Part shown: piece after piece, positions 1 through 64,000 of the stretch
Layout: each line of letters opens with the position of its first letter
How positions within the stretch are numbered: position 1 is the stretch's first letter
Source: Chloroflexota bacterium
Lineage (GTDB): Bacteria > Chloroflexota > Dehalococcoidia > Lucifugimonadales > JADFKI01
Assembly (NCBI GenBank): GCA_009840355.1
Contig: VXNZ01000056.1
Coordinates: 62,001-126,000, forward strand
Reading direction: 5' to 3'
Length of the DNA stretch: 64,000 bases
The notes under the pieces: generated by a model
What the model saw: only the letters and a program-made list of their open reading frames with translations
Told to the model about the DNA's origin: nothing
Database searches by the model: none
Position numbers and translations under genes: made by a program

Positions 1-170
1 AAGCGCAAGGTGATATCGTCGTCGGTTTCGGGTTCGCCGACAGGGTTCAGCAGCCAGTCAACGGTAGCGTCGTATCCCTTGGTGGCAAGCGCCTCTATTT
101 CATCGAATCGCGCACCGAAACCGGCGCGACGCATCAGGTGCGCTATGAGCGCAGTATCGTTAGTGGACAT
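1..170 (-). CDS. DUF1800 family protein, N-terminal part (runs off the window)
   Basis: An ATG at 170 with AAGGAG seven bases upstream opens a frame of 56 codons that is still open at the window edge. Residues 10-20 (AHLMRRAGFGA) match the same stretch of the full-length DUF1800 protein at 25414-26868, and the following segment (xxDEIEALATKGYDATVDWLLNP) follows the same pattern. The family is large, usually about 450-550 residues, of unknown biochemical function and often paired with a DUF1501 gene. This is therefore a second paralogue in the same neighbourhood. The partner gene, if any, lies outside the window. Confidence 0.8.
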   Translation of the reverse strand, partial: MSTNDTALIAHLMRRAGFGARFDEIEALATKGYDATVDWLLNPVGEPETDDDITLR

Positions 171-553
171 GTGCCGCTCCTTGCATTGAACTTGACCGCA
201 TTTTATCGCACAACAGACGCCAGCACAACGCGGGGCAACTTACATCAATGGACACGATGCGGGACACGATGAACAGTATGGGATAATTGCGAATAATCCT
301 ATATATCCTAATCCTATATTCTTGTGTATTGATGCAATGCGAGGATTTCAGATCGGTCGATTGGATTACGAATGATTTACCATCGATTTATCGCATCCGT
401 CCCCATCATGCCTCATGCCAATCCTGTACATATATGTTAAGCAGCCCATTGGTTTAGCCGCTATGCAAAGCATGGTGGTGGTGATATAGTTGCTTGGTTG
501 ATGGATAATTGGCAGGCTGCGGGTTAAGCGGCTAGTCAGGAGGGTCTCAACCG
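171..553. other. Divergent intergenic region, AT-rich
   Basis: This 383-bp gap separates the leftward DUF1800 gene from the rightward MFS gene, so it should carry promoters for both. It is clearly AT-richer than its surroundings and holds a short imperfect repetition of AATCCTATA around 294-320. I see no convincing -35/-10 pair, RNA gene or ORF. A strong AGGAGGG at 538-544 belongs to the MFS gene. Confidence 0.5.
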
Positions 554-2104
554 ATGAAACTTGGCGCGCTCGCCCCCTTGCTTTCCACGCCCCAGCGCCG
601 CGCGGTTCTCATCGCGCTGTCCTCTGCGTATATGCTGGTGCAGCTTTCAAGCCTGCCGGTGGCATTGTCGCTGCCCACTCTAGCGGAGCACTTCAACCGC
701 GGCGTTGACGATGCGGCTTGGATGGTCGTCTTGTATCTGCTTACGCTCGGAGCGTTCGTGATGCTTGGCGCGCGGCTGGGCGACAGGTACGGACATGCGC
801 GCGTTTTCTTCATCGGCCTTGTGCTTTCTACTATCGGGTCGATACTTATCGCGCTATCGACATCGCTATTGCAGGTCATCATCTGGCGCGGGCTGACGGG
901 TCTTGGGTCGGCGCTCATTATGGGCAACGCGAACGCGATACTCGCCGCCGCATTCCCACAGGAGGAGCGCGGCAGGGCGTTCTCGGTGCCTATCGTTGGA
1001 GCGCGCTTCGGCACGCTGGTCGGCTTGGCGCTGTTCGCGCTGTTCCTGCAATACCTGAGCTGGCGGCTGGTGTTCCTGACATTCGTGCCGATGGGCATAC
1101 TCGCCATAGCCGTGTCGCGGCCGATGCTGATGATGCTCAAAGACGAACCGCGCGTCAACCTGAATCCGGTGGACATCCCGGGCGGGCTGATGCTCGTGGC
1201 GACTTCGGTCGTGTTCCTGCTTGCGGGGGCGCACCTGCACGGCGGGGAAGAATCGTACACCAGCGACCAGGGTATTTTGTACCACGGTGGGATGTATGTG
1301 CTTGCGATTGCGCTGCTGGGCGTCTTCATCCTGATAGAGCGCCGCATGAAAAACCCGCTCGTGGACATTCAGCATTTCCGGCACAAGTACTTCTCGCTGT
1401 CGCTGGTGTCGAATGTAACCTTCCACTTCTCCATGCTGGCGACGATGACGCTCGTTCCCATCATCGTGGAATTGGGCTACAACAAGTCGCCGATTTGGGT
1501 GCCGCTGGTGCTGCTGCCCAATCAGATAATCGGCTTGTTCATGACATTCGCCGCAGGGTGGATATACGACCAGTACCAGCCTAAGTTGCTGCGACCTGCC
1601 GCAATGGTCAGCATCGCGGCAGGGTTCTTGCTGCTGGGCATATTCATAGGCGGCGTAACTGTTGGCGGCGCGTCTATCGGCGGATTGTACATACCCGCGC
1701 TGGACATTGGCGGCGGCGTGCCTATCTGGTACATCCCGTTGTTGATGATTCCCATATCGTTCGGCACGGCGTTCTTCAATCCGGTGAACAACGCGATGAT
1801 TATGAGTTCGCTGCCAATGAGCGAGCGCGGCTTCGCGTCCGGTATGCTGGAGACGACACGCGAGCTTGGACACGCGCTCGGCTCGACCGTTTCCGCTACC
1901 GCGCTTGCGATGGTTTTGCCCGTGGGCATCGCGCTGCTGTCCCCCGAGCAGGTTGGACCCTTCTACTTGGAAGGCTTCCAGACTGCGGCGATGCTCGTCG
2001 TTATGACGATGCTGACGGGCGGCATTATCGCGTTCTTCCACAAGCCGTACTCGGAAACGCAAAGGCCTTCCACGCCTGCCGCAGCCGCAGCGGGCAACGA
2101 CTAG
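554..2104 (+). CDS. MFS transporter, DHA2/EmrB-like (14 TM segments expected)
   Basis: The 516-residue protein is almost entirely hydrophobic helices and carries the MFS motif A in the loop after TM2 (GARLGDRYGHARVF, about residues 74-87). Length and layout fit the 14-helix DHA2 drug:proton antiporters. A loop at about 220-245 is enriched in Gly, His and Glu, and a Gly-rich stretch near 360-390 is unusual. The start is supported by AGGAGGG nine bases upstream. It would act in the cytoplasmic membrane as an exporter; the substrate cannot be told. The Asp often present in TM1 of drug exporters is missing. A dispersed repeat remnant follows the stop. Confidence 0.88.
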   Translation: MKLGALAPLLSTPQRRAVLIALSSAYMLVQLSSLPVALSLPTLAEHFNRGVDDAAWMVVLYLLTLGAFVMLGARLGDRYGHARVFFIGLVLSTIGSILIALSTSLLQVIIWRGLTGLGSALIMGNANAILAAAFPQEERGRAFSVPIVGARFGTLVGLALFALFLQYLSWRLVFLTFVPMGILAIAVSRPMLMMLKDEPRVNLNPVDIPGGLMLVATSVVFLLAGAHLHGGEESYTSDQGILYHGGMYVLAIALLGVFILIERRMKNPLVDIQHFRHKYFSLSLVSNVTFHFSMLATMTLVPIIVELGYNKSPIWVPLVLLPNQIIGLFMTFAAGWIYDQYQPKLLRPAAMVSIAAGFLLLGIFIGGVTVGGASIGGLYIPALDIGGGVPIWYIPLLMIPISFGTAFFNPVNNAMIMSSLPMSERGFASGMLETTRELGHALGSTVSATALAMVLPVGIALLSPEQVGPFYLEGFQTAAMLVVMTMLTGGIIAFFHKPYSETQRPSTPAAAAAGND

Positions 2105-2112
2105 AACATTCT

Positions 2113-2166
2113 ATTCCGTTATTCCTACGAAGCATGTCCCTGCGAAGGCAGGGAGCAGGAATCCAC
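2113..2166. repeat. Dispersed repeat, type C remnant
   Basis: A short copy of the imperfect palindrome family built on CGTCATTCC...GGAATCC. Here CCTGCGAAGGCAGG forms the central hairpin. Fuller copies lie at 3769-3888 and 40381-40482. Confidence 0.5.
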
Positions 2167-2207
2167 GAAAATTGCCGATCAAACTGACAATTGATGACTG
2201 ACAACTG

Positions 2208-2885
2208 ATGACGCAAGATAACGACGACCTGACGATACAGATAGAAGATGTCAGCCGATGGGTTCCGCACGAGGATCAGCCCGGCAACGGCGTCCTGCTG
2301 CACACGACGCGCGGCGACATTCACACCATCGTACACAGCAACCCGGACCCGGAATACCGCACGACGAAGGCGGTTGTCTATGTCTGGGGAGCGCGCGGCG
2401 GCTTCGATGGACCGGCGGAAGGAATATACGCACGGCTCTCGGAAGACCTGAAGTATGAGATGACATCCATCCGCATCGACTATCGTCTGCCGAATGTGCT
2501 TGCGGAGTGCGTGTTGGACACGATGGCAGGCTTGTCCTTCCTCAGCGCGACGGGGCATTCCGAGGTTGCGCTTGTCGGGCATTCGTTTGGCGGCGCGGTG
2601 GTCATCGCGGCAGCGCCGTTCAGCCCGCTTGTAAAGGCGGTAGTGTCGCTCTCGCCGCAGACTTATGGCGCTTCAAATGCCGGCGCGGTATCGCCGAGAC
2701 CGTTGCTGCTGGCGCACGGCGGCGCGGACACTCGCCTGCCGCCGAGCTGCTCCGAGCAGATATACGAATGGGCGAATGAGCCGAAGGAGATGGTGATTAT
2801 CCCGGGCGCAGAGCACGGGCTGGTCGAGTGTAAAGACGCGCTCGACGACCTTCTAGTAGATTGGCTGCGGCATAATCTTGCCTGA
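2208..2885 (+). CDS. Alpha/beta hydrolase (dienelactone hydrolase-like)
   Basis: The 225-residue protein has the nucleophile elbow GHSFGG with Ser126, and Asp174 (GGADTRLPP) and His203 (GAEHGL) at the spacing expected for the acid and base of an alpha/beta hydrolase triad. No signal peptide is visible, so it is likely cytoplasmic. The natural substrate is unknown; dienelactone hydrolase-like or small esterase activity are the obvious options. It lies 63 bp upstream of the first SDR gene on the same strand, so co-transcription is plausible. The ribosome binding site is weak. Confidence 0.82.
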   Translation: MTQDNDDLTIQIEDVSRWVPHEDQPGNGVLLHTTRGDIHTIVHSNPDPEYRTTKAVVYVWGARGGFDGPAEGIYARLSEDLKYEMTSIRIDYRLPNVLAECVLDTMAGLSFLSATGHSEVALVGHSFGGAVVIAAAPFSPLVKAVVSLSPQTYGASNAGAVSPRPLLLAHGGADTRLPPSCSEQIYEWANEPKEMVIIPGAEHGLVECKDALDDLLVDWLRHNLA

Positions 2886-2948
2886 ACGCAGATAACAACT
2901 ACCTTACATCGAAATACAGGATGACTAGGATTAGAAAGGACTGGATTA

Positions 2949-3758
2949 ATGGGAGACCTTGACGGAAAAGTGGCAATCGTAACCGGCGCAGGGCGACTGC
3001 GCGGTATTGGCAGGGCGGCAGCGGTGGAACTGGCGCGAATGGGCGCCGATGTGGTCGTTACCGGCACGGGACGCAGCCCTGACCGCTATCCGGACGACGA
3101 GAAGGCTGTGGGCTGGCGCGATGTGGAGAGCACGGCAGACCAGGTTCGCGAGCAGGGTACGCGCGCGCTTACGCTGACGGTCGATGTTTCCAGCGCGGAC
3201 GATGTGCAGATGATGATCGATCGCACTGTCGAAGAGTTCGGCAGGCTGGATGTTCTCATCAACAACGCCGCCTTCGCGCGAGGTCCGGACCGCGTGCCGA
3301 TTCTCGATCTGCCGCAGGATATTTTCCAGCGCGTGGTGGACATTAAGATTACCGGCACTTATCTTTGCACCAAGGCTGCGATACCGCACATGATAGATGC
3401 GGGCGGCGGCAAGATTGTCAATATATCGTCCACGGCGGGCAAGCGTGGCAGCGCCAACACGCTCGCCTACAACGCATCAAACTTCGCGCTTGTGGGCATG
3501 ACGCAATCTATGGCGCGCGAACTCGGACAGTATGGCATAAATGTCAACTGCGTTTGCCCCGGCGCGGTGGACACGCACCGCATGGACGACATTGACCGCG
3601 AGACGCGCTGGGTCGAGATGGCGAATACCACGCCTATTGGCAGGAACGGCACGGACGACGAGGTGGGCGATTTCGTCGCGTACCTCTGCTCCAACGCCGC
3701 ATCCTGGATTCACGGGCAGTCCATAAACATCAACGGCGGCTCCGTGATGGAGCATTAG
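2949..3758 (+). CDS. SDR-family protein, copy 1, catalytic Lys replaced by Asn
   Basis: A 269-residue classical short-chain dehydrogenase/reductase fold: cofactor motif TGAGRLRGIG (residues 12-21), NNAA (105-108), Ser160/161 and Tyr174. The active-site YxxxK motif reads Y174-NAS-N178, so the catalytic lysine is Asn. The PG motif (CPGAVDT) and a C-terminal GQSINI segment are intact. AAAGGA lies upstream of the ATG. The protein is a close paralogue of the one at 5048-5857, which also lost this lysine but to Cys. Activity by the textbook SDR mechanism is doubtful; a changed mechanism or a binding role is possible. Confidence 0.85.
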   Translation: MGDLDGKVAIVTGAGRLRGIGRAAAVELARMGADVVVTGTGRSPDRYPDDEKAVGWRDVESTADQVREQGTRALTLTVDVSSADDVQMMIDRTVEEFGRLDVLINNAAFARGPDRVPILDLPQDIFQRVVDIKITGTYLCTKAAIPHMIDAGGGKIVNISSTAGKRGSANTLAYNASNFALVGMTQSMARELGQYGINVNCVCPGAVDTHRMDDIDRETRWVEMANTTPIGRNGTDDEVGDFVAYLCSNAASWIHGQSININGGSVMEH

Positions 3759-3768
3759 ACTCTATTCC

Positions 3769-3888
3769 GTCATTTCCGTGAAAACGGTAAGAGATGCCGG
3801 TCTCACCTAATTCTGCCAATCACACCCGTTGATGGCGCCGGATTCCCCTGTTTGCACAGGGGCAGGCTCTGATTTCGCAGGAATGACG
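3769..3888. repeat. Dispersed repeat, type C (CGTCATTTCC...GGAATGACG)
   Basis: A 120-bp element whose ends are complementary (CGTCATTTCC against GCAGGAATGACG) with an internal hairpin CCCCTGTTTGCACAGGGG. The same ends recur at 40381-40482 and in part at 2113, 11460 and 52942. It has no coding capacity. Confidence 0.6.
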
Positions 3889-3948
3889 AGTGGAGAGGAC
3901 GCGAGAATGACCGGATGATTTTCGCACAGCCTAGACGGAAGCACTGAA

Positions 3949-4440
3949 ATGGAGAACCCTCACTGCGCGCTGCTGATAGTCGATGTTCAGGTTGGATTCG
4001 TCAACGACGCTACGCGGCACATCTTGCCCAAGGTCGTGGCGCTGCAATCGCAGTACGCGCATGTCTATGCCACGCGCTTCGTCAACGCGGAGGGTTCTCC
4101 ATACCACAAACTGCTGGACTGGCACAGATTCTACGCCAATTCCGGCGATGTGCCGCTCGCCTTTGAGCCGGTCGATGGTGTACAGGTCATCGACAAGAAT
4201 GTTTACACCTGCGTCACACCCGCATTCGTCGAGGAGCTGCGCGGCAAGGGCATCGAAGAGGTGGCAATCTGCGGCATCGACACGGACGCCTGCGTAACGC
4301 AATGCGCCATAGACCTGTTCCAGAACGGTTTTCGCCCGGTGTTGCTATCGGAAGCGTGCGCCAGCCATGCGGGGGCGGAATATCATGACGCTGCGCTTCG
4401 CATTCTCGCGCGCCTCATCGGAAAGAACCAGATAGTATGA
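3949..4440 (+). CDS. Isochorismatase-family cysteine hydrolase
   Basis: At 163 residues it has the family's catalytic triad: Asp12 in LLIVDVQ, Lys83 in VIDKNVYT and the nucleophile Cys115 in GIDTDACVTQ. Members hydrolyse isochorismate, nicotinamide, N-carbamoyl compounds and similar small amides; the sequence does not let me choose. It is cytoplasmic. Its last bases overlap the next gene in an ATGA junction, so the two are translationally coupled. Confidence 0.88.
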   Translation: MENPHCALLIVDVQVGFVNDATRHILPKVVALQSQYAHVYATRFVNAEGSPYHKLLDWHRFYANSGDVPLAFEPVDGVQVIDKNVYTCVTPAFVEELRGKGIEEVAICGIDTDACVTQCAIDLFQNGFRPVLLSEACASHAGAEYHDAALRILARLIGKNQIV

Positions 4441-4802
4441 CGACATCCTCCGAAGACTCTAATTCTCCAGCCACCACCCCGCAATTGCCCACAAGCGAAA
4501 CCGCCGAATGCGAAGAGGGCTTGCGGCGCGTACTGGCGTACATCTGCGAGAAGCGCTATCGCAGGTGGAGCGCGTTTGCGCTAGTGTTCCTCGTCATTTA
4601 CGCTATATTCGAGATGGTCATCTCGAATATGTTTAGCTTCCTCGTCGTGCTGCCAGCTGCTACAGGTTGGTATGATCTGCTTGAAGTTATCCCTGAATCG
4701 AGGAGTTTAGGCGTGTTATTATTTCTGGCAAAGTTTCCTCTCCCAATCGTGCTTACTCTTGTAGTTTTCGTAAGAATGAGTAAGGTTTACAGAGTTGGTT
4801 GA
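4437..4802 (+). CDS. Small membrane protein, unknown function
   Basis: A 121-residue protein with a hydrophilic N-terminus of about 45 residues and three probable membrane helices (about 46-65, 68-88 and 93-118). It overlaps the isochorismatase-like gene by four bases (ATGA), which supports it being a real gene and co-translated. I do not recognise the family. Its 3' half is AT-richer than the surrounding genes. The MITE-like element at 4813 begins ten bases after its stop. Confidence 0.6.
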   Translation: MTTSSEDSNSPATTPQLPTSETAECEEGLRRVLAYICEKRYRRWSAFALVFLVIYAIFEMVISNMFSFLVVLPAATGWYDLLEVIPESRSLGVLLFLAKFPLPIVLTLVVFVRMSKVYRVG

Positions 4803-4812
4803 CGATTTAGCC

Positions 4813-5028
4813 TAGGCTCTGTGGGGATTTGAATAATGGGTGTAATTATCTTGAAAAATCCTCTTAATCTCTCATTCTTCACTGCGTTCGGAATCTAAAA
4901 TCGATGTATATGAGCCAATTTGCAACTTTAGATTTCTCGCTTTCGCTAAATTAGATTGCTAGATTTCTCGCTTTCGCTCGAAATGACGAACGAAACTGAA
5001 GCCATTGGCGAAATGTCCACATAACCTA
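4813..5028. mobile_element. MITE-like element A1 with terminal inverted repeats
   Basis: The left end TAGGCTCTGTGGGGATTT and the right end AAATGTCCACATAACCTA are inverted repeats, shared with copies A2 (11438), A3 (13583) and A4 (21839). The inside holds palindromic filler of the TAGATTTCTCGC...TCGAAATGAC type, part of it duplicated. There is no ORF, so it is non-autonomous. TA at both ends would be the target duplication. It sits directly upstream of the AGGAG of the second SDR gene and could influence its expression. Confidence 0.7.
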
Positions 5029-5047
5029 GTTGCAGGAGTCAACAGCC

Positions 5048-5857
5048 ATGCCCGAACTCGACGGCAAAGTGGCAATCGTAACCGGCGCGGGCAGGCTGCG
5101 CGGGATTGGCAGGGGCGCGGCGGTGGCGTTTGCGCGGCTTGGCGCGGATGTCGTGGTTACCGGCACGGGACGCAGTCCAGACCGCTACCCGGACGACGAA
5201 AAGGCGGTCGGCTGGCGCGACATAGAGAGCACGGCGGCGCAGGTTCGCGGCGAAGGCAGGCGCGCGCTGCCGTTGGTCGTGGATGTCTCGGACGCCGCCA
5301 GCGTTGAGCGGATGGTAGAGCGCACCATCGACGAGTTCGGCAGAATCGACATTCTGGTGAACAATGCCGCCTACGCGCGTGGCCCGGACCGTGTGCCTAT
5401 CGCGGATGTCCCGCAGGACATATTCCAACGCGTGCTTGATGTGAAGATTACCGGCACATACCTGTGCAGCAAGGCGGTTATCCCGCACATGATGGCGCAG
5501 GGCGGGGGCAAGATTGTCAACATATCGTCCGGGTCGGGCAAGACGGGCAGCGCGAATAATCTGGCATATACTGCGGCGTGCTTCGCGCAGGTGGGGATGA
5601 CGCAATCGCTGGCGCAGGAACTCGGGCGACACAACATCAATGTGAACTGCGTCTGCCCTGGCGCGGTGGACACTTCGCGCGTGGACGATGTGGGCAGAGG
5701 CGATGCGTGGCAGGCTATCGCCGACAACCTGCCCATCCGCAGGACCGGCACGGACGACGAAGTGGGCGCGTTCGTCGCGTATCTATGCACGACAGCCGCG
5801 TCGTGGATTCACGGGCAGTCCATCAACATGGATGGGGGCGGCACGATGGAGCACTAG
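5048..5857 (+). CDS. SDR-family protein, copy 2, catalytic Lys replaced by Cys
   Basis: A 269-residue paralogue of the protein at 2949-3758, colinear without gaps and very similar along its whole length. Cofactor motif TGAGRLRGIG, NNAA and Tyr174 are kept, but the YxxxK position reads Y174-TAA-C178. I chose the ATG at 5048 because AGGAG lies at 5034-5038 and the resulting N-terminus (MPELDGKVAIVTGAG) matches copy 1; an in-frame codon at 5030 overlaps this site. The pair brackets the isochorismatase-like gene, suggesting tandem duplication. NAD(P) binding looks intact. Confidence 0.85.
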   Translation: MPELDGKVAIVTGAGRLRGIGRGAAVAFARLGADVVVTGTGRSPDRYPDDEKAVGWRDIESTAAQVRGEGRRALPLVVDVSDAASVERMVERTIDEFGRIDILVNNAAYARGPDRVPIADVPQDIFQRVLDVKITGTYLCSKAVIPHMMAQGGGKIVNISSGSGKTGSANNLAYTAACFAQVGMTQSLAQELGRHNINVNCVCPGAVDTSRVDDVGRGDAWQAIADNLPIRRTGTDDEVGAFVAYLCTTAASWIHGQSINMDGGGTMEH

Positions 5858-5879
5858 CCCATCCTCAAACTTCCAAGGT

Positions 5880-6011
5880 CTTTCGGTTGTCACCCTGAAC
5901 GAAGTGAAGGGTCTAAAATCGCTGTGTGAAAATAAGGCAGCCCATAGTCAGCAATTTTAGATTTCTCGCTTCGCTCGAAATGACATAGCGGAGGAATATA
6001 ATAACCGAAAG
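5880..6011. repeat. Dispersed palindromic repeat, type B1
   Basis: It starts CTTTCGGTTGTCACCCTGAA and ends ATAACCGAAAG, so the ends are complementary. The core contains GAAGTGAAGGGTCTAAAAT and TTTCTCGCTTCGCTCGAAAT. Related copies lie at 28856, 33614 (inverted), 35917 and 49474. Confidence 0.7.
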
Positions 6012-6089
6012 CCCCTGCCCAGACTTCCCCCATAAAGGGCATCAACTAACAGGCTACACAATGTGTAGGTCGGGCGAGCAGTTGCGCGG

Positions 6090-6524
6090 CTATTCCTCGC
6101 GCTGGGGCAAGGTTAATATGGCGTTGCCCATGACGAGGCGCATGCCTTCTTCGCTCATCATGAACACATCGCACTCTAGGCGCGGCTCGCCGTCCACGAT
6201 GTCCTTGTCCGTGACGATGCCGCTCAGGGTTATCGGCTTGTTGTGCGGGACCATGCCACGGAACACCACATCCAATTTCTTCAGGCGCACCGTGTCCGCC
6301 CAGCCCGTCAGCAGCTGCGACAGAATGGTGATGTTCATCGCGCCGGGTACGATTGCGCCGTCCAGCCCTTCCGCTTGCGCGTATTCGTCGCTGGTGAAGC
6401 GGCTGTCAACGGGCGTTTCACCGCGCACGGAAAGAAACCGCCGCACCTGCTCCACGTCAACGACCCGCTCAATGGGACCGATGTCGTCACCGAAATCTAC
6501 ATCTTCAAAATACAGTTCGCTCAT
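6090..6524 (-). CDS. MaoC-like hot-dog dehydratase subunit
   Basis: A 144-residue protein with a hot-dog-fold pattern (GLDGAIVPGAM at 53-63, then a long central helix and strands), like the second half of MaoC/HadB-type enoyl or 3-hydroxyacyl-thioester hydratases. Start ATG at 6524 follows GAAGGTAGA; an upstream in-frame extension lacks such a site. The D-x5-H hydratase motif is not visible, so its substrate and activity are uncertain. It lies just downstream of the gene at 6646-7116 on the same strand; the two probably form a heteromer, as such half-proteins usually do. Confidence 0.78.
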   Translation of the reverse strand: MSELYFEDVDFGDDIGPIERVVDVEQVRRFLSVRGETPVDSRFTSDEYAQAEGLDGAIVPGAMNITILSQLLTGWADTVRLKKLDVVFRGMVPHNKPITLSGIVTDKDIVDGEPRLECDVFMMSEEGMRLVMGNAILTLPQREE

Positions 6525-6645
6525 ATTAAATCTACCTTCTGACAAGCCTGACAAGCCGCTTTCAAGCGAGCTTGCGCGGCGCATGCCTATCATCAATGCC
6601 GCGCGGCGCGCCCGTATGACGGACAATTGCGGACAATACCGTTCG

Positions 6646-7116
6646 TTAGCCCGCGCGACCGCTGTTGCGCCGCACATACGATTCGTCAACGCGCGCTACC
6701 GTTTCGCCGTCCTGATTGTCGAAGCGCGTCTCCCAGACGGCGAAGACCATCTTGCCGGAGCGCCCGGTCTTTGAGTACACCTGCTTCAGCCGTGAAGTAA
6801 CTTCGACCGTATCGCCCGGGCGGATTGGCGCGACGATTTCGATAGCCTGCCCCGCGAAGAAGCCCGTGTCGCCATATTCCAGCTTGATGTCTGGCTTTTC
6901 GCCGCCGTTGACGAACAGATTGCAGAAAGTCGGAGGCGCAATGATGTCGCCGTACTCGGACTCGGCGGCGCGCGCCTCATCGGAATATATCGGGTTCGTC
7001 TCGCCGGTCGCCTGCGAGAACTCCAGAATCATCTCGCGGCTGACCTCGAATGTGCCAATGGGGAACTCTTTTCCGAGGAGACTTCTGTCGTAGTCGATGC
7101 CTGCGTCTGTGGTCAT
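6646..7116 (-). CDS. MaoC-like dehydratase, N-terminal-domain type
   Basis: A 156-residue protein of the MaoC N-terminal (FAS1-type dehydratase) group. The signature loop reads ATGETNPIY at 36-44, where active hydratase 2 domains have G-D-x-N-P-x-H, so Asp and His are Glu39 and Tyr44. A second block around IRPGDTVEV is typical of the fold. Known relatives work as pairs on CoA or ACP thioesters. The neighbour at 6090-6524 is the likely partner, and the SDR proteins upstream would fit a fatty-acyl or polyketide-like reduction/dehydration set, though this is inference. Confidence 0.8.
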   Translation of the reverse strand: MTTDAGIDYDRSLLGKEFPIGTFEVSREMILEFSQATGETNPIYSDEARAAESEYGDIIAPPTFCNLFVNGGEKPDIKLEYGDTGFFAGQAIEIVAPIRPGDTVEVTSRLKQVYSKTGRSGKMVFAVWETRFDNQDGETVARVDESYVRRNSGRAG

Positions 7117-7204
7117 ATCGCTCTCCGCGCATGGTGGCGCCGTCGTTGTTGCTGTGATTGACTTGCGGTTTTCGCGCGTTGTAGAGGGATGGGGACTTTT
7201 GCCA

Positions 7205-7240
7205 CCATCCTAACCTTCCCCCTGAAGGGGAAGGGACATA
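7205..7240. repeat. Hairpin repeat, type D (CCTTCCCC...GGGGAAGG)
   Basis: CCTTCCCCCTGAAGGGGAAGG forms an 8-bp stem with a short loop just beyond the stop of the PHP gene. It could act as a terminator, but similar hairpins occur at 25143, 33571 and 37641 and inside the gene at 59111, so it is a dispersed element. Confidence 0.5.
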
Positions 7241-7254
7241 TATACCCTAGGGCT

Positions 7255-7908
7255 TCATTTCCCTATCGTTTCTTCTAGGTGGACGGCGCGGAATTTGCCG
7301 TCTTTCAGCAGGTTTACTATGTCGTCAATGCATTGGACATCGCCGTAGAACTGCGTCATGCATTTACCGATGGCGCTGACGACATGCGCGTCGCTGCCAC
7401 CGGTGCCCATATAGCCGTATTCGGCGATGAGCGCATCCGCCCGTTCCTGCTCGCCTGAGCGGTTGCCGGAGTTGAGCTTTTCGACGATTTTCACATTCTC
7501 GAAGCCGGGCACATCCTTGACATACTCGCAGTAGCCGATGCCATAGCGGCCCGGATGCGCCGGATACGCTATCCCGCCGCACTCGTCGGCAACTCGCACC
7601 AGCGTGGGCGCATCGAGATGCACATCGCCGAAATCTAGGCGAGTCGTCATCTCTTCAGTTACGCCAAACACCAAGAAATGCCCGCAGTTCGTGTCCAGTT
7701 CCGCGCCCTTCAGGATGAGCACGTCGTTGTCCGCTGCAAGTTGGCTGTAATCTATTTCGTGGTCGAACTTGCGGTGTTCGGTGAGCACGAATCCGTCTAT
7801 GCGGTGCCCCTTGCGCCGCAGAACGTTGATCCATTTGACATATTGCTCGACGGACGCCCGAGAGTCGTCCGACGCGACCGAGTGTGTATGAATATCTATG
7901 TACATCAT
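7255..7908 (-). CDS. PHP-domain metal-dependent phosphoesterase/hydrolase
   Basis: The 217-residue protein starts with the HxH metal motif (YIDIHTHS), followed by TEHRKFDH, AHPGR (His of metal site) and GSDAH near residue 180, the normal order of PHP-domain metal ligands. Stand-alone PHP proteins of this size hydrolyse small phosphodiesters or phosphate esters such as histidinol phosphate or RNA 3'-ends; which one cannot be told here. Two adjacent ATG codons (7908, 7905) precede the conserved motif and no strong ribosome binding site separates them; I took the first. It is a single gene, cytoplasmic. Confidence 0.82.
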   Translation of the reverse strand: MMYIDIHTHSVASDDSRASVEQYVKWINVLRRKGHRIDGFVLTEHRKFDHEIDYSQLAADNDVLILKGAELDTNCGHFLVFGVTEEMTTRLDFGDVHLDAPTLVRVADECGGIAYPAHPGRYGIGYCEYVKDVPGFENVKIVEKLNSGNRSGEQERADALIAEYGYMGTGGSDAHVVSAIGKCMTQFYGDVQCIDDIVNLLKDGKFRAVHLEETIGK

Positions 7909-8197
7909 CAGAATACTAGGCGAGACTCCCCCATGCGTCAAGTGAATGGATTGCGATTAGCTAGGTCTATTCGGATATACAGGTTTGGACAGGCTTATAC
8001 CCACCTCATGGTATCCCGACATAGAATCCCCATAAAGCGAACATCGCATTGTATCGCATGTTCGTCAGAAATGCTAAACCAAGTTCGCCAAGAATGCTAA
8101 ACGTTGTCAAAAATATACCAAACTTCGCTTGATGGATTGCCTGCGCCTGTGTTGTCCTAAATGGAGCATATCAGGCACAAGTGGAAGGAGCTTGCTC

Positions 8198-9178
8198 ATG
8201 CGAATACTCATCATACCCATTATGGCGCTGCTGCTGTTGGCGTCTCTTGCTTGCTCGTCCGAGGGTAATCCCATCGTGTTTACATCCAACATAGATGGCA
8301 ATCAGGAGATATTCTCACTCGACCCGGAGAAGGCGGAGCTTGTCAACCTGACGAAGAGCTCCAGCAACGAGTACGCCCCTGCGCTGTCGCCTGACGGTTC
8401 TCGGCTTGCGTTCTTGTCGGGCGACGACGAGCATAATGTGCTGCAGGTGATAACGCTGAACGGGGAGAGTGCGAACCGAACCTCCGTCAGTGAGTTTGAC
8501 GGCGGACACCGCGACCATCGCTGGGCGCCCACAAGTGAGCGTCTCGCGTACTTGGTGCAGAACGGCGGGGATCCGACAACGCATGTCTCGGGCTATGACG
8601 GTTCGACGACGATGGCACTGACAATGATAGTCGCGCACGAAGTTGGAGGCTGGTCTTATGATGGCTCTAGCGTTGTGTTCACGGTGCGCGGCGGTGCCGG
8701 GCAAGGCATTTACATCCGCAATCCCGACGGTGTGAACGAGGTGCGGCTTACCGACCAGAACGACTATATGCCGGTGTGGTCGCCGAACTCGCACAAGATT
8801 GCGTTCATTTCCGAGCGCGACGGCAATCCGGAGATTTATGTGATGAACTCCGATGCAACCGAATTGAAGCGCCTCACCGAGAGCAGCAGCACAGAATATG
8901 ACATATCGTGGTCACCGAACGGCAGGAAGTTGGCGTTCGTCAGCGAGCGCGACGGCAACCCGGAGATTTATGTCGTGGATGTACGCGATGGCGAGGTCAA
9001 TCGGCTTACGCACAACAGCGTGCGCGACGACCAGCCGGTCTGGTCGCGAGACGGCAAGCGCATCGCATTTGTGTCATATCATGATGGCGACGGCGAGATT
9101 GTGATGATGGACGGGGACGGCACAAACCAGCAGCGTCTTACGAATAACGGCTACGACGACTACGCGCCAACTTGGTAG
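8198..9178 (+). CDS. TolB-like beta-propeller lipoprotein
   Basis: A 326-residue protein with a lipoprotein signal peptide: MRILIIP, a hydrophobic core and lipobox LASLAC with Cys19. The rest is a run of WD40-like PD40 repeats, visible as WSPN(S/G)xKxAF(I/V)SERDGNPEIYV and variants, roughly six blades as in the TolB C-terminal propeller. The ATG at 8198 was chosen because AAGGAG is eight bases upstream and it alone begins a proper signal peptide. It is likely exported, lipid-anchored and involved in binding; no catalytic motif is seen. Confidence 0.85.
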   Translation: MRILIIPIMALLLLASLACSSEGNPIVFTSNIDGNQEIFSLDPEKAELVNLTKSSSNEYAPALSPDGSRLAFLSGDDEHNVLQVITLNGESANRTSVSEFDGGHRDHRWAPTSERLAYLVQNGGDPTTHVSGYDGSTTMALTMIVAHEVGGWSYDGSSVVFTVRGGAGQGIYIRNPDGVNEVRLTDQNDYMPVWSPNSHKIAFISERDGNPEIYVMNSDATELKRLTESSSTEYDISWSPNGRKLAFVSERDGNPEIYVVDVRDGEVNRLTHNSVRDDQPVWSRDGKRIAFVSYHDGDGEIVMMDGDGTNQQRLTNNGYDDYAPTW

Positions 9179-9295
9179 CCCAAGCAATCCTCTCTCACCT
9201 GCGAGGGGATTAGGTGATGGTTGCTTAATGCAGCCAACTGATGTTATGAGAAGGGACTTGTGAAGTCTTCTCATCGGCAATTAAAAGGTTGAGTG

Positions 9296-9967
9296 ATGGA
9301 CAACACTATATGGAGAATGAATCTTGGAACCCCGGAGCAAAAGGTATCATATCTACATGAATACGCCGTAGCCATTATATGGGAAGCGCTGCATTCGGAT
9401 GGTTCTTCGCCAGTTTACCTGCGAACTAAAACGGGCAAGTTGTCCGGCAACTTAAAAGCAGGTATGGCGCGCGTGGACATCCCCGATGCCTTGACCCATG
9501 TAGGAGGTATGGTACCGGATATCGCAATCTACAACTGGGAGCATCGCCCTATTAGGGTCATCCAAGTCGATTTAACTCATGACACGAACAAAGACAAGAT
9601 TCAAAGGCTGTTCAAGCTAGGCGTAGAAACCTGTGTAGCCAAGATACGAACACATAGAGACCTGAACTCATTGATCATTACTGAAAGGGAATGCCAGAGT
9701 TCTCTCAAGCGATTCTCGCCGGACGCCGATGCGGTAAATCAGGCGGTGCCCAACATCCGACAGCGGAGCACAAACCTAATAATGCAGCGCGCCGCCGACA
9801 AAACTATAGAAGGCATAACACAGGCGCTTGCGTCGTGCAGTCCGAGGGTGCGACGCGAATTCCACGACATGCTCATCGGAAGCGGCAGAGCGTATGGACG
9901 CTACCCAATATCCGAGGGGAATCCCAAATATCAGATACTCGCGGACGCCGAAAAATTGGGTAGATAA
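9296..9967 (+). CDS. Hypothetical protein, possibly degenerate PD-(D/E)XK-like
   Basis: A 223-residue protein starting at the ATG at 9296, seven bases after AAAAGG. I do not recognise it. A central segment (VPDIAIYNWEHRP, then RVIQVDLTHDT, about residues 77-103) has the layout of a PD-(D/E)XK nuclease core, but the acidic-x-Lys element would read QVD, so catalysis is doubtful. No membrane helix or signal peptide is seen. Codons are AT-richer than in the neighbours, suggesting recent transfer. It converges with the amidase gene. Confidence 0.6.
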   Translation: MDNTIWRMNLGTPEQKVSYLHEYAVAIIWEALHSDGSSPVYLRTKTGKLSGNLKAGMARVDIPDALTHVGGMVPDIAIYNWEHRPIRVIQVDLTHDTNKDKIQRLFKLGVETCVAKIRTHRDLNSLIITERECQSSLKRFSPDADAVNQAVPNIRQRSTNLIMQRAADKTIEGITQALASCSPRVRREFHDMLIGSGRAYGRYPISEGNPKYQILADAEKLGR

Positions 9968-10003
9968 GAACAAACTAAGCCTATACCGTACTGTACGACT
10001 AGG

Positions 10004-11407
10004 CTATAGCCCCTCCGGATGCCGTGTGTGCCAGTCGGTCAGCGACTGGTACGCCCGCGCCACTGCCAGGATGCGGTTTTCGTCATACGCGCGTCCCATG
10101 AACTGTATGCCCGTGGGCAGCCCTTCGTCCGAGAAGCCGCTCGGCACGCTTATCGAAGGCAAGCCCGCGCTGTTGCCCACCGCGCCCATCGTGTCGCGCG
10201 CCGTGCCAGCCACGACACCGCGGAAGTCCTGGTCTATGGGCGGCGCGGTGTTCGTGCCGGTCGGCGCTACCAGCGCGTCGTAGCCCTTCATCGCTTCGTC
10301 TGCAACGCGCGCTATCTTGCCGCGAATTCGCAGCGCGCGGATGTAGTCTTGCGCCGGAATCATCAGGCGCGCGTGCGGATGATGGCACTCCGGCGCGGTC
10401 AACCCTGCGACAGCGCCGCTCTCGATAAAGTCCTCGAACACGCTCGCCGATTCCGCGTTCAGAATCGTGCGTGTTGCCGCTTCGTATGGCAAGTCGGGGA
10501 ACTCTATCTCTTCAATGTCCGCCACATCCGCCAGCGTGCCAAGCGCGCGCTCGAAATTCGCCACGACGACTTCTTGCCTGCCCTCGGTCACATTCTTCAG
10601 CACCGCGAGCTTGAACCGCTGCCCGACCGATGCGTGGATATCGTAGCGATACGGCATATCGGTCGTGGATGGGTCGTCAGTGTCCGCGCCTGCAATCGCA
10701 TCAAGCACCAAGCCGCAGTCATCCGCGGTCAGGCACAAGGGACCGAGCTTGTCCAGCGTCCACGAAAGCACCATCGCGCCCTGCCTGCTGACACGCCCGT
10801 ATGTTGGACGCAGCCCTGCCAGACCGCAGTTGTTCGCGGGGGATAGTATCGATCCCCAAGTTTCGGAGCCGATTGCGAACGGCACGAGTCCCGCCGCCAC
10901 CGCCGCGCCGGAGCCGCTCGACGATCCGCCCGACCATGCTTCGTTACCTTCGCTGCCCCAGGGCGTCATTCCGGGACCGGTGAACGATGCGTTTGGCTGC
11001 CGATAGCCCATACCGCCCGCGATTTCGACCATCGCCAGCTTCGCCGCGAGTGTCGCCCCCGCCGCTTCGAGTTTGCGCACGACCGCAGCGTCATAATCGA
11101 AGGTCTGCTCGCGGAACGGCGCGGCGCCCCAAGTCGTCGGGATGCCGCCGGATGTGGCGAGCAAGTCCTTAGCGCCGTATGGTATGCCGTGCAATGCGCC
11201 CTTGTACTCGCCGGCGGCAATCTCGCTTTCGGCGCGGCGCGCCTGCTCCATCGCGCGCTCCGCCGTAACCGTGACGACGGCATTGTAGCGATGCCCAATG
11301 CTCTCCAGCCGGGCGACGAATGTCTCGGCAAGTTCCAGGGGCGACACCTGTCGCGTGCGCACAAGTTCCGCAAGTTCCCGTATAGGCATGAATATGGGGG
11401 TTGTCAT
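10004..11407 (-). CDS. Amidase (amidase signature family)
   Basis: The 467-residue enzyme has the Ser-cisSer-Lys machinery of the amidase signature family: Lys80 in GIPYGAKDLL, the GGSSSGSGAA block with cis-Ser162, and nucleophile Ser186 in GSETWGSILSPA. Length is normal. Family members cleave carbon-nitrogen bonds of many amides (aryl amides, Glu-tRNA, allophanate-type substrates); this one is not GatA by context, as no GatB/GatC is near. It is cytoplasmic. The 79-residue protein encoded just upstream on the same strand may be its small partner. Confidence 0.88.
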   Translation of the reverse strand: MTTPIFMPIRELAELVRTRQVSPLELAETFVARLESIGHRYNAVVTVTAERAMEQARRAESEIAAGEYKGALHGIPYGAKDLLATSGGIPTTWGAAPFREQTFDYDAAVVRKLEAAGATLAAKLAMVEIAGGMGYRQPNASFTGPGMTPWGSEGNEAWSGGSSSGSGAAVAAGLVPFAIGSETWGSILSPANNCGLAGLRPTYGRVSRQGAMVLSWTLDKLGPLCLTADDCGLVLDAIAGADTDDPSTTDMPYRYDIHASVGQRFKLAVLKNVTEGRQEVVVANFERALGTLADVADIEEIEFPDLPYEAATRTILNAESASVFEDFIESGAVAGLTAPECHHPHARLMIPAQDYIRALRIRGKIARVADEAMKGYDALVAPTGTNTAPPIDQDFRGVVAGTARDTMGAVGNSAGLPSISVPSGFSDEGLPTGIQFMGRAYDENRILAVARAYQSLTDWHTRHPEGL

Positions 11408-11437
11408 AGTGGTGTCCTTTTGTCTTGGCTACTCTGT

Positions 11438-11584
11438 TAGGTTCTGTGGACATTTCAGTCCGTCATTCCTGCGGAAGCAGGAATCCAGTGGTTTGCAGAT
11501 AGCATTAATGGCACGAATTCGGCTCAATCTTACGGCTCCGGATTCCCGTTTTCACGGTAATGACGCAAATGCCCACACAACCTA
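11438..11584. mobile_element. MITE-like element A2 ending in a stop codon
   Basis: Ends TAGGTTCTGTGGACATTT (11438-11455) and AAATGCCCACACAACCTA (11567-11584) are inverted repeats shared with A1, A3 and A4. The inside differs: it holds type C palindrome sequence (GGAAGCAGGAATCC). The right-hand CTA is also the TAG stop of the small gene at 11582-11821. It separates that gene from the amidase. Confidence 0.7.
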
Positions 11585-11821
11585 GTCCTTGCGATACGGC
11601 GGCACGCTGAACGGCAAATCGCCATGCCCAAGCTCAACGGCTCGCATATCCTCGGACGCCTGCACTATCGCCTTCGCCGCCTCGCCCACTTCATCGAACT
11701 CGTCCTCGCTGAGCCGGTCGCCATATCTCTGCCGCAGGACGGTCATGATTTGCTCTACTCTGGGGTGTGGCTCGGGTGATTCCTCTGCTTCGTGCGTCCG
11801 GTCTGTCTCGTTGGTGTTCAT
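11582..11821 (-). CDS. Small acidic protein upstream of amidase
   Basis: A 79-residue soluble protein, rich in Glu and Asp, with a helical middle (RVEQIMTVLRQRYGDRL) and the tail DLPFSVPPYRKD. Its position before an amidase and the Pro-aromatic tail recall the small AtzG/DUF4089-type subunits that accompany some amidase-family enzymes; this is a weak resemblance, not an assignment. The stop codon TAG lies in the terminal repeat of a MITE-like element, so the original C-terminus may have been preserved by a TA target duplication or may have been altered. Confidence 0.6.
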   Translation of the reverse strand: MNTNETDRTHEAEESPEPHPRVEQIMTVLRQRYGDRLSEDEFDEVGEAAKAIVQASEDMRAVELGHGDLPFSVPPYRKD

Positions 11822-11927
11822 GTATTACCTCCGGCGAGGTCTTGAAAATGCTGATGGTTGCTCTGCTCGTCAGTGTATCTGATTTCGCCGATGTTTGTTC
11901 TATGTTGAAGAGACTGATACGTCAGCA

Positions 11928-11965
11928 TACCGACACACCGACATACTGAAATACCGATATACCGG
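11928..11965. repeat. Degenerate 8-bp tandem repeat
   Basis: Four to five imperfect units of about 8 bp (CGACACAC, CGACATAC, TGAAATAC, CGATATAC) lie just past the end of the DUF3179 gene. No function is apparent. Confidence 0.4.
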
Positions 11966-11971
11966 CAAATC

Positions 11972-13549
11972 TCATTGCCATAATAGCGTATCCGGGTACG
12001 TAATGTACCAGCCGAACCAGAAGGATATGTTTGCCGGATGCAGCGGCAGTGTGCGGGTTGGGTCGTCGTGCATCGATAGCGAGTCGCGGTTGATTTGCCA
12101 GATGGCGCCGGTGTCGTCGATTAGCGTGGTGGGCAAGCTGTCGGGCGCGTTGTCCGGCAGCGTGAACTGCATGCCTTCCGTGCGGAATGCGAGCGCGTCC
12201 GATGACAGCGATGACCCCACGATGACCATATCCACGCCACCAACGCTGTCATTGACCACACGCGCTTGCTGCAGTGCGTCTATGGAATATGCCTTGCGCT
12301 CTTCACCTACGGACACGCCCAGAACAAGCCGCTTGGGAGCAAGGCGTTCGTCGCGATTCCATATCGGGAACATCGTCTCCGGGTCCGCTCGGTAGGCGTG
12401 GTATATGGAGCGGCTGTCGTCCTCGCTTTCGTACATACGCGGCGCGTAGTAGCCGGTTTCGCGCGACAGCACTTTAGTGTCCGGATGCTCGGCGCGCCAT
12501 TCGCCCCAAGTGGTGAGCGCGACGGGGAAGTAGTCCAATTTGGCGCCGCTGCCTACCAGTTCGCCTACTATCGGCACGCCGAGAAGTTGGCTCCAGAGCG
12601 TATCGGTTTGGCGGTCGTACATCACCTTGTTGCTGCGGTAGAGCAAGCCGGATGTGCCGAATGTGGTCGGTTCGCCGTTTACCTTCGCGGAATACACGAT
12701 CCCGCTATTGCACAGCGTTCACCACGCCAGCGAGATTGGCTCGCCGCCGACGGTGTCGTTCACCATTTCGTGCCCGTTGATGATACGCAGCGGGTAGGCG
12801 CGTGTGTCGCCGTTGATGGACACGCCGAACACCCTGTCGTCGTCTCGCAGATAGTCCGCCGCCTCCGCAGTCAGCAGCTTCGGCGCGTAGATGTCCGGTA
12901 TGCCGTCCGTAATCACGCCGCCCCAGACAATCTCGGTTGGGTCAACTGAAATCTGCCCATCAAGCGCAGGTCGGAGGAAGCGCGCGAATTGCGGGTATAT
13001 CTGGTACAGGATGTCTATCTTCCAAGCCAGGTAGTCATCCGGCGGCGGGTAGTCTGCGCTGTTCCTGCCTAGCCATTCCATCCACTGCTTCCAATCTTCG
13101 CCGCCGTACTGCTCGCCGGTCAATTCACGCAAGACTTCGGCCGACGCTTCGCGCGCGTTCAGCGTGGACTGGTAGCGCATGGATTCGATAAGCACCGGCA
13201 CCATCGACTTGTCGCCGTTGAGCCTCACTTCTTCGAGCGCGTCGTAGGTGCGAGCACTGGTCATCCCAAAGCCCGGAAACACCTTGTACATCGCGCTGCC
13301 GGAGTCGTATGGTATCGGCGTAGGCTCGGATGTGGATACGGCAGTTGGCGTAGTCACTGCTGATGGTGGCGTCGAAGTTGGGCTAGGCGTTGCTAATTCG
13401 GCGACGGGCGATTGCGCTGCGGGCGTTTCGACCGGCGGTGATATAGGCGCGGGCGTTGGCTCGGCGGCGCAGGCGGCTATCGTGATTAGCGCCGTTGCGA
13501 GCGCAGCAATTAGAACGATGATTGGTATTATTCGTGAGGTTAGTGGCAC
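11972..13549 (-). CDS. DUF3179 lipoprotein, probable selenoprotein (in-frame TGA at U277)
   Basis: Read through one TGA (12719-12721), the frame gives 525 residues matching the DUF3179 family from end to end: HEMVNDTVGGEPISLAW before the TGA, then TLCNSGIVY, a long middle domain, a second VVNDSVGGV, and the closing HPANISFWFGW. The TGA falls on the first Cys of the family's CxxC, giving W-U-T-L-C. The N-terminus is a lipoprotein signal (lipobox TIAAC, Cys27) followed by a Pro/Thr/Ser-rich linker, so the protein is outside the membrane. GTG start at 13549 after AAGGA. A SECIS-like hairpin follows the TGA. The alternative, a nonsense mutation, would have to hit this very codon by chance. Confidence 0.75.
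12687..12721 (-). promoter_or_regulatory. Candidate bacterial SECIS element of the DUF3179 gene
   Basis: On the coding strand the TGA (12721-12719) is followed after 13 nt by GCGGGAT (12705-12699), loop CGTGT (12698-12694) and ATTCCGC (12693-12687). This gives a 7-bp stem with one G-U pair and a 5-nt loop whose second base is G. The loop starts 21 nt after the TGA. Spacing, stem length and loop G agree with the general bacterial SECIS pattern. Confidence 0.65.
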
Positions 13550-13582
13550 GTTACATCCTTACGGTCTGACTTCTAGTTATAT

Positions 13583-13768
13583 CTAGGCTCTGTGGACATT
13601 TGGTGAATGAAGCGTTTTATACTTGAAAAGCAACTCTATTCTTGTCATTCTGAACGCAGCGCAGCGGAGTGAAGAATCTAAAATCGTTGCATGCAAGCCT
13701 GTTTTCGACCGTAGATTTCTCGCTTTGCTCGAAATGACAAGGCGAAAACGAAATGTCCACACAACCTA
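13583..13768. mobile_element. MITE-like element A3
   Basis: Ends TAGGCTCTGTGGACATTT and AAATGTCCACACAACCTA are near-perfect inverted repeats. The core holds GTCATTCTGAACGCAGCG and TTTCTCGCTTTGCTCGAAAT. It lies between the divergent DUF3179 and ArsC/Spx-like genes, 34 bp upstream of the first, and may contribute promoter sequence. Flanks are ATAT-rich on both sides. Confidence 0.75.
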
Positions 13769-13874
13769 GTTATATATAGGATGCACAGTTGGACAGAAAC
13801 GATAGCGAGCGTCCATTATTGCCCCCACCCCAACTACCCGAGAAGACAATTATACGAGAAACGGAGGCGTAACA

Positions 13875-14222
13875 ATGGCAGAGGTTCAATTCTACACTTG
13901 GGCGCGATGAAGCACGTGCCGCAAGGTGAAGGCGTCGCTTTCACAGGACGGGACGGAGCTTGATGAGCGGGATTTCTTCAAGGACGGGTTCACGGAGGCG
14001 GAACTGCGCGGTCTGCTGGGAGACACCGACCCGGCAGATGTGTTTTCGTGGCGCAGCCCGTCGGCGCGCAAACTGGGGCTTGACCGCGACACGGTGACGG
14101 CGGGCGAACTAGTCCGCCTGATGCTGGACGAGCCGCGCCTGATACGCCGCCCGCTGATACAGGTCAACGGACGGCTAATCGTAGGCACGGACAAGAAGGC
14201 GATGGCGGAGGCGTTTGGATAA
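13875..14222 (+). CDS. ArsC/Spx-like protein, probable selenoprotein (in-frame TGA at U12)
   Basis: An ATG at 13875, seven bases after GGAGG, opens a 115-residue frame with one TGA at codon 12 (13908-13910). The result reads FYTWAR-U-STCRKVKASL: the UxxC aligns with the catalytic CxxC of the ArsC/Spx thioredoxin-fold family. Downstream, ERDFFKDGFTEAEL (about 32-45) and RLIRRPLIQVNGRLIVG (near 87-103) are standard family blocks, and the length is normal. Members reduce arsenate or act as thiol redox proteins; Sec would replace the nucleophilic Cys, with Cys15 resolving. A start at 13926 would drop the active site, so I reject it. Confidence 0.75.
13908..13944 (+). promoter_or_regulatory. Candidate bacterial SECIS element of the ArsC/Spx-like gene
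   Basis: After the TGA (13908-13910) come 15 nt, then GTGAAGG (13926-13932), loop CGTCG (13933-13937) and CTTTCAC (13938-13944). The stem is 7 bp with one G-U pair and the loop starts 23 nt after the TGA with G in second place. Its geometry is nearly the same as that of the hairpin at 12687-12705. Confidence 0.65.
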
Positions 14223-14254
14223 GATAATCGAACGCCGAAACTGTGAGGCAACAT

Positions 14255-14563
14255 GTGAATGACTCCGAGATAACATACCGTCCGCATTTCAGACTTCGGA
14301 TGCGGCAACGGGAGTTTCCTGACGGTTTCGGCGAAATGTTGTTGCGAGATGCAGACAACTACTATTATGATACACAGGAAAATACATCAGTTGCCGTAAA
14401 AAGAGTGCCGTTCAAAGGTCGTGAACGCGATATTGCGCTGATATTCTCCGTCGAGGGGAGCGCAATCGCATTTATCAGCATCTTCCCACTTAAACTTGGT
14501 GAGCTGCGGCGCAAGACGCAAATGGGTAAATGGGCGCGGGATGAAACTGCAAGTAACCTATGA
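14255..14563 (+). CDS. DUF4258-like putative toxin
   Basis: A protein of 102 residues from the GTG at 14255 (GAGG six bases upstream; a GTG at 14243 would add four residues). It begins with a helix-strand pattern (YRPHFRLRMRQREF) and ends in a strand-rich half, like the RelE-fold DUF4258 proteins. Its 3' end overlaps the next gene, a DUF2283-like protein; such pairs are known as probable toxin-antitoxin modules. Fairly AT-rich relative to the flanks. It would act on RNA in the cytoplasm if it is a RelE-type toxin; no catalytic residues can be named with certainty. Confidence 0.6.
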   Translation: MNDSEITYRPHFRLRMRQREFPDGFGEMLLRDADNYYYDTQENTSVAVKRVPFKGRERDIALIFSVEGSAIAFISIFPLKLGELRRKTQMGKWARDETASNL

Positions 14564-14966
14564 CAAAGAAGCCGACGCTTTCACGCTGGGGCGAGGACAG
14601 GTCAACGGCGAACCTACAGAATTGTGGGAGGCTTATCCGTGGGTCCGCCTGGAAGTGGGCGAAGAAAGCGGCGACCTGCTCTGCGTGGAGATACTAGGGG
14701 CAGCAAAGACCCTAGGCAACCTGCTGAAGCCGCTCGACACGGGGCAAGACTTCGTTTGCGCGAGCGTAGAAGGAGAAATGTCGCCGATAAAGGACGCGCT
14801 GCTGAAGCCGGACGGTGAGCTAGAAGGTCGCTATACAGAGTACATCATGTTCGGCCCAGGCGAAGAATCGGATCAGGACGCTCGTCTCAAGCAAGTGCGC
14901 GCAGCACTAGCGCCGTACCTGCTTCTCGTCCGCGAAAGTAACTTAGCACAGACGCAGACTGCTTGA
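14541..14966 (+). CDS. DUF2283-like protein, putative antitoxin
   Basis: A 141-residue protein starting MKLQVTYDKEADAF, the typical opening of DUF2283. It overlaps the end of the DUF4258-like gene by 23 bases, so translation is coupled. The family is usually about 50-70 residues; this protein has an extra C-terminal part of about 70 residues of unknown role. Antitoxin function is inferred from the pairing only. Terminates before a GC-rich hairpin at 14991. Confidence 0.6.
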   Translation: MKLQVTYDKEADAFTLGRGQVNGEPTELWEAYPWVRLEVGEESGDLLCVEILGAAKTLGNLLKPLDTGQDFVCASVEGEMSPIKDALLKPDGELEGRYTEYIMFGPGEESDQDARLKQVRAALAPYLLLVRESNLAQTQTA

Positions 14967-14990
14967 CACACTTCGGATTTTGCGAACCAG

Positions 14991-15012
14991 AGGGGGATCG
15001 CTTCGGTCCCCT
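14991..15012. terminator. Possible terminator hairpin between convergent genes
   Basis: AGGGG pairs with CCCCT around a loop containing ATCGCTTCGG. It lies between the rightward gene ending at 14966 and the leftward gene ending at 15057. No strong T-run follows, so the call is tentative. Confidence 0.4.
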
Positions 15013-15056
15013 TGTTGCTCATTGAGCAAACTTCACAGCTAGAAGTTTCTTGCCCC

Positions 15057-16658
15057 CTACGGCCGCACCGCCCGCTTCTCCCTCTGCGCCAGCTTGTGCA
15101 GCATTGGCTGCGCGAGCTTGACGAACGTGCACGCCAGGCGGCGTGTCTCGCGCGGGTCTATCAGGTCCACTACATCCCCACGGTAGGCTGCGCGAAAGGG
15201 CGAGCGCAGTTTCAGCAGGCGCTCTTCTATCATCGCGCGGTGTGCCTCCGGGTCGGGCGCGTTCTCGATTTCACGGCGGTACGCAGCCGCCACGCCACCT
15301 TCAATGGGTATGCCGCCCCACTCGCCGGCGGGCCAGCCGAAGCGCAGGTTCAAGCCATCTGGATGCCCTAGGCTGTGCGCCGCGTCCGCTGCCACGCCAT
15401 ACGCCTTGCGGATGTTGAACTCTATCTTCGGCACTTTCGCCTCGGCGCTGGCTATTAGCGCGCGGATGCCGCGTCGCATGGTGGCGATTCGCTCCGCGTG
15501 AGAGCCGAGCATGAAGCCGGGCATGTCCAAGAATATGACGACCGGCAGGTTGAACGCGTCGCACAGGTCAACGAAGTGCGCGTACTTTTCCGCCGCCCAG
15601 CCGTCCATCGCGCCTGCGAGCTTCATCGGGTCGCTGCCTATGATGCCCACGCTGTAGCCGTCGAGCCGGGCGAATCCGGTGATGATTGAACTCGCCCAGT
15701 GGCGGCGCATCTCGAAGAACTCGCCGTTGTCCACGACCAGCTTTATCAATTTGCGCGGGTCGTATCCGCGACGCCTGTTGGGTGGGATGATGTTCAGCAG
15801 CTCTTCGGGACGGCGGTCCGGCGGGTCGCCGGTCTCCACACGCGGCGCTACATCGTTGGTTGTGTTCGGCAGGTAGGATATGAACTTCTTTATCTGATTG
15901 AAGGCATCTTCTTCAGACTCGGCTACATTGTCAACCTGCCCGCTCTCGTGAACATGTCGCTTGTAGCCGCCGAGTTCTTCTTTGTCCATCTGTTCGCCGA
16001 TTGCGCGGCGCACGACGGGCGGTCCGGACGGGAATATCTGCGACTGCTCTTTGACCATGACGGTGAAGTGCGACATCAGCGCGAACGCAGCCGGCGCTCC
16101 CGCGACCGATCCCATAATGCCCGCCGCGACCGGCACGCGCTTCATAAGCTCTACGCCCTTCCACCACAGGTCGCCGCCGGGCAAGCCCATGTGCCCTGCC
16201 GCCTCGTCCGCCTTCGCGCTGTGCCCGACGCCTTCAACGAGCTGGATGTACGGAATGCCGTACTGCGTGGCGAGCGGCTGCGTGAACTGCCGCGAGTGCT
16301 TGCGGACATTGTGCGGGCTGCCGCCGGATATGGTGAAATCGTCGCCGCCGATAGCGACCGGGCGCCCGTCAATCTCGCCAAGCCCCATCACATACGCGCC
16401 GGGCGTGAACTCGACCATATTGCCTTCGTCGTCGAACTCGGCTGCGCCAACCATCGGACCGGCTTCTAGGAAACTTCCGGGGTCAACCATCTTCTCGATG
16501 CGCTCGCGGATGGTGTAGCGTCCGCCGCTGTGCTGTCGTTTCACGCGCTCTGTCCCCCCCAGCTCAGCGGCTAGACTTCGCACGTACTTCATGTCATCGA
16601 TGGCTTGCTCCCACGGCTCGCCGGGCTTCCACATATCGCGGTTCTTGTCGATTGGCAT
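15057..16658 (-). CDS. Acyl-CoA carboxylase, carboxyltransferase subunit (PccB/MccB type)
   Basis: At 533 residues it has both crotonase-fold halves of a biotin-dependent carboxyltransferase. The first half carries YGIPYIQLVEGVGHS and GSVAGAPAAFALMSHF; the second carries RLDGYSVGIIGSDPMKLAGA and VVIFLDMPGFMLGSHAE. Such subunits move CO2 from biotin to an acyl-CoA such as propionyl-, acetyl- or methylcrotonyl-CoA. The ATG at 16658 follows AAAGGA. It closes a minus-strand block with biotin carboxylase, biotinyl protein, a CoA-transferase and BioY. It is distinct from the fused AccDA at 33809, so the cell has two carboxyltransferases. Confidence 0.9.
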   Translation of the reverse strand: MPIDKNRDMWKPGEPWEQAIDDMKYVRSLAAELGGTERVKRQHSGGRYTIRERIEKMVDPGSFLEAGPMVGAAEFDDEGNMVEFTPGAYVMGLGEIDGRPVAIGGDDFTISGGSPHNVRKHSRQFTQPLATQYGIPYIQLVEGVGHSAKADEAAGHMGLPGGDLWWKGVELMKRVPVAAGIMGSVAGAPAAFALMSHFTVMVKEQSQIFPSGPPVVRRAIGEQMDKEELGGYKRHVHESGQVDNVAESEEDAFNQIKKFISYLPNTTNDVAPRVETGDPPDRRPEELLNIIPPNRRRGYDPRKLIKLVVDNGEFFEMRRHWASSIITGFARLDGYSVGIIGSDPMKLAGAMDGWAAEKYAHFVDLCDAFNLPVVIFLDMPGFMLGSHAERIATMRRGIRALIASAEAKVPKIEFNIRKAYGVAADAAHSLGHPDGLNLRFGWPAGEWGGIPIEGGVAAAYRREIENAPDPEAHRAMIEERLLKLRSPFRAAYRGDVVDLIDPRETRRLACTFVKLAQPMLHKLAQREKRAVRP

Positions 16659-16765
16659 ATTCAGTCCTTTCAGTTATCTGCCATACCGGGCAACGTGAAT
16701 AATTTGAAATCGGAGACATGCCCCTATCTTCGCTGCGCTGCGCCGAGAATGACAATTGACGGAGG

Positions 16766-18136
16766 TTACCCCCAGCCCAAGCGGGGCAGCACATCGCCGT
16801 ACCGCGAGAGCGAGCCTATCAGGTCGGTGGTGTACAGACCGGCGACGAAGTCCGGGTGCACCAGCGCCACATGGAGCGCGCCGATGTTTGTCGCCACGCC
16901 GCGCACTTCGGTGGCGTCAAGCGCCTCTTGCATTAGCCATATCGCTTCGTCTCTAGTGTCGCCCCATGATATGAACTTGGCGAGCAGCGGGTCAAAGTAT
17001 GGCGTTACGACATCGCCTTCGCGGAATCCGCTGTCGATGCGCAGGTCGGGCATGGTGGGCAGGCGGAATGTTTCGAGCGTGCCGGGCCAGGGGATGAATG
17101 TGCGCGGGTCTTCGGCGTAGATACGGCACTCGACAGCGTAGCCGTTCAGCAGCACATCGCTTTCGATGGACAGCGGCAGACCCGCTGCGGCGCGGAGCTG
17201 CTGTTCCACGATGTCCACGCCGGTGACCGCTTCCGTGATGCCGTGCTCTACCTGAAGACGCGTGTTCGCTTCGAGGAAGAACGCCGAGTAGCTATCGTCC
17301 ACGAGGAACTCAAATGTGCCCGCGCCGGCATAGTTTGTGGCGCGGGCGGCGTTTTCCGCCCAGCTCACGAGCGATTGGCGCACGGACGGCGGCAGGCTAG
17401 GCGCGGGCGCTTCTTCGATGACCTTTTGATGCCTGCGCTGCGCGGAGCATTCGCGTTCCCACAGATGGCGCGTGTTGCCGAGTTCGTCCGCGATAATTTG
17501 CACTTCGATGTGTCGTGTAGGCTTGACCAGCTTCTCGAAGTACACTAGGTCGCTGCCGAAAGCGCGGAGTGCGGTCGAGCTGGCGCGTAGAACTGCGTCG
17601 TGCAGCCGGTCCGGGTGTTCCACCATCTGCATGCCGATGCCGCCGCCGCCGTCGTTCGCCTTGACCATCAGCGGAAACCCTATCTCCGCGGCGCCGGCGT
17701 CCACGCTTGCCGAGTCAGCCGCATTGACATTGACGCCGGGCAGCACTGGCACGCCGAGCGAGTCCATCTTCTCGCGCGCCTGCCACTTGTCCGCCATCAG
17801 CCGCGCGAGTTCCGGTCGGGGACCTATGAAGACGACGCCGTGCTTCGCGCACTGATTGGTGAGCGCGTATGATTCGGACAGAAAGCCGTAGCCGGGATGG
17901 ATGGCGTCCGCACCGCTCTTGAGCGCAATCTCGACAATCGCCTCGGCATCGAGGTACGACCCGGCGGGCGTCTCGCGCTCCGGCAGTTCGTATGCCTCGT
18001 CCGCGAGTTCGGCATGCAGCGGCATGCCTTCCGCAGATGTATAGACCGCGACCGCGCTCACGCCGATATTGCGGCACGTCTGTATGATGCGACAGGCAAT
18101 CTCGCCCCGATTCGCAATGAGAACTTTGCCGAACAC
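16766..18136 (-). CDS. accC: Biotin carboxylase subunit
   Basis: A 456-residue ATP-grasp enzyme that carboxylates biotin with bicarbonate and ATP. It starts FGKVLIANRGEIACRI, has HPGYGFLSES (about 89-98), the Gly-rich ATP loop KANDGGGGIGM, the E-R-E-C-S segment, and FFLEANTRLQVEHGITE with the catalytic Glu/Asn/Arg. Length matches stand-alone AccC, without a fused biotinyl domain; that domain is the separate protein encoded 7 bp upstream. The symbol refers to the family; its natural target is probably the carboxyltransferase at 15057. Confidence 0.92.
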   Translation of the reverse strand: MFGKVLIANRGEIACRIIQTCRNIGVSAVAVYTSAEGMPLHAELADEAYELPERETPAGSYLDAEAIVEIALKSGADAIHPGYGFLSESYALTNQCAKHGVVFIGPRPELARLMADKWQAREKMDSLGVPVLPGVNVNAADSASVDAGAAEIGFPLMVKANDGGGGIGMQMVEHPDRLHDAVLRASSTALRAFGSDLVYFEKLVKPTRHIEVQIIADELGNTRHLWERECSAQRRHQKVIEEAPAPSLPPSVRQSLVSWAENAARATNYAGAGTFEFLVDDSYSAFFLEANTRLQVEHGITEAVTGVDIVEQQLRAAAGLPLSIESDVLLNGYAVECRIYAEDPRTFIPWPGTLETFRLPTMPDLRIDSGFREGDVVTPYFDPLLAKFISWGDTRDEAIWLMQEALDATEVRGVATNIGALHVALVHPDFVAGLYTTDLIGSLSRYGDVLPRLGWG

Positions 18137-18143
18137 TGCCCGC

Positions 18144-18365
18144 TCACTCCTCGAGAATCAGCATCACATCGTCTTGCGATATGTTCTGGTTGTTACGAAC
18201 GCGAATCTCTTTGACCACGCCGTCGTAGTCGGAAAGAATCTCGTTCTCCATCTTCATGGATTCGATGACGACCAACACATCGCCGAACTCGACGGTATCG
18301 CCGACCGACACGCTTATTTCAACTATGACTCCGGTTATCGGTGATTCGACTGGTATATCTGCCAA
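18144..18365 (-). CDS. Biotin carboxyl carrier (biotinyl domain) protein
   Basis: A minimal 73-residue lipoyl/biotinyl domain with the biotinylation motif ESMKME, Lys38 being the acceptor. It has only the swinging domain: no Pro/Ala linker and no N-terminal region of the usual 150-residue AccB. It starts with ATG at 18365 and ends 7 bp before the biotin carboxylase, which indicates co-translation. It shuttles carboxybiotin between the carboxylase and carboxyltransferase active sites. Confidence 0.9.
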   Translation of the reverse strand: MADIPVESPITGVIVEISVSVGDTVEFGDVLVVIESMKMENEILSDYDGVVKEIRVRNNQNISQDDVMLILEE

Positions 18366-18483
18366 CCCACTTTCACCTCGTTAAGAAAATTGCACCTGCC
18401 AGTTTATCAAGATTGTAGAAGGGATTCACCCTAACAAGTCCTGTGTATGCTGTTAGTTGCTGGCAATTGCTGCCAATTGCCAA

Positions 18484-20961
18484 CTATTCGCTGCCCAATA
18501 ATTCGTCAAGTATGTATTCGTTGTGCGCTCCCAGACGCGCGGATGGTCGCCAGTTTTGCTTGGGCAGCCCGTCCGTGATGATAGCCTGCCCCGGGTATGT
18601 TTTGCGTCCTATGTCCGGCTCGTCCAAGGATACGAAGAAGTCACGCGCTCTCAGGTGCGGGTCTGCGAGCATGTCCACGCTGCGATGCACCGCGCCGGCC
18701 GGGACGCCTGCCGCTTGAAGCGCGTTCATCGCTTCTACGGCATCGCGGGCGCTTGTCCACGCGGCTATGATGTCGTCCAGCGCGGCTTCGTTAGCCTTGC
18801 GCGCCGCTTCATCACGGAAGCGCGCGTCGTTCGCTAAGTCGGTATCGGCAATCACTTCGCATAGCGCCGCCCACTGCTCTTCGCATGTTATGGCAATGGC
18901 AAGCCATCTGTCATCACCGCGGCAGGGGTAAACGCCGTGCGGCGCGTACTTGTGGTGCTTGTTGCCCTTGCGCGGCGGTTGTGCGCCGGTGCGGGAATGT
19001 GCGCCGATAAACTCGCCTATCTGACATACGGGACCTTCCGCAAGCGCGATGTCGATGAACTGCCCCTGTCCTGTTGCCGTGCGGTGTCGCAGCGCAGTCA
19101 TTATAGCAGCAGCCGAGTTCATCCCGGCGACCGGGTCCGGATACGCGATGCCCGATGTCATCGGCATTTCGCCATCGTAGCCCATCAGGCTGGGGATGCC
19201 GGTGATGGATTCGACGGATGTGCCGTACGCGGGGAACTCCGCCGCCGCGCCTTCCGAGCCGTAGCCGGATATGGAGCAGAGAATGATGTCCGGCCGCACC
19301 TGCCGCAGTGAATCGTAGTCCAGCCGGAAGTTACGCATCACATGCGGACGGAAGCTCTCGATTACGATGTCGGACACGGCGGCGAGTTCCAAGAACGCGT
19401 CCCTACCCTCCGGCAAGTCCAGACGCAACGCGAGACTGTCTTTGTTGCGATTGTGCTTATTGTCCACGCCGCGCGTGCGGTCGATAGGCACACGCGGATC
19501 CCACACCTTGACCACATGCGCGCCATAATCGCCCAGAATCCGCGCCACCAGGGGGCCCGCCCAGACGCGCGTCAGGTCTATCACGCGAATTCCGGACAGC
19601 AAGCCGCGCTGTGCTATGCGCTCTTGCAGCGCCATCGCTATTGGAGAATTGCCGTGCCGACGGGCGGCGTCGGACGGCATGCTTAGCGTACTTTGCGCGG
19701 GCGAATCATCGGTATATTCAGGTGGTGCATTGTCCGGCGAGTCGTCCGTGAGAGTAGGCTTTGCCGGCGATGCGGGCGGCGCAGTATTCGGCGGATTGTG
19801 CTGCCCTAGCAACGGCGCGGGCTTGAATTGCGGTGGCGTAGCGCTCATGTGGAAGGGAAAGCGAGGGAATGTCAGCCTGCCGCCTTGCGGATGAGCGAAT
19901 TCGGCGAACAGACCGCGATAATTGTACTGGCTGTCTTGCAGTGTTTCCGACAGGTCGAATACGGGGGATGCCGGCACGGAATACACACCTGCCGCTAGTT
20001 CGACAATTTCCTGCCGCGTCTTGTCGGCGCACCATTCGAGAAGTATCTCGTCGATCTCGTCGGCGGCGTCCTTGAGGCTTGTGAATGCGGCGAAGCGCGG
20101 GTCGATGAGCAAGTCTTCGCGGCCTATCATGGCACAAACATAGTCCCACTGGTGCGCGGCGGACGCGGAGAATGTGATATAGCCATCTTTGCAGGGCAGC
20201 GTGGTTATCGGGTACCCGCCGGTGCGCCGTCCCGTTGCCAGCCGCACGCCGGCCCGCTTGCGGATGATGCCGTCGTACTCGTGCGAGACGAATGTGAATT
20301 GGTGCAGCGCGCCCAATGCCTCCATTTCCGACACTTCGACGGGCTGTCCCTTGCCCGTGATTTCGCGCGCGAGCAGGGCGAGCATCAAGCCGGCGTAGCC
20401 TTTGAGCGCGGTCAGACGCTGCGCCTGATAGCCGGGCAGCATCAGCGGCTCGCGGGTCTCTTCGCCGCTCAGGTACAGGTAGCCGCCGAGCGCAAGGCTG
20501 ACAATCGGCGTGGATTGCCAGTCGGCGTATGGACCGGTCAAGCCGAATGGCGTCAGCGACAGGTTGACCAGCAGCGGGTTGAGCGCCTGCAATGTCGCCG
20601 CGTCGATGCCCAGAGATTGGCGTGTGCGCGGCTGCCAGTCGTCTATCAGCACATCGGCATTTGCCGCCAAATCGAGCAGCACAGCCATGCCGTCCGCGCT
20701 CTGCCAGTCGAGCAAGACGCTTTCCTTGCCCATGTTGTCATACAGGAACAGCGCGCCGGATTCGGGCGCATAGCAGTCGGGCAATTGTGGCTGCGCGTAG
20801 CGTGTCCAGCTGCCGCGCGGCGGGCGTTCGACCTTGATGACGCGTGCGCCGAATGCCGCGAGCATGCGCCCGCAGAACGCCCCTGCGACAGATTCCGCAA
20901 CCTCGATTACGGTGAGATCGGCTAGGGGCAGGACGCCGGATGATGCCGCTTCGTTGCTCAT
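18484..20961 (-). CDS. Double CaiB/BaiF (family III) CoA-transferase
   Basis: The 825-residue protein is a fusion of two CaiB/BaiF domains (about 1-385 and 435-825) joined by a linker rich in Pro, Ser, Thr and Asp (about 388-425). The C-terminal half keeps the IRVIDLTRVWAGP opening and YPDPVAGM, whose Asp is the expected acyl-carrying residue. The equivalent point of the N-terminal half (PGYQAQRLTALKGYAG) lacks the Asp, so probably only one site is catalytic. Family III enzymes exchange CoA between carboxylic acids. It starts 12 bp after bioY, within the biotin block, so it may make the acyl-CoA that is then carboxylated (inference). Confidence 0.88.
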   Translation of the reverse strand: MSNEAASSGVLPLADLTVIEVAESVAGAFCGRMLAAFGARVIKVERPPRGSWTRYAQPQLPDCYAPESGALFLYDNMGKESVLLDWQSADGMAVLLDLAANADVLIDDWQPRTRQSLGIDAATLQALNPLLVNLSLTPFGLTGPYADWQSTPIVSLALGGYLYLSGEETREPLMLPGYQAQRLTALKGYAGLMLALLAREITGKGQPVEVSEMEALGALHQFTFVSHEYDGIIRKRAGVRLATGRRTGGYPITTLPCKDGYITFSASAAHQWDYVCAMIGREDLLIDPRFAAFTSLKDAADEIDEILLEWCADKTRQEIVELAAGVYSVPASPVFDLSETLQDSQYNYRGLFAEFAHPQGGRLTFPRFPFHMSATPPQFKPAPLLGQHNPPNTAPPASPAKPTLTDDSPDNAPPEYTDDSPAQSTLSMPSDAARRHGNSPIAMALQERIAQRGLLSGIRVIDLTRVWAGPLVARILGDYGAHVVKVWDPRVPIDRTRGVDNKHNRNKDSLALRLDLPEGRDAFLELAAVSDIVIESFRPHVMRNFRLDYDSLRQVRPDIILCSISGYGSEGAAAEFPAYGTSVESITGIPSLMGYDGEMPMTSGIAYPDPVAGMNSAAAIMTALRHRTATGQGQFIDIALAEGPVCQIGEFIGAHSRTGAQPPRKGNKHHKYAPHGVYPCRGDDRWLAIAITCEEQWAALCEVIADTDLANDARFRDEAARKANEAALDDIIAAWTSARDAVEAMNALQAAGVPAGAVHRSVDMLADPHLRARDFFVSLDEPDIGRKTYPGQAIITDGLPKQNWRPSARLGAHNEYILDELLGSE

Positions 20962-20973
20962 TGCCTGCCGGCT

Positions 20974-21642
20974 TTAGTCCCTCGACCTGTTGCGGTGATC
21001 GGCAACAGCCCAGCCTGCGCTGATGACGATGGACGAGAGCATGAGCTTGACCAGATCGCCGGGGATGAACGGGTACACCGCGCCGGAGAACAGCTCGCCT
21101 TGCGCGGGCCAGCCGAAGTCGAAGATGGACAGCCATATCAGCGCGGGGACGTATATCCACAGGTTGCCGAGCAGCATCGCCCACAGCCCTTTGCCGCGAA
21201 TCCAGCCGCGCTCGGACATGAAGCCGATAATTGGCACTGCCGTGATGAAGCCGATGAGGTAGCCGCCCGTAACGCCCGCGATCGAGCTCAAGCCTCTGGC
21301 GGTGTCCCACGACAGATCGGGATTGGCGAACATCGGCGCGCCCACCATGCCAAGCAGGTAGTACACAATGATTGCCCCCAAGCCCCAGCGCCAGCCGAGA
21401 AAGCCGCCCATCATCAGGACGCCAGCCGTCTGGAATGTGATAGGCACGGGGTTGTCGGGCAAGTAGAAGTGCAGCTTACCGCAGATTGCGAGAACGACTA
21501 CCGCCGCCAGCGCCAACAGCGCGCGCTGAACGGTCGTTAACGAAGGAAACAGCGCATCCATCAGCGACGGATTACGCGTACCGATAAGAGCCTCGCCCGA
21601 CTCGCGAGCAAGCGATGGCGCCGTGCTTATGTCTCTCTGCAT
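20974..21642 (-). CDS. bioY: BioY-like biotin transporter (ECF S component)
   Basis: A 222-residue membrane protein with about six helices. The stretch FYLPDNPVPITFQTAGVLM (about 63-81) and the later GYLIGFITAVPIIGF are characteristic of BioY, the substrate-binding subunit of energy-coupling-factor biotin transporters. AGGAGG ten bases before the ATG at 21642 decides the start; a longer frame exists but has no such signal. No EcfA/T genes are in the window, so it may use a shared energising module or work alone. Leading a block of biotin enzymes, it supplies their cofactor. Confidence 0.85.
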   Translation of the reverse strand: MQRDISTAPSLARESGEALIGTRNPSLMDALFPSLTTVQRALLALAAVVVLAICGKLHFYLPDNPVPITFQTAGVLMMGGFLGWRWGLGAIIVYYLLGMVGAPMFANPDLSWDTARGLSSIAGVTGGYLIGFITAVPIIGFMSERGWIRGKGLWAMLLGNLWIYVPALIWLSIFDFGWPAQGELFSGAVYPFIPGDLVKLMLSSIVISAGWAVADHRNRSRD

Positions 21643-21838
21643 AAAGAACCCGCCTCCTGCGTAGAATGCGTGATTGGCGTTGTTGTGCGCGATGTCGGCG
21701 ATTTTGGTTACCACGTGATTGCGCAGCCGCGATTGCCGACAGTGACTCTCAATAGCCCGCGCCGATGGTAGCAACGCGGCGTGGCGGTGTCAAGGAAGCG
21801 ATGCTTTGGACGGTCCCTTGCTTTGCGGCGCTGTCACC

Positions 21839-22041
21839 TAGGTTCTGTGGACATTTGACCAGATACGCTTATCATGTCATTCCGAACGCAGTTTCCTTGT
21901 CATTCCGAACGCAGTGAGGAATCTAAAGCCTGTCCCTGCGAAGGCAGGGATCGTTGCATACAAGCCTATTTTCGACTCTGGATTTCTCGCTTCGCTCGAA
22001 ATGACAAATTAGAGCCATCGTCGAAATATCCACAGAGCCTA
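21839..22041. mobile_element. MITE-like element A4 ending in a stop codon
   Basis: Ends TAGGTTCTGTGGACATTT (21839-21856) and AAATATCCACAGAGCCTA (22024-22041) are inverted repeats of the A family. Inside are two tandem pieces with CATTCCGAACGCAG, a CCCTGCGAAGGCAGGG hairpin and TTTCTCGCTTCGCTCGAAAT. The terminal CTA at 22039-22041 is the TAG stop codon of the adjacent dehydrogenase gene. Confidence 0.75.
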
Positions 22042-23004
22042 ATACCACTTGCTCTTGTCCACTACATTTTGCAACCCTTCGCCGGCTAGGAAACGGCGCG
22101 CGTTGTCGAGGATAATCTCGAAGCGCCTTTCGGGGATGTTGCCGGCGTCCCGGACTGCGACGTGCGGCGTCATTAACACGTTCGGCAATCCCCAGAGCTT
22201 GTGGTCGGAGGGCAGCGGCTCTTGCTCGAACACATCCAAGCCCGCGCCTGCTATGACGCCGTTCTCGATGGCATCCGCGAGGTCGTCTATCTTACACACC
22301 ATGCCACGCCCGATGTTGATGAAGTAGGCGGTGCTCTTCATCAGGCTGAAGCGGGCGGCATTGAAGGTGAACTCGGTTTCGGGCGTGTGTGGCACTGTGG
22401 TAATCACGAAGTCCGCTCTTGGCAGCACGGCGTCCAGCTCGTCGGGCGTATGGAACTCGACATACGGCAGGTCGAACTCTCGTCGCGGCTCGATGCCGAT
22501 GACCTCCATGCCAAACTCGTTGCATAGCCGCGCCGTCTCGTGCCCGATGCCGCCAACGCCATTGATGAGCGCGACTGCGCCGGCGAGGTCGATGTACGGC
22601 GACTTGCGCGCGTCCTTGTCCCACTCTCTGCGCCGCTGAGCATCCATGTACCAGGGCAGCCCGCGCGACAGCGCCAGCAGGAACATCAGTATATGGTGCG
22701 ATATGTGGTCGAAGTATATGCCACGAGGGTTGCATATCGTTAACGGATGCTCTATCAGTTCCGGATAGTAGTAGCCGTAGAAGGGGCCAGCGTCAGGGTT
22801 CTGCACCCAGCTCAGCTTCTCGGCGACCTTCAGCGCGTCGGGCGAGACCCAGCCATACACGCCATCGGCGTCGCGTATCGCCTCCATCGCCTCTTCGTCC
22901 GTCTCCGGCGAGGCGACCTCCCAATCGGCTTCGGTGTCCGCGAGTCGGGCGGCGAACATTCGCCTGTCATCGTCCTGTGGGGGCAGGAACACGAACTTGG
23001 GCAT
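22039..23004 (-). CDS. D-isomer-specific 2-hydroxyacid dehydrogenase
   Basis: A 321-residue NAD-dependent enzyme. The Rossmann motif is GVGGIG with Glu downstream (MEVIGIEPRR), the catalytic Arg lies in FINIGRGMV, Glu in GLDVFEQEPLP, and His in MTPHVAV. It should interconvert a 2-hydroxy acid and a 2-keto acid; substrate unknown. GGAGG precedes the ATG at 23004 by eight bases; an ATG at 23019 overlaps that site and is rejected. The TAG stop lies in the end of MITE A4. Confidence 0.88.
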   Translation of the reverse strand: MPKFVFLPPQDDDRRMFAARLADTEADWEVASPETDEEAMEAIRDADGVYGWVSPDALKVAEKLSWVQNPDAGPFYGYYYPELIEHPLTICNPRGIYFDHISHHILMFLLALSRGLPWYMDAQRRREWDKDARKSPYIDLAGAVALINGVGGIGHETARLCNEFGMEVIGIEPRREFDLPYVEFHTPDELDAVLPRADFVITTVPHTPETEFTFNAARFSLMKSTAYFINIGRGMVCKIDDLADAIENGVIAGAGLDVFEQEPLPSDHKLWGLPNVLMTPHVAVRDAGNIPERRFEIILDNARRFLAGEGLQNVVDKSKWY

Positions 23005-23038
23005 TTTCTTTTCCTCCATTCAGGTTTATGCATGTGAA

Positions 23039-23061
23039 AACCCGCCAGCGTTTGGCGGGTT
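23039..23061 (-). terminator. Rho-independent terminator of the upstream 23088-23720 gene
   Basis: On the minus strand AACCCGCCAA, loop ACGC, TGGCGGGTT forms a strong GC-rich stem followed by TTTTC. It lies after the stop of the membrane/coiled-coil gene and before the dehydrogenase start. Confidence 0.75.
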
Positions 23062-23087
23062 CTCGGTTTATCGAGCGTGGCAGGTCG

Positions 23088-23720
23088 TTACTCGCCGTTC
23101 CGTCCTCGTTCCAGTTCCGCGATGCGTGCTTTCAGGATTTCGATTTCAGCATCCCTTTCGGCGTGTCCTTCGGCTCTGCCCTGCTCCCTGCTTAGGACTA
23201 TTCCCTTCTCTATGCCGCGCGCTATGCCTTCCTCTATGCCCCGAGCTACACTATCTTCTATACCTTTACTTAGGCTTTTCTCTATTGCCCTGTCCCTACT
23301 TTTCTCTTCCAATATGGATTTGGTCTGAGATTCAAGCTCAGCTTTCTCCTGAGCGGCGAGGCGTCTGCGACGAGCGCCAACCGTGTTGTCCCACATGTAT
23401 CCAAGCACTGTAACCACCCCTTCCAGCCATTTCAGAAGAGCGAATGACAAAATAGCTGACACCGACGCCGCTAACACGACGGCAGTCGCCAATTCCCTGT
23501 CCAGTGCTTGTATTTTGCCATCGCTCCATCTATAAATCAAGAACGACGACAACCCTACCGTAATCGCGCTGAATGCGGTGAACCAGTCCGAACGCACGCT
23601 GAACGGGGAGACCATGCCTTCGCCCGCGCCCGGCTCGCTACGCGTTCTCTCATAGAACTCTATGCACGCCGGAATGATGTAGCCAAGTGCGAAAGCTATG
23701 ACCGCGAGAACTATCAGCAT
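23088..23720 (-). CDS. Membrane protein with charged coiled-coil tail, unknown function
   Basis: A 210-residue protein with an N-terminal helix (1-19), two more hydrophobic helices (about 47-63 and 76-103) and a highly charged C-terminal half built on repeats of xxxGIExGIARGIEKGI and EQGRAEG. The tail is almost certainly a long helix or coiled coil. It shares its architecture with the protein at 38333-38824, so it belongs to a small local family. Family not recognised; comparable charged tails occur on Rpn-type and Uma2-type proteins, but none of those catalytic domains is present. A clear terminator follows. Confidence 0.65.
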   Translation of the reverse strand: MLIVLAVIAFALGYIIPACIEFYERTRSEPGAGEGMVSPFSVRSDWFTAFSAITVGLSSFLIYRWSDGKIQALDRELATAVVLAASVSAILSFALLKWLEGVVTVLGYMWDNTVGARRRRLAAQEKAELESQTKSILEEKSRDRAIEKSLSKGIEDSVARGIEEGIARGIEKGIVLSREQGRAEGHAERDAEIEILKARIAELERGRNGE

Positions 23721-23743
23721 TTCTATGGCTGCCGCCCATCCCC

Positions 23744-24949
23744 CTAATCAGCCGCCATCACCGCCTCTATCTTGTCCTCCGCCTTTCGCGCCTCCGGTAT
23801 CACATACTTGCCGAACATCTCGATGGAGCTCATCACCTTTTCGTGCGGGATGGTCTCGGTCTGCATTATCATCAGCACCTGATCGACGCCGATTTCTTCG
23901 TACATGCGGATGGTCTTCAGGCAACTTTCCGGGTCGCCCGCGATGATTACGCCCCTGTCCGCAAGCACATTCGCGTCCAGCGCTGCGAGGGCTGCGCGCG
24001 CGGCGCCGGGGCCGGAGTCTAACGATATGCCCACTTCAGACGCGAGTTCCTTGTGTTCTTCGTCGGACTGCCGCAGCCAGCGGCCGAAGTCCGCTTGCAG
24101 ATGGTCCGGCACGCCGCCCCAGTCTTGCAGCAGCTGCTCGTATGCGCCGATGCGCCCTTGGATGTACGGCTTGTCGGGACCGAAGAAGGTCTTCATGGAT
24201 TCGGCAGCGAGTTCCTTCGCGTACTGGTCGTCGCTGTCGCAGAACCCATGCACGTTATTGCCCCAGAAGTTCGTGACGAACGCACCCGCAGGCTCGGAGT
24301 CCTTGAGCGCGTCGCGGTAGATATTCACCTTGTCCTTGAGCACTTCCACGGCGTACGACGCGGACGACAGCACGCCGATGCCCTTCTGTGCGGCGAGGCG
24401 GAAGCTGTCCTCGGACGTGCAGGCGAGATACATTCGCGGGTGCGGCTTTTGGAATGTCTTCGGCAGCACTCGGCGCGAAGGCACATTCCAGAACTTGCCC
24501 TCGTACTCGAACTCGTCAGACTGCCATATCTTGGGCAGCATGGATAGGGACTCGCTCCACATATCGCGTGTGTCGCGCGGGTCCACGCCAAGCCCCATCT
24601 GCTCGTAGGCGTTGGAGCGACCAGTCCCGAACTCAACGCGCCCGTCGGTGAGTTGGTCCACCATTGCCACGCGCTCCGCGATGCGGACCGGATGCGCGTG
24701 CGGCAGGATGGACACGCCAAAGCCGATGCGAATCTGCTTCGTAATCTGGCTGAGCGCGCCGAAAAGCACTTCCGGGCAGGGCGAGCCGGAGAAGCCGGTC
24801 AGGAAGTGGTGCTCGACGAACCAGAGCGCATCGAAGCCCACTTGGTCGGCGAGTTCGCACTGCTCCAGAGTTTCCTTGTACAGGTTGTTCCAGTCGATTT
24901 CGGTTCCCGAGAATGGACGCTGCGTCTCATATAACAATCCGATCTGCAT
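23744..24949 (-). CDS. LLM-class (luciferase-like) flavin-dependent oxidoreductase
   Basis: A 401-residue protein of the bacterial luciferase-like monooxygenase superfamily: YKETLEQCELADQVGFDALWF near the start, then LPHAHPVRIAERVAMVDQLT and GRVEFGTGRS, which are the standard strand-helix signatures of the TIM barrel. These enzymes use F420 or FMNH2 with oxygen on many substrates; none is indicated here. The gene stands alone and diverges from the DUF1800 gene. Length is at the upper end of the family. Confidence 0.88.
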   Translation of the reverse strand: MQIGLLYETQRPFSGTEIDWNNLYKETLEQCELADQVGFDALWFVEHHFLTGFSGSPCPEVLFGALSQITKQIRIGFGVSILPHAHPVRIAERVAMVDQLTDGRVEFGTGRSNAYEQMGLGVDPRDTRDMWSESLSMLPKIWQSDEFEYEGKFWNVPSRRVLPKTFQKPHPRMYLACTSEDSFRLAAQKGIGVLSSASYAVEVLKDKVNIYRDALKDSEPAGAFVTNFWGNNVHGFCDSDDQYAKELAAESMKTFFGPDKPYIQGRIGAYEQLLQDWGGVPDHLQADFGRWLRQSDEEHKELASEVGISLDSGPGAARAALAALDANVLADRGVIIAGDPESCLKTIRMYEEIGVDQVLMIMQTETIPHEKVMSSIEMFGKYVIPEARKAEDKIEAVMAAD

Positions 24950-25413
24950 GCGGTCGACTCCTTTTGGCTATGGGTAGCTCCGTCAATGCGCGAATTATAC
25001 TTGCAATCCGCAATAAGGTAAAACGGGCGGTCGTGAGGCAAGGTTGGTCGATCGGATGGTACTTAATCAGCCGATGAGACAAGGGCGCGCAATGGTCAAG
25101 CATAATAGGTATGTACGCGACACATCACGGCGCCATACTGGGCTTTCCCCTAGTGGGAAGGGGCTGATTAACGACGCAATTACGGTTGTTCAACTGTATT
25201 CCCAAACATCCTTAAACTATATTCCTAATGGACAAAGCACTTTAGGGAAACTGAAAGCCGCAATACCCCGCCGTGTGCGCCTGCATTATCCCCAAAAGGG
25301 CTAGACCATGTGCTATACTGCGCGCAAAGTCCAAAGGTGTACCTTGTGGGTTTTCAACCAATTTTCTTACGCTTTCAAACCGCTACATAAGTAAAGTCCG
25401 AGAGGAGGGCATT
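24950..25413. other. Divergent intergenic region with a type D hairpin
   Basis: This 464-bp gap must contain promoters for the leftward LLM gene and the rightward DUF1800 gene. I see a type D hairpin (CTTTCCCCTAGTGGGAAGGGG, 25143-25162) and otherwise AT-rich sequence with no credible ORF or RNA gene. GAGAGGAGGG at 25400-25409 is the ribosome binding site of the DUF1800 gene. Confidence 0.5.
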
Positions 25414-26868
25414 ATGGTCGTTGAGACAACGCAGGCAGTCGAACAGATAGCACACCTCATGCGCCGCGCCGGATTTGGCGCAACGCGAGACGAACTGGAC
25501 GCGCTAGAAGCGCAGGGCTACGACGCGGTTGTCGCCGCGTTGATTAACCCAAGCGACAATTCCGCGATGCCGGACGACATCATCAGGCGCTACCATCACG
25601 AGCAGTCCGGAATGATGGGGCAGATTAACCCCGGCGCCTACTGGCTGTATAAGATGATATCCACGAAGGCGCCGCTCGTCGAAAAGATGGCGCTCTTCTG
25701 GCACTCCGTCTTCGCCACCGGCTACCCGAAAATCACACAGGGCAAGGTGCTTAGCGACCAGATCCGCATGTTCCGCAGGTACGGCATGAGCAACTTCAAG
25801 ACGCTGCTCACCGAGTTATCGCGCGACCCGGCGATGATTGTCTGGCTGGACAACCACGACAATCACAAGGGAGCCATCAACGAGAACTACGGCCGCGAGT
25901 TGCTGGAGTTGTTCAGCATGGGCGTGGGCAACTACTCGGAGGAAGACATCAAGGAAGCGTCGCGCGCCTTCACCGGCTGGACGCTGGGCAACACCGAGTA
26001 TATGGCGCTACGCGGCGAGCGAGATTCCATCTGGCCATACGGCAGAATCGCATGGCACTTCGAATACAAGCCCGAAGACCACGACGAAGGCGAGAAGACC
26101 TTCCTAGGGCAGACGGGCAACTTCAACGGCGAAGACATCATCGACATTATCTGCCAGCAAGAGGCGACAGCGCGCTTCATCTCACGCCATCTGTACGATT
26201 TCTTTGTGGCGGAAGAGCCGCCCGTCCCCGCATGGCCCTACTCGCCGCCGCGCGACGAAGCCGCCATTCAGACTCTGATGGACGCATATTTCGACAGCGG
26301 CTACGAAATCTCCGCGATGCTGGATACACTGTTCACATCGGACTTCTTCAAGGACGACGAGGACATCCGCTTCATCCGCGTCAAGAGTCCGGCGGAGTTG
26401 GTCGCCAGCACGCTGCGGCTGACGGGCGAGTTCGCCAACAGACCGCGCCGCGAAATACTCGACCGTGCGATGCAGATGAACTACATGGGGCAGACGCTGA
26501 ACAATCCGCCCAGCGTTGAAGGCTGGCACCAAGGCATGGAGTGGATCGACACCGGCACGCTTGTCGAGCGGCTAAACTTCGCCACCGCGCAGCTCGGCGA
26601 TGTGAACAAGCCGGGCGTCGGAGCGATGATAAGCCGTGTCGCGTCCGAGAGCGACGGAGTCATATCGTCGGCGCGGCTGGTGGACGCATGCCTAGACGCG
26701 ATGGGCGTGGTCGCCGTCTCCGACGACACGCGCGAGGCGCTGGAGACATTCGCCGCCAAGCGCGGAGACCTGTCGGTGGACGCGGACAATGTGAGCGATG
26801 CCGCAGAAGAGCACATCGCGCAGATGTTCCAGATGATCGGCGCGTGCCACGAATTCCAGCGCGCATAG
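25414..26868 (+). CDS. DUF1800 family protein
   Basis: A 484-residue member with the family's hallmarks: AHLMRRAGFGATRDELDAL near the N-terminus, NENYGRELLELFSMGVGNY (about 156-174), AFTGW, and PPSVEGWHQGMEW near 365. The function is unknown; members are widespread, mostly soluble, and are often coupled to DUF1501. Here the next gene is Uma2-like instead. The ATG at 25414 follows a strong GGAGGG; a longer frame to 25273 lacks support. A paralogue begins at the left window edge. Confidence 0.88.
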   Translation: MVVETTQAVEQIAHLMRRAGFGATRDELDALEAQGYDAVVAALINPSDNSAMPDDIIRRYHHEQSGMMGQINPGAYWLYKMISTKAPLVEKMALFWHSVFATGYPKITQGKVLSDQIRMFRRYGMSNFKTLLTELSRDPAMIVWLDNHDNHKGAINENYGRELLELFSMGVGNYSEEDIKEASRAFTGWTLGNTEYMALRGERDSIWPYGRIAWHFEYKPEDHDEGEKTFLGQTGNFNGEDIIDIICQQEATARFISRHLYDFFVAEEPPVPAWPYSPPRDEAAIQTLMDAYFDSGYEISAMLDTLFTSDFFKDDEDIRFIRVKSPAELVASTLRLTGEFANRPRREILDRAMQMNYMGQTLNNPPSVEGWHQGMEWIDTGTLVERLNFATAQLGDVNKPGVGAMISRVASESDGVISSARLVDACLDAMGVVAVSDDTREALETFAAKRGDLSVDADNVSDAAEEHIAQMFQMIGACHEFQRA

Positions 26869-27024
26869 CATCGGCAACGATACGGCTGTCCTGCAACCGG
26901 ATTTGCGATGGGACAGCCGTATCCGCATTTCCGCATTTCCACATTCCCGCATTCGTGCGAATTGCCAAGCACGAAGATGGTGCCAAACACTTCAATTGCT
27001 ATACCTCAGTAATCGGTGGACGAT

Positions 27025-27663
27025 ATGACGCAGACAGCCATCCGCCCGCAGCAGACGGTAGTCGAACACGAACCCGTCTGGGTAAAATTCAAACCGCTTG
27101 AATACATGGACGACGAGGCTATCGCCAGGTTCAGCGCGCTCAACCCTGAGTTGCGTATCGAGCGCACAGAGGAAGGTGAAATCGTCGTTATGCCACCAAC
27201 ACACGGCTATACAGGCTTACGCAACTCTGAAATCAGCGCCGACCTGACAGTTTGGGGAAGGCGGGATGGTAGAGGAAAATACTTCGACTCATCCACAGGA
27301 TTCCGCCTTCCGAATGGCGCGATGCGCTCCCCTGATGCTGCGTGGGTTCTGCAGTCGCGCTTGGATGCGCTGAAACCGGAAGAGAAAGACGGCTACATCC
27401 ACATCTGCCCCGACTTCGTTATCGAACTGCGCTCTACATCCGACAGCCTCAGTGCGCTCCAAGCCAAGATGCAGGAATATATGGACAACGGCGCTCGGCT
27501 TGGCTGGCTCATAGACCCGGTGTCATCGCCGCCGCGTGTTCATGTCTATCGACCGGGCGCGGAAGTCGAGATTTTGGACGAGCCAACCGAGATTTCCGGC
27601 GCTCCCGAATTGCCCGGCTTTGTGCTGAATATGACGCGCATTTGGGAGGCGTCCTTAGATTGA
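27025..27663 (+). CDS. Uma2 family protein (DUF820, PD-(D/E)XK fold)
   Basis: A 212-residue protein of the Uma2/DUF820 family. The restriction-like core is visible as SPDAAWV (around residue 97) and CPDFVIELRS (around 121), where Asp and Glu would bind metal; the Lys of D/ExK is Arg here. The C-terminal GWLIDPxxxxVHVYRPG is typical. Members are thought to be nucleases of uncertain role, often in many genomic copies and spread by transfer. I take the ATG at 27025; an in-frame GTG at 27016 is possible. The NHL gene follows closely. Confidence 0.8.
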   Translation: MTQTAIRPQQTVVEHEPVWVKFKPLEYMDDEAIARFSALNPELRIERTEEGEIVVMPPTHGYTGLRNSEISADLTVWGRRDGRGKYFDSSTGFRLPNGAMRSPDAAWVLQSRLDALKPEEKDGYIHICPDFVIELRSTSDSLSALQAKMQEYMDNGARLGWLIDPVSSPPRVHVYRPGAEVEILDEPTEISGAPELPGFVLNMTRIWEASLD

Positions 27664-27737
27664 ATTGGGATTGGCGCAATTGCGTCAGATTTGGCATTGA
27701 GACTACATTAGACAGCGCTGAACGGCGAGGTGCTACG

Positions 27738-28754
27738 ATGACTACTGCACAGAAGACGGACTTCCTGAAGTACAGCCATTCCATCGGGCTTTCGACCATG
27801 GAAGGGCGCGGGTTCTACTATCCGGTGGACACAACCTTCGATGGCGACGGCAAGGTCTATACGGTGAGCCGATCGCTCGATGGCGACAATCGCGGCTTGC
27901 GCGTTACCATATATGACGCCGATAGCAACTACTACACGACATTCGGACAGTATGGCGAGGGCGACGGCGAGTTCGTCTGGCCCACGGCGATTGCGCGAGA
28001 CAGCGCGGGTAATACTTATGTAGCCTGCGAGTACCTCAACCGAATCGCGCGCTTCGACTCCGCGGGCAATCCGCTGCCTAGTTGGGGCACAGCAGGTTCT
28101 GCGGACGGCGAATTGGACGGACCCTCTGGGCTGGCGGTTGATGCGGACGACAATGTCTATGTCGTTGACCATCATAACAACCGCGTACAGCAGTTCACCG
28201 CCGGCGGGCAGTTCCTGAGCAGCTTCGGCTCACAGGGCGACGGCGACGGGCAGTTCAACCTGCCGTGGGGCATCGCCATCGACGGGGCAGGCTACATATA
28301 CATCGCGGACTGGCGCAACGACCGCGTGCAGAAATTCTCGGCAGACGGCGAGTTCATCGCAGCATTCGGCGAATCCGGGCGCGGCGACGGCCAGTTCCAC
28401 AGGCCTGCCAGCGTTTCGGTAGACGGCGACGGCAATATCTATGTCGCGGACTGGGGCAACGAGCGCGTGCAGGTGCTCGACAGCGAAGGCAATTTCGTGC
28501 AGAACATCCGCGGCGAAGCGACAGACTCGAAGTGGGCGGACGCCTTCCTTGCGATAAACATCGAAGAGGCGGCGGCGCGTGCGGGCGCGAACTTGGAGCC
28601 GGACATCGAGTTCTTCAACGACGACCCGCACGAGGAATCTTCGCACATCGAGAAGTTCTTCTGGGCGCCCACTTCCATTAAGCTGGACGGCGAAGGGCGT
28701 GTGTTCGTTACGGAGAGCAATCGGCATCGGGTGCAGATTTTTGCGCGGGCGTAG
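27738..28754 (+). CDS. NHL-repeat beta-propeller protein
   Basis: A 338-residue protein made of about six NHL repeats, seen as GEGDGEFVWPTAIARDSAGN, GDGQFNLPWGIAIDGAGY and DGQFHRPASVSVDGDGNIYV with intervening (V/A)D(W/H)xNxRVQ. It forms a six-bladed propeller likely to bind a ligand or other macromolecule. No signal peptide is seen from the ATG at 27738 (AGGTG six bases upstream). A longer in-frame extension over the Uma2 gene is out of keeping with the family and is rejected. Function unknown. Confidence 0.85.
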   Translation: MTTAQKTDFLKYSHSIGLSTMEGRGFYYPVDTTFDGDGKVYTVSRSLDGDNRGLRVTIYDADSNYYTTFGQYGEGDGEFVWPTAIARDSAGNTYVACEYLNRIARFDSAGNPLPSWGTAGSADGELDGPSGLAVDADDNVYVVDHHNNRVQQFTAGGQFLSSFGSQGDGDGQFNLPWGIAIDGAGYIYIADWRNDRVQKFSADGEFIAAFGESGRGDGQFHRPASVSVDGDGNIYVADWGNERVQVLDSEGNFVQNIRGEATDSKWADAFLAINIEEAAARAGANLEPDIEFFNDDPHEESSHIEKFFWAPTSIKLDGEGRVFVTESNRHRVQIFARA

Positions 28755-28855
28755 TGGCTGATGTTCTTGGTGGGCTGATGCGCAGGGATGGAAGGCAGGG
28801 ATTCAATAGATACTGAGATGCTGCGATGCAACGGTGTGCGGTATAATTCCGAGGC

Positions 28856-28975
28856 TTTTCGGTTGTCACCCTGAACGAAGTGAAGGGTCTAAAATCGCTG
28901 TGCGGAAACAATCCTGTCCATAGTAAACGCGTTTAGATTCCTCGCTTCGCTCTAAATGACATGAATAATCGAAAG
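28856..28975. repeat. Dispersed palindromic repeat, type B2
   Basis: It starts TTTTCGGTTGTCACCCTGAA and ends ATAATCGAAAG; the core matches B1 (GAAGTGAAGGGTCTAAAAT and TCCTCGCTTCGCTCTAAAT). It lies just upstream of the RNase J gene. Confidence 0.7.
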
Positions 28976-29024
28976 ACCTTAGTTATAATTGGGTTCGTAG
29001 GGCATTAGCGGATCAGGAGCAACC

Positions 29025-30695
29025 ATCACACAAGCATCAGACTCTATTCTCAAAGTCATTCCTCTCGGCGGGCTGGGTGAAATCGGCCAGAATATGATGG
29101 CGCTGGAGTACGATGACGATATTGTCGTCATCGACTGCGGCTTGCTATTCCCTGAAGAGAATATGCCGGGCGTTGACCTCGGCATTCCTGACATTACTTA
29201 CCTTGTCGAGAATTGGGACAAGGTGCGTGCCATACTCATCACGCACGGACACGAAGACCACATCGGCGGCTTGCCCTTCGTGCTTCCCGAACTGGATGTC
29301 CCAGTCTATGCTTCGCGGTTCGCGCACGGGCTGATTTCTGCCAAGCTGCGCGAGCGCGGTCTCCTCCGAGAGTCCCGGCTGAATGTCGTCGAGCCGCACT
29401 CTCCCTTCACGTTGGGCTGCTTCCTCATTGAGTTCTTCCCCGTCTCCCACTCCATACCGGACTCCTTTGGCATCGCCGTTACCACGCCCATCGGCACTGT
29501 CATCCACACCGGCGATTTCAAGATCGACCACACGCCTGCGGTCGGTCCGCCTATGGACCTCGCCTCCATCGCGCGGCTGGCGGGAGACGACGGCGCACTG
29601 CTGCTGTGCTCGGATTCCACATACGCCGATTTGCGAGGATTCACCGAGTCCGAGCAGGTCGTCGGCGATGCGCTCGAGCAGATTATCGCGGACGCGCCGG
29701 GCAGGGTAATAGTCGCCACATTCGCATCGCTCATATCGCGGATTCAGCAGGTCATAGACGCAGCCGTGCGACACAGCCGCAAGGTTACGGTTGTCGGGCG
29801 CAGCATGAGCAACAATGTCAAGATGGCGACGAACATGGGCTACCTTGACGCGCCACCGGACACGCTAGTCTCGCTGAACGAAGCGCGGCGGCTGCCCAAC
29901 GACCGTGTGATAATCATGGCAACAGGCAGTCAGGGCGAACCGACATCGGCGCTTGTGCGCATCGCCAACGGCTCGCACCGCGACATCACGGTCGAACCGG
30001 GCGATACGGTGGTCATTTCGGCGACGCCCATACCCGGCAACGAATTAACGGTCGCCAAGACCATCGACAACCTGTTCCGGCAAGGCGCGAACGTCATCTA
30101 TAGCAGGATCGCAACTGTGCATGTGCACGGACACGCCAGCCAAGAAGAGCTGAAGACGATGCTTAGCATAGTCAATCCGCGCTTCTTCATGCCTGTGCAA
30201 GGCGAATTCCGGCATCTCATGGCGCACGCGGCTATCGCGCATTCTATGGGCATTCCGGATGAGAACATATTCGTGCTCGATGACGGCGATGTTCTCGCGC
30301 TGACTTCGGACGAAGGCGTGGTCGTGGATAAGGTTGTCGCCGGCTCCGTGTTCGTCGATGGGCGGACATTATGGGATATGGACAGCAGCGTATTCGCAGA
30401 ACGGCGGCGGCTTGCCAGGGACGGCGTCGTGGTCGTGTCCGCCACGATAAGCGCAGCCACTGGCGAAGTCCTGACCGATCCGGAAGTCGCCGCGTACGGC
30501 TATGTGGAGTTGAACGAAAGATTAGAATTTTTTCAAAAAACATCAAAAGTGGCACTGACCCTACTAGAAGATATGGGCGCATCCGCCTTAACTTTAGATA
30601 AGGCAAGAAATCGGGTCAGGGATTCAATCTCCAAGTTTTTGCACAAAGAGACCGGCAGGCGTCCTACCGTTCTAACAGTCATCGACTACATCTAG
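29025..30695 (+). CDS. rnj: Ribonuclease J, apparent ATC start codon
   Basis: A 556-residue metallo-beta-lactamase/beta-CASP ribonuclease: the opening strand ILKVIPLGGLGEIGQNM, the zinc motif H74-GHEDH79, the second-domain signature and the beta-CASP segments GSQGEPTSAL and HVHGHAS are present. It degrades and matures RNA. Starting at the first ATG (29094) would cut off the conserved GGLGEIG strand, yet no ATG, GTG or TTG exists between 29094 and the in-frame TAG upstream. ATC at 29025 lies five bases after AGGAG (29015-29019) and is the most likely start; an ATT start at 29046 is the alternative. An assembly error at this base is also possible. Confidence 0.85.
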   Translation: MTQASDSILKVIPLGGLGEIGQNMMALEYDDDIVVIDCGLLFPEENMPGVDLGIPDITYLVENWDKVRAILITHGHEDHIGGLPFVLPELDVPVYASRFAHGLISAKLRERGLLRESRLNVVEPHSPFTLGCFLIEFFPVSHSIPDSFGIAVTTPIGTVIHTGDFKIDHTPAVGPPMDLASIARLAGDDGALLLCSDSTYADLRGFTESEQVVGDALEQIIADAPGRVIVATFASLISRIQQVIDAAVRHSRKVTVVGRSMSNNVKMATNMGYLDAPPDTLVSLNEARRLPNDRVIIMATGSQGEPTSALVRIANGSHRDITVEPGDTVVISATPIPGNELTVAKTIDNLFRQGANVIYSRIATVHVHGHASQEELKTMLSIVNPRFFMPVQGEFRHLMAHAAIAHSMGIPDENIFVLDDGDVLALTSDEGVVVDKVVAGSVFVDGRTLWDMDSSVFAERRRLARDGVVVVSATISAATGEVLTDPEVAAYGYVELNERLEFFQKTSKVALTLLEDMGASALTLDKARNRVRDSISKFLHKETGRRPTVLTVIDYI

Positions 30696-30807
30696 GACTG
30701 CATCGCTTCCGAGCGCCACGCATTTGTGCCGCCTGCCGCATCTACGCCAAGTCTGACCCGCTTGCCCTGAGACATTCTCTCGTCTTATCAGGTGAGGTCA
30801 GAAATAT

Positions 30808-33510
30808 ATGGCAAAAAGCACCACTAACGCGCCTGACAAACCGCGCGGCGCTTCGTCCAAACTAATGCGCTTGATTGCGAAGGTTACTTGGTACGAACTG
30901 CTCGCAATCCCGTTCATCGCCGTCGGCGCGGCAATCTTCTGGTTCAGAGACGAAATCGCAAACGCGTTCTGGACAGCGCAAAAAGCCACCATAGAGATGC
31001 TGGGACTCGGCATCGTGCCGCTAGGCTTATGGACAGCGGCACTCATCGCCACTCTGATATTCCAGCCGCGCCTGTTCCGCCACGTCAAGGCATGGCTGGC
31101 GTCCGCGCTGATGGTCGTGCTGACTTTCGGCGTGCTGTCGCTGTTCCGGCCGATGAATGGCACGCTCGCGCCGTTCACGCTGGGCGGCTATGTGTCGCTC
31201 GGCGGTCTCGTCGGCGAAGCAATCGCGGGATCGGCGCTGTGGCAGCGCGTACTGCGGCTTGGCGGCTTGGCGGCGCTAACACTGCTCGTCATATCGCCGG
31301 CATCCCTGCTGTTTTTCGCCGTAATCCTCGGCAGGATATTCACATTCGGGCTTGTCGCACTCGCGCTCGCGGGCAAGGGCATCGCAAGCCTGTTCAAGCG
31401 CAAGCCGCGCGACCCTGAAGAGGCGCAAGACGCCGCCGATGGCGCCGCATCCTACGACGAACAAGCGAACAGCGAATTCGCCAATTCCTATGACACACAC
31501 CACAGCCCTTATTCGGACGACGACTCTGCACGCCCGCGCTCCAAGTTCGCAGAGGCGATCGCCTCCACGGAGGACGAAGGCGCGTTGGACGACAGCGAGG
31601 TGGCGCGACATCTTGCCGATTATCTAGGACTACCAGAACGAGAGGACACCGAGATGCAAGCGAACACAGACTTCGATTACGGCTTTGCCAACACAGCGAA
31701 CGGCGCCGCGCTCGCGGATGCGGACAACTTCGACCGCGAACACGTGAACGGCTATGCCAATGGCTACACTAACGGCTACGCGAACGGACACGACCTCGCC
31801 GATTTCGATTCAGCGGACGACAGCCTGCTTGACGAAATAAACGGCATAGTATCCGCTGTAGATGCTGGTGAAGACGATGACGGTGCGAATTTCGTTGTAG
31901 GCATGCAGGACATCGAAGACCTGAACAGCCAGTCGTCTGCCGAAATGGTGGAAGACGACGAAGAGCGCGCGAGCTATGCCGTGCGGTTGCTGGGCAGGAA
32001 TCGCGCGGATTGGGATAAGCCGTCGATACAGCTGCTCGAAGGCGTGCAGGAGCGCGGCATCCCCGAAGAGCAGATACGCGAGACAGCGGAGACCATACGG
32101 CAGGCGCTCGCGGACTACGACATCGAGGTGGAAATCGGCAGCATCAAATATGGGCCCACCGTTACAATGTACGGCATTATCCCGGGCTGGAATCGGAAAT
32201 ACCAGAATGTGAAGATGGAGGACGAGTTCGGCAACCCGATTAAGGACCAGAATGGCAAGCAGATTACAAAGCGTCAGGAAGTGAAGACGCGCGTCAGCGT
32301 GCAGAAGATACTGGCGCGAGAAAAAGACCTGTCGCTCGCGCTGCGCACGCCCAGCCTTCGCATAGAAACTCCCGTGATGGGCAAGGCGCAGGTCGGCATA
32401 GAAATCCCCAATGAAGACCCTGCGCCGGTAACGCTGCGCGCGATTATGGAAAGCCCGGAGTACAGGAAGCTGCGCAAGGACGCCGACCTGCCGGTTGCGC
32501 TGGGCAAGGGCACCGGCGGCGAGAACATAGCGCTCGACCTTGCCAAGATGCCGCACTTGCTCATCGCCGGCGCGACCGGTGCAGGCAAAAGCGTCGCGCT
32601 GAACGCCATCGTCGCCGGGCTGCTGATGGAACGCTCGCCCGCAGAACTTCGCATGCTGCTGGTCGATCCCAAGCGCGTCGAACTCACACCGTACAACGGG
32701 ATTCCGCACCTGCTCTGCCCCGTCATAGTGGAAGTTGACGAGGTTGTGGGTATGTTGAAGGGCGTCATCAACGAGATGATGAACCGCTACCGGCTAATGG
32801 AAGACCTCGGTGTGCGCAACATCGAGGCGTACAACAAGCGCGTGCGCGACGACAAGATGCCGTTCTTGTTGGTCGTCGTGGACGAACTCGCAGACCTGAT
32901 GATGACCGCCGCGTTCGACGTAGAACAATCTCTGTGCCGTCTGGCGCAGCTCGGCCGCGCGACCGGCATTCACCTGATTCTTGCCACGCAGCGACCGTCC
33001 GTGGATGTGGTTACCGGACTTATCAAGGCGAACTTCCCCAGCCGCGTCAGCTTTGGCGTAACATCGCACATCGACTCGCGCACGATATTGGACACAAACG
33101 GCGCAGAGAAGTTGCTGGGCAAGGGCGACATGCTCTACCTGCCGCGAGACGCCGCAAGGCCGCTGCGCGCGCAAGGCGCGTTCATCTCGGACACGGAAAT
33201 CGACCGGCTGATCAACCACTGGCAGACGACACCACGCGGCTGGGTGCCCGATGTTGACCTGCGTCCGGTGTCCGAGAACGAAGATGACGACGACGAACCC
33301 GACGCATCCTCATCGACAGACGCGCTGTTCGACAAAGCGGTGGAACTGGCGCGCACGCAGAAGAAGCTGTCCACATCGCTGCTGCAGCGCCGCCTGCGCA
33401 TAGGCTATCCTCGCGCCGCACGGCTGATGGACGAACTCGAAGAGTGCGGCGTGGTCAGCGCGAGCGACGGCGCGAAGTCAAGGGATGTTATAATCTCTGG
33501 TACAGCGTAG
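30808..33510 (+). CDS. ftsK: DNA translocase FtsK/SpoIIIE
   Basis: The 900-residue protein has four or so N-terminal membrane helices (about 30-190), a long acidic, low-complexity linker (about 200-390) with NGYANGYTNGYANG repeats near 315-328, then the motor: Walker A GATGAGKS (588-595), Walker B LLVVVDELADL (about 687-697), TQRPSVDVVTGLIKAN, and a C-terminal winged-helix gamma domain (RRLRIGYPRAARLMDELEE). It pumps chromosomal DNA at the division septum. Linker length and composition are lineage-specific. Confidence 0.93.
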   Translation: MAKSTTNAPDKPRGASSKLMRLIAKVTWYELLAIPFIAVGAAIFWFRDEIANAFWTAQKATIEMLGLGIVPLGLWTAALIATLIFQPRLFRHVKAWLASALMVVLTFGVLSLFRPMNGTLAPFTLGGYVSLGGLVGEAIAGSALWQRVLRLGGLAALTLLVISPASLLFFAVILGRIFTFGLVALALAGKGIASLFKRKPRDPEEAQDAADGAASYDEQANSEFANSYDTHHSPYSDDDSARPRSKFAEAIASTEDEGALDDSEVARHLADYLGLPEREDTEMQANTDFDYGFANTANGAALADADNFDREHVNGYANGYTNGYANGHDLADFDSADDSLLDEINGIVSAVDAGEDDDGANFVVGMQDIEDLNSQSSAEMVEDDEERASYAVRLLGRNRADWDKPSIQLLEGVQERGIPEEQIRETAETIRQALADYDIEVEIGSIKYGPTVTMYGIIPGWNRKYQNVKMEDEFGNPIKDQNGKQITKRQEVKTRVSVQKILAREKDLSLALRTPSLRIETPVMGKAQVGIEIPNEDPAPVTLRAIMESPEYRKLRKDADLPVALGKGTGGENIALDLAKMPHLLIAGATGAGKSVALNAIVAGLLMERSPAELRMLLVDPKRVELTPYNGIPHLLCPVIVEVDEVVGMLKGVINEMMNRYRLMEDLGVRNIEAYNKRVRDDKMPFLLVVVDELADLMMTAAFDVEQSLCRLAQLGRATGIHLILATQRPSVDVVTGLIKANFPSRVSFGVTSHIDSRTILDTNGAEKLLGKGDMLYLPRDAARPLRAQGAFISDTEIDRLINHWQTTPRGWVPDVDLRPVSENEDDDDEPDASSSTDALFDKAVELARTQKKLSTSLLQRRLRIGYPRAARLMDELEECGVVSASDGAKSRDVIISGTA

Positions 33511-33570
33511 CGGCTGCCCTTGCGTATCGTAGCCGCGCATGCGCCGGGGCTGTGCATAATTGCCGTTCCT

Positions 33571-33602
33571 CCAGTCCCTTCCCCTTTGAAGCGGGAAGGT
33601 TA
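33571..33602. repeat. Hairpin repeat, type D
   Basis: CCCTTCCCCTTTGAAGCGGGAAGG: an imperfect hairpin between ftsK and the B3 element, related to those at 7205 and 37641. It could terminate ftsK transcription. Confidence 0.45.
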
Positions 33603-33613
33603 AGACACAGGAT

Positions 33614-33733
33614 CTTTCGGTTATTCATGTCATTTCGAGCGAAGCGAGAAATCTAAACGCGTTGATTACGGACAGGCTTGTTTCCGCACAGCGATTTTAG
33701 ACCCTTCACTTCGTTCAGGGGGACAACTGAAAG
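33614..33733. repeat. Dispersed palindromic repeat, type B3 (inverted)
   Basis: The same element as B1/B2 in opposite orientation: CTTTCGGTTATTCATGTCAT at one end, GGGGGACAACTGAAAG at the other, with outer flanks GGAT and ATCC extending the palindrome. It lies upstream of the AccDA gene. Confidence 0.7.
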
Positions 33734-33808
33734 ATCCTGGGTTAAGACATGGATGACATGGCTTAAAGTAAATTATGCCCACCCCAATCAAGTGTGGGAG
33801 GGCGTGCT

Positions 33809-35608
33809 ATGATGCGTAACTTTACCGGCATCGTCGGGTCAGTGATGAGCAGCCGCAACGGACAGTCGGAGCCGCCTGTCCGCGAAATATGCCTCGTCTG
33901 CGACCAGAGTATGGCGTTCTCAGACCTGTACGCCACGCTGCGCGTCTGCCCGATCTGCCGCTTTCACTACAGCCTGACCGCGCGCGAACGCATCGAATCG
34001 CTGGCAGACACCGAGAGCTTCCGCGAGATAAATCGCTCCATATCTTCGCTTGACCCGCTGTCGTTCTCCTCGCGCGGGTCGTACAAGCAGCGCATATTCA
34101 ACGACCAGCGCCGCACCGGACTCACGGAGGCGGTGGTTACCGGCAGGTGTTCCATCAGCGGCAGTCCGGTGATGATGATCGCGCTCGACTTTGGCTTCAT
34201 GGGCGGCACGATGGGCTGCGTCGTCGGCGAGAAAATTGCGATTGCGCTGGAACAGGCGGCGCGGCGCAACCTGCCCGTCATCGCGGTCATCACAAGCGGC
34301 GGCGCGCGCTTTCAGGAAGGCGTGCTGTCGCTGATGCAGATGGCGAAGACGTCCATCGCAGCCGTGCAGCTCGCCAACAAGGGCTTGCCGTTCATCGTGG
34401 TGCTCGCCAACCCCGCGACCGGGCAGACTTATGCCAGCTTCGCCAGTCTCGCGGACATCATCGTCGCGGAACCGGAGGCGATAGTCGGCTTTTCGTCGAT
34501 ACGCGCGCTGCAAGAATCGACCGAAACTCCCCTGCCCGCCCTATCGCAGACCGCAGAGGCGAAGATGCAAAGCGGGCTGCTGGACGGCATCGTTGATCGG
34601 TCGAAATTGCGCACCCTGCTCGCCATCATTCTGGATAATCTCGGCCGTCAGTACAAGCTCACATCGGCGGAAAAAAGTCGCACGCAGACCGTCGAGCCGC
34701 ACAAGACGGACGCTTGGGATTATGTGCAGTTGGCGCGGCACGAAGACAGGCCTACCTCGTCGGACTATATCCGCAGCGTGTTCGGCAACTTCGTGGAAAT
34801 CCACGGCGACCGCGCGAGCGCAGACGACGACGCGGTAATCTGCGGCTTCGGTCAGCTCGGCGCGCAGACGATTATGGCAATCGGACAGGAACGCCGCCGC
34901 GCGGATGGCAAAGGTATTTCACCCAGCGGATTCCGCAAGGCGCAGCGCGCGTTCGACATGGCGGAGAAATTCAAGCTTCCGGTCGTCTCGCTGCTAGATT
35001 CCACGGGGCCAGATGTCAGCATAGAGTCGGAGCAACACGGGCTCGGCAACGCGATAGCCACGACTATCGCCCGCATGAGCGGCAACCGCATGCCAACCAT
35101 CGCCGTGGTCATAGGCGAAGGCGGCAGCGAGGCGGCGCTGGCGTTCGGCGTCGCGGACAGGGTGCTGATGATGGAGAACGCGATTTACTCCACCATCTCG
35201 CCCGAAGGCGCGGCGGAGCTGATATACCAGGACGAGGGACGCGCGGAAGAAGTCGCCGAATCGCTGAAGCTCACTGCGCACGACTGCCGAGAATACGGCA
35301 TAGTTGACCTGTTGGTGCAGGAACCGCCCGGTGGCGCGCACACCGATCCGGCGGAAGCGGCGAGGCAGCTGAGGCGTGTCCTGCTGCAAGAGATCGCAGA
35401 ATTACAGTCGAAGTCCGGTCGCAGCCTGCTGAAAGACCGCTACAAGAAGTTCCGTAACATGGGCGAGTACAGCTCATACTTCCGCGCCGCCATCACCCGA
35501 GAAGCAAACGCGCTGCAAGGCTTCGTCTCCAGCGGGGTTCGCCGAATAGCCCGCCGCCAACAAGAAGAACAGCCTTCGCCGCCGCAGAACACCGCGATGT
35601 TTGACTGA
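33809..35608 (+). CDS. accDA: Acetyl-CoA carboxylase carboxyltransferase, fused beta and alpha subunits
   Basis: A 599-residue fusion. The first part is AccD: a C4 zinc ribbon (Cys28, Cys31, Cys47, Cys50), then FMGGTMGCVVGEKI and VITSGGARFQEG. The second part is AccA: HGDRASADDDAVICGFGQLG, FRKAQRAFDMAEKF, LLDSTGPD and VVIGEGGSEAALAFGVAD. It transfers CO2 from carboxybiotin to acetyl-CoA to make malonyl-CoA for fatty acid synthesis. The start at 33809 follows GGGAGGG by six bases; a second ATG at 33812 is equally possible. No accB/accC adjoins, so it may share the carrier proteins from 16766-18365. Confidence 0.92.
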   Translation: MMRNFTGIVGSVMSSRNGQSEPPVREICLVCDQSMAFSDLYATLRVCPICRFHYSLTARERIESLADTESFREINRSISSLDPLSFSSRGSYKQRIFNDQRRTGLTEAVVTGRCSISGSPVMMIALDFGFMGGTMGCVVGEKIAIALEQAARRNLPVIAVITSGGARFQEGVLSLMQMAKTSIAAVQLANKGLPFIVVLANPATGQTYASFASLADIIVAEPEAIVGFSSIRALQESTETPLPALSQTAEAKMQSGLLDGIVDRSKLRTLLAIILDNLGRQYKLTSAEKSRTQTVEPHKTDAWDYVQLARHEDRPTSSDYIRSVFGNFVEIHGDRASADDDAVICGFGQLGAQTIMAIGQERRRADGKGISPSGFRKAQRAFDMAEKFKLPVVSLLDSTGPDVSIESEQHGLGNAIATTIARMSGNRMPTIAVVIGEGGSEAALAFGVADRVLMMENAIYSTISPEGAAELIYQDEGRAEEVAESLKLTAHDCREYGIVDLLVQEPPGGAHTDPAEAARQLRRVLLQEIAELQSKSGRSLLKDRYKKFRNMGEYSSYFRAAITREANALQGFVSSGVRRIARRQQEEQPSPPQNTAMFD

Positions 35609-36035
35609 TCCGGCTGATGGCGTAGCCCCTACGCGACACTGCTCGATATGGCGGCGAACTCGCAAGAGTTCGTTCCTACATGGATGGGCTGATAGGGGTA
35701 GGTCAAGGGTGATTTCAGTACAAAACCTATTCATTCTGTCATTCTGAACGCAGCGCAGCGGAGTGATGAATCTAAAATTCTTGTGGTAAGACAAGGCTAT
35801 TCGTAGTCGGAGATTGTAGATTCCTCACTTCGTTCGGAATGACAAGGGAAAACTGCCGAAGCACCGTTAATCAAATACCTACCCATGCCAGCCATGGATC
35901 GGGAAACTCCCAGGGCATTTCGGTTGTTACCCTAAACGAAGTGAAGGGTCTAATATCGCTGTGCGGAAACAAGCCTGCCCGTAGTCAACGCATTTAGATT
36001 TCGCAACACATCCGCATAATCACGACTATGCCGCA
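35609..36035. other. Intergenic region filled with dispersed repeats
   Basis: Two elements occupy most of it. One at 35738-35843 has ends GTCATTCTGAACGCAGCG and CGTTCGGAATGAC, like the core of the A family without its terminal repeats. The other, B4 (35917 to about 36004), has the left half of a type B element (GGGCATTTCGGTTGTTACCC) and ends abruptly in TTAGATTTCGCAAC, so it looks truncated. No gene is seen. Confidence 0.6.
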
Positions 36036-36914
36036 TTAGAGCAACCCTTCCTCCACCAACGCCAGGCGAATGCGCTCGGAAGCATCCACATCGACAGGTA
36101 CCATCGGCATACGCGGCATCATGCCTTCATAGCCCAGCAGACGCAGCGCCTCTTTTACGCCGGGCGTGCCGTATTGGATTATCACACGGTCTAGCTTCGA
36201 TGCCGATTCTTGCAAGCGCCGCGCCTCCGAGAACTCGCCGCGTATGCCGTGCGTCATAATGTCGATGCACAACGCCGGCGCGATGTTGCCCAGCCACATG
36301 CACGCGCCGTTTGCGCCCATCAGTGCGCCATACGCTAGCAAGCCGCCGTTGCATATCCAAAAGCGCATATCGTCCGGCACTTCGGCGCGCACATACCCTT
36401 CGAAGCGGATGTCGTGGTCGGTGATGTAGCCCGCGACATTATCCATAGCGCAGACGGTGCCCAGCGTCTCCGGGGAGGCGGCGGGCTGCCCGCTGAATGT
36501 CTGGTGTATCACCACGATAGGCAATGGCGAATGGCGCGTAACCTCGCCGAAGTAGCTTTCGACCGCACTGTCGGGGATGCCGCGCGGCACGCGAACTCGC
36601 ACCATATCGGTGCCCGCTGCGGCGTAGCATTCCGCCAGCCGTAGCGTTTCGCGCGTGGACGGGTTATCGATGCCCGCTATGGTGAAGCGCAGCCCGCCGT
36701 GCGCTGATGCTGCGACACGCACGATTTCGATGCGCTCCGCCTCGCTGAGCGCCAGTTCTTCGCCGTTTGCCGTAGTCAGCACAAAGCCAGACAGCGGCGT
36801 GCTTAGCCAGCGCCCGATGTTGCGTTCGAGCGCGGCGTAGTCCACCGTATCGTCCGCGCCGAATGGCGTAGGCGTAGGCGCGACTACGATGGGGGCGGCG
36901 TCGGGAATGGGCAT
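36036..36914 (-). CDS. DapA/NanA superfamily protein lacking the Schiff-base lysine
   Basis: A 292-residue protein with the class I aldolase barrel pattern of dihydrodipicolinate synthase: VVAPTPTPFGADDTVDYAAL at the start and GFVLTTANGEELALSEAER (43-61) replacing the usual GTTGE block. The conserved Tyr (YNxPxRT) is replaced by VVIHQTFSG (134-142), and the Lys in GIKE is missing: the segment reads AGYITDHD (161-168) with no lysine near. It therefore cannot use the standard Schiff-base mechanism. It follows leuD on the same strand. Substrate unknown; a non-catalytic or metal-dependent role is conceivable. Confidence 0.8.
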   Translation of the reverse strand: MPIPDAAPIVVAPTPTPFGADDTVDYAALERNIGRWLSTPLSGFVLTTANGEELALSEAERIEIVRVAASAHGGLRFTIAGIDNPSTRETLRLAECYAAAGTDMVRVRVPRGIPDSAVESYFGEVTRHSPLPIVVIHQTFSGQPAASPETLGTVCAMDNVAGYITDHDIRFEGYVRAEVPDDMRFWICNGGLLAYGALMGANGACMWLGNIAPALCIDIMTHGIRGEFSEARRLQESASKLDRVIIQYGTPGVKEALRLLGYEGMMPRMPMVPVDVDASERIRLALVEEGLL

Positions 36915-36962
36915 TAGCGTTCTCGCGCGGCGTTGCTCTTGTTGTCTGCGTTACCGCCCGCG

Positions 36963-37583
36963 TTATCGCCCAACAGTAAGCGTACCGCCGTGCGGACTGC
37001 GACCGGCCTCGAACGACGATATGGCGTCTTCCTGTTCCAGCGTCAGCCCGATGTCGTCCAGCCCGTTGAGCAGCAGGTAGCGGCGGAACGCCTCAATCTC
37101 GAAGGTCGCTGAAATTTCCTCGTCATTGTCCCAGACACGCTGCCCGTCAAGATCGACATTCAGCGTGTAGCCGGGTGTGCTTTCCGCTTTTTCCAGAATG
37201 CGCTCCACGATGTCCTCGGGCAGGACGACCGGCAGCAACCCGTTCTGGAAGCAGTTGCTGAAGAATATGTCGGCGAAGCTCGGCGCGATGATGCAGCGGA
37301 AGCCGTAGTCTTGCAACGCCCAGGGGGCGTGTTCGCGCGAAGAGCCGGAGCCAAAGTTGCGCCCCGCCACGAGGATGGACGAGTTTTCGTAACCGGGCTT
37401 GTTCAGGATAAAGTCAGGCTTGTGCGTGCCGTCTTCATTGAAGCGCCAGTCGTTGAACGCGAACTGGCCGAAGCCGGTGCGCTCGATGCGCTTCAGGAAC
37501 TGCTTGGGGATAATCTGGTCGGTGTCAACATTGACCCGGTTCAGCGGCGCCACAACGCCCTCATGCTTTACGAATGCATCCAT
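36963..37583 (-). CDS. leuD: 3-isopropylmalate dehydratase small subunit
   Basis: A 206-residue Leu[21 protein letters not shown] (about 14-33), the substrate loop [15 protein letters not shown] and [15 protein letters not shown] are all textbook blocks of the swivelling aconitase domain. With LeuC (38858-40255) it isomerises 2-isopropylmalate to 3-isopropylmalate in leucine synthesis. It is separated from leuC by a cytochrome and two membrane-type genes on the same strand, an unusual split. Confidence 0.93.
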
Positions 37584-37640
37584 AGTTGTTATTCCTCACT
37601 ACTGCCAACTGTTTGGTAATCATCGTCGCTCAATTGTCCC

Positions 37641-37672
37641 TTCCCCAATTGGGCAGGGCTAGGATGGGAGCA
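37641..37672. repeat. Hairpin repeat, type D
   Basis: CCCTTCCCCAATTGGGCAGGG followed by CTAGGATGGGA, the same family as the hairpins at 7205 and 33571 and the in-frame copy near 59330. Confidence 0.45.
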
Positions 37673-37718
37673 GATATGCCATATACACGCTCATCCACCC
37701 TTTTACTCTGGCTTGTAC

Positions 37719-38078
37719 TTATCTGATAATACCGCCCTCACGTTGTAAGCCTCTGACATAGGCGATAATCTGCGTTACATCGTCCTCGGACAGACCGGCT
37801 ACGGGCGGCATGTCGCCGAAGTCCCAGTGGTGCGATACGACGCCATTCTTGACCGCGTTGTAGAAGGTGAAGTCGGCGTGGTGTCCCGGCTCGTAGATGC
37901 GGTGCACGAGTGGCGGTCCCAAGTTCGTGCCGTCCGCCACCGCTCCGTGGCAGCGCGCGCAGTTGTCGGCGAAGAGTCGCTCGCCTTCCTGTTCGGGCGA
38001 ACCGGCGCCGCAAGCCATCGACACAATGAGCAAGACAACCAGCGCAATTGGCGCACAAACCGCAATCCTCACACGCAT
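37719..38078 (-). CDS. Lipoprotein c-type cytochrome (single heme)
   Basis: A 119-residue protein with a lipoprotein signal (hydrophobic core, then VSMAC, Cys23), one heme-binding CxxCH (NCARCHG, about 40-46) and a later Met ligand candidate in FGDMPPVAGLSEDD. This is the class I monoheme cytochrome c pattern. It should be anchored outside the cytoplasmic membrane and carry electrons; the partner is unknown. Lying between leuD and leuC, it has no evident link to leucine synthesis. Confidence 0.87.
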   Translation of the reverse strand: MRVRIAVCAPIALVVLLIVSMACGAGSPEQEGERLFADNCARCHGAVADGTNLGPPLVHRIYEPGHHADFTFYNAVKNGVVSHHWDFGDMPPVAGLSEDDVTQIIAYVRGLQREGGIIR

Positions 38079-38090
38079 TCGGCGGTAATC

Positions 38091-38318
38091 CTATTCGTCA
38101 TCGTCCAGGCTTGGCGGCGGCTCATTGAAATCGCGCCCTTCTGCTTTCGCTAACAGACGGCGGTAGTTCCAGCCTTCCCACTTCAACTGCACTCTCATCT
38201 CACCCATCGCTTCGCCATACTTGCTGCTCTGTTCAAAGGCCTTATCTATGGCCAGTTCATGGTTTTTCTTAGCTTCTTCCCGTTCAAGCCGTTCAAGCCA
38301 ACGCCTTGCAAGTATCAT
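38091..38318 (-). pseudogene. Truncated duplicate of the neighbouring coiled-coil protein
   Basis: A 75-codon frame (MILARRWLERLEREEAK...) that aligns with only the last part of the protein at 38333-38824: both have LARRWLER, WEGWNxRRL and EGRDFNEPPP near the end. The membrane part is absent and the repeat middle differs. It starts 15 bp after that gene ends, so a partial tandem duplication is likely. It may still be translated as a small soluble protein, as the frame is open. Confidence 0.55.
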
Positions 38319-38332
38319 AATCGCAGGGATCC

Positions 38333-38824
38333 TTAGCTGTCATCGCTGTTTTCGTTGTCAATACGCGGCGGCGGCTCATTGAAATCACGCCCTTCTTCTT
38401 GCGCCTGCAAGCGGCGGTCATTCCAGCCTTCCCATTCCCTTTGCCGCCTGGACTCGCCTCGTTCTATTCCCTGCTCCCTACCCTGCTCCAAACCTTGTTC
38501 CAGCCCTTGCTCCAAACCTTGCTCGAATCCCTTCTGCTCTTGTCGCTCAAGCCAGCGTCTTGCAAGCACCATAATCGCAGCGCCCCCTTCTACAACGCCA
38601 AATGTAACACCGGCGTCCGCTACTGCCACATATCCAACATCTATGATAATAGCATACACCGAATCGGCGGCGGCATGGCCGTTTGCCGCCGCCTTGCGAG
38701 TGAGTTCGTACCACAGCATGAAAGCCGTCCCCGCAATTAGCACGGGCAGGTACATCAGCGCGTACAAGCCCTCTATATGCGGAAGCAGCTCTCGTGATGA
38801 GATGCTGCGCTGTCTGATACTCAC
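38333..38824 (-). CDS. Membrane protein with EQG-repeat tail, unknown function
   Basis: A 163-residue protein with two hydrophobic helices (about 21-40 and 53-84) and a charged tail in which GLEQ is repeated in tandem (EQGLEQGLEQGLEQGREQG) before WEGWNDRRLQ. I use the GTG at 38824, eight bases after GGAGG; a TTG at 38839 overlaps that site. The architecture matches the protein at 23088-23720. Lying 33 bp after leuC, it may be co-transcribed. Function not recognised. Confidence 0.6.
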   Translation of the reverse strand: MSIRQRSISSRELLPHIEGLYALMYLPVLIAGTAFMLWYELTRKAAANGHAAADSVYAIIIDVGYVAVADAGVTFGVVEGGAAIMVLARRWLERQEQKGFEQGLEQGLEQGLEQGREQGIERGESRRQREWEGWNDRRLQAQEEGRDFNEPPPRIDNENSDDS

Positions 38825-38857
38825 TCGCTCATCCTCCAATGGTTCAGCGTAACGCCA

Positions 38858-40255
38858 CTACCACTCTCGGATGTCCACGAAGTGGCCCGCGATTGCCGCT
38901 GCCGCTGCCATTTCCGGGCTGACTAGGTGCGTTCGGCCGCCCTTGCCTTGCCTGCCCTCGAAGTTGCGGTTGGATGTGGACGCGCAGCGCTCGCCCGGTT
39001 CCAGGATGTCTGGGTTCATTCCGAGACACATGGAGCAGCCGGCGACGCGCCAGTCGAAGCCGGCGTCTTTGAATATGGCGTCCAAGCCTTCTTCTTCGGC
39101 TTGCTGCTTGATGGCGGCAGAACCGGGCACGACCATCGCATACACATTGTCATTTACCTTGCGTCCGCGCGCTATCTCGGCGGCGGCGCGCAGGTCGTCT
39201 ATGCGCGAGTTCGTGCATGAGCCGATGAACACGCGGTCTAGGCGGATGTCCTCCATTGGCGTGTCGGGTTCTAGCCCCATATACTGCAATGCACGCTCGG
39301 CGGATTCCTTTTCGCCGGCGTCGTCGTACGAATTCGGGTCTGGCACGCGGCTCGTTATCGGCGCGACCATGCCTGGGTTCGTGCCCCAGGTTACATGCGG
39401 TTCGAGCGCGGCGCCGTCAATCTCCACGAGGCTGTCGTATTCGGCGCCTTCGTCGGTGGCGAGTTTGCGCCATTCTTCGATAGCGGCTTCGAAATCGGCG
39501 CCTTGAGGTACCTGCGCACGACCGCGCATGTACTCGAATGTCGTGTCGTCCGGCGCGATCATACCCGCTCGACCGCCGCCTTCGATAGACATATTGCACA
39601 CGGTCATGCGCCCTTCCATCGACAACGACCGAATCGCTTCGCCGGTGTATTCGATGACATGGCCCGTCGCGCCGGCGACGCCAATCTTGCCGATGATGCT
39701 GAGCACGACATCCTTCGCGGTAACGCCGTTGGGCAGCTTGCCATTGACGCGAATTTCCATCGTCTTGGGCTTGAACTGCCGCAGCGTCTGCGTGGCGAGA
39801 ACATGCTCAACTTCGGATGTGCCGATGCCGATGGCGAACGCGCCGAACGCGCCGTGCGTGGATGTGTGGCTGTCGCCGCAGACGATGACTTTGCCCGGCT
39901 GCGTGTACCCTTGCTCGGGACCTATGACGTGGACGATGCCCTGCAGCGGGCTGAACCTGTCGTACAGCGGCACGCCGAACTCTTCGCAGTTCCTGTCGAG
40001 CGCGTCCAGCTGCGCCTTTGCGATGGGGTCGGTGATGGGCAGGGACAAGTCCCAAGTGGGCGTATTGTGGTCAGCCGTGGCGACTGTCAGGTCGGTGCGG
40101 CGCACTTTGCGTCCAGCCATGCGCAGCCCGTCGAACGCCTGCGGCGAAGTAACCTCGTGGACAAGATGCAAGTCAACATACAGGATAGTCGGCTGCCCGG
40201 CTTCCTGATGCACCACATGGCTCTCCCAAATCTTCTCGAACATTGTCTTAGGCAT
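38858..40255 (-). CDS. leuC: 3-isopropylmalate dehydratase large subunit
   Basis: A 465-residue aconitase-type enzyme with the three 4Fe-4S cysteines in [11 protein letters not shown] and [10 protein letters not shown], plus [19 protein letters not shown] (about 140-158) and [10 protein letters not shown] near the end. With LeuD it carries out the second step of leucine synthesis. Length and all blocks are normal. Type C repeat sequence separates it from leuA upstream. Confidence 0.94.
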
Positions 40256-40380
40256 TTATCTCAAATCCTCCCAAATTTGCATTTGATTCGCACATTCGTA
40301 AGGGCGGCATGAATAGCCGCCCCTATGTCTTTTCACTCGGTCATCCCCACATCTCTCCCTATCACTCCCGCATTTCTATC

Positions 40381-40482
40381 CGTCATTCCCGCGTAGGCGG
40401 AGTCCAGAGTCGCAAGGCGTCGTCCGTTTTCTTCATTCTCGCCCGTCAAATGCACCGGATTCCTGCTTCCGCAGGGATGACG
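40381..40482. repeat. Dispersed repeat, type C
   Basis: CGTCATTCCCGCGTAGGCGG at one end and TCCTGCTTCCGCAGGGATGACG (last part) at the other are complementary. It sits between leuC and leuA. Confidence 0.6.
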
Positions 40483-40496
40483 AAGAATGTTGCAGG

Positions 40497-42050
40497 TTAC
40501 GAAATCGGGACTTCCTCCGTGGGGCGCATTTCTTCGGTGGCGATTAGGCGGTTCAGGGCGTTCATGTATGCCTTGGCGCTTGCCACTATGATGTCCGTGT
40601 CGGAGCCGCGCCCGACGTAGGCGTGCTCATCCTTCTCGATGCGGATCGTTACATCGCCGAGCGCGTCTATGCCCTCGGTTACGGCGTCCACGCGATATTC
40701 GGTCAACCTGTTCGGCACATCGATAATCCGGTTGATCGCCTTATACACGGCATCTACGGGACCTGTGCCCGTGGCGGCGTCCGTGGTAGCGTTGTCATCG
40801 CTATCAACGAGCGTAACCGTCGCGGTAGGCACATCGTGGTTGCCGCAGGTTACCTGAATATGCTCCAGTGCGTACACGGCGGGAATGTCAGCGATGCGGC
40901 GCTGGCTGGACATCAGCGCGACCAGGTCCGCGTCCGTAACTTCGGGCTTGCGATCGGCGAGGCTCTTGAACGCCTCAAAAGCTTCGTTCAGGCCTTCCTG
41001 ATCCAGGTGATAGCCCAGTTCGTCGAGGCGCGAGCGCAGCCCTGCTCTGCCGCTCAGCTTGCCCAGCACCAGCTCGTTGCTCGGCCAGCCGATGGTCTGC
41101 GGATCCATAATCTCGAAGGTCGTGCGCTCTTTCAGCACGCCGTCTTGGTGTATGCCCGAAGCGTGGCGGAAGGCATTGGCGCCCACAACCGCCTTGTTCG
41201 GCTGCACTGTGAACCCGGTGATGTCGCTGACCAGACGGCTCGTGCGGAAAATCTGGCGCGTATTGATGTTAGTGTCCACGCCGTACAGGTCTTTGCGCGT
41301 TTCCAGCGCCATTATGACCTCTTCGAGCGCAGCGTTGCCGGCGCGTTCGCCCAGCCCGTTGATGCAGCCTTCGACCTGCCGCGCGCCTTCCGCTACGGCG
41401 GCTAGGCTGTTGCCGACCGCCTGCCCCAGGTCGTTGTGGCAGTGGACGCTCAGCGTCGCTTCGTTGATGTTCGGCACATTTTCCTTGATGAGGCGGATGC
41501 GCTCGCGGAACTCCCATGGCATCACATAGCCGACGGTGTCGGGGATGTTGATGGTGTTCGCGCCGGCGGCGATTGCGCCTTCCAGCATCTTATACAGATA
41601 TTCGATGTCGGTGCGTGTGGCGTCCATCGGCGAGAACTCTACATCGTCGCAGTAGCTCTTGGCGCGCTCTACGGAAGCAATCGCCATATCCATGACTTCT
41701 TCCGGGTTCTTGCGCAGCTGGTTCATAATCTGCACATCGGAGCTGGAAATGAACACATGGATGCGCGGCCGCTCGGCGTCCTTGATTGCCTCCCATGCGG
41801 CGTCCACATCGGGCAGCACGCAGCGCGCCAGAGACGCGATGACGGGACGGCGCACTTCGCGGGCAATGGTTTGCACAGCCTCGAAGTCGCCGGGCGAACT
41901 CGCGGCGAAGCCCGCCTCGATAACATCCACGCCCAGCCTGTCCAGCTGCCGCGCGATTTCCAGCTTCTCCGGCGTGGTCAGTCCGATGCCCGCCGATTGC
42001 TCGCCGTCTCGCAGCGTCGTATCGAAAATGATTACTTTGTCGTCTGACAT
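40497..42050 (-). CDS. leuA: 2-isopropylmalate synthase
   Basis: A 517-residue LeuA: IIFDTTLRDGEQSAG (about 6-22) with metal and catalytic residues, SVHCHNDLGQAVGNSLAAV with the metal-binding HxH-type motif, GLGERAGNAALEEV, and the C-terminal allosteric domain that binds leucine. It condenses acetyl-CoA with 2-ketoisovalerate. The length indicates a feedback-regulated form. It starts with ATG at 42050. Confidence 0.94.
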   Translation of the reverse strand: MSDDKVIIFDTTLRDGEQSAGIGLTTPEKLEIARQLDRLGVDVIEAGFAASSPGDFEAVQTIAREVRRPVIASLARCVLPDVDAAWEAIKDAERPRIHVFISSSDVQIMNQLRKNPEEVMDMAIASVERAKSYCDDVEFSPMDATRTDIEYLYKMLEGAIAAGANTINIPDTVGYVMPWEFRERIRLIKENVPNINEATLSVHCHNDLGQAVGNSLAAVAEGARQVEGCINGLGERAGNAALEEVIMALETRKDLYGVDTNINTRQIFRTSRLVSDITGFTVQPNKAVVGANAFRHASGIHQDGVLKERTTFEIMDPQTIGWPSNELVLGKLSGRAGLRSRLDELGYHLDQEGLNEAFEAFKSLADRKPEVTDADLVALMSSQRRIADIPAVYALEHIQVTCGNHDVPTATVTLVDSDDNATTDAATGTGPVDAVYKAINRIIDVPNRLTEYRVDAVTEGIDALGDVTIRIEKDEHAYVGRGSDTDIIVASAKAYMNALNRLIATEEMRPTEEVPIS

Positions 42051-42066
42051 TTGTTTCTCCTGTGAG

Positions 42067-42182
42067 TTTTCAGTAGTCAGTTATCAGTGATTAGTAGTCA
42101 GTTATCAGTTTTCAGTCGTCAATGATTAGCATATCGGGCAGTCCACAGACTGAAAACTGTCAACTGATGACTGATAACTACC
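42067..42182. repeat. Simple palindromic repeat (CAGTTATCAGT / ACTGATAACT)
   Basis: Several imperfect copies of AGTAGTCAGTTATCAGT are followed by the complement ACTGAAAACTGTCAACTGAT and ACTGATAACTACC, so the region can fold into a long hairpin. Similar sequence occurs at 44735-44765, 45140-45178 and 2190-2207. It lies directly upstream of leuA and could act as an attenuating structure, but its recurrence elsewhere argues for a dispersed repeat. Confidence 0.5.
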
Positions 42183-42283
42183 CAAGGACAACGCAGTCCG
42201 CCTGACCGAGCATTGCCAAAACCCGGTCATTGCGGCGAACTGCGAAGGATGCCTCCGTGCGGTTCATGTTGTTTATCTCCCTG

Positions 42284-42508
42284 CTACGCTATGACTACAA
42301 TCGTAAGAGTCAATATCCACATAATGGCTATGAAGAAGTACACGACCCATCTAGCCCGTCTGAAGAAAATCGCATCTCTAAGAGCTTCGCCTGAACGTCC
42401 CTCTAGTTTTATGTCGTTCAAGTAATGGTTATAAACCAGAAAAGGCAAAGGCGGCAAAAGCATGGTGAACACAATCACCAACTTTATGAGTGTATCGCTT
42501 TCCACCAC
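42284..42508 (-). CDS. Small two-helix membrane protein
   Basis: A 74-residue protein with hydrophobic helices at about 7-26 and 52-73 and a charged loop (KLEGRSGEALRDAIFFRRAR) between. GTG starts at 42508 or 42505 follow GAGGAAA. It begins 18 bp after the end of the gene at 42527-43030 and may form a pair with it. Not recognised. Confidence 0.5.
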   Translation of the reverse strand: MVESDTLIKLVIVFTMLLPPLPFLVYNHYLNDIKLEGRSGEALRDAIFFRRARWVVYFFIAIMWILTLTIVVIA

Positions 42509-42526
42509 AGTGGCGATTTCCTCTTT

Positions 42527-43030
42527 CTAAATCTTCATCCTTATGACGATTTCCATCTCGGCGTCTGCGAAGCCTTTTGCTTTCAGGTATTCGCGGATTA
42601 ACTCTTGGAACTCGCTTGGCGAAAGTTCAAATATATGCTCGCGTATGTCTTGGTTAATGTTCCTTTCCGTCTGACGTTCAACTTCAGGGGAGGAATTCAA
42701 GGCAGAGTAACCTAATCTGGACAACAATTCGTCGCGGCTCAATGGTTTGGTATTGCCCGCAGTAGGCAATATCTCAAACTCAAAGTACACATTTGCACCC
42801 GCGCGAGAAGGAGCTTTACTATCATCTACTCCAACTAGTTTCACACCAGCCTGTTTGTGAAATTTGACACCGCCAAGAGCCTGGCAAACAGTGCCATGAG
42901 CCATTGTTAAGCGTAGCGCACTGTGAATATCACCCGCACGGAGGGTTATGCGCGTTCTACCTTCACGACGGACTTCTTCAACCAATTGTGTCCCATAATT
43001 CCGGACTTTGTCCGAATCTCCAACAGGCAT
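42527..43030 (-). CDS. Hypothetical soluble protein
   Basis: A 167-residue protein starting at ATG 43030 after GAGGG. The N-terminal half is mixed alpha/beta with a helix at 8-25, and the C-terminal part reads HIFELSPSEFQELIREYLKAKGF, a helical segment that loosely recalls the start of Mrr-type or replication-associated domains; I do not claim that. No signal peptide or membrane helix. Codons are AT-richer than in the ilv genes, hinting at foreign origin. Confidence 0.6.
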   Translation of the reverse strand: MPVGDSDKVRNYGTQLVEEVRREGRTRITLRAGDIHSALRLTMAHGTVCQALGGVKFHKQAGVKLVGVDDSKAPSRAGANVYFEFEILPTAGNTKPLSRDELLSRLGYSALNSSPEVERQTERNINQDIREHIFELSPSEFQELIREYLKAKGFADAEMEIVIRMKI

Positions 43031-43066
43031 TTACCCTCTCCCTATATAATCCCTATTGAGCATACT

Positions 43067-43693
43067 TCAAGACCATATTCCATACCTTCGCAGCACATCG
43101 CGCAACGCCTCCACACCCTCTCCCAACTCATACTCAACGCCATGAATCCCCACGCTCCGCGCCGCAGCAACATTCCTGTCCCTGTCGTCGATGAACAGAA
43201 GTTGCTCCGGCCGGTACGGCAAAGACTTCAATATCGCGTGAAAGTAATCGGGGTCCGGCTTCATAGCGCCCACCCTGCACGAGTAAAACTCGCCGTCGAA
43301 GAGGTCCGCATAGCCGAAGACTTCTGACATATATTGCGCTCGATACTCATGCTGGTTAGTCGCAAGATAGGCGCCGACTCCTGACTTTCTCAACGCACGA
43401 ACTACTTCGATGGATTCAGGGTTCATCGTAACTATCTTCGTGTGCGTCTCAATGGCATGTGCGACGCTGAAGGGCGAGTCCCATTTCTTTAGAACTTCGG
43501 CAATCGTGTCAGCCATGTCGGCGTCGCCTCTCATACAGGGCATTTCGGCTCTGAAGAAGTCCTGAAGAAAAGCCTCATTCGGAGTCGCCGACCCATCGAG
43601 ACAAGCGAGTTTCTCGCGTCCGCCCTCCACTTCTTGCTGCAATACGCCGTCGGCGTCGAATAGAACTGCCCGTATGTTCAATTCCTTACTCAC
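43067..43693 (-). CDS. HAD-superfamily hydrolase
   Basis: A 208-residue HAD protein: motif I AVLFDADGVL (Asp13 nucleophile, Asp15), motif II YLATNQHEYR (Thr/Asn), motif III Lys in GAMKPDPDYF, and motif IV FIDDRDRNV. The cap insertion after motif I makes it a subclass IA phosphatase, similar in layout to phosphoglycolate or sugar phosphatases. It starts with GTG 15 bp after ilvC. Substrate unknown. Confidence 0.85.
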   Translation of the reverse strand: MSKELNIRAVLFDADGVLQQEVEGGREKLACLDGSATPNEAFLQDFFRAEMPCMRGDADMADTIAEVLKKWDSPFSVAHAIETHTKIVTMNPESIEVVRALRKSGVGAYLATNQHEYRAQYMSEVFGYADLFDGEFYSCRVGAMKPDPDYFHAILKSLPYRPEQLLFIDDRDRNVAAARSVGIHGVEYELGEGVEALRDVLRRYGIWS

Positions 43694-43708
43694 AGTTTTG
43701 CTAAAGCC

Positions 43709-44710
43709 CTAATCCACGTCCTGCAGGAACGGCATCATGTCTCGCAGTTCCTTGCCCACTTCCTCGATGGGATGCGCCGCGTTCTCGTCTCGCATGCGGT
43801 AGAAGGTCGGACGACCTTCGTCGTTTTCGGCGATCCATTCGCGCGCGAAGCTGCCGTCCTGTATGCGTGCCAGCACTTCTTGCATATTCGCCTTCACGCT
43901 CTCGTCAACGACGACGGGCCCGCGTGTGTAGTCGCCAAACTCTGCCGTGTCGCTGACCGAATAGCGCATATAGCCCATGCCACCCTGATACAGCAAGTCA
44001 ACGATGAGCTTCAGCTCGTGCATGCACTCGAAGTACGCTGATTCGGGTTGGTAGCCTGCTTCGACGAGCGTCTCATACGCCGCCTTGACGAGCGCGGTAA
44101 CGCCGCCACATAGCACCGCCTGCTCGCCGAACAAGTCGGTCTCGGTCTCTTCCTTGAAGGTTGTGTCGAGAACACCGGCGCGCGTGCAGCCAACGCCGCG
44201 CGCATACGCCAATCCTATGGCATGCGCGTTGCCGGTCGCGTCCTGATGCACCGCCAGCAGACCGGGAACGCCGGATCCCTTCGTGAAGACTTCGCGCATG
44301 CGATGGCCCGGAGCTTTCGGAGCGACCATCGAGACATCGACGCCCTCGGGCGCGGTGATTGTCTCGTAGTGGATGTTGAAGCCGTGCGCGAACATCAGCG
44401 TCTTGCCCGGCAGCATGTGCTGCCTGATGGAATCTCGATAGACCTGCGACTGCAGGTGGTCGGGTATCAGCATCATGATGATGTCCGATTGCTCTGCGAC
44501 TTCCGCGACCATGCCGACCTTCAGCCCGTCCGCCTCCGCCTTCGCGATGCTGCTGCTGCCTTCGTACAAGCCGACCATCACGTCCAGCCCGTTGTCGTGC
44601 AGGTTGAGCGCATGCGCGTGTCCCTGGCTGCCGTAGCCGATAATTCCGAACGTCTTGCCATCGACTAGCGACATGTCGGCGTCCGCTTCGTAGTACATCT
44701 TTGCTGCCAT
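43709..44710 (-). CDS. ilvC: Ketol-acid reductoisomerase
   Basis: A 333-residue class I enzyme: the Rossmann motif [20 protein letters not shown] (about 22-41), [15 protein letters not shown], and the knotted C-terminal domain with [21 protein letters not shown] holding the magnesium-binding Asp/Glu residues. It converts acetolactate to dihydroxyisovalerate with NAD(P)H. The second strand ends in YEGSSS, which by position suggests NADPH-type binding. Confidence 0.94.
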
Positions 44711-44765
44711 TGAGTATTCGTCCTTTCAAGTTAGTATTTCAGTTTTCAGTAATCAGTTTTCGTTG

Positions 44766-45122
44766 TTAAGTGCGGCTGGTTCTTTTGGATAGTCCAGTAA
44801 GCATTCGCTTAATCTCCGTGAGTCGTCGGGAAATGCTGTTGTAGTCTTCAGTGGGCATATAGTTAAGGTCATGCGCCAAGAGGATATGATACTCAAGTTC
44901 GCTGGCAGAACCCATGGAAATGCGGAGAAAGCGGGTTAGCTCGGCGTTCCCATATCTGCCGCAGCCTTCGGCGATGTTCGCAGGAATGGAAGCGGCAGAC
45001 CTTCTAGTCTGACCTGTCAGTCCATAGAGTTCGCTCTTTGGAAATCTGCTTGTGATTCTGTAAATGTCCAGGGTCAGAGAATGGCTCTTCTTCCAAACTT
45101 CCAGATTCTTAAAATCCTGCAC
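44766..45122 (-). CDS. Four-helix bundle protein (23S rRNA IVP family)
   Basis: A 118-residue member of the S23/IVP family: DFKNLEVWKKSHSLTLDIY at the start, FPKSELYGLTGQTRRSAASI and PANIAEGCGR in the middle. It folds as an up-down helix bundle and forms pentamers in known structures; its role is unknown. The GTG at 45122 is preceded by AGAAGG. Copies are often encoded in rRNA intervening sequences or as mobile singletons; here it is inserted between ilvH and ilvC. Confidence 0.82.
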   Translation of the reverse strand: MQDFKNLEVWKKSHSLTLDIYRITSRFPKSELYGLTGQTRRSAASIPANIAEGCGRYGNAELTRFLRISMGSASELEYHILLAHDLNYMPTEDYNSISRRLTEIKRMLTGLSKRTSRT

Positions 45123-45178
45123 ATCTCGGCCTTCTGCCTTCAAACTGACAACTGAACACTGACAACTGACAACTTACT

Positions 45179-45751
45179 CTACACGCTTCCCGTTTCGCTG
45201 AATGCCTGCCTTGCGCTGCTGCCGTTTCTGCTGCGCGCCGCGTTCAGCTGCGGGTTCGCGCCGCGCGTCATCGCCACGATGCCGGTGCGCATAACCTCTG
45301 TAACGCCATAGGGTTCTAGCAGGCTTTGCAGCGCGTCCACTTTTTCTTCGTCGCCAACGACTTCGATTATCAGGCTGTCCACGGCGACATCGATGATATG
45401 CGCGCGGAAAAGGTCCACAATCTGCATTACATCGCTGCGGGACTGCGAATTCGTGAGCACGCGTATCAGCGCTAGTTCGCGTGTTACGGCGTTGTCGTCG
45501 GATATATCCGTAACCTTGATGACATCAATCAGCTTGTGCAGGTGCTTAGTAACCTGCTCTACGGTGCGACTGTCGCCATCGACGACGAAGGTCATGCGCG
45601 ACATGTTTGGCACTTCGCTGTTGCCGACGGCAAGGCTGAAGATGTTGAACCCGCGCCGCCTGAACATGCTCGCCACGCGGTTTAGCACGCCCGGCTTATC
45701 CTGCACCAGCGCCGTAATCGTGTGTCTGTTCTGCTCTGCCAACGCAGTCAT
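45179..45751 (-). CDS. ilvH: Acetolactate synthase small (regulatory) subunit
   Basis: A 190-residue IlvH with an N-terminal ACT domain (HTITALVQDKPGVLNRVASM, FRRRGFNIFSLAVGNSE) and the C-terminal second regulatory domain. It confers valine feedback on IlvB. Its ATG overlaps the TAA of ilvB by one base (TAATG), so the two subunits are translationally coupled. Confidence 0.93.
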   Translation of the reverse strand: MTALAEQNRHTITALVQDKPGVLNRVASMFRRRGFNIFSLAVGNSEVPNMSRMTFVVDGDSRTVEQVTKHLHKLIDVIKVTDISDDNAVTRELALIRVLTNSQSRSDVMQIVDLFRAHIIDVAVDSLIIEVVGDEEKVDALQSLLEPYGVTEVMRTGIVAMTRGANPQLNAARSRNGSSARQAFSETGSV

Positions 45752-47448
45752 TAACTCACCCCCAGAGGCACCGGCGACGGCTCCTCTATCAATTGCTGTA
45801 CCGACATACCGGCCGGTATCATCGGATACACGTTGTCGTCGTTTTCGATTATGAAGTCCACTATGACAGGACCCGGGTGCAGCATCGCGCGCTCTATCGC
45901 GGAGTGTACTTGGCTTTTATCGGTAACGCGGATGCCGAGCATGCCGAACGCCTGCGCCAGCCGCACGAAGTCCGGGTTGCCGGTGTACACGGTTGCCACA
46001 TGGTCGTGCTCGTAGAAGAAGTCCTGCCACTGGCGCACCATACCGAGCGCGTTGTTGTTCATTATGGCGAACTTGACCGGGATCCTGTTTTCGACGAGGG
46101 TGGCGAGTTCTACCATCGTCATCTGGAAGCCGCCGTCTCCGGCGACCGACCATACCACGCGGTCTTCCGCGCCGACCTGCGCGCCCATCGCGCCCGGCAC
46201 TTCGTAGCCCATCGCGCCGGAGCCACAGGACGATACCAGCGAGTTAGGCTGCTTGAACGAGTAGTACTGAGCCGCCCACATCTGGTGCTGCCCCACGCCC
46301 GTTACGATGACCGCGTTGCCGTTGGTCGCATCGTCTATCGCCTGCACGACATAGCGCATTTCAAGGCTGTCGGACGAGTCCGCGCCCAGCAGAGGGTGTT
46401 CGCTCCGCAGTTCGTCTATGCGCGAAATCCAGTCGCCGTGCAATAGCGGCTTGACGCGCTTGTTCAGTGCTTGCAATACGAGCTTGATGTCGCCAACTAT
46501 CGGCACATCAACGGCGATGTTCTTGCCGATTTCGGACGGGTCAATGTCCACATGAATCTTCTTGGAATTGACGGCAAAGGTGTTCGTATCGCCCGTGATT
46601 CTGTCATCGAAGCGCATGCCGAGCGCAATGAGCAGGTCTGCTTCTTCAATGGCGAGACTGGCGTACGCCATGCCGTGCATACCGGGCCAGCCGGCGGATA
46701 ACACATGCCCTGTCGGAAAGCTGCTGACGCCGAGCAGTGTGGTGATAACGGGTATCTGCGCCTTCTCCGCAAGTTCGAGCAGCTCGTCGTATGCGCGCGA
46801 CAGGATGACGCCGTGTCCGGCCAATATCACCGGGCGCTCCGCCTCTTCGATAAGCCGCGCGGCGCGGCGCACCTGTCCGGAGTGCGGCTTCAGCGTGGGA
46901 CTATAGCCCGGCAGGTCGATCTGCTCCGGATACTCGAACTCCGCGACTTCCGTGAACACATCCTTGGGGATGTCAACCAGTACGGGACCGGGCCTGCCGG
47001 TATTGGCGATGTAGAACGCCTCTTTGATGACGCCGGGAATCTCCGCGGCGCTCATCACGAGGTAGTTGTGCTTGGTTATGGGCAGCGTGATGCCAGTGGT
47101 GTCACACTCTTGGAAGGCGTCGGAGCCGATGGCAGCCCTGCCGACCTGTCCGGTGATGACGACCATCGGCACGGAGTCCATCTGTGCGGTTGCGATGCCC
47201 GTAACTAGGTTCGTCGCGCCGGGACCGGACGTCGCCCACGCGACGCCGGGGCGTCCGGTAACACGCGCGTAGCCATCGGCGGCATGCGCCGCGCCCTGCT
47301 CGTGGCGCACCAGAATATGGCGCAGCTGCGGAAACTCCGGCAATGTTTGGTAGAGGGGAAGTATCGCCCCGCCGGGAAGCCCGAATATCACATCCACGCC
47401 TTCACGAATGAGGCTCTCGCAGACCATCTGCCCGCCATTCATCTTCAT
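45751..47448 (-). CDS. ilvB: Acetolactate synthase large (catalytic) subunit
   Basis: A 565-residue ThDP enzyme: FGLPGGAILPLYQTL, the catalytic Glu in VRHEQGAAHAADGYARVTGR (near residue 47), and the ThDP motif GDGGFQMTMVELATLVENRI with NNNALGMVRQWQ. It makes acetolactate from pyruvate. I chose the ATG at 47448 (GGAGG ten bases upstream); a longer frame to 47508 would run into the leader. A T-box leader and promoter lie upstream, so expression should respond to aminoacyl-tRNA supply. Confidence 0.94.
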   Translation of the reverse strand: MKMNGGQMVCESLIREGVDVIFGLPGGAILPLYQTLPEFPQLRHILVRHEQGAAHAADGYARVTGRPGVAWATSGPGATNLVTGIATAQMDSVPMVVITGQVGRAAIGSDAFQECDTTGITLPITKHNYLVMSAAEIPGVIKEAFYIANTGRPGPVLVDIPKDVFTEVAEFEYPEQIDLPGYSPTLKPHSGQVRRAARLIEEAERPVILAGHGVILSRAYDELLELAEKAQIPVITTLLGVSSFPTGHVLSAGWPGMHGMAYASLAIEEADLLIALGMRFDDRITGDTNTFAVNSKKIHVDIDPSEIGKNIAVDVPIVGDIKLVLQALNKRVKPLLHGDWISRIDELRSEHPLLGADSSDSLEMRYVVQAIDDATNGNAVIVTGVGQHQMWAAQYYSFKQPNSLVSSCGSGAMGYEVPGAMGAQVGAEDRVVWSVAGDGGFQMTMVELATLVENRIPVKFAIMNNNALGMVRQWQDFFYEHDHVATVYTGNPDFVRLAQAFGMLGIRVTDKSQVHSAIERAMLHPGPVIVDFIIENDDNVYPMIPAGMSVQQLIEEPSPVPLGVS

Positions 47449-47504
47449 ATATCCAACACCTCCAAGTCCATCTCTCGCTCTGTGCTTGCGACTTTCAACT
47501 TTCA

Positions 47505-47537
47505 ACAAAAAATCCCGCCCACAAAAGGGACGGGATT
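47505..47537 (-). terminator. T-box-controlled terminator before ilvB
   Basis: On the minus strand AATCCCGTCCC, loop TTTTGT and GGGCGGGATT form a strong stem with one bulge, followed by TTTTTTG. It lies directly downstream of the T-box sequence and would compete with the antiterminator. Confidence 0.85.
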
Positions 47538-47795
47538 AGAAATCTCGCGGTACCACCCAATTTGCCCCCTAGTATCCAACAGATGTTTCTTGGACGCCCA
47601 ATGTGAACGCCATTGGCAGGAGACCTCTTAACGGCTGATAACGGTTGCCAACCGACCAACCCTAGTAGGCGGCGAAAGTGCCGTCGTTCGGGCTGGGCGC
47701 TCAGGGGCGAGTTCCGGAAGGTCCTGTGGCATCGGCTCGCAGCGCCGCCGACTCTCTGTTGCCGGTGCCTCCCGTACTACTCCCCATCTTTGCGT
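47505..47795 (-). promoter_or_regulatory. T-box riboswitch leader of the ilv operon
   Basis: The invariant T-box sequence GGGTGGTACCGCG is at 47558-47546 on the minus strand, directly before a terminator. Upstream are stem I features: GATGGGGAGTAGTA (near 47787-47774) and AGAGAGTCGGCGG (near 47753-47741). In the GGAACTCGCCCCTGAGC segment of stem I the triplet CTC is the best specifier candidate, which would sense tRNA-Leu(GAG); this assignment is less sure than the T-box itself. Uncharged tRNA would let transcription continue into ilvB. Confidence 0.88.
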
Positions 47796-47843
47796 TTCGG
47801 ATTATCGTATCATCTTGTTCAGTGCGCCTGTTTGGTGCGAATG

Positions 47844-47873
47844 AGATTAGCAAAGTTCAAGTGCCATTGTCAA
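47844..47873 (-). promoter_or_regulatory. Promoter of the T-box/ilvB transcript
   Basis: On the minus strand a perfect -35 TTGACA (47873-47868), an 18-bp spacer and -10 TAATCT (47849-47844). Transcription would start about 40 bases before stem I of the T-box. Confidence 0.75.
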
Positions 47874-47965
47874 TAAATAACGCCATGTTTCATCACATTG
47901 GTGAATGATTAGCGAGTTGCTGTATTGGAATGGTCGGAATTCCTACTAGGGTCAGTGAACAGCAA

Positions 47966-48136
47966 TTATGTCAGCAGCTGGATTATCGCTATCAAACCGG
48001 CGATATTCGCTAGTATCGCAGTAACTTGCAGTCCGATTAGCACGCGCATCCAGTGTTCGAGATTGTCCAGTCGCCTGACGATATGCGATACTTCGCCTTC
48101 CAATCTGGCAACCCGAGCTTCCAAACCTTGCTGCAT
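47966..48136 (-). CDS. Microprotein: coiled coil plus one membrane helix (copy 1)
   Basis: A 56-residue protein starting at ATG 48136, seven bases after AAAGGGA. Residues 1-30 form a heptad-like amphipathic helix (LEARVARLEGEVSHIVRRL) and residues 33-55 a membrane helix. The same architecture appears at 48361-48516 on the other side of the tRNA gene. Function unknown; such proteins may act as membrane-tethered oligomerisation modules. Confidence 0.6.
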   Translation of the reverse strand: MQQGLEARVARLEGEVSHIVRRLDNLEHWMRVLIGLQVTAILANIAGLIAIIQLLT

Positions 48137-48180
48137 TGCGTATTCCCTTTTCGGGAATGCACCGATCACATATATTTTAG

Positions 48181-48256
48181 TGGTCGGGGCGACTGGACTT
48201 GAACCAGCGACCTCCACGTCCCGAACGTGGCGCGCTCCCGACTGCGCTACGCCCCG
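48181..48256 (-). tRNA. tRNA-Pro (anticodon CGG)
   Basis: A 76-base cloverleaf with encoded CCA: acceptor CGGGGCG pairs with CGCCCCG, D-arm GCGCAGTCGGGAGCGC, anticodon stem CCACG/CGTGG around TTCGGGA (anticodon CGG), and T-arm with GGTTCAAGTCC. The C1-G72 pair is typical of bacterial tRNA-Pro. Confidence 0.95.
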
Positions 48257-48360
48257 ACACTTCATGTCATTTTAGTCGCTAACACACCAAAAATCCACCT
48301 TTAGAAACAATGTCATAATTAACAATGACTCGGAAAAGTGCTTATGAAAGCGTCTCACTT

Positions 48361-48516
48361 TTAGGTCAGCAAGGCTATGGCAATCTGTATGACCGCGACT
48401 GCGCCTATAACAACGCCCGCGCCTATCCAGACCTGCTTCTGCAAGCCGTCAATCTTATTCTCCAACCTATCGAGTTGCTTGCCCTGCGTCTCTTGCAGGG
48501 CTTCAACCCTAGCCAT
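48361..48516 (-). CDS. Microprotein: coiled coil plus one membrane helix (copy 2)
   Basis: A 51-residue frame from ATG 48516 (AGGTG upstream): an amphipathic helix (VEALQETQGKQLDRLENKI, 4-22) followed by a Gly/Ala/Val/Ile membrane helix (about 30-50). Same design as the 56-residue protein at 47966-48136, though the sequences differ. It follows the aldolase gene on the same strand. An extension upstream stays open to about 48590 but has no usual start codon. Confidence 0.5.
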   Translation of the reverse strand: MARVEALQETQGKQLDRLENKIDGLQKQVWIGAGVVIGAVAVIQIAIALLT

Positions 48517-48586
48517 CCGTTCACCTATCGGCTGTTGCTGATCGATGCCATATCGCAGCGCCCTCCGACTGATTGCGACAGGCTAA

Positions 48587-49375
48587 CTATTCGCCCTGCA
48601 TCGCGCGCAGCAGCGCTTCGCCGTTGCTCTTCCACCAGCCGTAGAGTATCGCCAGGTCCGTGCCTATGGAGAAGTGGCGCACGCCCATGTCGAGGTATTT
48701 CTTCGCCTCGTCCGGCGACTGAATCTCGGCGCGCGGCGCAACGCCCATGTTGATAGCGGTTTTGAAGGTCTTGTCGTGCGCGGCGAGGACATCCGGGTGA
48801 TTGCGCTGGCCGGGAACGCCGATGCTCATGGAGAAGTCCGAGCCGCCCCACTGCACCATGTCGAGTTCCGGAATCTCCAGAATCTCCTCCAGTTCGTCCA
48901 CGGCGCCCTTCTTTTCAATCATCACCGCCATGACCACATCGTTCAGCGATTCGACATACTCGGCGGATCCGCCATAGCCCATGTATGTATTACGGCGCGT
49001 GGCGACGCCGTACAAGCCATCAATGCCCGGCGTGTCCGGCTTTGCCTCGCGGATGCAGTCGCGCACGTCGGCGGCGCTGCGGCAGTCCGTGAACAGCACG
49101 CTGGTGAAGCCTGCGCCCACGCCGCGCTGCGCCAGGAATCCCTGATGGCTCTGGTCAACCTTAATCATCGAACCCATGCCGTGCAACTCGGCGGCGCGGC
49201 ACAGGTTGTCGAGGTCGTGCAGGTCGAACGAGCCGTACTCCGCGACGAATTCCACATAGTCGTAGATGCCCGTGTGTCCGATAGCCTCCACGACAGAGGG
49301 CCAAGCGGAAAGGATGTGCGTGCTCAGCGTGGGTTCGCCTGCGTCTAGTTTCTGCCTCAGCTTGTTGGGTCTCAT
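48587..49375 (-). CDS. HpcH/HpaI family aldolase
   Basis: A 262-residue class II (metal-dependent) aldolase of the HpcH/HpaI/citrate lyase group. It shows STHILSAWPSVVEAI, YVEFVAEYGSFDLHDLDNL, a central block around IREAKPDTPGIDGLYGVATR, and VQWGGSDFSMSIGVPG, where acidic residues coordinate metal. These enzymes cleave 2-keto-4-hydroxy acids or related malyl-CoA-type substrates to pyruvate and an aldehyde. GGAGG lies seven bases before ATG 49375. Substrate unknown. Confidence 0.87.
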   Translation of the reverse strand: MRPNKLRQKLDAGEPTLSTHILSAWPSVVEAIGHTGIYDYVEFVAEYGSFDLHDLDNLCRAAELHGMGSMIKVDQSHQGFLAQRGVGAGFTSVLFTDCRSAADVRDCIREAKPDTPGIDGLYGVATRRNTYMGYGGSAEYVESLNDVVMAVMIEKKGAVDELEEILEIPELDMVQWGGSDFSMSIGVPGQRNHPDVLAAHDKTFKTAINMGVAPRAEIQSPDEAKKYLDMGVRHFSIGTDLAILYGWWKSNGEALLRAMQGE

Positions 49376-49473
49376 CAATCTTCCTCCATGTTTCAGTTCA
49401 GCATTTCTATTCACGCCGCCATTCTATCACAGCAGCGCATCGGAGTTTCTACCCTTCCCATCCCGTCCATAGG

Positions 49474-49696
49474 GTCCTTCGATTATTCATGTCATTTCGA
49501 TTATTCATAGCACATGTCATTTCGATTACTCATAGCACATGTCATTTCGATTACTCATAGCACATGTCATTTCGATTACTCATAGCTCATGTCATTTCGA
49601 GCGAAGCGAGAAATCTAAACGCGTTGACTACGGACAAGCTTGTTTCCACACAGCGATTTTAGACCCTTCACTTCGTTCAGGGTGACAACTGAAATG
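49474..49696. repeat. Type B5 element containing a 25-bp tandem array
   Basis: The ends and core match the inverted B elements (CGAGCGAAGCGAGAAATCTA, TTTTAGACCCTTCACTTCGT, and terminal CAACTGAAATGCCCT). At its left end the segment CATGTCATTTCGATTACTCA is repeated with a 25-bp period, starting at 49488, 49513, 49538, 49563 and 49588. The last unit merges into the body of the element, so the array seems to have grown by slippage at the element end. Confidence 0.8.
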
Positions 49697-49727
49697 CCCT
49701 GCCCCCGTCCATCCATATCAATTTCCA

Positions 49728-50279
49728 CTATGTCCCAAAATATCTGTCTCCATAGTCGCCAATCCCCGGCACGATGAAATTCCGCGCGTCCAGCTCCGGG
49801 TCAACCGCGACCACGCTGATGTTTCCGCGCGGAATCACGCCGGCAAGCCGCTCCATGCCCTCGCGCGATGCCAGAACACCGACGAAGTGCATGGCGTCAG
49901 GTGCATAGCCCTCGCGCATCAGTAGTTCGGTAACGAGGCATGCCGTTCCGGCAGTAGCAAGCATCGGATCTATGATGAGAGCTCTTGTCGGCATCACCTC
50001 GGGAAATCGCGTGTAATACAAATCCGGCTGAGCCGTATCTTCATCCCGCGCGATGCCGATGAACGCGACCGGCGCATCCGGCAACGCACGCGTGAACGCC
50101 GGCAGCAACGCCAGACCCGCACGCAGCACAGGCACGAGCATCAGCCCGCGCGCAGCCTCGTCGCCCAGCCCCTCCAGCGTCTCCGCGCACAGCAATCGCG
50201 CCAGCTCATCCGACGCCTTTCGGAAGTCTGCGGTGCCAGTGGTGCGGTCGCGGAGAGTAGAGAGCAAACCACTTTTCAT
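49728..50279 (-). CDS. upp: Uracil phosphoribosyltransferase
   Basis: A 183-residue Upp, about 25 residues shorter than the usual 208, mostly at the N-terminus. It has the LLSTLRDRTTGTADFRKASDE opening (shifted), the region LVPVLRAGL, the PRPP loop ALIIDPMLATAGTA, and the uracil-binding tail VPGIGDYGDRYFGT. It salvages uracil to UMP. AAGGAG precedes the ATG, so the short N-terminus is probably genuine. Confidence 0.9.
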   Translation of the reverse strand: MKSGLLSTLRDRTTGTADFRKASDELARLLCAETLEGLGDEAARGLMLVPVLRAGLALLPAFTRALPDAPVAFIGIARDEDTAQPDLYYTRFPEVMPTRALIIDPMLATAGTACLVTELLMREGYAPDAMHFVGVLASREGMERLAGVIPRGNISVVAVDPELDARNFIVPGIGDYGDRYFGT

Positions 50280-50390
50280 TTATATCTGATCTCCTTGACC
50301 AAGCATCATTCGTTAGTTAGCATTGATGCGTGTTATAAATGGATCGCTATTCTGTCAGACGCACAAACGCTTTGCAAAAGGAGCGGAGTC

Positions 50391-50639
50391 ATGGAAGATG
50401 TAACTCAAACGCAAGATACGGAATTAAGCGAGAACGGGTATATGCCGATAAACGAAGCTGCACCGGAAATGTCAAACGCTGCCGCCGAACTTCTAGCAGA
50501 CCCTGCCGTACCTGAATGGATCAAAGGATTTGTCAGGATGGCGGAGGAAATGCCGGAAGAAGAGCGCAAGAAGTTCCCGTCCGACTATTCCGAGAATATA
50601 GACCACTACCTCTACGGCTTGCCCAAGAAATCGCAGTAG
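50391..50639 (+). CDS. Small acidic protein, putative antitoxin to the PIN protein
   Basis: An 82-residue acidic protein from ATG 50391, eight bases after AAGGAG. It has no recognisable DNA-binding motif. Its stop is two bases before the ATG of a PIN-domain gene, which is the arrangement of toxin-antitoxin pairs, hence the tentative role. Residues 35-60 are helical and rich in Glu and Met. Confidence 0.6.
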   Translation: MEDVTQTQDTELSENGYMPINEAAPEMSNAAAELLADPAVPEWIKGFVRMAEEMPEEERKKFPSDYSENIDHYLYGLPKKSQ

Positions 50640-50641
50640 AT

Positions 50642-51061
50642 ATGCCTGCTCGAGTGATATTCATCGACTCACAGTACTTTATCGCTATATCATCTAAAGA
50701 TGACCAGTGGTATGAGTTGTCGATGCAAGCCGCCAGAACGCTCAGTGATGCAGTGCGATTCGTAACTACTTACGATGTTCTGAGTGAATTTCTTGCAGCA
50801 GTGTCCAGGGGCAACCCAGATACTCGCCTAAGAGCGGTGTCACAAGTGCGCAACATATTCGCGGACGACACCATTACGCTCGTGCCGCAGACCTTGGAAC
50901 TCTTCACAAGCGGTCTCCAACTCTACGCCAGCCGACCCGACAAGCGTTACAGCCTCACCGACTGCATTTCAATGACGGTCATGCGCGAATTGGACATCAC
51001 CGAAGTCCTCACGCATGACCGCGACTTTGAGAACGAAGGCTTCATTCGCCTCATCAGGTAG
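50642..51061 (+). CDS. PIN-domain ribonuclease, putative toxin
   Basis: A 139-residue PIN-domain protein with the acidic metal ligands in order: Asp9 (IFIDS), Glu49 (YDVLSEF), Asp107 (YSLTDCISM) and Asp126/Asp128 (LTHDRDF). It should cleave RNA. Two bases separate it from the acidic gene upstream, fitting a VapBC-like module. It is convergent with the epimerase gene. Confidence 0.8.
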   Translation: MPARVIFIDSQYFIAISSKDDQWYELSMQAARTLSDAVRFVTTYDVLSEFLAAVSRGNPDTRLRAVSQVRNIFADDTITLVPQTLELFTSGLQLYASRPDKRYSLTDCISMTVMRELDITEVLTHDRDFENEGFIRLIR

Positions 51062-51080
51062 TGGGCAACGCATCCCTACC

Positions 51081-51986
51081 CTACCCTACCCGACCTCCGC
51101 CGGCACCCCCGTCAATCAGCAGCCTCCGAACATCCTCGGCAAACTTCACCTCCGAATCGTCCTCCGGCGCGTATCCCAGAACTTCGCGAGCGTTGCTCAG
51201 CGACCAGAACGCCCGCGTGTTGTTGCTGATGCCATAGACTACCTGCCACGGCACACCGTGTTCGTTGTCGATGTTCGGCGTCTCTATCGCCTTCTGAAAC
51301 AGCTGCGTGATGTCGCGCGGGCTGATATATGCGCCGAGGTCGCGCTTGTAGTTGTCCGGGTCGTCCACGTATATCGCGGGGTCAAGCTCGCGCGGCGCGC
51401 CGATGCGCACCATCACCACGCCCGTCTTGCGAAGGAACGATGTGCCACCCGTGTGCTGCTGCCTGCCCGAGTCGTCGCCGAAGCCGCCGAGTCCGCAGGC
51501 GAACAAGAACCCCAAGTGCTCATAAGTTGCCTTCGCCCAGCCGTAGAAATTGTCCGACAGAGGCAGCTTGTATGGGTCGAGCGATTCCATCTTGCGCGTG
51601 TGGATGAGATTGTGCTCGTACCAGTCTGCGGCATGGTTCGAGCTGGCGATGGCGAGGCGAGGCACGCCGGCGTCATACGCGCTTCGCAGCACGTTGTACG
51701 CCATCTGCACATTCTCATTCTCGTCGAAGAAGTGGTCGAGCGGCTCGCCCTGCCTGCGCTTGTAGCCCAAATGCACCACCGCGTCCACGCCCTCGAACAA
51801 GCCCGCGTACTTGCTGCGGTCGGTGTCTATCAGATTGGCGATTTGCACGCCCTCCACCTTCTCGCCGCGCGGGTTCTCGTCCTTAACATCCACGAGCACC
51901 ATCTCGTAGCTCTCGCGGAATGTGGGCAGCAGTTGATTGGCGATGTACCCGGTCGCCCCCGTCATAAGCACCTTGTTGACAGCCAT
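51081..51986 (-). CDS. NAD-dependent epimerase/dehydratase (extended SDR)
   Basis: A 301-residue extended SDR: MTGATGYIANQLL (cofactor loop at 8-20), VDVKDEN, HLGYKR, and the active-site Tyr-xxx-Lys in FYGWAKATYE. A Ser/Thr upstream (AIASSNHA) completes the site. Unlike the SDR pair at 2949/5048, the catalytic Lys is kept. Nucleotide-sugar or uronate dehydrogenase-type chemistry is likely; the TGGTSFLRKTG segment is not diagnostic. Confidence 0.87.
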   Translation of the reverse strand: MAVNKVLMTGATGYIANQLLPTFRESYEMVLVDVKDENPRGEKVEGVQIANLIDTDRSKYAGLFEGVDAVVHLGYKRRQGEPLDHFFDENENVQMAYNVLRSAYDAGVPRLAIASSNHAADWYEHNLIHTRKMESLDPYKLPLSDNFYGWAKATYEHLGFLFACGLGGFGDDSGRQQHTGGTSFLRKTGVVMVRIGAPRELDPAIYVDDPDNYKRDLGAYISPRDITQLFQKAIETPNIDNEHGVPWQVVYGISNNTRAFWSLSNAREVLGYAPEDDSEVKFAEDVRRLLIDGGAGGGRVG

Positions 51987-52252
51987 ATTCCAGTTTTCCT
52001 TTCTTTATAGCTCGTTAGTCGATCAGCATTTTCAGTTGGATTTCCAGTCGGTCGGTATGTCGGCTATCGTTTCGGCAGTCCCGTCCTTTCCCGCGTCAGT
52101 CGCGCTTTCGCAGGCCCAATTTCGCAGGGATGATGGGGCACAAGTATAATCTAAATGGTCTTGCGCGGTTTGCTGACATTGACGGCAATTCGCACGCGAA
52201 ACTGATAAACTGACTATCCGACAGACTCATTTACTTCAATGGAGATTTTACC

Positions 52253-52927
52253 ATGTACGAACCGCTAAACGCCGACGAGCTGAACGCCCTACGCCGGATA
52301 GACACCGCGACCATCGCCAACGCGATTGAGCACTTCGACATTCGCAGCAATACGGACGGGTTTATGGGCTGGGACATTCGCTGCATGTTCCCGGAGATGG
52401 GAGTGATGGTCGGGTACGCCGTAACCGCCACGCTCGACACCACTACACATGGCAGAGTCCATGACCGCGAGGCGCGCTTTCAGATGTTTGAGGCGATCGA
52501 CGCATCGCCCAAGCCCGTCGTGCTGGCGCTGAAAGATGTCAGCTCCAAGCCGCGGCACGGCTGCCACTTCGGGGATGGGCTTGCGACAGTATCCATGCGG
52601 CTGGGCGCCATCGGGCTGGTAACGGATGGCGGCGTGCGCGATGTGGACACGGTGCGCGATATGGGCTTCCACTACTTCTCGCCCGGCATGGTGCCGGCAC
52701 ACGGCAATTTTGGCTTCCTAGAGGCGCAAGTGCCGGTGCTAATCAGCGGAGTGCTGGTCAACCCGGGCGACCTCATCCACGCTGACGCGAACGGCGTAGT
52801 AACCATCCCGAACGAAATAGCGCGCGATGTCGTCGCAGCCGCGAACGAAGTGCTGCAGCGCGAAGAAGAGTACCGGGACTGGGTGAACGGCGACGATTTC
52901 TCGGTGGAGAAGCTGCGGCAGAGGTAG
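52253..52927 (+). CDS. RraA-like protein (oxaloacetate decarboxylase/aldolase type)
   Basis: A 224-residue protein of the RraA-like fold: IDTATIANAIEHF near the start, GLVTDGGVRDVD (about 122-133) with the substrate-binding Asp-Gly-Gly-x-Arg-Asp, and VNPGDLIHADANGVVTIP with the metal-site Asp. Members are either RNase E regulators or, more often in such bacteria, metal-dependent aldolases/decarboxylases of the HMG aldolase type; the latter is more likely. GGAG is seven bases before the ATG. Confidence 0.85.
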   Translation: MYEPLNADELNALRRIDTATIANAIEHFDIRSNTDGFMGWDIRCMFPEMGVMVGYAVTATLDTTTHGRVHDREARFQMFEAIDASPKPVVLALKDVSSKPRHGCHFGDGLATVSMRLGAIGLVTDGGVRDVDTVRDMGFHYFSPGMVPAHGNFGFLEAQVPVLISGVLVNPGDLIHADANGVVTIPNEIARDVVAAANEVLQREEEYRDWVNGDDFSVEKLRQR

Positions 52928-52941
52928 GCCGCGCATATTTG

Positions 52942-52994
52942 CGTCATTCCCGTGAGGCATGTCCTCGATCCCGATCGGGGAACGGGAATCCAGA
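52942..52994. repeat. Dispersed repeat, type C fragment
   Basis: CGTCATTCCCGTGAGG at the left and GGAACGGGAATCCAGAG at the right, with GATCCCGATCGGGG between. It abuts the multicopper oxidase remnant. Confidence 0.5.
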
Positions 52995-53007
52995 GCCGTA
53001 AATTGAA

Positions 53008-53342
53008 TCACCTAACGATTCTATACTGCCCCATCATGTCCAGGTCCTCATGGTCGAGAATGTGACAGTGGAACAAGTACGGAATATCCTCAGCCGGATA
53101 AGTATCGAAGCGGGCTGCGATAACGACTTCGCCGTCCGCATTCACTCACACCGAATCCTCCCAGCCTGCTTCCCCAGGCGGCGGGGGTCGCTATTTATCG
53201 CCAATATCTGAAACATCGTCTGATGGACATGGAACACATGTTGCCCGTCGCCAACGGTGAGCGTCCAGCACTCAGTATCTCCGAACTGCACCGTCTCGTC
53301 GATCCTGTTCATAAGGGTTGATTTACAGTCCTCGCCCATCAA
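53008..53342 (-). pseudogene. Multicopper oxidase C-terminal remnant
   Basis: The minus strand encodes NRIDETVQFGDTECWTL and HVFHVHQTMFQIL (type 1/3 copper ligand HxHxxxF), then shifts frame within a C-rich run near 53165, and continues WEDSV-stop-VNADGEVVIAARF and YLFHCHILDHEDLDMMGQYR, the canonical HCHIxxHExxxM copper motif, ending at 53008. So about the last 110 residues survive with one frameshift and one stop, and the first three-quarters are gone. A dead laccase/CueO-like gene. Confidence 0.8.
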
Positions 53343-53454
53343 GGGTAAGGGGCTGTCAATATCGTCAATGCCAGTTTGACATACGCGCGTGTCTAATGGA
53401 ACATGAACGCCAGAAGTCAGGCGACACGATTAGCAGCAGAGCGAGAGGACAAAA

Positions 53455-55263
53455 ATGCCTACATCCGACAATCACATCAGCATAGATAAGGGCGACATGG
53501 TGCGCCCGCCTACCGGCAGGCCCGTGGTGTATGGTACGCAGGGCGTCATTTCCAGCGGGCATTACCTCACCTCTATGGCGGGCATGCGAATGCTGCTCAA
53601 CGGCGGCAATGCGTTCGATGCGGTGGTCGCGGCGACTTTCGCGGCGGGTGTAACCGAGCCGCTCGCCAACTATTCGCTGCTCGCGGAAGGCGTCTTTATG
53701 ATATACGACTCGCGCAGCGGCGACCTGCTCTCCCTCAGCGGTCAGGGCACCGCGCCCGGCAAGGCGAGCGTGGACTTCTACAAGTCGCGCGGCTTCGATG
53801 AGATACCGACCGGACCGGGCGCGGACGCGCCGATGTCCTTCACCACACCCGGCATCATCGCGGCGCTCACATCCATGCTGGAACGCTACGGCACGAAGAC
53901 ACTTGGCGAAGTGCTTTCTCCCGCGATTCACCACGCCGAGTTTGGCTTCCCCAACTATGAATATATGCTGCAGCGCCTCGACAGCCCGGGGACGCGGCAG
54001 CAGTTCGAGCTGTTCCCGCCGGGCGGCACGAACATTTTCTTCGACAATGGCAATGTGCCGGAGCCGGGTTCGCTGCTGGTGCAGAAGAACCTCGCCGATA
54101 TGCTGAAGCGCATGGTCGCCGCGGAGAACGCGTCCACCGGCAACCGCATCGACGGCATCCGCGCAGGCAACGACGCCTTCTACAAGGGCGACATCGCCAA
54201 GAGCATCGCCGACTACTCGCGGCAGGTGGGCGGCATTCTCGACGCGGACGACCTAGCGAACTACGAACCGGAGTACGGCGAGCCGATCAAGGGCACATTC
54301 CAAGGGCACGAGATAAGCAGCCATTCCACTTGGACGCAGGGCATAATGGCGCTGCAAATCCTGAACATTCTCGAAAACTTCGACCTGCGTGGCATGGGAC
54401 ACAACTCGCCCACATACACGCACACCGTCCTAGAGGCGTGCAAGCTGGCGTTCGCGGATCGCGAAGCGTACTATGGCGATCCCAACTACGCCACCGTTCC
54501 GATAGACGGCCTAATTTCCAAGGAATACGCCGCTGAGCGCGCGCAGCAGATTGACCCGTCGCGCGCCTGCCTCGAACTGCCCGCGCCGGGCAACCCATGG
54601 GCATACAGCGCCGTTACCAAGCCCGCCAACGGCACGGTCGAAATGCCCGTCGGCGCGGCAGTCGGCGAGTCGGGCAACAGCAGTGGCACGACGCATATCG
54701 CCTGCATCGACCGTGACGGCAACTTGGTCTGCGCCACGCCGAGCGGCGGTTCGTTCAGCAAGGGCGTGTTCTTCCCCGAGCAGGGCGCCGCAATCAGCAC
54801 GCGCATCGAGATGTTCAACTTCATCGACGGGCATCCGAATAGGCTGGAACCGGGCAAGCGCCCGCGCACCACGCTCATCAACTACATCGTCTCCAAGGAC
54901 GGAACTCCCGTCATGACCGTCGGCTGCCCGGGCGGCGACCATCAGGCACAGGCGAATGTGCAGCTGATGCTGAACACGCTGCTGTTCGGCATGAACGCGC
55001 AGGAAGCGGTGGAAGCGCCGCGCTTCGCCACCGAGAGCGTGCCGGATTCGTTCTACCCGCATGTGTATTACCCGAACCGCGTGTCGCTCGAAGAAGGCTA
55101 CCCGGCGGGGAACTGGGATGCACTGCGCGCGCTAGGACACGGCGATCTTGTGCAAGCGGCGACCTGCGGCATGGGCGCAACCGTAACCACGCGCGACTCG
55201 AACACGGGCGTCCTGAGCGCCGGCGGAGACCCGCGCCGCGCCTGCTACGCCATCGGCTGGTAA
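53455..55263 (+). CDS. ggt: Gamma-glutamyltransferase
   Basis: A 602-residue Ntn-hydrolase precursor. The autocatalytic nucleophile is Thr412 in NSSGTTHIACID, with SGNS before it; the upstream half has GGNAFDAVVAATFAAGVTEP and the downstream GCPGGDHQAQANVQ. It cleaves gamma-glutamyl bonds such as glutathione or transfers the glutamyl group. No signal peptide is seen, unlike many GGTs, so it may be cytoplasmic, as in the ywrD-like branch. Confidence 0.9.
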   Translation: MPTSDNHISIDKGDMVRPPTGRPVVYGTQGVISSGHYLTSMAGMRMLLNGGNAFDAVVAATFAAGVTEPLANYSLLAEGVFMIYDSRSGDLLSLSGQGTAPGKASVDFYKSRGFDEIPTGPGADAPMSFTTPGIIAALTSMLERYGTKTLGEVLSPAIHHAEFGFPNYEYMLQRLDSPGTRQQFELFPPGGTNIFFDNGNVPEPGSLLVQKNLADMLKRMVAAENASTGNRIDGIRAGNDAFYKGDIAKSIADYSRQVGGILDADDLANYEPEYGEPIKGTFQGHEISSHSTWTQGIMALQILNILENFDLRGMGHNSPTYTHTVLEACKLAFADREAYYGDPNYATVPIDGLISKEYAAERAQQIDPSRACLELPAPGNPWAYSAVTKPANGTVEMPVGAAVGESGNSSGTTHIACIDRDGNLVCATPSGGSFSKGVFFPEQGAAISTRIEMFNFIDGHPNRLEPGKRPRTTLINYIVSKDGTPVMTVGCPGGDHQAQANVQLMLNTLLFGMNAQEAVEAPRFATESVPDSFYPHVYYPNRVSLEEGYPAGNWDALRALGHGDLVQAATCGMGATVTTRDSNTGVLSAGGDPRRACYAIGW

Positions 55264-55292
55264 CATTCTTCAAACAGGAGAGCAGAATCACA

Positions 55293-55727
55293 ATGGACGA
55301 ATTCATGAGGGCTGCGCTTGAAGAGGCGAGGCGTGGGTTTGAGGAAGGCGGCGTTCCCATAGGCGCCGCTCTCGTGAGTAACGGCAAGCTCATCGCAACG
55401 GGGCGCAACCGCCGTGTGCAGGAAGGCGCTCCCATAATGCACGGCGAGATTAACTGCTTGTACAATGCGGGCGAGGCCATTTACGACTACACCGACCTGA
55501 CGCTCTACTCCACGCTGATGCCGTGTTATATGTGCGCGGGCGCGGTCTTGCAGTTCGGAATAACGAAAGTAGTTGTTGCGGAGGGTAGAACAGCCAACGA
55601 AGGGCGCGACATGATGCTCCAACACGGCGTTGATATCGTTGACATGGAAATCAGTGAGCCGCGTGAAATGCTGGCGCAGTTCATCAAGACAAAGGGCAAT
55701 CGGTGGCACAGCCATCCCCCGGATTAG
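55293..55727 (+). CDS. Nucleoside/cytosine deaminase-type zinc enzyme
   Basis: A 144-residue deaminase with zinc ligands His50 (MHGEIN, with catalytic Glu52) and Cys78/Cys81 (MPCYMCAG). The overall sequence (EEGGVPIGAALVSNGKLI, LQFGITKVVV) is closer to yeast-type cytosine deaminase than to tRNA adenosine deaminase TadA. ATG 55293 follows CAGGAGAG. It may be co-transcribed with ggt and with the MFS gene downstream. Confidence 0.87.
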   Translation: MDEFMRAALEEARRGFEEGGVPIGAALVSNGKLIATGRNRRVQEGAPIMHGEINCLYNAGEAIYDYTDLTLYSTLMPCYMCAGAVLQFGITKVVVAEGRTANEGRDMMLQHGVDIVDMEISEPREMLAQFIKTKGNRWHSHPPD

Positions 55728-55736
55728 GACATAGCT

Positions 55737-57152
55737 ACGGAAACAACCTCAGTAAAGGCAACTAACAAGTGGCTTGGTCTAGTAGCGGCGGCGCTGGGGA
55801 TGTACCTGGCTTCGCTGGACCTTGCCGTCAATGTCGCGCTGCCGGACATCACATCCAACCTCGCCACCGACTTGCGCACTGTGCAGTGGGTTATCGTGTT
55901 GTATGTGGGGGGCAGTGTTAGCCTACAGCTCGGTCTGGGCAGCGCGGCGGACGCTTACGGGCTGCGGCGATTCTACATAATCGGGCTGGCGGCATACGCG
56001 CTGGCGGTGCTGCTCATCGGGCTGGCGCCAAACCTGTCCACCGTGCTCGGGCTGCGCGTGATGCAAGCGGTCGGCAACTCGCTGATGGTGGCGTCGGCGC
56101 CGGCAATCATCACCGCCATATTCCCGTCGGAGCAGCGCGGCAGAGCGCTCGGGCTGATGTCCGCGATTTCCACGCTGGGCATGATTACGGCAACGCTGGG
56201 CGGCGGCGCGCTAGTGGAAGCATTCGGCTGGCGCTCCATATTCCTCGCGCGCGTGCCGCTCACGCTGCTTACGCTCGCGCTCGCGCTCCTCATACTATCG
56301 GAGCGCAAATCGGGCGAACGACCGCAATTCGACCTGCGCGGCGGACTGCTCGCGATGCTTGGGCTGGCGTGCCTCGTGATGTTCCTGCAGTTCGGCGGCA
56401 GAATCGGCTGGCTCTCTCCGCTTACGCTGGCTTTGGGCATCGGCGCGGCGGTAACGCTCACCGTATTGCTGAGATTAGAGCGCGGCGTTCAGAATCCGGT
56501 ACTCGACCCGAAAATGCTGACCAATCGGCTGCTGCTGCCGGTTATCATAGCGGCGTTCCTGCTGTTCATGACGATATTCCTGAACCTGTTCATCTTGCCG
56601 TTCTACGTCTCCGATGTGCTCAAGGCGGACGCAAAGGCAATGGGATTCCTATTGATGCTCGCCACCGCATTCGCAGGCGTCGCCGCGCCCATAGGCGGCT
56701 GGCTGTCGGACAGAATGCCCACCGCTTATATCACAACGGCCGCGCTGATCCTGACAGCCGGCATTCTGTTCTGGTTCAGCGCTCTCACGACCGATTCGAG
56801 CTTGAACGATGTGGCGATACGAATGGCGGTAGGCGGCATCGGAATGGGGGTATTTCAGGCGACTAACGCCACTCTAATCATGGGCGCTATGCCGAGAGAC
56901 AGGCTAGGCACCGGCGGCGCGCTCATATCATTATCCATGAGCATGGGCATTGTTGCCAGCGTTGCGCTGCTGGGCGGCATGTTCGACGGCAGGCTCGCCA
57001 TGTACGAAGCCACGACGCCGGACGCATCGCAGGCATTCGTAATGGCATTCCGCGACACCTACATCGTCGCCGGCATCATAACCGTGCTTGCGGTCGCCGT
57101 GTCGGTGAGTTACTGGCCGCAGGCATTGCGGTGGCGCGCTACAAAAAAATAA
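55737..57152 (+). CDS. MFS transporter, DHA2-like, apparent ACG start codon
   Basis: A 12-14 helix MFS exporter with TM1 WLGLVAAALGMYLASLDLAV, whose LD(x)AVNVALP motif is typical of DHA2 drug exporters, followed by AADAYGLRRFYIIG (motif A). The first ATG (55800) lies inside TM1, but between it and the TAG of the previous gene there is no ATG, GTG or TTG. ACG at 55737 stands seven bases after AGGA and gives a normal hydrophilic N-terminus (ETTSVKATNK), so it is the best start; ATA at 55731 is closer to the site. From there the protein has 471 residues. Substrate unknown. Confidence 0.85.
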   Translation, partial: TETTSVKATNKWLGLVAAALGMYLASLDLAVNVALPDITSNLATDLRTVQWVIVLYVGGSVSLQLGLGSAADAYGLRRFYIIGLAAYALAVLLIGLAPNLSTVLGLRVMQAVGNSLMVASAPAIITAIFPSEQRGRALGLMSAISTLGMITATLGGGALVEAFGWRSIFLARVPLTLLTLALALLILSERKSGERPQFDLRGGLLAMLGLACLVMFLQFGGRIGWLSPLTLALGIGAAVTLTVLLRLERGVQNPVLDPKMLTNRLLLPVIIAAFLLFMTIFLNLFILPFYVSDVLKADAKAMGFLLMLATAFAGVAAPIGGWLSDRMPTAYITTAALILTAGILFWFSALTTDSSLNDVAIRMAVGGIGMGVFQATNATLIMGAMPRDRLGTGGALISLSMSMGIVASVALLGGMFDGRLAMYEATTPDASQAFVMAFRDTYIVAGIITVLAVAVSVSYWPQALRWRATKK

Positions 57153-57184
57153 GGGAATGGTATTTAATGAGAGTAACCATTCCC
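57153..57184. terminator. Bidirectional terminator hairpin
   Basis: GGGAATGGT (57153-57161) pairs with ACCATTCCC (57176-57184) around a 14-nt loop, with A-rich sequence before and T-rich sequence after. It lies between two convergent genes and can serve both. Confidence 0.8.
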
Positions 57185-57190
57185 CTAATT

Positions 57191-57604
57191 TTATCCTTGC
57201 GCCTCATACGACGCTCGTATTACTCGCATCGCTCTGTCAATATCTCGCGTATTTCCGACACGCATAAAGTAGAAATCTTTATCTAAAGCAAAAGGTCTAG
57301 GATCTGGCTCTATCCAAGGAAATTGTCGTGCATTTACATGCTTCACTTGCACCACCAGGGCGGAACTATCGATAAGGATTCTATTCCATCGCCCTTGATA
57401 ATTCGGTGTTATGAATGTAGCGAAATTCACGCGACCTACAAATGATGCATCATAGGTTGGAATGGTATCGCGCACTCCAACATCTGATAAATCCAGAATA
57501 CGATTACCAAGTTCATTTATAACATCTGCCTGCACAGGATTTTCGGATGCTAACCGTGCTATAACAGCATGGGCTCGTACACCAGTTAAAACTTCAGCTG
57601 CCAT
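57191..57604 (-). CDS. Hypothetical protein, AT-rich
   Basis: A 137-residue protein from ATG 57604 preceded by an excellent GGAGG at seven bases. Not recognised. It is soluble, with a helical first third and a strand-rich end containing VVQVKHVNARQFPW. Codon use is much AT-richer than in the exporter next door, pointing to foreign origin. Confidence 0.65.
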   Translation of the reverse strand: MAAEVLTGVRAHAVIARLASENPVQADVINELGNRILDLSDVGVRDTIPTYDASFVGRVNFATFITPNYQGRWNRILIDSSALVVQVKHVNARQFPWIEPDPRPFALDKDFYFMRVGNTRDIDRAMRVIRASYEAQG

Positions 57605-57746
57605 TATTTTCCTCCTATTTATGTATGGTCACTCTTGAATGCAATTGTCTGAATCATAAATGTTCTATTTCACTGATTGTTCTGACGGGATTGGGCTACT
57701 AGGGTTACAGGAAATTTGACTACACTTAGGGTTGAGGGTTTGCGGT

Positions 57747-57860
57747 CTAGCCTACCGCAGGCGTGATGTTCTTGGTGCGAGTTACTCCTTTCGGCAATGT
57801 TGTTCGGATTTTGATGGTTCGTCGTATCGTACCTTGAATTCTGACCTTCGGCTTTCGCAT
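57747..57860 (-). CDS. Possible small basic protein
   Basis: A 37-codon frame from ATG 57860 with GAGGG five bases upstream, encoding a very basic peptide (MRKPKVRIQGTIRRTIKI...). It precedes the AT-rich gene at 57191-57604 on the same strand. The good ribosome binding site and strand-like pattern make it plausible, but nothing else supports it. Confidence 0.35.
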   Translation of the reverse strand: MRKPKVRIQGTIRRTIKIRTTLPKGVTRTKNITPAVG

Positions 57861-57956
57861 GTCGCCCTCGCTTTCTCCTAAGTAGCCCTATATCAATTTT
57901 AGCAAAAAAACCAGCGTTGCAGTTGGGTTAAATACCTGTTAGCCTCGCCTCACTCC

Positions 57957-58056
57957 TAGCACGAGTAACGACCACAGACGCGCTCTGCGTCATGTGTCAA
58001 GGTGTGGCGTTCCGCCCTCTTAATGCACACATGAGGTGGTCGCTCGTGCTAGGGTA
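57957..58056. repeat. Long inverted repeat
   Basis: CTAGCACGAGTAACGACCAC near 57957 is matched by GTGGTCGCTCGTGCTAG near 58037, with an internal TGTGTCAAGGTG loop. It lies just before the TTG start of the next gene and may be its promoter region or a terminator. Not matched elsewhere in the window. Confidence 0.5.
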
Positions 58057-58082
58057 GCCATATCTGGCTGAGAGGGGGCACC

Positions 58083-58559
58083 TTGAGAAATAATAATGAG
58101 CGTTTGGAGAAAAAAACTTCAGAGGTTTTACTCTCCAAATATAATGAACATAGAATAGTTGTTTGGGTCGTTGTGGCGGTTGCAATAGGGGCACTATTGA
58201 TACTCACTTTGACCAACGAAAGTAGCGCACCTACTCAACAAGCCCGACCAGCCCCGACACCTATTCCGGGAGTTAGTCACTACATCGAAATGTGGGAAGC
58301 AAACGGCGTAGCGTTTGAGAGCCAATACTACGGCAGGCACATTGTAGTCAAAGGCAAAGTTGATAGCGTCAGCAATCGTATTCTCGAAGAGGGCTATCGT
58401 ATAACGATGGTCGAGAACTTTGACACGATGGATTGCAATGTCACTCCCGAAAACAAGCACATGGCCACTTCTGTGTCAAAGGGTCAGTACATCGTCGCCG
58501 CAGGCATTATAGATAGCGGGTTTTTGGGGCCAGACTTGTATGACTGCACAGTCAGATAA
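58083..58559 (+). CDS. Membrane-anchored OB-fold (tRNA_anti-like) protein
   Basis: A 158-residue protein with a TTG start at 58083 (AGGGGG upstream), a cytoplasmic N-terminus, one membrane helix (about 25-43) and an extracytoplasmic domain that begins after a Pro/Thr linker. That domain reads YYGRHIVVKGKVDSV ... KGQYIVAAGIIDSG ... LYDC, the pattern of the tRNA_anti-like OB-fold family, which is found on bacterial surface proteins of unknown role. AT-rich relative to the region. Confidence 0.65.
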   Translation: MRNNNERLEKKTSEVLLSKYNEHRIVVWVVVAVAIGALLILTLTNESSAPTQQARPAPTPIPGVSHYIEMWEANGVAFESQYYGRHIVVKGKVDSVSNRILEEGYRITMVENFDTMDCNVTPENKHMATSVSKGQYIVAAGIIDSGFLGPDLYDCTVR

Positions 58560-58676
58560 TTTGATACTGCTGGAACGTGTTGGTGTGAACCGCGCTATCT
58601 CTTCCCTTTCTGTTGGAAGTTAGGGCAGAACACATCCCCATACCCGATCTAAACTTGTGTAGGGCTGTCTATCCTG

Positions 58677-58820
58677 CTAATTCTCCTCTCCTCTGACCTC
58701 AATGCCCGCCGTCTCCTCCGCAACCTTGATAGCCGCATACTGGTCTTCATTGCCCAGCCCCTTGCCCATGGCGAGCGTCTGCACTTGGTATGCCGCCGAG
58801 CCGCCATGTTCGCCGCGCCC
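58677..58820 (-). pseudogene. Duplicate C-terminal fragment of 3-hydroxyisobutyrate dehydrogenase-like gene
   Basis: On the minus strand a frame encoding SAAYQVQTLAMGKGLGNEDQ and ending EETAGIEVRGEEN-stop matches the last 45 residues of the intact enzyme at 60371-61276 (SAAYQVQTLAMGKGLGNEDQ..., EETAGVEVKGSES). The similarity stops abruptly at about 58820, where a methyltransferase fragment joins. It is a divergent partial duplicate, not functional by itself. Confidence 0.75.
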
Positions 58821-58957
58821 ACCGGCGCGGAATAATTGCGGTTGGAGTTGAACGGCGGGTCGAGATAGATGAGGTCAACCGACTCGCTGTTCATCCCGCG
58901 CAGGATGTCGAGATTGTCACCTGTCCAGATGGTTTTGTCGGCGAAGTTGGGTTGCAT
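58821..58957 (-). pseudogene. Site-specific DNA methyltransferase, N-terminal fragment
   Basis: From ATG 58957 (GGGAG seven bases upstream) the frame encodes the start of a DNA methyltransferase: TIWTGDNLDILRGMNSESVD and LIYLDPPFNSNRNY with the catalytic (D/N)PPF motif. After about 45 residues it runs into the dehydrogenase fragment in a wrong frame and stops near 58649. The rest of the methyltransferase is missing from the window. Confidence 0.75.
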
Positions 58958-59018
58958 ATTGGTCTCCCGTTTCCTTATCTCGCCCACACAGATTACCACA
59001 TTACCATATACTCCCCCC

Positions 59019-59048
59019 TTGACAACACAAAACACTCATCTTTATAAT
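59019..59048 (+). promoter_or_regulatory. Near-consensus sigma-70 promoter
   Basis: TTGACA (59019-59024) and TATAAT (59043-59048), both perfect, with an 18-bp spacer. It points at the 377-residue gene and is the best promoter in the window. A nine-codon ORF (ATG 59057) follows before the gene. Confidence 0.8.
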
Positions 59049-59110
59049 CAGAACAAATGATTGCCACCCCGACACCAAAACCATGAAAGACTGAAAGACT
59101 GACAACCCAT

Positions 59111-60244
59111 ATGTGCATTCAAAACGCCCTGCAACAACATATACTCCAAATCACCGACGACGGCAAAACCGTCGCCGACTTCCTACACGCCACAATGCAG
59201 GGCAATACCCTCAACGCCAAAACCCACCACCGCCTAGAAGCCGCCAAGCAACTAACCAAACTCGCCCTCGCCAACGACATAACCGTTCGTCCTGAGCCTG
59301 TCGAGGGACATGCCCAAGAAGACACCCCTTCCCCCTCGACGGGGGAAGGCTGGGATGGGGGTGAAGACCACCAGAACGCCGACACTGCGGCATTCCAAGA
59401 CAATAACCCTACCCAGACTGTACATCCTGTTACGGATTTAGACATCATCAACTATAAAACGGCGCGCCTAATCCGCGAAGAGACCAACGACGGCTACCAC
59501 ATCGCCGACTTCCTAGCCCGCGTAATGCGCGGCGAAGACGCCCGCGGCAGCGCCGTCAGTCCCGCAGACCGTATGGCAGCCGCCAAAGAACTGCTAAACC
59601 GCGGCTTGGGCAAATTCGGCGATACACGCGACCGCCGCATCTCCGACAGCCCCGAAGACAAAGAACTCATCCATTCCGGACTGTCTCGCTACATCAGAGA
59701 GCGCACGGACGACGGCATCGAAGCCGTCCGCTTCCTGCTAGAAGTCGCGTCAGGGCAGGACGCAAGCTTCTCGACTCACCAGCGCGTCATCGCCACGCGC
59801 GAACTGCTGCGGCGCGGCTGGGACACCAACTACGACGCCGTAACGCCCGAACATATCGCCGCCTACCGCGAAAAGCAAGACGCCCTAGAACCCACCGACT
59901 ACGACATCAGACTGCAAGAGTGGCGCGAAGAAGAGCGCACGGCGCGGGAAGCGCAAGAAGCCCAGAGTGAAGACGAGCCGCAGCTGGAAGCCGGCATCTT
60001 CGCCCACCTAACCTTCGCCGAAATCGACCGCTACGAAGCAATGAGCACCGAAGAGCAGATAGAGTTCATAGAGCGGCAAAGAGACAGCCGCAACTCAGAC
60101 GATAGCGCCCACCCCACGGACGAACCCACCGAAGACCGCGAAAACATCGACTGGAACGCCCTACTCCAAAACATAGGCGCATCGTCCCGACATCCCCATC
60201 CTGCCCATCCTGTTAATTCCCAAACCCGCATCCGCAGCCCATAG
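59111..60244 (+). CDS. Protein with three internal helical repeats, carrying in-frame dispersed elements
   Basis: A 377-residue protein, not recognised. Three repeats of about 50 residues share (I/Y)xxxTDDGxxVAxFLxxxMxG...RxxAAxELLxRG, at about 5-57, 110-165 and 186-240. Between the first and second is VRPEPVEGH followed by PSPSTGEGWDGGE, which are the translations of intergenic palindromes, so elements inserted without breaking the frame. The C-terminus is acidic and ends in PHPAHPVNSQ. It has a strong promoter but no ribosome binding site at the ATG. The repeats look like tandem helix pairs; a role as adaptor or small terminase-like protein is only a guess. Confidence 0.65.
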   Translation: MCIQNALQQHILQITDDGKTVADFLHATMQGNTLNAKTHHRLEAAKQLTKLALANDITVRPEPVEGHAQEDTPSPSTGEGWDGGEDHQNADTAAFQDNNPTQTVHPVTDLDIINYKTARLIREETNDGYHIADFLARVMRGEDARGSAVSPADRMAAAKELLNRGLGKFGDTRDRRISDSPEDKELIHSGLSRYIRERTDDGIEAVRFLLEVASGQDASFSTHQRVIATRELLRRGWDTNYDAVTPEHIAAYREKQDALEPTDYDIRLQEWREEERTAREAQEAQSEDEPQLEAGIFAHLTFAEIDRYEAMSTEEQIEFIERQRDSRNSDDSAHPTDEPTEDRENIDWNALLQNIGASSRHPHPAHPVNSQTRIRSP

Positions 60245-60265
60245 CCAATAAGTCGGCTCCCACCC

Positions 60266-60390
60266 TTGACACCCCGAATACCCGCGCCTATCGTGAACAT
60301 GCACTCAGCCACAGAGCGAGGAGGTTAGCGATGCCACGAGTCGAGTTCCCTACCCATCCCGTACATCCTGTTAGCTCTCGCTGCCCTTGA
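60266..60390 (+). promoter_or_regulatory. Promoter and start of a truncated gene
   Basis: TTGACA (60266-60271) and TATCGT (60289-60294) with a 17-bp spacer are followed by GAGGAGG (60318-60324) and ATG 60331. The frame runs only 19 codons (MPRVEFPTHPVHPVSSRCP) and stops inside the 3' end of the dehydrogenase gene. The intact expression signals with no gene behind them suggest that a gene was cut off here by rearrangement. Confidence 0.5.
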
Positions 60391-61276
60391 CCTCCACGCC
60401 GGCGGTTTCTTCGGCTACTTTGATAGCCGCATGCTGATCCTCGTTGCCAAGACCCTTGCCCATGGCGAGCGTCTGCACTTGGTATGCCGCGGAGCCGACC
60501 ATGTTCGCCGCGCCCAGCGATGCCGCAAGCTGCGCCGCAAGTCCCAGGTCTTTGTGCGACAAGGCGAGCTTGAAGCCAGGCTCGAAGTTGCGCTCGAATA
60601 CCTTTGCCTTCAAGCCCGTGCGCCCGTGCAACGTGCTTGCGGCGGTGTTGTTCATGACTTCTCGCAGCCGCTCCGGGTTCAGTCCGGCGGCAACGCCCAT
60701 GGTGACCGCCTCGCCAAGCAGCGTGGCGACCGAGCAGGATACGAGGTTGTTGACTATCTTAGTGGTAACGCCCAACCCCAGTTCGCCGCAGTAGAATTGC
60801 TGGTCGCCGAGCGTGTCCAGCACATCCTTGCAGTCTTCGACGACGCTCGCGCTGCCGCCAATCATCAGCGTGAGAGCGCCGGTCGCCGCCTGCTGCGGGC
60901 CCATGCCGACCGGCACATCGAGCATGTCCGCGCCTTTCGCCTGCACCGCCGCGCCGACTCTGCGCGTGGTGTCGGGGTCGATGCTGCTCATGTCGATATA
61001 GACCTTGCCCGCGCTCAACCCGTGCACGAGACCGTCCTCGCCGGTCGCCATGCTCTCGACTATCTGCGGCGTGGGCAGCGAGCTGACTATGACATCGCAC
61101 TGCTCTGCGACCTCGCGCGGCGACGATGCGGCGGTCGCGCCCTTGTCCACTAGCGCCTGCACCGCCTCAGCGCGTATGTCGTACACCGTTACATCGTATC
61201 CGCTTGCGAGCAAGTGCGACGCCATGCCGCCGCCCATATTGCCCAAGCCGATGTAGCCTATCTTCCTGTCTGCCAT
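60371..61276 (-). CDS. 3-hydroxyisobutyrate dehydrogenase-like beta-hydroxyacid dehydrogenase
   Basis: A 301-residue NAD(P) enzyme: IGYIGLGNMGGGMASHLL (cofactor loop), DVPVGMGPQQAATGALTLMIG (substrate loop, normally DAPVSGG), and the catalytic Lys in TTKIVNNLVSCS. It oxidises 3-hydroxyisobutyrate, tartronate semialdehyde or similar acids. AGGAGG seven bases before ATG 61276 fixes the start. The altered PVGMGP segment suggests a changed substrate. A partial copy of its 3' end lies at 58677-58820. Confidence 0.88.
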   Translation of the reverse strand: MADRKIGYIGLGNMGGGMASHLLASGYDVTVYDIRAEAVQALVDKGATAASSPREVAEQCDVIVSSLPTPQIVESMATGEDGLVHGLSAGKVYIDMSSIDPDTTRRVGAAVQAKGADMLDVPVGMGPQQAATGALTLMIGGSASVVEDCKDVLDTLGDQQFYCGELGLGVTTKIVNNLVSCSVATLLGEAVTMGVAAGLNPERLREVMNNTAASTLHGRTGLKAKVFERNFEPGFKLALSHKDLGLAAQLAASLGAANMVGSAAYQVQTLAMGKGLGNEDQHAAIKVAEETAGVEVKGSES

Positions 61277-61338
61277 GTTGCGCCTCCTGTAAATTGTGCC
61301 AATCCCGGCAACTATCGTGCCCAATCCGCAAGCTTTCG

Positions 61339-62109
61339 TCAAGCCGCCACCAGATTCCACATCTTCAGCGCCAGTCCGAACGTGCTGGATACCAGCACCA
61401 GAGCAATTACGCCGCGCCGCCACACCGCATCGGTCAGGCTCTTGGCTATGCGGTCGCCCAGCAGCGCGGCAAGCATCGCCGGCACAATAGAAGCCAGCAA
61501 CAGCGTAGTCCGCGCCGGCGTGTACAGGTCGTTCAGCCCATAGCCGACAATCAGAGCAGTTCCCATGAATATGAAGTACAGCGCCATAGACGCGCGAGTG
61601 CCTTGACGGCCCCAGCCCTGCGAGATGAAGAACAGCACCAGCAGCGGTCCGCCCACGCCTATGCCCGTGATAAACAGCCCCACCAGAAAGCCGCACACCG
61701 GCCCCAGAATGCTTGCCCTGGGCATACGGAAGGGCATCCGAAACATCCCGCCAACCGTGAGCGCGATGATGACCACCAGCACCGCAATGCCGAAGATGTC
61801 CTTGTACTCCGCGATGTCTAGCATCGCCAGCACCCAGCCGCCGATAAGCGCGCCCACAATGCCCGCCACCACGATAGGCACAATCTCTCGTGGGCGCAGA
61901 TGCTCCCGGTTCCGCAGCACAACCAGAATCACCACCGGCAGCGCCATCACATTCAGCAGGATGATCGATGTCGCCGGGTCGAACAGCAAGAACAGCAGCG
62001 GCAGCCCCACGATCCCGATGCCAAAGCCCATAGCGCTGAACACCGTGCAGGCGAAGAACACCACCAGCACGGCGAACACCAATTCCGTCGGGCTTACGGC
62101 GTCGAGCAA
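61339..62109 (-). CDS. TauE/SafE-family membrane permease
   Basis: A 256-residue membrane protein with about eight helices and the family's inverted repeat: FACTVFSAMGFGIGIVGLPLLF near the start and GLFITGIGVGGPLLVLFF in the middle, both Gly-rich helix turns. Relatives export sulfite, sulfoacetate or other organic anions. It begins with TTG at 62109, five bases after GGAG. No sulfur genes are adjacent. Confidence 0.83.
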   Translation of the reverse strand: MLDAVSPTELVFAVLVVFFACTVFSAMGFGIGIVGLPLLFLLFDPATSIILLNVMALPVVILVVLRNREHLRPREIVPIVVAGIVGALIGGWVLAMLDIAEYKDIFGIAVLVVIIALTVGGMFRMPFRMPRASILGPVCGFLVGLFITGIGVGGPLLVLFFISQGWGRQGTRASMALYFIFMGTALIVGYGLNDLYTPARTTLLLASIVPAMLAALLGDRIAKSLTDAVWRRGVIALVLVSSTFGLALKMWNLVAA

Positions 62110-62112
62110 ATC

Positions 62113-62528
62113 ATCTCCAATTCCGAGACACGCGCTTCAAAACAAAAGCCCGGCCGCTCATGGGAGCTACGTTAATGTGCAAGTCCTGTTTCGTCGGTCT
62201 TCGAAGGGTTAGTTGGTCGTCTATGCGATCGTCCTGCTGGGCTTTGGCTTCCAGTCGATGACGAAGTTGGTGTATTACGAGACGCTGCATATCAGGATTG
62301 TGGGGAACCGCGCGAAGTACCAGCGCCGTTCGCCTTCCATTATGCTCCAGATCGATTCCCTGTTCGTGTCGCTGCGACTTTGCATAGACCACACGCGATA
62401 CTTAGGTTGCACATCGCGAGAATGCTAACAGAGCGACTATACAAAGCGCAATTTGGCGACGGCGGCGGCAATGCTAGCGAGTGGCGTGCAATCGTAACAG
62501 ATCGCAGCACATGTTAGAGCGCGCCGTA
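62113..62528. other. Intergenic region, nothing recognised
   Basis: This gap between the TauE/SafE gene and ffh has short open frames on both strands, but none shows a family pattern, a ribosome binding site or a good start. The longest on the plus strand (from about 62213) begins with a hydrophobic stretch and may be decayed coding sequence. No repeat of the A-D families is present. Confidence 0.4.
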
Positions 62529-63917
62529 TCAGCGCATGTTCGGCATGTTCAGGATGTTCCCCTGCTGGCGCATCATGCGGCGCATCTTTTTGCTCTGGCG
62601 CTTGCTGCCTTTACCGCTGCTCACGCCCATGAACTGGCGCATCATCTTCTGCATTTGGCTGAACTGATTGAGCAGCTGGTTGACATCCTGCGGCGTCGTG
62701 CCGCTGCCGCGCGCGATGCGCCGCCTGCGACTGCCGCCGATAATCTCCGGGCGGCGGCGTTCTTCGGGCGTCATGGAGCGTATGATCGCCTCGGTCTTGA
62801 CCAAGTGGCTGCCGTCTAGTTCGTCCACGGAAATCTTGCCCTTCATCGCGGAGAAGCCGGGCACCATTTCCAGCACTTGGCTTATGGGTCCCATCTGCTT
62901 GAGTTGCTGAAGCTGCCCTAGGAAATCGTCAAGGTCGAATGTCGCCTGGCGTATCTTGCGCTCCATCTCGGCGGCTTCGTCTTCGTCGAAGGAAGCCTGC
63001 GCCTTGTCGATGAGCGTCAGCATGTCGCCCATTCCGAGAATGCGCGAGGCGAGCCTGTCCGGGTAGAATGCTTCCAGCGCGTCCGCGCGCTCGCCCGTGC
63101 CCATGAACTTGATAGGCACGCCGGTTACCGAAGTTATTGACAGCGCCGCGCCGCCACGCGCATCGCCGTCCATCTTGGTCATAATCAACCCGGTCAAGCC
63201 TATGCGGTCGTGGAACTGCTTGGCGGCTTCGACGGCTTCCTGACCCGTCATCGCGTCCACGACGAGCAGCGTTTCGTCAGGCGATACGGCGTCTTTCACC
63301 GATTCCAATTCGGACATCAGTTCGTCATCAACCTGAAATCTGCCAGCCGTGTCAACGATAGCCCATGCCGCGTTCAACTCGGCGGCGCGTTTCACACCGT
63401 CTTTGGCGACTTTGGGTGTATTTCCGGATTTCGAATCCTGATAGACCGACACATCAATCTGCCCGCCCAGCGTTTCGAGTTGCTGAATGGCGGCGGGACG
63501 TTGCAAGTCGGCGGCGACCATCACCGGTAGCTGACCGTCTTGCTTCAGATGCCGCGCGAGTTTCGCGGACGCGGTGGTTTTGCCCGCGCCGTTTAGCCCG
63601 ACCATGAGGATGACAGACGGACGGCGCGGACCGGATTCGAGGCGATGTACCTTACCGCCGAGGATGTCCACGAGCGCGTCATTGGTAATCTTGACGACCT
63701 GCTGTCCCGGCGACAGGCTCTTCAGCACATCGGACTTCAGCGCCTCTTCGCGAATGCGAGCGATGAACTCGCGGGCGACGCCGAAGTTCACATCGGCTTC
63801 GAGCAGCGCCATACGCACTTCACGCAGCGCCTCGTCCACATCGCACTCGGTCAGCCTGCCCTTGTTTCCAAGGCGGCCGAATACGCCGTTCAGCTTGTCT
63901 GATAGAGCCTCAAACAT
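62529..63917 (-). CDS. ffh: Signal recognition particle protein Ffh
   Basis: A 462-residue SRP54: an N-domain, GTPase domain with G1 GLNGAGKT (107-114), G3 IVDTAGRFQVD, G4 TKMDGDARGG, and the Met-rich M domain from about 300 with the signal/4.5S RNA-binding helices (SRRRRIARGSGTTPQDVNQL). The tail is Arg/Lys/Met-rich. It binds signal sequences and 4.5S RNA and targets ribosomes to the membrane. Starts with ATG 63917. Complete. Confidence 0.95.
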   Translation of the reverse strand: MFEALSDKLNGVFGRLGNKGRLTECDVDEALREVRMALLEADVNFGVAREFIARIREEALKSDVLKSLSPGQQVVKITNDALVDILGGKVHRLESGPRRPSVILMVGLNGAGKTTASAKLARHLKQDGQLPVMVAADLQRPAAIQQLETLGGQIDVSVYQDSKSGNTPKVAKDGVKRAAELNAAWAIVDTAGRFQVDDELMSELESVKDAVSPDETLLVVDAMTGQEAVEAAKQFHDRIGLTGLIMTKMDGDARGGAALSITSVTGVPIKFMGTGERADALEAFYPDRLASRILGMGDMLTLIDKAQASFDEDEAAEMERKIRQATFDLDDFLGQLQQLKQMGPISQVLEMVPGFSAMKGKISVDELDGSHLVKTEAIIRSMTPEERRRPEIIGGSRRRRIARGSGTTPQDVNQLLNQFSQMQKMMRQFMGVSSGKGSKRQSKKMRRMMRQQGNILNMPNMR

Positions 63918-64000
63918 CTTCTGTCCTTTGCGGTTGCCGCCGCTTTCATGGGTCTAATGGGAATGCAGATTAACAGGTCAGGCGGCGAAAAGGGGATAAT

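Follow-up and report, generated by a model that had tools for sequence, protein, structure and literature searches.

Comparative evidence for a selenocysteine-containing DUF3179 lipoprotein in a SAR202-like Chloroflexota bacterium

Overview

The window analysed here, i.e., the whole stretch of 64,000 nucleotides from a contig of a marine, SAR202-like Chloroflexota bacterium, encodes a DUF3179 lipoprotein in a reading frame that is interrupted by an internal TGA, and comparisons with related genes strongly support the view that this gene is real and intact and that its internal stop is decoded as selenocysteine (Sec). The first-pass annotation of this DNA had proposed a probable new selenoprotein family. 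The selenoprotein part of that proposal is upheld by the codon census, the Sec genes and the hairpin described below, whereas the "new family" part is not, DUF3179 being already tabulated among selenoproteins (PMC9312934, PMC13188914); the gene adds a strongly supported member and lineage to an established selenoprotein family. The same annotation had suggested a search for homologues with TGA at this Cys position, a search for selA, selB, selC and selD in the same genome and a test of the hairpin downstream of the TGA, and it had named a sense codon other than Cys in relatives as evidence that would count against Sec.

The gene and its product

The gene is read from 13549 to 11972, and the features assigned to it are as follows.

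11972 to 13549, minus strand: complete DUF3179 lipoprotein gene, predicted to contain Sec; GTG start at 13549, terminal TGA at 11974-11972, 525 aa
13469 to 13549, minus strand: signal peptide with lipobox I-A-A-C (Cys27), a lipoprotein export signal, read by eye from the sequence
12957 to 13321, minus strand: N-terminal helical (HEAT-like) repeats, model residues 1-122, from an all-helical model with alphaRep/HEAT matches at Z about 6-7
12422 to 12937, minus strand: DUF3179 domain 1, which bears UxxC, with a predicted Rieske-like beta fold (model pLDDT 95)
12719 to 12721, minus strand: in-frame TGA, read as Sec, residue 277, the first position of U-x-x-C, from translation and codon census
12687 to 12705, minus strand: bacterial SECIS hairpin GCGGGAU-CGUGU-AUUCCGC, with a 7-bp stem (12705-12699 / 12693-12687) and loop CGUGU (12698-12694)
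11972 to 12340, minus strand: second half of DUF3179, a degenerate repeat of domain 1 without CxxC, from secondary HMM hits and structural matches

With TGA translated as Sec, the 525-residue product contains a single internal TGA (12721-12719) in the motif W-U-T-L-C and ends at an ordinary TGA, in agreement with the earlier description of a frame broken once. An AAGGA sequence can be read by eye upstream of the GTG start. The read-through product matches Pfam DUF3179 (PF11376) at residues 215-521, covering model positions 2-292 of 292 (E 2.2e-80; 270.7 bits against a cut-off of 27). Without read-through, ordinary gene calling splits the gene into ORFs at 12719-13549 (276 aa) and 11972-12697 (241 aa). 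For the second half of the family region, the same HMM gives secondary hits in related proteins, where the CxxC column is occupied by Asp, Glu, Ser or Asn, and structural matches to this half lie at 338-446.

Codon census and switching between Sec and Cys

We compiled 80 non-redundant DUF3179 genes from public loci and from 60 genomes within the host's genus, family and order, leaving out 16 rows with GAC, GAG, GAT, AGC or AAC that are second-half hits of the same proteins or lone partial second-half matches (L043, L111). The codon aligned to the Sec position is TGA in 54 of these genes and TGC or TGT in the remaining 26, with no other codon at all; homologues with TGA at this Cys were found, as predicted, and the non-Cys sense codon that would have spoken against Sec was not. 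The second Cys of UxxC is invariant in the aligned proteins (72/72), and public assemblies under three different names (L018, L019 and L020) all keep the same TGA. A tree of the 80 genes requires four or more Sec/Cys switches on branches with good support; in it, the host gene falls beside L018 (95% identity), within a Sec clade whose motif is UTLC. When the gene is compared with this relative (93% identical in protein), differences at the first, second and third codon positions number 5/2/18 upstream of the TGA and 11/6/38 downstream, i.e., they fall mostly at third positions on both sides, the pattern of purifying selection, which thus persists past the TGA.

A second TGA within the domain is found in one of the 54 Sec genes, L108 (2733-3960, plus strand, genome G050), where it lies 32 codons ahead of the Sec codon (LVLGLEUNGEARAYP); this locus also has several TGAs beyond the domain and is probably a decaying copy or the product of assembly errors. 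In the L073 row, TGAs occur solely beyond its second-half hit. Tandem DUF3179 genes are present at L077 (G017:C1:1853434-1861363), the first with Cys (HCVLC) and the second with Sec (YUTLC).

In a survey of 151 genomes spread over the phylum, DUF3179 genes from beyond this order were mostly free of internal stops; the Sec form is thus concentrated in the order without being confined to it. Another family of the phylum has a short one-TGA form (345 aa), in which the middle part of the Pfam model is missing, at G069:C10:279281-280102, with similar places in G110, G119, G167, G191 and G207; longer copies there have no internal stop.

The hairpin downstream of the TGA

The coordinates confirm the hairpin that had been described from the sequence, with 7 bp and a CGUGU loop that begins 20 nt after the TGA, the stem beginning 13 nt after it. 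Single-sequence folding is weak, the hairpin scoring a little better than shuffled sequences (z -1.76); its significance comes from comparative evidence. For the comparison we used 45 Sec genes that align without gaps after the TGA, with a 7-bp stem and a 5-nt loop 20 nt after the TGA; the set omits five Sec genes of the UIKC/UVLC clade, whose GC-rich stem is slightly displaced, as well as a few duplicates and near-identical genes. Across this set, 87% of the stem cells pair, and the covariation score is 0.432 against 0.122 ± 0.019 in shuffled alignments (0/500 as high) and at most 0.106 for slid partners. The compensatory changes involve whole codons (GGA with TCC, GGC with GCC, GCC with GGC, GCT with AGC), and a GU near the loop start is present in nearly all Sec genes. 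In the 26 Cys homologues, 43% of the same positions pair, with no covariation, and protein sequence therefore does not explain the hairpin. Tested in this comparative way, with covariation in Sec genes that is absent from Cys genes, the hairpin is a genuine SECIS element.

Host genome and Sec machinery

The genome that contains the window comprises 3.28 Mb in 57 contigs, and among named records it is closest to Chloroflexi bacterium SB0664_bin_29, SAR202 cluster bacterium bin90 and a Dehalococcoidia bin. The search for Sec genes recovered all four, each above its curated cut-off: tRNA-Sec (selC; anticodon UCA, 66 bits against a cut-off of 47), selB (342 bits), selA (531 bits) and selD (390 bits). 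The host selD (L016, G000:C14:129387-130307) has an in-frame TGA of its own in the motif CAGU, and SelD itself appears to be a selenoprotein. Of the three DUF3179 genes in this genome, one has Cys and the other two each contain a single TGA.

Among the 60 related genomes, tRNA-Sec was detected in 52, and its co-occurrence with Sec-DUF3179 (28/31 versus 24/29, Fisher p 0.47) is uninformative, tRNA-Sec being almost universal in the order. Three genomes with Sec-DUF3179 gave no strong tRNA-Sec hit (G009, borderline at 47.3 bits, G049 and G053), a gap that we count against our best explanation; complete selA is present in all three, and the missing tRNA-Sec is probably an assembly or detection loss.

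Predicted structure and the Rieske comparison

An AlphaFold2 model based on an alignment of 72 relatives (pLDDT 96.5) predicts the N-terminal helical repeats followed by two β domains, and domain 1 modelled alone reaches a pLDDT of 95.4. All 50 structural matches listed for domain 1 are Rieske proteins, including Rieske ferredoxins, NirD and the Rieske domains of oxygenases, arsenite oxidase and bc-type complexes, with 84-109 residues aligned at Z 5.5-7.8, the best value lying below the 8 from which the structure-search tool advises trust. Foldseek agrees weakly (E no better than 0.04). A search of solved structures by sequence gave no relevant match, the Rieske Pfam model PF00355 gave no hit in the DUF3179 protein, and a profile comparison between DUF3179 and a Rieske alignment made up of two proteins of the host genome found nothing; common descent of the two is unproven because this profile comparison was negative.

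Alignment ranges locate the region where the CxH/CxxH cluster ligands would be expected, and no Cys or His stands at its conserved positions; the cluster-loop positions appear to hold the conserved FGxSG and MYDRxTxSLW instead. By the same ranges, UxxC would sit on the turn that links barrel strands three and four, away from the cluster loops. A placement of UxxC at the Rieske CxxH loop was dropped, since the ranges, in which 91–98 of some 103 residues align, put the cluster loops about 10 to 40 residues beyond UxxC. The strand that pairs with the one entering UxxC begins with an invariant N and D and a near-invariant H and E. One tentative scenario, which we think possible rather than probable, is that DUF3179 arose from the Rieske fold by losing the [2Fe-2S] cluster and gaining a (seleno)Cys-x-x-Cys pair on a different turn, and that SAR202-like Chloroflexota expanded it into exported Se-dependent redox lipoproteins; if true, this would mean that selenium plays a part, so far overlooked, at the surface of a lineage that is abundant in the ocean.

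Proposed function and alternative readings

The reading that we favour, and regard as likely, is that the exported DUF3179 lipoprotein carries Sec in place of the first CxxC Cys through SelB/SECIS decoding, with UxxC as a membrane-anchored redox pair. SelB with Sec-tRNA(UCA) would bind the hairpin 13-31 nt after the UGA, so that the UGA next to the hairpin is decoded as Sec while the same codon still terminates the gene. In the model, U-x-x-C would lie on a beta-hairpin turn of the Rieske-like domain, close in sequence to the invariant N and D and the near-invariant H and E, and the pair would most likely form a reversible selenenylsulfide. The motif and its conservation suggest that the protein is probably an exported (seleno)thiol redox lipoprotein, which would act outside the cytoplasm on thiols, disulfides or peroxides.

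The main rival accepts the same selenoprotein and makes UxxC a soft-metal site (e.g., Cu, Hg or Zn) in place of a catalytic redox pair. We judge this unlikely, Sec in place of Cys being usually read as a sign of catalytic redox chemistry, and no metal-transport genes adjoin the gene; it would nonetheless suit a protein predicted to be exported and lipid-anchored, with conserved His, Glu, Asn and Asp near the motif in sequence, and published selenoprotein tables do include proteins with UxxC or C/SxxU that handle metals, among them MerT and a metal-transporting ATPase (PMC9312934, PMC13188914).

The neighbourhood of the gene yielded no functional partner: one flank holds an amidase, the other acyl-CoA carboxylase, biotin carboxylase, CoA-transferase and BioY. 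Other subclade members have different genes beside them, and these gave no partner either. The genes at 15057-21774 (minus strand) of the window, for a carboxyltransferase, a biotin carboxylase, a double CoA-transferase III protein and the BioY biotin transporter, form a probable acyl-CoA carboxylase operon. Elsewhere in the window, a tRNA gene (48184-48256, minus strand) lies some 400 bases upstream of a T-box leader on the same strand (47523-47799, 117 bits).

Decoding of the TGA as some other amino acid (e.g., Trp), through a code change or leaky read-through, is very improbable. Leaky UGA does occur in bacteria and the residue before the TGA is often Trp, but the sole alternative at the codon itself is Cys, never Trp, the host gene and its close relatives terminate on TGA, and the Sec machinery is complete; a general reassignment of TGA is rejected on the codon census, the hairpin covariation and the selection past the TGA. 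A sequencing error or pseudogene stop, which the source assembly in 57 contigs might suggest, is scarcely credible and was ruled out by TGA at the identical codon in 54 genes, the covarying hairpin and the strong selection downstream.

Comparison with known systems

In bacterial SECIS elements of the fdhF type, the hairpin lies about 16-37 nt from the UGA and a G occupies one of the first two loop bases. The DUF3179 hairpin shares this range, the G and a GU in the loop, and differs in its nearly fixed 20-nt spacing, in the covariation of its stem within the family and in having no Rfam match (SECIS search, E up to 5). With the Rieske [2Fe-2S] ferredoxins and NirD, DUF3179 may share the fold predicted for its domain 1; it differs in the absence of the cluster ligands from the expected place and of profile-level similarity, and in the turn that bears UxxC.

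Ordinary annotation cuts Sec-DUF3179 genes into two false ORFs, and such proteins have therefore likely been overlooked in SAR202-like genomes. Our literature searches by family name or accession found no functional study of DUF3179, and we found no report on selenoproteins in SAR202, nor any publication on the concentration of the Sec form in this order with several Sec/Cys switches, or on a confident DUF3179 model with a Rieske-like first β domain and a UxxC turn off the cluster position. These genes form an unusually clean natural Sec/Cys series of one protein with a confident predicted structure, so that what DUF3179 does, and why Sec and Cys replace each other in it, can be put to the test.

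DUF3179 (pfam11376, UxxC/T) is listed in the selenoprotein tables of two reviews (PMC9312934, 2022; PMC13188914, 2026), both of which credit Zhang & Gladyshev (Nucleic Acids Res 2007 35:4952); on the word of these reviews, on which the 2007 priority rests, the first report came from the Olavius algarvensis delta1 symbiont. The O. algarvensis protein and those described here share the Pfam family, Sec at the first UxxC position and the existence of Cys homologues. They differ in that the Chloroflexota (SAR202-like) proteins form the Sec subclades UTLC, UPLC, UPIC and UIKC, often with more than one per genome, and in the lipobox and N-terminal helical repeats that the host member carries.
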